10,787 bases of DNA. It comes from an uncultured Brevundimonas sp. GTDB taxonomy: Bacteria; Pseudomonadota; Alphaproteobacteria; Caulobacterales; Caulobacteraceae. Both the position numbers and the translations under genes were made by a program. The stretch spans positions 1-10,787 of the forward strand of contig CAMPGL010000066.1 in NCBI GenBank assembly GCA_946885435.1. Reading direction: 5' to 3'. Positions within the stretch are counted from its first letter, which is position 1. Every line of letters begins with the position of its first letter. Below the pieces are notes generated by a model. The model saw only the letters and a list, made by a program, of their open reading frames with translations. It did no database searches and was not told the DNA's origin. Positions 1 to 10,787 of this stretch are shown here, piece by piece.

Positions 1-480
1 GGCCCGGGCGTCGTCGGCGCTGTCGACCGAATGCTGGTTCATCAGCATGACCGGCAGGCCGCTCATCACGCTGCCGGCCTTGGTGATCAGGTACTGGTGC
101 TGGCGGTACCGGAACAGCTCGCGCTGTTGCGCCACGCCGTCGGCCAGAAGGCGCAGCGACAGACGGCCCTGCTCCGACAGGTCCGCGTCACCGAAGCGCG
201 CCGCGATGTCGGCGGCCTGCCGCTCGGCCAGCGCGAGAGAGGCCGCGGCGCCCTCGGGGGTGTAGTCGTCCAGCTCTCCGTAGCGCTCCTTCAGCCCCAG
301 CCCGGTCAGCGATTCCGGCGAGGTCCGCACCGCCTCCATGAAGGCCGCATCCAACGCCTCCAGCAGGGCCGCGTCATCCGCGCCCGTCCCTGCGCCGTCC
401 TGGAACGCGGTCCGCGCCAGGGCGGCGGGCGCGGCGGCCGAGGCCAGCAGGCCGAGAAGCACGGAACGGCGATCGAACAT
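1..480 (-). CDS. DUF885-family secreted protein, N-terminal part (runs off left edge)
   Basis: The first 160 residues are visible; the gene continues beyond position 1. The N-terminus MFDRRSVLLGLLASAAAPAA has a twin arginine followed by a hydrophobic stretch and an AxA-type cleavage site near residues 20-22, so export, possibly by Tat, is likely. Further on, 'LTGLGLKERYGELDDYTPEG' (about residues 58-77) and 'VMLMNQHSVDSADDA' (about 145-159) resemble the N-terminal part of DUF885 proteins. These are poorly characterised, often periplasmic or lipoprotein members with a metallopeptidase-like fold. The start ATG (480-478) has a good upstream GGAGGG spaced seven bases away. It is divergent from the tryptophan operon and no stress-type promoter was seen before it. 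The family assignment is from memory of sequence style; the catalytic region lies outside the window. Confidence 0.72.
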   Translation of the reverse strand, partial: MFDRRSVLLGLLASAAAPAALARTAFQDGAGTGADDAALLEALDAAFMEAVRTSPESLTGLGLKERYGELDDYTPEGAAASLALAERQAADIAARFGDADLSEQGRLSLRLLADGVAQQRELFRYRQHQYLITKAGSVMSGLPVMLMNQHSVDSADDARA

Positions 481-557
481 GGGGAATCCCTCCGAGAAGC
501 GCCGCGACCTTAGGCGATGCCACGCCGGCGTCCACTTACGGATTGGTCAGGTGGGCC

Positions 558-653
558 GTCACCCCGGACCATGCGTAGCGTCGATCCGGGGCCCAAGCTC
601 GGGGGCGACGCTGCGTTTAGGTCCCGGCTCTCGCTTCGCTCGGCCGGGATGAC
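558..653. repeat. REP-like dispersed inverted repeat
   Basis: The outer arms GTCACCCCGG (558-567) and CCGGGATGAC (644-653) are inverted copies with one mismatch. Inside are two further hairpins: CCCCGGA (562-568) with TCCGGGG (585-591), and TCCCGGC (622-628) with GCCGGGA (643-649), the latter enclosing a TCGCTTCGCTCG loop. Sequences built on 'GTCATCCCGG...CCGGGA' are common extragenic repeats in alphaproteobacterial genomes, as known background. The element ends about 31 bases before the dioxygenase start and forms most of the 204-base gap between the two divergent genes. Copy number elsewhere in the genome cannot be seen here. Confidence 0.6.
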
Positions 654-684
654 GCGGCGGCGGAAGCCGCTTACACACCGTCCC

Positions 685-1473
685 ATGAGCGACATGACCT
701 ACGCCCGCTACCTGACGCTGGATCAGGTGCTGACGGCGCAGAATCCGCTGAGCGACCAGCACGACGAGATGCTGTTCGTCATCATCCACCAGACCAAGGA
801 GCTGTGGCTCAAGCAGATCCTGCATGAGGTCGGCCTGGCCAAGCGGCTGATCCGCTCCGGCGAGCTGGTGCCGGCCTACAAGTCGCTGGCGCGGGTGAGC
901 CGCATCCAGGCGGTGATGACCCAGAGCTGGGACATCCTGTCGACCATGACGCCGGCGGACTATCTCAAGTTCCGCGACCGGCTGGGCGGCTCCTCCGGAT
1001 TCCAGAGCGACCAGTTCAGGAAGCTCGAATATCTGCTCGGCCTGAAGGACGCGAAGTTCCTGCGGTTCCATGAGGACCGGCCCGCCGCCCACGCCGGCCT
1101 GCTCGAGGCGCTGGAGCAGCCCAGCCTCTATGACGACGCCCTCTATCAGCTGGCCGGCCACGGCGTGGCCGTGCCGGACGAGGTGCTCAACCGCGACGTC
1201 ACCCAGCCCTATCAACCGCACCCCGGTGTGGAGGCCGCCTGGCTGAGCGTCTATCGCGACACCGGCCGCTACTGGGATCTCTACCAGCTGGCCGAGAAGC
1301 TGGTGGACCTGGACGACGCCCTGATCACCTGGCGGCACAAGCATGTGCTGACCGTCGAGCGCATCATCGGCATGAAGATGGGCACCGGCGGCACGCCCGG
1401 CGTCGGTTATCTGGCCAAGACGTTGGAGCGCCGCTGCTTCCCCGAGCTCTGGTCCCTGAGGACCGCGCTTTGA
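685..1473 (+). CDS. kynA: tryptophan 2,3-dioxygenase
   Basis: This heme enzyme opens the indole ring of L-tryptophan with O2 to give N-formylkynurenine, the first step of the kynurenine pathway, in the cytoplasm. The 262-residue product has the family's usual length and signature segments: HDEMLFVIIHQTKELWLKQI (about 26-45, with the active-site His35), SSGFQSDQFRKLE (103-115, with the substrate-binding Arg112), and WRHKHVLTVERIIGMKMGTG (216-235). In that last segment His220 matches the proximal heme ligand and GTGGTPGV the following loop. The reading frame is open upstream to 517, but that extension is translated repeat DNA, so the ATG at 685 (or 694) is preferred. No clear Shine-Dalgarno sequence precedes it. 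The stop overlaps the next gene by four bases (TTGA), implying translational coupling. Confidence 0.95.
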   Translation: MSDMTYARYLTLDQVLTAQNPLSDQHDEMLFVIIHQTKELWLKQILHEVGLAKRLIRSGELVPAYKSLARVSRIQAVMTQSWDILSTMTPADYLKFRDRLGGSSGFQSDQFRKLEYLLGLKDAKFLRFHEDRPAAHAGLLEALEQPSLYDDALYQLAGHGVAVPDEVLNRDVTQPYQPHPGVEAAWLSVYRDTGRYWDLYQLAEKLVDLDDALITWRHKHVLTVERIIGMKMGTGGTPGVGYLAKTLERRCFPELWSLRTAL

Positions 1474-2648
1474 GTTTCAAGCGACTGTTCTCCAGGGCGC
1501 TCGCCGCCGCGCCGGGCCGCCTGCACTTCGCCGCCCACAGCCACCACCTGTGGCCCGACGCCAGCTTCGACGGCCACATGCAGGCCTGGACCGACGGGAT
1601 CGAACTGGCCGACACCAAGTGGGACAAGGTCTTCTCCGAGGTCATCCCCGAAGCTCAGGCGCATGTCTGCGGCGAGCTCGGCCTGCCGGACCCGGCGAAT
1701 GTCGTCTTCTCCTCCAACACCCACGACTTCCTGATCCGGCTGGTGTCGGCCTGGCCGGGCCGGCCCGTGCGTCTGCTGACCACCGACGGCGAGTTCCACT
1801 CCCTGCGCCGCCAGGCCGCGCGCTGGGAGGAGGCCGGCGACGTCGTCGTCACCCGCGTCACGCTCGAGCCGCGCGAGACGCTCGCCGACCGCTTCCTCGC
1901 CGAGGCCGGGAAGGGCGGGCACGACCTGATCGTGGTCAGCCACGTCTTCTTCCGCGCCGGCCTGATCTTCGAGCGCGTCGCCGAGCTTGCCGCCCTGGCC
2001 CGGCCTGAGGGCCCCTGGGTCCTGCTCGACGGCTACCACGGCTTCATGGCCATCGAGACCGACCTCGGCCCCTTGGCCGACCGGCTCTTTTACGTCGGCG
2101 GCGGCTACAAATACGCCATGGCCGGCGAGGGCGCGGCCTTCCTGCACGCGCCGCGCGGCTTCGGCGAGCGGCCGGTCCTGACCGGCTGGTTCGCCGAGTT
2201 CGGCGACCTCCAGGGCCCGCCCGGCGGCGTGGGCTACACCACCGATGGCGGCCGCTTCTGGGGCGCGACCTTCGATCCGAGCGCGCTCTACCGCTTCAAC
2301 GCCGTGCGCCGCATGCTGGACGCCGAGGGCCTGACCACCGCCGCCATATCGGCCCACGCCGACGGCCTGATGGCCCGGTTCGAACAGGCCGTGCGCTCAG
2401 GCGAGGCCGGGCCGCTGGACCAGGCCGAGGTCCTCAACCCGACCGGCCCCGGCCCCCACGCCCGCTTCCTGGCGCTGCGGCATCCGCAGGCGCAAGGCTG
2501 GAAGGCCGCGCTGCTGGCCGCCGGCGTCGTCACCGACGTGCGCGACGACGTGATCCGCTTCGGCTTCGGCCTCTATCAGGACGAGGCGGACGTCGCCGCC
2601 CTGACCGCCGCCTGCCGGCGCGTGCTCACTCAAGGAGATCCCCGATGA
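1470..2648 (+). CDS. kynureninase-like class V PLP-dependent enzyme
   Basis: A 392-residue fold-type I PLP enzyme of the aminotransferase class V group. The probable PLP-binding lysine is Lys214 in VGGGYKYAMAG. Asp187-x-x-His190 (LLDGYHG) fits the aspartate that contacts the pyridine nitrogen. TGWFAEF (238-244) recalls the 'GWF' segment of kynureninases. The N-terminal 'LHFAAHSHHLWPD' stands where kynureninases have a 'LDGNSLG' type motif, so this is a divergent member. Its place directly after kynA makes cleavage of kynurenine (to anthranilate and alanine) the best guess, but the substrate is inferred. The start is TTG at 1470, overlapping the kynA stop as TTGA. The end overlaps the next start as ATGA. 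Alternatives are another carbon-sulfur or carbon-carbon lyase, or an aminotransferase, of the same superfamily. Confidence 0.8.
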   Translation: MSFKRLFSRALAAAPGRLHFAAHSHHLWPDASFDGHMQAWTDGIELADTKWDKVFSEVIPEAQAHVCGELGLPDPANVVFSSNTHDFLIRLVSAWPGRPVRLLTTDGEFHSLRRQAARWEEAGDVVVTRVTLEPRETLADRFLAEAGKGGHDLIVVSHVFFRAGLIFERVAELAALARPEGPWVLLDGYHGFMAIETDLGPLADRLFYVGGGYKYAMAGEGAAFLHAPRGFGERPVLTGWFAEFGDLQGPPGGVGYTTDGGRFWGATFDPSALYRFNAVRRMLDAEGLTTAAISAHADGLMARFEQAVRSGEAGPLDQAEVLNPTGPGPHARFLALRHPQAQGWKAALLAAGVVTDVRDDVIRFGFGLYQDEADVAALTAACRRVLTQGDPR

Positions 2649-4081
2649 CCGAACGCCACGCCAACCTCATCGGCGGCGAGTGGGTCGAGGCCGGCGACTG
2701 GTCCGAGAACCGCAGCCCCTCGGACCTGTCCGACGTCATCGGCCTCTATGCGCAGGGCTCAGCCGAGGACGTCGACCGCGCCGTCCTGTCCGCGCGCGCC
2801 GCCCTGCCGGCCTGGTCGCGTGATCCGCAAGGCCGCGGCGACGTGCTCGACCGCGTCGGCGACCGGCTGATGGCGGCCCGGGACGAGATCGGCGAACTCC
2901 TGGCCCGCGAGGAGGGCAAGACCCTGGCCGAAGGCAGGGGCGAGGTCGAACGCGCCGCGCGCATCTTCAAATTCTTCGCTGGCGAGACCCTGCGCTCGGG
3001 CGGCGAGATCATCCCCGGCGCCCGCCCCGGCGTGGCGGTCGAGGCCCGGCGCGAGCCGGTCGGCGTGGTCGGCCTGATCACCCCCTGGAACTTTCCCATC
3101 GCCATCCCGGCCTGGAAGGCGGCCCCGGCGCTGGCTTACGGCAATACCGTGGTGATGAAGCCCGCCGACCTGGTCCCGGCCTCGGCCTGGGCTCTGGCCC
3201 GCATCCTCCATGAGGCAGGCGCGCCCGCCGGCGTCTTCAACCTCGTCATGGGCCGGGGCTCCAAGGTCGGCGAGGCGCTGCTGACCCATCCGGGGATCGA
3301 CGCCATCAGCTTCACGGGCAGCCAGGGCGTCGGCGCCCGCGTGGCCCAGGCCTGCGCCTCCGGCCTCAAACGTTTCCAGCTGGAGATGGGCGGCAAGAAT
3401 CCGCTGGTCATCCTGGCCGACGCCGACCTGGACGCCGCCGTCGAGGCTGCGGTCAACGGCGCCTTCTTCGCCACCGGCCAGCGCTGCACCGCCTCCTCAC
3501 GCCTGATCGTCGACAAGGCCGTCTACGCTCCGTTCGTCGACAAGGTCGCGGCCCGCATGAAGGGCCTGAAGGTCGGCCACGCGCTCGACCCGGAGACGAA
3601 CATCGGCCCGGTCGTCTCCGACAGCCAGCTAAAGCAGGACCTGGACTACATCGACATCGGCTGCCGCGAGGGCGCCCGCCTCGTCGCGGGCGGCGAGCGG
3701 CTGAACCTGGACAAGGAGGGCTACTATCTCTCGCCGGCCCTGTTCGCCGACGCGTCCAACGACATGCGCATCGCGCGCGAGGAAATCTTCGGGCCCGTCG
3801 CGGTGGCCATTGCGGCGGACGGATCCGATCATGCGCTGGAGCTGGCCAACGACACCGAGTTCGGCCTGTCGGCGGGCGTCTTCACCACCTCGCTGAAACA
3901 GGCGGAGCGCTTCAAGCGGGACCTCCAGGCCGGCATGGTCATGGTCAACCTGCCGACCGCCGGCGTCGATCTCAACGCCCCGTTCGGCGGGACCAAGGGC
4001 TCAAGCTTCGGCCCGCGCGAGCAGGGCCCCTACGCGCGCGAGTTCTATACGAAGATCAAGACGGCCTATGTGCTGGCCTAG
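2645..4081 (+). CDS. NAD(P)-dependent aldehyde dehydrogenase
   Basis: A full-length (478 aa) member of the aldehyde dehydrogenase superfamily, oxidising an aldehyde to a carboxylate in the cytoplasm. Visible family residues are the catalytic Cys281 (GQRCTASS), general base Glu247 (LEMGGKNP), oxyanion Asn149 (TPWNFP), cofactor Lys172 (VMKPA), FTGS at 223-226 and Glu380 in EEIFGPV. The style 'REPVGVVGLITPWNFPIAIP' resembles 2,5-dioxovalerate (alpha-ketoglutarate semialdehyde) dehydrogenases, but substrate cannot be fixed from sequence. In this operon an aminomuconate-semialdehyde type substrate is also conceivable. The ATG overlaps the previous stop (ATGA) and is preceded by AAGGAG at 2633-2638, seven bases upstream, a strong ribosome site inside the preceding gene. 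The last codons lie in a 7-bp tandem repeat shared with the convergent neighbour. Confidence 0.93.
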   Translation: MTERHANLIGGEWVEAGDWSENRSPSDLSDVIGLYAQGSAEDVDRAVLSARAALPAWSRDPQGRGDVLDRVGDRLMAARDEIGELLAREEGKTLAEGRGEVERAARIFKFFAGETLRSGGEIIPGARPGVAVEARREPVGVVGLITPWNFPIAIPAWKAAPALAYGNTVVMKPADLVPASAWALARILHEAGAPAGVFNLVMGRGSKVGEALLTHPGIDAISFTGSQGVGARVAQACASGLKRFQLEMGGKNPLVILADADLDAAVEAAVNGAFFATGQRCTASSRLIVDKAVYAPFVDKVAARMKGLKVGHALDPETNIGPVVSDSQLKQDLDYIDIGCREGARLVAGGERLNLDKEGYYLSPALFADASNDMRIAREEIFGPVAVAIAADGSDHALELANDTEFGLSAGVFTTSLKQAERFKRDLQAGMVMVNLPTAGVDLNAPFGGTKGSSFGPREQGPYAREFYTKIKTAYVLA

Positions 4082-4095
4082 GGCCTAGGGCCTAG
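4075..4095. repeat. three perfect tandem copies of GGCCTAG between convergent genes
   Basis: GGCCTAG occurs three times without interruption (4075-4081, 4082-4088, 4089-4095). The first copy contains the TAG stop of the aldehyde dehydrogenase, the last contains the complement of the TAG stop of the convergent entericidin. The two genes are thus separated by only ten bases, with no hairpin-and-T terminator visible between them. CTAG tetramers are generally rare in bacterial genomes, which makes three in 21 bases notable. Confidence 0.9.
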
Positions 4096-4229
4096 TTGCG
4101 AACGTCTTCCGCCGTATCCGTCACCGCCTCGCCGGCGGCTTCGACGTCGCGGCCGATGCCGGCGACGGTGTTGCAGGCCGAGACCAGAAGGGCCGAAGCG
4201 GCGGCGGCGAGCACCAGAATCTTGCGCAT
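4092..4229 (-). CDS. entericidin A/B-like small lipoprotein (copy 1)
   Basis: A 45-residue precursor: MRKILVLAAAASALLVSAC is a lipoprotein signal peptide with Cys19 as lipidation site. It is followed by NTVAGIGRDVEAAGEAVTDT and a short acidic tail. The 'CNTxxGxGxDxxxxGxAx' pattern is that of entericidins (EcnA/EcnB), tiny cell-envelope lipoproteins that form amphipathic helices and are stress or stationary-phase induced in enterobacteria. Whether this one is toxic is unknown. The ATG is preceded by GGAGG. A perfect EcfG-type promoter lies 25 bases upstream (4255-4279). A paralogue sharing the CNTVAGxGRDVxAAGEAV core is encoded at 4997-5131. It is too short for most ORF filters. Confidence 0.88.
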   Translation of the reverse strand: MRKILVLAAAASALLVSACNTVAGIGRDVEAAGEAVTDTAEDVRN

Positions 4230-4254
4230 GGAATGTCCTCCGTGAGGCTGGAAC

Positions 4255-4279
4255 AACGGCCAAGCTTAGCCGCGGTTCC
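4255..4279 (-). promoter_or_regulatory. EcfG-type stress promoter for entericidin copy 1
   Basis: On the minus strand GGAAC (4279-4275) is followed after exactly 16 bases by CGTT (4258-4255), the consensus recognised by alphaproteobacterial EcfG sigma factors. The -10 element is about 25 bases before the entericidin ATG, leaving room for a short leader carrying the GGAGG ribosome site. It partly occupies the gap after the upstream lipoprotein gene, so the entericidin has its own promoter. Confidence 0.85.
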
Positions 4280-4294
4280 CGCGCTGGAGAAGCC

Positions 4295-4837
4295 TCAGGC
4301 GCCGACACCGCCGGCGGCGATGTCGCGGCAGGCGGTGACGAAGTTCGACAGGGTTTCGGCGTCGGGCGCGGCGTAGGGCCCCGCGCGCTGGGCGCCATAC
4401 ACGGCCGAGATCTCGGTGGTCCGCGCCAGGTGATCCAGCAGCATCGGGTCGATGGCGCCTTCGGCGCTCACGCCCGGCTCGTCGGAGTGGGTGTCGGCGA
4501 CCAAGGCGAAGGCTTCATTCCCGGCGCCCAGCGTCAGCCGCTCCTCGCTGCCGACGATGGTGAAGTCCCGCACGCGCACGACGACGCGCGCCGGCTGCGA
4601 CAGGCAGGCGAGGTGGAAGACCTGGACGTCGCCGGCGTCCATCAGCATCAGGGCCGAGCCCTCGCCCGACGCGATGGGCTCCCAGCGCAGCTGCGGCGCG
4701 TCCGGCGGGGCCGCAGCTTCAGGTCCGTCGGCAGCCTCCGGCGCCTCAGGTGTGTCGGCGGCGGGCTCGCACCCGGTCAGCACGACCGTGGCGGCGAAGG
4801 CGGCGGCGAAGGTGCGGACGAAATCACGAGCGCTCAT
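4295..4837 (-). CDS. hypothetical lipoprotein
   Basis: The 180-residue product is of a family I do not recognise. Residues 1-23 form a signal peptide ending in the lipobox LTGC (Cys23). Residues 24-48 are a Pro/Ala/Glu-rich linker typical of an envelope tether. The rest is a soluble domain with a predicted beta-rich middle (ALMLMDAGDVQVFHLACL, RVVVRVRDFTIVGSEERLTL) and a helical C-terminus. Two cysteines in the mature domain (in FHLACL and VTACRD) could pair in the periplasm. The ATG at 4837 gives the full signal peptide. A one-mismatch EcfG-like promoter lies immediately upstream. It sits between the two entericidins, on the same strand, which suggests an envelope stress role by context only. 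Confidence 0.75.
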   Translation of the reverse strand: MSARDFVRTFAAAFAATVVLTGCEPAADTPEAPEAADGPEAAAPPDAPQLRWEPIASGEGSALMLMDAGDVQVFHLACLSQPARVVVRVRDFTIVGSEERLTLGAGNEAFALVADTHSDEPGVSAEGAIDPMLLDHLARTTEISAVYGAQRAGPYAAPDAETLSNFVTACRDIAAGGVGA

Positions 4838-4847
4838 AGCGCTTCAT

Positions 4848-4872
4848 AACGCGCCCAAGGCCCATTGGTTAC
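4848..4872 (-). promoter_or_regulatory. possible degenerate EcfG-type promoter before the hypothetical lipoprotein
   Basis: On the minus strand GTAAC (4872-4868) is followed after 16 bases by CGTT (4851-4848). One base differs from GGAAC. The -10 box is only ten bases from the ATG at 4837, so a transcript from here would be almost leaderless. This lowers confidence. Confidence 0.35.
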
Positions 4873-4930
4873 CCAAAGCTTAACGGCTGGAGAGAAGCAG
4901 GGTTAAGGCGCCCCCTGACAGGCGAACCAA

Positions 4931-4960
4931 AAAGAAAAGGCCCCGCCGAAGCGGGGCCTT
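4931..4960 (-). terminator. rho-independent terminator after entericidin copy 2
   Basis: Reading the minus strand, the perfect 10-bp stem AAGGCCCCGC / GCGGGGCCTT (4960-4951 with 4946-4937, loop TTCG) is followed by a T-rich tract TTTTCTTTTT. It lies about 37 bases beyond the stop of the entericidin at 4997-5131 and before the lipoprotein start, so it probably ends the entericidin transcript and possibly the whole nepR-ecfG-phyK read-through. Confidence 0.88.
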
Positions 4961-4996
4961 TGGCCTTCGACCGCGGGGGGTCGATCGAAGGGAAAC

Positions 4997-5131
4997 CTAG
5001 CTGGCGTCTTCGGCGGTTTCTTCCACCGCTTCGCCCGCGGCTTGAACGTCACGGCCGGCGCCGGCGACGGTGTTGCAGGCGGCCACGGCCAGAGCGGCCA
5101 CGGCGGCCATGAAAACGAAGGTCTTGCGCAT
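4997..5131 (-). CDS. entericidin A/B-like small lipoprotein (copy 2)
   Basis: A 44-residue precursor with signal peptide MRKTFVFMAAVAALAVAAC (Cys19 lipidated), then NTVAGAGRDVQAAGEAVEET and a short acidic end. It is clearly a paralogue of the product of 4092-4229: the start MRK, the cysteine position and the CNTVAGxGRDVxAAGEAV core are the same. It begins 45 bases after the phyK stop on the same strand, so it may be read with the nepR-ecfG-phyK operon or from its own imperfect EcfG-like box inside the end of phyK. A GAGG ribosome site precedes the ATG, and a strong terminator follows. An antimicrobial or envelope-toxic role is known for some entericidins but is not shown here. Confidence 0.88.
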   Translation of the reverse strand: MRKTFVFMAAVAALAVAACNTVAGAGRDVQAAGEAVEETAEDAS

Positions 5132-5171
5132 CGGTCTTGTCCTCGCAGTTGGGGGAGGTCTGCAGGCTGGG

Positions 5172-5196
5172 AATGCCTAGGCCGAACCTTGGTTCC
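5172..5196 (-). promoter_or_regulatory. possible degenerate EcfG-type promoter for entericidin copy 2
   Basis: On the minus strand GGAAC (5196-5192) is followed after 16 bases by CATT (5175-5172). The -35 is perfect and the -10 differs from CGTT by one base. It overlaps the last codons of phyK and is 40 bases before the entericidin ATG, the same geometry as the perfect box of the paralogue. Confidence 0.45.
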
Positions 5197-6898
5197 CCTC
5201 GGGCGACGGCGGCGCGTCATCGATCTCGGGAGAGGGGAAGGTCAGGCGCGCCAGCACCCCGCCGCTCTCGCTGGGCAGGATCTCCGCGCGTCCGCGCAGC
5301 TGGCGGGCGAAGGCGGTCATCAGGGTCTGGCCGACGCCGCCGCCCTGGCGTTCGCCCTCGCGGGCGCCGGGGCCGTCGTCCTCGACCTCCAGCACGCTCT
5401 CCTCCTCGCCGCGATGGAAGCGCACCTTCAGCACCCCGCCGCGTCCTTCGAAGGCGTGCTTCTGGGCGTTGGAGATCGCCTCCACGGCCCACAGCGCGAT
5501 GGGCGCCAGCTTGTCCGGATCGACCACCAGCGCGTCGGCCTCGACGCGGGTGTCCACGACCGGCCCGCGGCCGCTGTCCTGGGCGATCAGCTGGCCGACC
5601 AGGTCTTCCAGGAAGCGGCCCACATCGACCCGCTTCAGGTTCTCCGACTGGTAGAGCGCCCGATAGATAAGGGCGAGCGCGGTGATCCGCTGGCGCGTGT
5701 CGTTCATCGCCGAGCGCGCCGCCGGGTCCTTCAGGGCGCGCTGCTGCATGTTGAGCAGCGACGTGATGACCTGCAGGTTGTTCTTCACCCGGTGGTGGAT
5801 CTCCCGCATCAGGCCGTCCTTCTCGGCCAGCGATTCCCTGAGCGAGGCGTCGCGGGCCACGATGGTGTCGACCATGTGGTCGAGCGTCCGACCCAGGTTG
5901 CGGATCTCCGCGGGCCCGTGCCTGGCCTGGACGGGCCGCACATTGAACCGGCCCTTGGCGTAGATGGCCGCGATCCGCTCCAGGTAGAGGAGCCAGCGCA
6001 CCACCACCCGCTCGGTGACGACCAGGACGAACAGCAGCGCCAGGCACCAGGTCAGCAGCGGCAGGAAGAAGACCCCCATCGCATTGCCCATGGCCCAGGC
6101 GACAAGCCCCTGGCTGGGCGCCGACAGGACGACGAAGACATCGCCGTTTGCGAAGGGCGAGGCGGTCACGATGCGCCGGTCGCCGCGCGCGTCGATCACC
6201 TCGGTGAGCTCCGGTCCCAGATTGTCGGCGGTCATCGCTCCGGCCGGGAAGGCGTCCCGGTCGGTGGAGGTCAGCACCACTCCCTGCGCGTCCACCAGGG
6301 CCACCTGCGAGCCCTCGATCGACACCCCCGCCGGGATGTTGGGCCTCAGGTCGTCCAGCGGCATGACGGCCAGGAAGACGCCGTCGAAGGCGCCCATCGG
6401 CCGTTCTGAGCGGATGGCGGCCAGCAGGGCCGGGTTCTGGGTGAAGACCCCATCAGGGGCGCGGGCGATGACGATGGTCTCGCCGTTGCGGATACGCTGG
6501 TACCAGGGCTGGCTGATCAGGGATTCGGCGCCGCGCACGTCGCCGCTCGCGCAGGTCACCCGCCCGTTGCGGCCGAGATGGACCAGGGCGTCATAGGCCT
6601 CCAGGTCCTGCACGAGCTGCCTCAGGCGCGGCACGCAGTAGAGGCCGATGGTCTCGGGACGCAGCGTCCGCAGCATGATGACCGCGCCGTCGATGCGCAT
6701 CTGGGCGTCGCCGGCGCTGGCGCGGGCGGACCGGACGAGCTCGGTGCGCGTCCGTTCGACCTCCTCGAGATAAGCGGCCCGAGACTGTAGGGCGCTCAGC
6801 AGCAGGATGGGCGCGAGCGCGAAGCCCAGCGCCACACCCAGGCGAAAGCGAATGCCTTGGACCCCGATGCCGAAGCGGGGCTTGCGCCAGCCGAACAC
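5177..6898 (-). CDS. phyK: PhyK-type membrane sensor histidine kinase (HisKA_2)
   Basis: A 573-residue kinase expected to control phosphorylation of PhyR and so the general stress response. The layout is TM1 (about 18-37), a large periplasmic sensor region (about 40-265, Cache-like by position), TM2 (about 275-296), a HAMP-like linker (about 297-350), a HisKA_2 dimerisation/phosphotransfer segment with EIHHRVKNNLQVITSLLNMQ (366-385), and an ATPase domain. His369 lies in the HRxxN motif of this kinase class and is the likely phosphorylation site. In the ATPase domain the N box is EAISNAQKHA (Asn477), the DxGxG box is EDDGPG (507-511), and a GGGVG loop follows. The start is GTG at 6898, one base after the ecfG stop (TGAGGTG), indicating coupling. 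In Caulobacter phyK lies in this same order beside sigT, nepR and phyR. Confidence 0.9.
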   Translation of the reverse strand: MFGWRKPRFGIGVQGIRFRLGVALGFALAPILLLSALQSRAAYLEEVERTRTELVRSARASAGDAQMRIDGAVIMLRTLRPETIGLYCVPRLRQLVQDLEAYDALVHLGRNGRVTCASGDVRGAESLISQPWYQRIRNGETIVIARAPDGVFTQNPALLAAIRSERPMGAFDGVFLAVMPLDDLRPNIPAGVSIEGSQVALVDAQGVVLTSTDRDAFPAGAMTADNLGPELTEVIDARGDRRIVTASPFANGDVFVVLSAPSQGLVAWAMGNAMGVFFLPLLTWCLALLFVLVVTERVVVRWLLYLERIAAIYAKGRFNVRPVQARHGPAEIRNLGRTLDHMVDTIVARDASLRESLAEKDGLMREIHHRVKNNLQVITSLLNMQQRALKDPAARSAMNDTRQRITALALIYRALYQSENLKRVDVGRFLEDLVGQLIAQDSGRGPVVDTRVEADALVVDPDKLAPIALWAVEAISNAQKHAFEGRGGVLKVRFHRGEEESVLEVEDDGPGAREGERQGGGVGQTLMTAFARQLRGRAEILPSESGGVLARLTFPSPEIDDAPPSPEGNQGSA

Positions 6899-6899
6899 C

Positions 6900-7502
6900 T
6901 CAGCGTGCGCCGCTGAGCCGATCCGCCTCGGCGAGGATGGCGCCCATGGCCTCTCCGGCCGCCCTGCCGTCCTGATTGTACTGCCCGCCCTCGAGCGTCG
7001 CCTGCAGGGCGCGGCGCGCCCGTGAGACGCGGCTCTTCACCGTGCCGACAGCGCAGTGGCAGATCTCGGCGGCCTCCTCGTAGGCGAAGCCGCCGGCGCC
7101 CACGAGCACGAGGGCTTCCCGTTGTTCGGGCGGCAGTTCCTGAAGCGCGCGGCGCAGTTCGTCGAGCGCCAGCGGGGCCGACGGATCATCAACGGCCACC
7201 AGGGTCCGCTCGGCGGCCTCCTGGTCCAGCTGCGACTGCCGCCAGGACCGGCGCTTCTCCGAATAGAACTGGTTGCGCAGGATCATGAAGGTCCAGGCCT
7301 TCATGTTCGTGCCCATCTGGAAGCTGGCGCGGGCGTCCCACGCCTTCATCATGGCGTCCTGCGCCAGATCGTCGGCGGCGGTGGCGTCACCGGTCAGGGT
7401 GCGGGCGAAGGCGCGCAGATGCGGAATGAGGGCGACCAGCTCTTTCTTGAAAGCCTTGTCGTCTTCTTCTGAGCGCTCCGGTCGGGTCCGGGCCTCGCTC
7501 AT
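6900..7502 (-). CDS. ecfG: general stress response sigma factor EcfG (SigT-like)
   Basis: An ECF sigma factor of the EcfG (ECF15) group, 200 residues. Region 2 spans about 22-87 and includes HLRAFARTLTGDATAADDLA and the NMKAWTFMILRNQFYSEKRR segment, very typical of EcfG. Region 4 spans about 113-167 with LPPEQREALVLVGAGGFAYE and the helix-turn-helix ending AVGTVKSRVSRARRAL. It directs RNA polymerase to GGAAC-N16/17-CGTT promoters, of which many lie in this window, including the one before its own operon (autoregulation). The ATG overlaps the nepR stop as ATGA, so anti-sigma and sigma are translated in a coupled way. The name sigT would be used in Caulobacter. Confidence 0.96.
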   Translation of the reverse strand: MSEARTRPERSEEDDKAFKKELVALIPHLRAFARTLTGDATAADDLAQDAMMKAWDARASFQMGTNMKAWTFMILRNQFYSEKRRSWRQSQLDQEAAERTLVAVDDPSAPLALDELRRALQELPPEQREALVLVGAGGFAYEEAAEICHCAVGTVKSRVSRARRALQATLEGGQYNQDGRAAGEAMGAILAEADRLSGAR

Positions 7503-7702
7503 GCGCTGCCTTTCTTGCGGTCGTCGGCCTTCTGCAGGATCGCCAGAAACTCGTCGGGCACGGGTTCGCTCACGACCTCGTCGAACAGGGTCCGGAGGCG
7601 CACGCCGATGGCCTGCTGGCGGAGTCTGGATTCCGCCATGTCGGGTTCACGCCTCGTCTGCACGTCTGTTCGTCTCCGGTCGGAGTTGCGTTTTTCGTTC
7701 AT
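7499..7702 (-). CDS. nepR: anti-sigma factor NepR
   Basis: A 67-residue protein whose core, about residues 27-60, shows the NepR signature: RLRTLFDEVVSEPVPDEFLA. Two short helices wrap around the sigma factor or, under stress, around phospho-PhyR. The rest (basic N-terminus rich in Arg, and tail DRKKGSA) is probably disordered, as in the family. I chose ATG at 7702. An in-frame TTG at 7708 adds two residues, and an internal ATG at 7639 would leave 46 residues with the core intact. No strong Shine-Dalgarno precedes 7702. It is first gene of the nepR-ecfG-phyK operon, about 45 bases after a perfect EcfG promoter. Confidence 0.93.
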   Translation of the reverse strand: MNEKRNSDRRRTDVQTRREPDMAESRLRQQAIGVRLRTLFDEVVSEPVPDEFLAILQKADDRKKGSA

Positions 7703-7746
7703 TTTCAATCAGCCGCCCCGGGTGCCCCACCGCCAGTCGATGCCAC

Positions 7747-7771
7747 AACGCCGCCCGCTTGCGCCGGTTCC
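7747..7771 (-). promoter_or_regulatory. EcfG-type autoregulatory promoter of nepR-ecfG-phyK
   Basis: On the minus strand GGAAC (7771-7767) and CGTT (7750-7747) are separated by exactly 16 bases. Its -10 lies 45 bases before the nepR ATG. This provides positive feedback by EcfG on its own operon, as known in Caulobacter and relatives. Confidence 0.93.
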
Positions 7772-7813
7772 TCTATTTCTGTGATTTAATGTGCAGCTTG
7801 TTCGCATGTCGAG

Positions 7814-7838
7814 GGAACCGTAGCCGCGTCGGGCCGTT
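7814..7838 (+). promoter_or_regulatory. EcfG-type promoter of phyR
   Basis: GGAAC (7814-7818) and CGTT (7835-7838) are separated by exactly 16 bases on the plus strand, with the -10 box 55 bases before the phyR ATG. Its -35 end is only 42 bases from the -35 of the divergent nepR promoter. The intergenic region is therefore a two-way, EcfG-controlled control point. Confidence 0.93.
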
Positions 7839-7893
7839 CAACCCTTGCTATGGGTCTTCCTCGAAGGCCCGCATTCTGCTGTCGGGGAATTAC

Positions 7894-8685
7894 ATGAGTC
7901 TTGTCGCCAAGCTGGCTCCGCATCTGCCTTATGTCCGCCGCTATGCGCGCGCGCTGACGGGGGATCAGGTGTCGGGGGACAACTACGTCCGGGCCGCGCT
8001 GGAGGCCGTCGCCGCCGGCGAGGTCCAGCTCAAGGAATCGGTGACGCCGCGCGTCGCCCTCTATCAGGTCTTCCACGCCATCTGGGGCACCACCGGCGCC
8101 CAGCTTGAGATGGAAGCCGCCAACACCGGCGATGATCCCAGCCGTCGGCTGCTGCGCATCCCGCCGCGCTCGCGGCAGGCCTTCCTGCTGACCGCGCTCG
8201 AAGGCTTCACGCCTTCGGAATCGGCCCAGATCCTCGGTGGCGAGGTCTCCGAGGTCGAGAAGCTGATCGCCGAGGCCCAGGCTGAAATCGACGCCGAGCT
8301 GGCGACCGACGTCCTCATCATCGAGGACGAGGCCGTCATCTCCGCCGACATCGAGGCGCTGGTGCGCGAACTCGGCCACCGGGTCGTGGCCGTCACCACC
8401 ACCCGCACCGAAGCCGTCGACGCCGTCGCCAACGAGCGGCCGGGGCTGATCCTGGCGGACATCCAGCTGGCCGACGGCTCCTCGGGCATCGACGCGGTCA
8501 AGGACATCCTCAAGCGCTACGACGTGCCGGTGATCTTCATCACCGCCTTCCCCGAACGCCTGCTGACCGGCGAGCGTCCGGAGCCGACCTTCCTGATCAC
8601 CAAGCCCTTCCAGCCCGACAATGTGAAGGCGGCGATCGGCCAGGCCCTGTTCTTCCACCCGGCGCGCGAGCGCGTCGCGGCCTGA
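7894..8685 (+). CDS. phyR: anti-anti-sigma response regulator PhyR
   Basis: A 263-residue two-domain regulator. The N-terminal sigma-like domain (about 1-135: LPYVRRYARALTGD, then IPPRSRQAFLLTALEGFTPS) mimics EcfG. The receiver domain (about 138-255) carries the acidic pocket (IIEDEAV, Asp145), phospho-acceptor Asp189 (LILADIQLADG), Thr217 in FITAFPERLLTG and Lys237 (TKPFQP). The FITAFPE stretch is typical of the PhyR-type receivers. On phosphorylation the sigma-like domain is exposed and binds NepR, releasing EcfG. I chose ATG 7894 because translation upstream is out of character. GGGGA lies eight bases before it. It is divergent from nepR and ends before a two-way terminator. Confidence 0.97.
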   Translation: MSLVAKLAPHLPYVRRYARALTGDQVSGDNYVRAALEAVAAGEVQLKESVTPRVALYQVFHAIWGTTGAQLEMEAANTGDDPSRRLLRIPPRSRQAFLLTALEGFTPSESAQILGGEVSEVEKLIAEAQAEIDAELATDVLIIEDEAVISADIEALVRELGHRVVAVTTTRTEAVDAVANERPGLILADIQLADGSSGIDAVKDILKRYDVPVIFITAFPERLLTGERPEPTFLITKPFQPDNVKAAIGQALFFHPARERVAA

Positions 8686-8708
8686 CGGCGACGAACGGTC
8701 CAGACAGC

Positions 8709-8741
8709 AAAAGGGGCGGCCCCGGGGGCCGCCCCTTTTTT
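8709..8741. terminator. bidirectional rho-independent terminator
   Basis: The perfect 13-bp stem AAAAGGGGCGGCC (8709-8721) / GGCCGCCCCTTTT (8727-8739) with a five-base loop is followed by further T. The A-run on the left arm gives a T-run in the other direction. It lies between the convergent phyR and the small membrane protein gene and can serve both. Confidence 0.92.
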
Positions 8742-8760
8742 CCTTGCGCGGCTCCCCGGC

Positions 8761-9042
8761 CTAGGAGGCCGGCTCGACCGGCGGCTGCTCACCCTCAGGC
8801 GACTGGCGCGCAACGTCGCCCGACGGCTGGTCGAAAGCCTGGGCGTCGGTGGCCTGCCGCGCGTTGTGCTGCTCGACGTTCTGGTTGTTGAAGAGATAGA
8901 CGGCCGCCATCGCCAGGCCCGACAGGACCAGGGCCACGACCAGCACCGCCAGGATCGGCAGGCCCTTGCGCCCCTGCTTGGCGCGATCCTCCGAGATCAC
9001 GCGCGGCTCGGCGGGGGTGTCGTTCATCGGATCTTGAGTCAT
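8761..9042 (-). CDS. small single-pass membrane protein, stress-regulated, unknown function
   Basis: Of 93 residues from the ATG at 9042 (an in-frame GTG at 9054 and ATG at 9027 are alternatives). The N-terminal part (MTQDPMNDTPAEPRVISEDR) is polar and followed by a basic AKQGRKG. One strong membrane helix then follows at about 29-50 (LPILAVLVVALVLSGLAMAA). After the helix comes an Asn/Gln-rich and acidic tail (FNNQN..., ending QPPVEPAS). The positive-inside rule puts the N-terminus in the cytoplasm. I do not recognise the family. A perfect EcfG-type promoter with a 17-base spacer (9081-9106) lies 39 bases upstream. It is convergent with phyR and back to back with a predicted stress RNA. Confidence 0.78.
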   Translation of the reverse strand: MTQDPMNDTPAEPRVISEDRAKQGRKGLPILAVLVVALVLSGLAMAAVYLFNNQNVEQHNARQATDAQAFDQPSGDVARQSPEGEQPPVEPAS

Positions 9043-9080
9043 GGAGGCCTGCACCTGCTAGCTTTGCGTTAGGCCCTACC

Positions 9081-9106
9081 AACGCCCGGAAATCGGGCCC
9101 CGTTCC
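9081..9106 (-). promoter_or_regulatory. EcfG-type promoter of the small membrane protein gene (17-base spacer)
   Basis: On the minus strand GGAAC (9106-9102) is followed after 17 bases by CGTT (9084-9081). Spacers of 16 or 17 are both accepted for EcfG promoters. The -10 lies 39 bases before the ATG at 9042. It is divergent from the RNA promoter at 9145-9169. Confidence 0.82.
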
Positions 9107-9144
9107 GAATTCCGCTCTCAGGCGAAAAAAAGTTGGAACGGGCC

Positions 9145-9169
9145 GGAACCGAAGTCTCGGTCCCTCGTT
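9145..9169 (+). promoter_or_regulatory. EcfG-type promoter of a predicted small RNA
   Basis: GGAAC (9145-9149) and CGTT (9166-9169) are separated by exactly 16 bases on the plus strand. No coding gene starts downstream on this strand before a strong terminator at 9261-9287, so the promoter points at a short untranslated transcript. Confidence 0.9.
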
Positions 9170-9175
9170 CATAAG

Positions 9176-9287
9176 CTTGCGGAGGCGGCGACGCCCCCCC
9201 GACTTGAGGCTGATTAGTTTCAGCCTGCCGCCTCCGCGCTCTATTTCTCGATGAACTATCGGGCCCCGTTCGGGGCCCTTTTTTTTT
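9176..9287 (+). ncRNA. gsrN: predicted EcfG-dependent small RNA, GsrN-like
   Basis: A transcript from the perfect EcfG promoter would start at about 9175-9177 and stop in the T-run at 9279-9287, about 112 nt. Its visible structure is a perfect 11-bp stem GCGGAGGCGGC (9179-9189) / GCCGCCTCCGC (9227-9237). Inside this is a 7-bp hairpin AGGCTGA (9207-9213) / TCAGCCT (9220-9226) with loop TTAGTT, and between the two stems an unpaired stretch 9190-9206 with seven C in a row (9194-9200). A short linker and the terminator hairpin follow. The Caulobacter stress RNA GsrN is SigT-dependent, about 110 nt, and uses an exposed C-rich loop to pair with target mRNAs such as katG. The match in control, size and C-rich segment is why I propose this name. 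Homology was not tested. Confidence 0.8.
9261..9287 (+). terminator. rho-independent terminator of the predicted small RNA
   Basis: The perfect 8-bp stem GGGCCCCG (9261-9268) / CGGGGCCC (9271-9278) is followed by nine T (9279-9287), a textbook intrinsic terminator on the plus strand with no plus-strand coding gene before it. Confidence 0.93.
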
Positions 9288-9300
9288 CGGCCGCCGCACG

Positions 9301-9329
9301 AAAAACCGCCGGCGCGGAAGCGCCGACGG
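9301..9329 (-). terminator. rho-independent terminator of the OmpA-like lipoprotein gene
   Basis: On the minus strand a 10-bp stem (9329-9320 with 9315-9306, one mismatch, TTCC loop) is followed by five T (9305-9301). It lies about 20 bases after the stop at 9350. Confidence 0.82.
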
Positions 9330-9349
9330 CTCCTCATTTCCATCGCACC

Positions 9350-9802
9350 TCAGGCTGTCGGGGCCGAGGCCTCCACGACCACCTCGACGCGGCGCCGCAC
9401 GGGCTCGGCGACGCCGTCCTGGACCGCGCCGTCCTCGCCGGCCGCCATCAGCTCGAACGCCGGGGTCGGCCAGCCGGCCCCGGCCAGCGCATTGCCAACG
9501 TTGATGGCGCGCCGCTCCGACAGGGTCCGGTTGCGCTCCACGCTGCCCGTGGCGTCCGCCAGCCCCAGAACCCGCACCCGGTTGATGCTGCAGCCGCGCA
9601 GCCGATCCGCCGTGGTCGAGATCAGTTCCCGCGCCTCGCGTGTCAGTCCCGCCTGGCTCTCCTCGAAATAGACCGGCAGGGTCGTGTTCACGCACACCTG
9701 CGGATCCACGACCAGCTCGCTCCGGTCCCGGAACAGGCTCCGCGTCGTGTCGCACCCCGCCACCGCCAGCGCCGCGACGCCGATGACCATCACTGTTCTC
9801 AT
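9350..9802 (-). CDS. OmpA-like lipoprotein
   Basis: A 150-residue lipoprotein: signal peptide MRTVMVIGVAALAVAGC with Cys17 as the lipidated residue. A domain at about 36-145 then follows the OmpA C-terminal plan. A beta strand (LPVYFEESQAGLT) starts it, where the usual 'F...' strand of the family is found. Next come a helix and VRVLGLADATGSVERNRTLS, and then ERRAINVGNALAGAG. Asp84 and the arginines of 'ERRA' correspond by position to the D...R pair that binds diaminopimelate in OmpA-like domains. It probably anchors the outer membrane to peptidoglycan. A GGAGG-type site precedes the ATG. It lies 72 bases after the glycine-zipper lipoprotein gene, with a hairpin between. No EcfG box was found before it, so it may depend on read-through or a different promoter. 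Confidence 0.85.
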   Translation of the reverse strand: MRTVMVIGVAALAVAGCDTTRSLFRDRSELVVDPQVCVNTTLPVYFEESQAGLTREARELISTTADRLRGCSINRVRVLGLADATGSVERNRTLSERRAINVGNALAGAGWPTPAFELMAAGEDGAVQDGVAEPVRRRVEVVVEASAPTA

Positions 9803-9820
9803 GTCCTCACCCCTCCAAGC

Positions 9821-9852
9821 AAAAGGCGGCCCCTCTCGCGACGGGCCGCCTT
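9821..9852 (-). terminator. terminator of the glycine-zipper lipoprotein gene
   Basis: On the minus strand the stem AAGGCGGCCC (9852-9843) / GGGCCGCCTT (9832-9823) has a ten-base loop and ends in TTTT (9824-9821). It lies about 22 bases beyond the stop at 9875 and just before the OmpA-like gene. The T-run is short, so partial read-through is possible. Confidence 0.72.
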
Positions 9853-9874
9853 CCGTTTCGCCTTCCGGCTCCGC

Positions 9875-10204
9875 CTAGTTCCGACGGGTCCCGTCTTCCC
9901 AGTAGCAGTCACCTTCCGGATAGCAGTAATAGTACCGGCCGTAGCGGCTGTCCCATTGGCGGGACAGGTTGCGGGCCTCGCGGTCCTGCTGCGAACCGCG
10001 GACGGCGCCCGCGATGCCGCCGACGACGGCGCCGATGGCGGCCCCGCGTCCGGCGTTGCCGTCGCCGACGTTGTTGCCGATCACGGCGCCCGCGAGGGCC
10101 CCGAGGGCGGCGCCGCCAGCGGCGTTACGCTCGACATTGCCCGTCGAGGTACAGGCGCCGGCCACAAGAGCGGCGCCCGCGACGGCCACAAAAACTTTCC
10201 TCAT
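9875..10204 (-). CDS. glycine-zipper lipoprotein
   Basis: A 109-residue precursor. The signal peptide MRKVFVAVAGAALVAGAC has Cys18 as probable lipidation site, although the -3 residue is Ala rather than Leu. Residues about 28-70 are a glycine-zipper region with repeated small residues (AAGGAALGALAGAVIGNNVG ... GAAIGAVVGGIAGAVRG), the pattern of the rickettsial 17-kDa antigen / YMGG-like families, thought to insert in or pack against membranes. The C-terminal part is unusual: aromatic and paired-cysteine RYYYCYPEGDCYWEDG (about 90-105), which may form a disulfide loop. A GGGAGA ribosome site precedes the ATG, and a perfect EcfG-type promoter lies 33 bases upstream (10237-10261). This supports a stress-induced envelope role. 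Confidence 0.88.
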   Translation of the reverse strand: MRKVFVAVAGAALVAGACTSTGNVERNAAGGAALGALAGAVIGNNVGDGNAGRGAAIGAVVGGIAGAVRGSQQDREARNLSRQWDSRYGRYYYCYPEGDCYWEDGTRRN

Positions 10205-10236
10205 GAGATGGTCTCCCTATTCGCTCCCCAGGCGAG

Positions 10237-10261
10237 AACGCTGGATTGCGGCCACGGTTCC
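10237..10261 (-). promoter_or_regulatory. EcfG-type promoter of the glycine-zipper lipoprotein gene
   Basis: On the minus strand GGAAC (10261-10257) and CGTT (10240-10237) are separated by exactly 16 bases. The -10 lies 33 bases before the ATG at 10204. Confidence 0.87.
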
Positions 10262-10351
10262 CTGACTATCACTACAGCGAAGGTTGCGTTAACCTTTTGT
10301 CGCGGTCGCGTGGAGCGCTTGGCCGCTGGGTGTTTGAAGGGGGCTTTGGAC

Positions 10352-10690
10352 ATGGCTGACGAGGATCACCGTCCCGCGTGGGAACGTGGCCGTCGCAGGG
10401 GCGGCGGCAATCCGCTGGTGGGACTGATCGTCACGCTGCTGGCGCTGTTCGGGGCGCTGACCGCGGGTCTCGGCATCGCCGAGCGCTCGGTGGGTGAAGC
10501 CGGCGATCGCATCGACGGCTGGATCTCGACCGGCTGGAACGCGGTCACGGGCGCGGCCGACGACGTCGACGAGGAGGCCGCCGCCGTCGCCGAGGAAGTC
10601 GTGCAGGAGTCCGGCGAGGCCGTGCAGAGCGCCGGCGAAGCCGTCGAAGGCGCCGCCGACGAGGCCGCCGAGAACCTCAGCCGCGACTAG
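10352..10690 (+). CDS. small membrane protein with acidic heptad-like helix, unknown function
   Basis: A 112-residue product from the ATG at 10352, preceded by GAAGGGGG (10336-10343), eight bases upstream. The N-terminus (MADEDHRPAWERGRRRGGGN) is polar and strongly basic just before a membrane helix at about 21-43 (PLVGLIVTLLALFGALTAGL). The C-terminal half is a long acidic Ala/Glu-rich helix with seven-residue periodicity (GEAVQSA, GEAVEGA, ADEAAEN). I do not recognise the family. The 'AGEAV' motif also occurs in both entericidins of this window, perhaps a convergent amphipathic-helix feature. The frame is open far upstream to 9251, but that stretch overlaps two well-supported minus-strand genes and is a shadow. 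No EcfG box was found before it; the 147 bases upstream contain only the divergent promoter at 10237-10261. Confidence 0.78.
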   Translation: MADEDHRPAWERGRRRGGGNPLVGLIVTLLALFGALTAGLGIAERSVGEAGDRIDGWISTGWNAVTGAADDVDEEAAAVAEEVVQESGEAVQSAGEAVEGAADEAAENLSRD

Positions 10691-10714
10691 GGCGAGCCGG
10701 CCGCAAGCGTGGCC

Positions 10715-10739
10715 GGAACCTCGGCTGTTCCCAACCGTT
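10715..10739 (+). promoter_or_regulatory. EcfG-type promoter facing out of the window
   Basis: GGAAC (10715-10719) and CGTT (10736-10739) are separated by exactly 16 bases on the plus strand. It lies 25 bases after the stop of the small membrane protein. The target is not in view; an in-frame ATG at 10748 stays open to the edge but would leave almost no leader and has no ribosome site. Confidence 0.8.
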
Positions 10740-10787
10740 CGGGGCGCATGAGGGGTCAGCGCCCGAGGCTCGGACGTTGGGTCGAGG

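Follow-up and report, generated by a model that had tools for sequence, protein, structure and literature searches.

The window analysed here, a stretch of 10,787 nucleotides from an uncultured Brevundimonas sp., carries the genes of a general stress response system together with a small RNA gene that we assign to gsrN (Table 1). A histidine kinase of the HWE/HisKA_2 type, a sigma factor of the EcfG type and NepR are encoded on the minus strand and PhyR on the plus strand, all of them recognised by Pfam matches; the kinase is called PhyK-like from its position and domain, and the name is putative. The end of phyR, at 8685, lies 460 bases before the promoter of the small RNA gene. Promoters were called with the letters GGAAC-N16/17-CGTT, which we take to be the EcfG/SigT consensus. 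Seven such sites are present in the 10.8 kb, against 0.07 expected in shuffled sequences, and the region with its seven EcfG-type promoters looks like a general stress island.

Table 1. Features of the general stress locus and of the small RNA gene (positions in the window).
Feature	Position	Strand	Basis and details
EcfG-type promoter before entericidin-like gene	4255-4279
PhyK-like HWE/HisKA_2 histidine kinase	5177-6898	-	Pfam; putative name
ecfG-type sigma factor	6900-7502	-	Pfam (ECF-type)
nepR	7499-7708	-	Pfam
EcfG-type promoter before nepR-ecfG	7747-7771
EcfG-type promoter before phyR	7814-7838
phyR	7894-8685	+	Pfam
EcfG-type promoter before 93-aa protein	9081-9106
EcfG-type promoter of the small RNA, GGAAC-N16-CGTT	9145-9169	+	Window reading (GGAAC 9145-9149, spacer of 16 bases, CGTT 9166-9169); same element in relatives
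gsrN (RF01529/CC3552) small RNA gene	9179-9287	+	Family model; start G9179 by analogy with GsrN numbering
Closing stem (11 bp), 5' strand	9179-9189	+	Fold, covariation
Unpaired C-rich strip (17 nt), presumed target-binding loop	9190-9206	+	Fold, alignment
C7-GAC core (seven-C run C9194-C9200)	9194-9203	+	Alignment of 60 members
Inner hairpin, 7 bp (9207-9213 / 9220-9226), loop 9214-9219	9207-9226	+	Fold, covariation
Closing stem (11 bp), 3' strand	9227-9237	+	Fold, covariation
Predicted processing position, equivalent of C. crescentus GsrN C53/T54	9232-9233	+	Inferred by homology
Second motif TTCTCGATGA	9245-9254	+	Common to many, not all, members
Intrinsic terminator, 7-bp stem and nine T	9261-9287	+	Window reading, fold (stem-loop 9261-9278, T run T9279-9287)
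EcfG-type promoter before glycine-zipper protein	10237-10261
EcfG-type promoter pointing out of the window	10715-10739

The architecture read in the original prediction was recovered in all its parts: a perfect EcfG promoter, a closed 11-bp stem enclosing a 7-bp inner hairpin and an unpaired strip with seven C, and a strong terminator. The segment 9175-9295 folds with -56 kcal/mol, compared with -41.8 +/- 3.7 for shuffled sequences (z -3.9), none of 200 shuffles being as good. The absence of a plus-strand gene behind the promoter was also borne out, no evident one being found directly behind it in the ORF list of the window or by Pfam. A mechanical ORF at 9251-10690 (+) crosses the terminator, and two ORFs with Pfam matches lie antisense to it on the minus strand.

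Some other elements of the window can be mentioned. The 93-aa protein (8761-9042, minus strand), divergent from gsrN, has one hydrophobic stretch and no Pfam match; in 18 of 73 loci a relative is encoded upstream of gsrN in the opposite orientation, and the promoter of the 93-aa protein is kept in the closest relative listed (L040, see below). GGGGGC occurs at 10339-10351, just before a 112-aa ORF (10352-10690, plus strand), where a six-base pairing with the GsrN C-tract is possible. It is kept in L040, and before the L119 relative of this ORF only GGGGCGG is found, further upstream; since G runs are common in the window, it is a weak pairing candidate. A match to the 6C RNA family at 4932-4994 (minus strand) is sub-threshold (32.6 bits, cut-off 47, E 0.33) and, as 6C is an actinobacterial RNA, is probably due to chance.

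Assignment to the GsrN family

The covariance model RF01529 (CC3552) matches positions 9181-9278 of the plus strand with 69.5 bits (gathering cut-off 50, E 8.9e-10), and the match is full length, covering all 106 model positions. A second model, R1, which was built with the window sequence included, scores the small RNA at 98.7 bits. Our search for literature naming CC3552 found none, and the equation of RF01529 with GsrN is our own. GsrN of Caulobacter crescentus, annotated as ccna_R0081, has six tandem C in its 5' loop and is found as a full-length form and as isoforms of 51-54 nt, with internal ends near C53, at T54 and at T64 (PMC5869019). In two members of RF01529 with six C (L132 and L133), positions 53, 54 and 64 counted from the first G of the stem are C, T and T. 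Furthermore, both genomes present GTCGGGG 39 bases before the start of katG, which fits the pairing of the first seven katG nucleotides described in that paper. The flanks of gsrN in L132 and L133, searched for phyR over about 1.5 kb in each direction, gave no match, in agreement with the C. crescentus gsrN, which is distal to the genes of the general stress response (PMC5869019). From these landmarks (six C, C53, T54 and T64) we infer that RF01529 corresponds to GsrN.

Published matches to GsrN come from Caulobacter, Brevundimonas and Phenylobacterium and are as a rule close to the general stress genes ecfG, nepR and phyR, with BLASTn matches confined to the Caulobacteraceae (PMC5869019). This was the one paper found in our literature search for a Brevundimonas small RNA connected with the general stress response and EcfG. 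That Brevundimonas carries GsrN close to its phyR locus is therefore already published, and the copy in the window is a further member. With respect to the portions of PMC5869019 available to us, our additions are the count of covarying pairs, the definition of a minimal core and the lack of the katG site among the relatives from Brevundimonas.

The genomic neighbourhood points in the same direction. Among the matches listed, 56 pattern-scan loci extend upstream for 1500 bases or more, and 53 of these have PhyR encoded there in the same orientation, the exceptions being L028, L089 and L119. The closest relative among the matches listed is L040, from Brevundimonas sp. isolate RX1_metabat.bin.59, in which PhyR is 98% identical and the order of the neighbours is the same as in the window. 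A structural RNA or leader with a different role could in principle resemble GsrN by chance; given the E value of the RF01529 match, this synteny and the fact that the gene has its own promoter and terminator, we consider such a coincidence highly improbable. The homology with GsrN that had been proposed for this RNA is thus supported by the family model, by the promoter, by the synteny and, as described below, by a covarying structure. The model, the covariation and the synteny confirm that the general stress locus of this Brevundimonas-like genome includes the small RNA GsrN.

Conservation and range of the family

Relatives were collected in two ways. A pattern scan of genome contigs gave at least 119 stretches, part of which are chance matches in unrelated bacteria. 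The pattern fixes the C-tract core by design, and for this reason the family-model loci were used to assess how far the core is conserved; they come partly from genomes also present in the pattern scan (L120-L128, L131, L139, L141 and L145). Among the matches listed, loci L001-L155 include 93 distinct core-bearing (C-only) sequences. The promoter GGAAC-N16/17-NGTT lies upstream of 90 of them and is absent in L062, L069 (only 7 bases upstream) and L114; the C-run of these pattern-scan relatives, again among the matches listed, has seven C in 52, eight in 38 and six in 3. In the loci from the family-model searches and the regions fetched after them, 71 of 82 have the promoter, and the 11 misses comprise three false matches, one misplacement (L200) and seven cases of GGAAC with CATT or GATT. 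Regarding this -10 element, CATT instead of CGTT is observed in L150, L152, L204, L225, L232 and L237, and GATT in L238.

An alignment of 60 rows was prepared from 68 matched sources, from which eight similar ones (L005, L024, L207, L219, L230, L235, L236 and L237) were removed by hand before counting. Here the C-run has six C in 11 members, seven in 34, eight in 10, nine in 4 and fourteen in 1. GAC follows at least six C in all 60 (with one extra T between them in L203), and the TTGAG that comes after GAC is not fixed, which indicates that the constrained element consists of six or more C plus GAC. The member with 14 C (L211, 145-265, minus strand) departs from the usual 6-9, perhaps by homopolymer expansion or assembly error.

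Loss of stem pairs without compensating changes was looked for in the relatives and not seen: 99.0% of 1003 cells of the stem and hairpin structure are paired, compared with 36-58% when the structure is slid as a control. Changes on both sides were found in 11 of the 17 pairs, and none of 500 shuffles was as high on any of five measures, although related sequences can beat such shuffles even without structure, the measures that count pairs and types being the robust ones. These data also bear on the idea of a short coding gene, starting at the ATG at 9251 or within the small RNA. It would have in its favour the existence of the mechanical ORF mentioned above, whose course through the terminator and antisense to two Pfam-matched ORFs speaks against it. 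In addition, the C-runs of 6, 7, 8, 9 and 14 and the variation of the hairpin loops put the relatives in different reading frames, and such differences of one or a few bases argue against coding within the RNA. We therefore give the coding gene next to no credence, and keep the reading of a small RNA.

Regarding the range of the family, RF01529 matched in 165 of 249 genomes of the Caulobacteraceae, 159 of them over the cut-off, and in 52 of 299 genomes of the order, all 52 already found in the earlier family searches. Model R1 matched in 68 of 68 given sources, many of which had built it, with 13 weaker second matches, and in 3 of 385 genomes of the class sample, all three known family members. 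Beyond the Caulobacteraceae, the order and class samples gave no match under strict filters (9-12 candidates scored per genome) with which remote homologues could be missed; the outcome in the class sample agrees with the BLASTn limit to the Caulobacteraceae given in PMC5869019. A plasmid search with the DNA of the small RNA also gave no match. Two RF01529 matches were counted in G204. Weak second matches in G153, G157 and G160 (35-37 bits, below the cut-off), read as L195, L193 and L194, were rejected as false, having neither an EcfG promoter nor the C-tract core.

katG as a possible target

In C. crescentus, GsrN pairs with the 5' leader of katG and raises KatG; the first seven nucleotides of katG pair with seven loop nucleotides that include four of the six C (PMC5869019). 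The original prediction had named katG as a possible target and had the C-rich strip pairing with G-rich ribosome sites. For katG, the second part does not hold in C. crescentus: the site is the 5' end of the mRNA and the effect is activation, which is not a block of the ribosome site (PMC5869019).

The first part was not supported in the relatives of the window. Leaders of katG (TIGR00198) gave 32 rows from 36 loci fetched (L256 and L258 are one gene), the leader starts of Brevundimonas being predicted ones. We adopted a count of the exact heptamer after a test of duplex energy had shown no clear gain of the loop-leader duplexes over shuffles, even in the three named Caulobacter (shuffle fractions 0.14-0.56). 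In 5 of the 32 rows (L245, L246, L247, L249 and L252), whose KatG starts are Caulobacter-like by our own reading, the exact seven-base complement of the loop lies no more than 60 bases from the start of katG; L251 has the exact heptamer farther out, at -78. None of the 14 Brevundimonas and Phenylobacterium rows has it, compared with 5 of the 18 other rows. The 12 Brevundimonas rows without it include B. alba, B. viscosa and L162, the katG leader of the closest relative of the window among the matches listed; the other two are from Phenylobacterium. Further non-Brevundimonas rows also lack the heptamer, so that the katG site is patchy there too. An extended complement, TCAAGTCGGGGH, was searched in 14 Brevundimonas genomes and showed no enrichment, being found 18 times while the reversed pattern was found 31 times. 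As to the gene itself, katG was matched in 30 of 36 gsrN-bearing genomes, and no match was found in G004, G009, G046, G083, G190 and G257, of which the first two are named B. nasdae and C. ginsengisoli and any of which may be an incomplete draft. The scarcity of the heptamer and the lack of a katG match in 6 of 36 genomes, while six or more C plus GAC are kept, suggest that katG is probably not a target across the whole family.

A refinement that is compatible with the assignment to GsrN would be that the main targets of the RNA in Brevundimonas are others than katG, with an output different from that of C. crescentus. The zero of 14 against 5 of 18 rows, the gsrN-bearing genomes in which katG was not matched and the retention of C-tract and GAC by all 60 members are all consistent with it. 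On the other side, the leader starts of Brevundimonas are predicted and could be wrong, and the RNA may pair at the Shine-Dalgarno sequence or at a more distant upstream site: complements of the loop occur at -125 in L166 and at -129 in L171, and a run of four G lies at -52 in L156 and one of five G at -137 in L162. Moreover, the exact heptamer is also missing from the rows of the three named Caulobacter, which carry instead the near variant GACGGGG, seen at about -46 in L158, L160, L161 and L253, and the genomes without a katG match may be incomplete. Weighing both sides, we regard this refinement as a serious possibility that falls somewhat short of an even chance. Across the family, few parts of the RNA are as constrained as the core that binds targets, while the one proven site, the katG 5' end, occurs in a minority of the katG leaders and in none of those examined from Brevundimonas or Phenylobacterium. 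Still more tentatively, and with a lower probability, it could be proposed that in these two genera GsrN protects the cells through another, ancestral target, and that control of katG arose later, within Caulobacter. This raises the question of which mRNA holds the C-tract core nearly constant in genomes that lack the 5'-end site of katG or even katG.

Proposed mechanism and comparison with known systems

Taken as a whole, the locus is almost certainly best explained by an orthologue of GsrN; it would be started by EcfG, would probably be processed and would pair through its C-rich strip, the 5' end of katG probably not being its main target in Brevundimonas. Under stress, EcfG is set free by way of PhyR and NepR, and this sigma factor and both regulators are encoded in the window. 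Once released, EcfG would start transcription about ten bases after CGTT 9166-9169, and the RNA is predicted to end near 9287. By analogy with C. crescentus, the RNA is probably cleaved within the 3' strand of the closing stem, which would yield a stable 5' fragment about 54 bases long. The C7-GAC strip may pair with G-rich sites of mRNAs and alter their translation, as happens with katG in C. crescentus. The absence of the katG site in the relatives suggests that the main conserved target in Brevundimonas is probably not the 5' end of this mRNA. GsrN of C. crescentus needs SigT, undergoes processing and is affected by Hfq (PMC5869019).

GsrN-like RNAs with proximity to general stress genes, an EcfG site and an exposed C-rich 5' loop have also been described in Rhizobiaceae (PMC5869019). 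We consider them analogues rather than demonstrated homologues, and the class sample of 385 genomes searched with R1 may not include Rhizobiaceae. Within RF01529, the window copy scores 69.5 bits whereas B. viscosa, B. alba and B. nasdae score 98-113, and its hairpin loop and 3' spacer diverge. Compared with C. crescentus GsrN, the window copy has seven C instead of six and adjoins phyR, whereas the C. crescentus gene is distal (PMC5869019); in addition, the Brevundimonas relatives examined did not show the site known from the 5' end of katG. In its general design the RNA is like C. crescentus GsrN: an EcfG/SigT promoter, a length of about 100 nt, a 5' stem-loop with an exposed C-tract, an inner hairpin and a terminator (PMC5869019).
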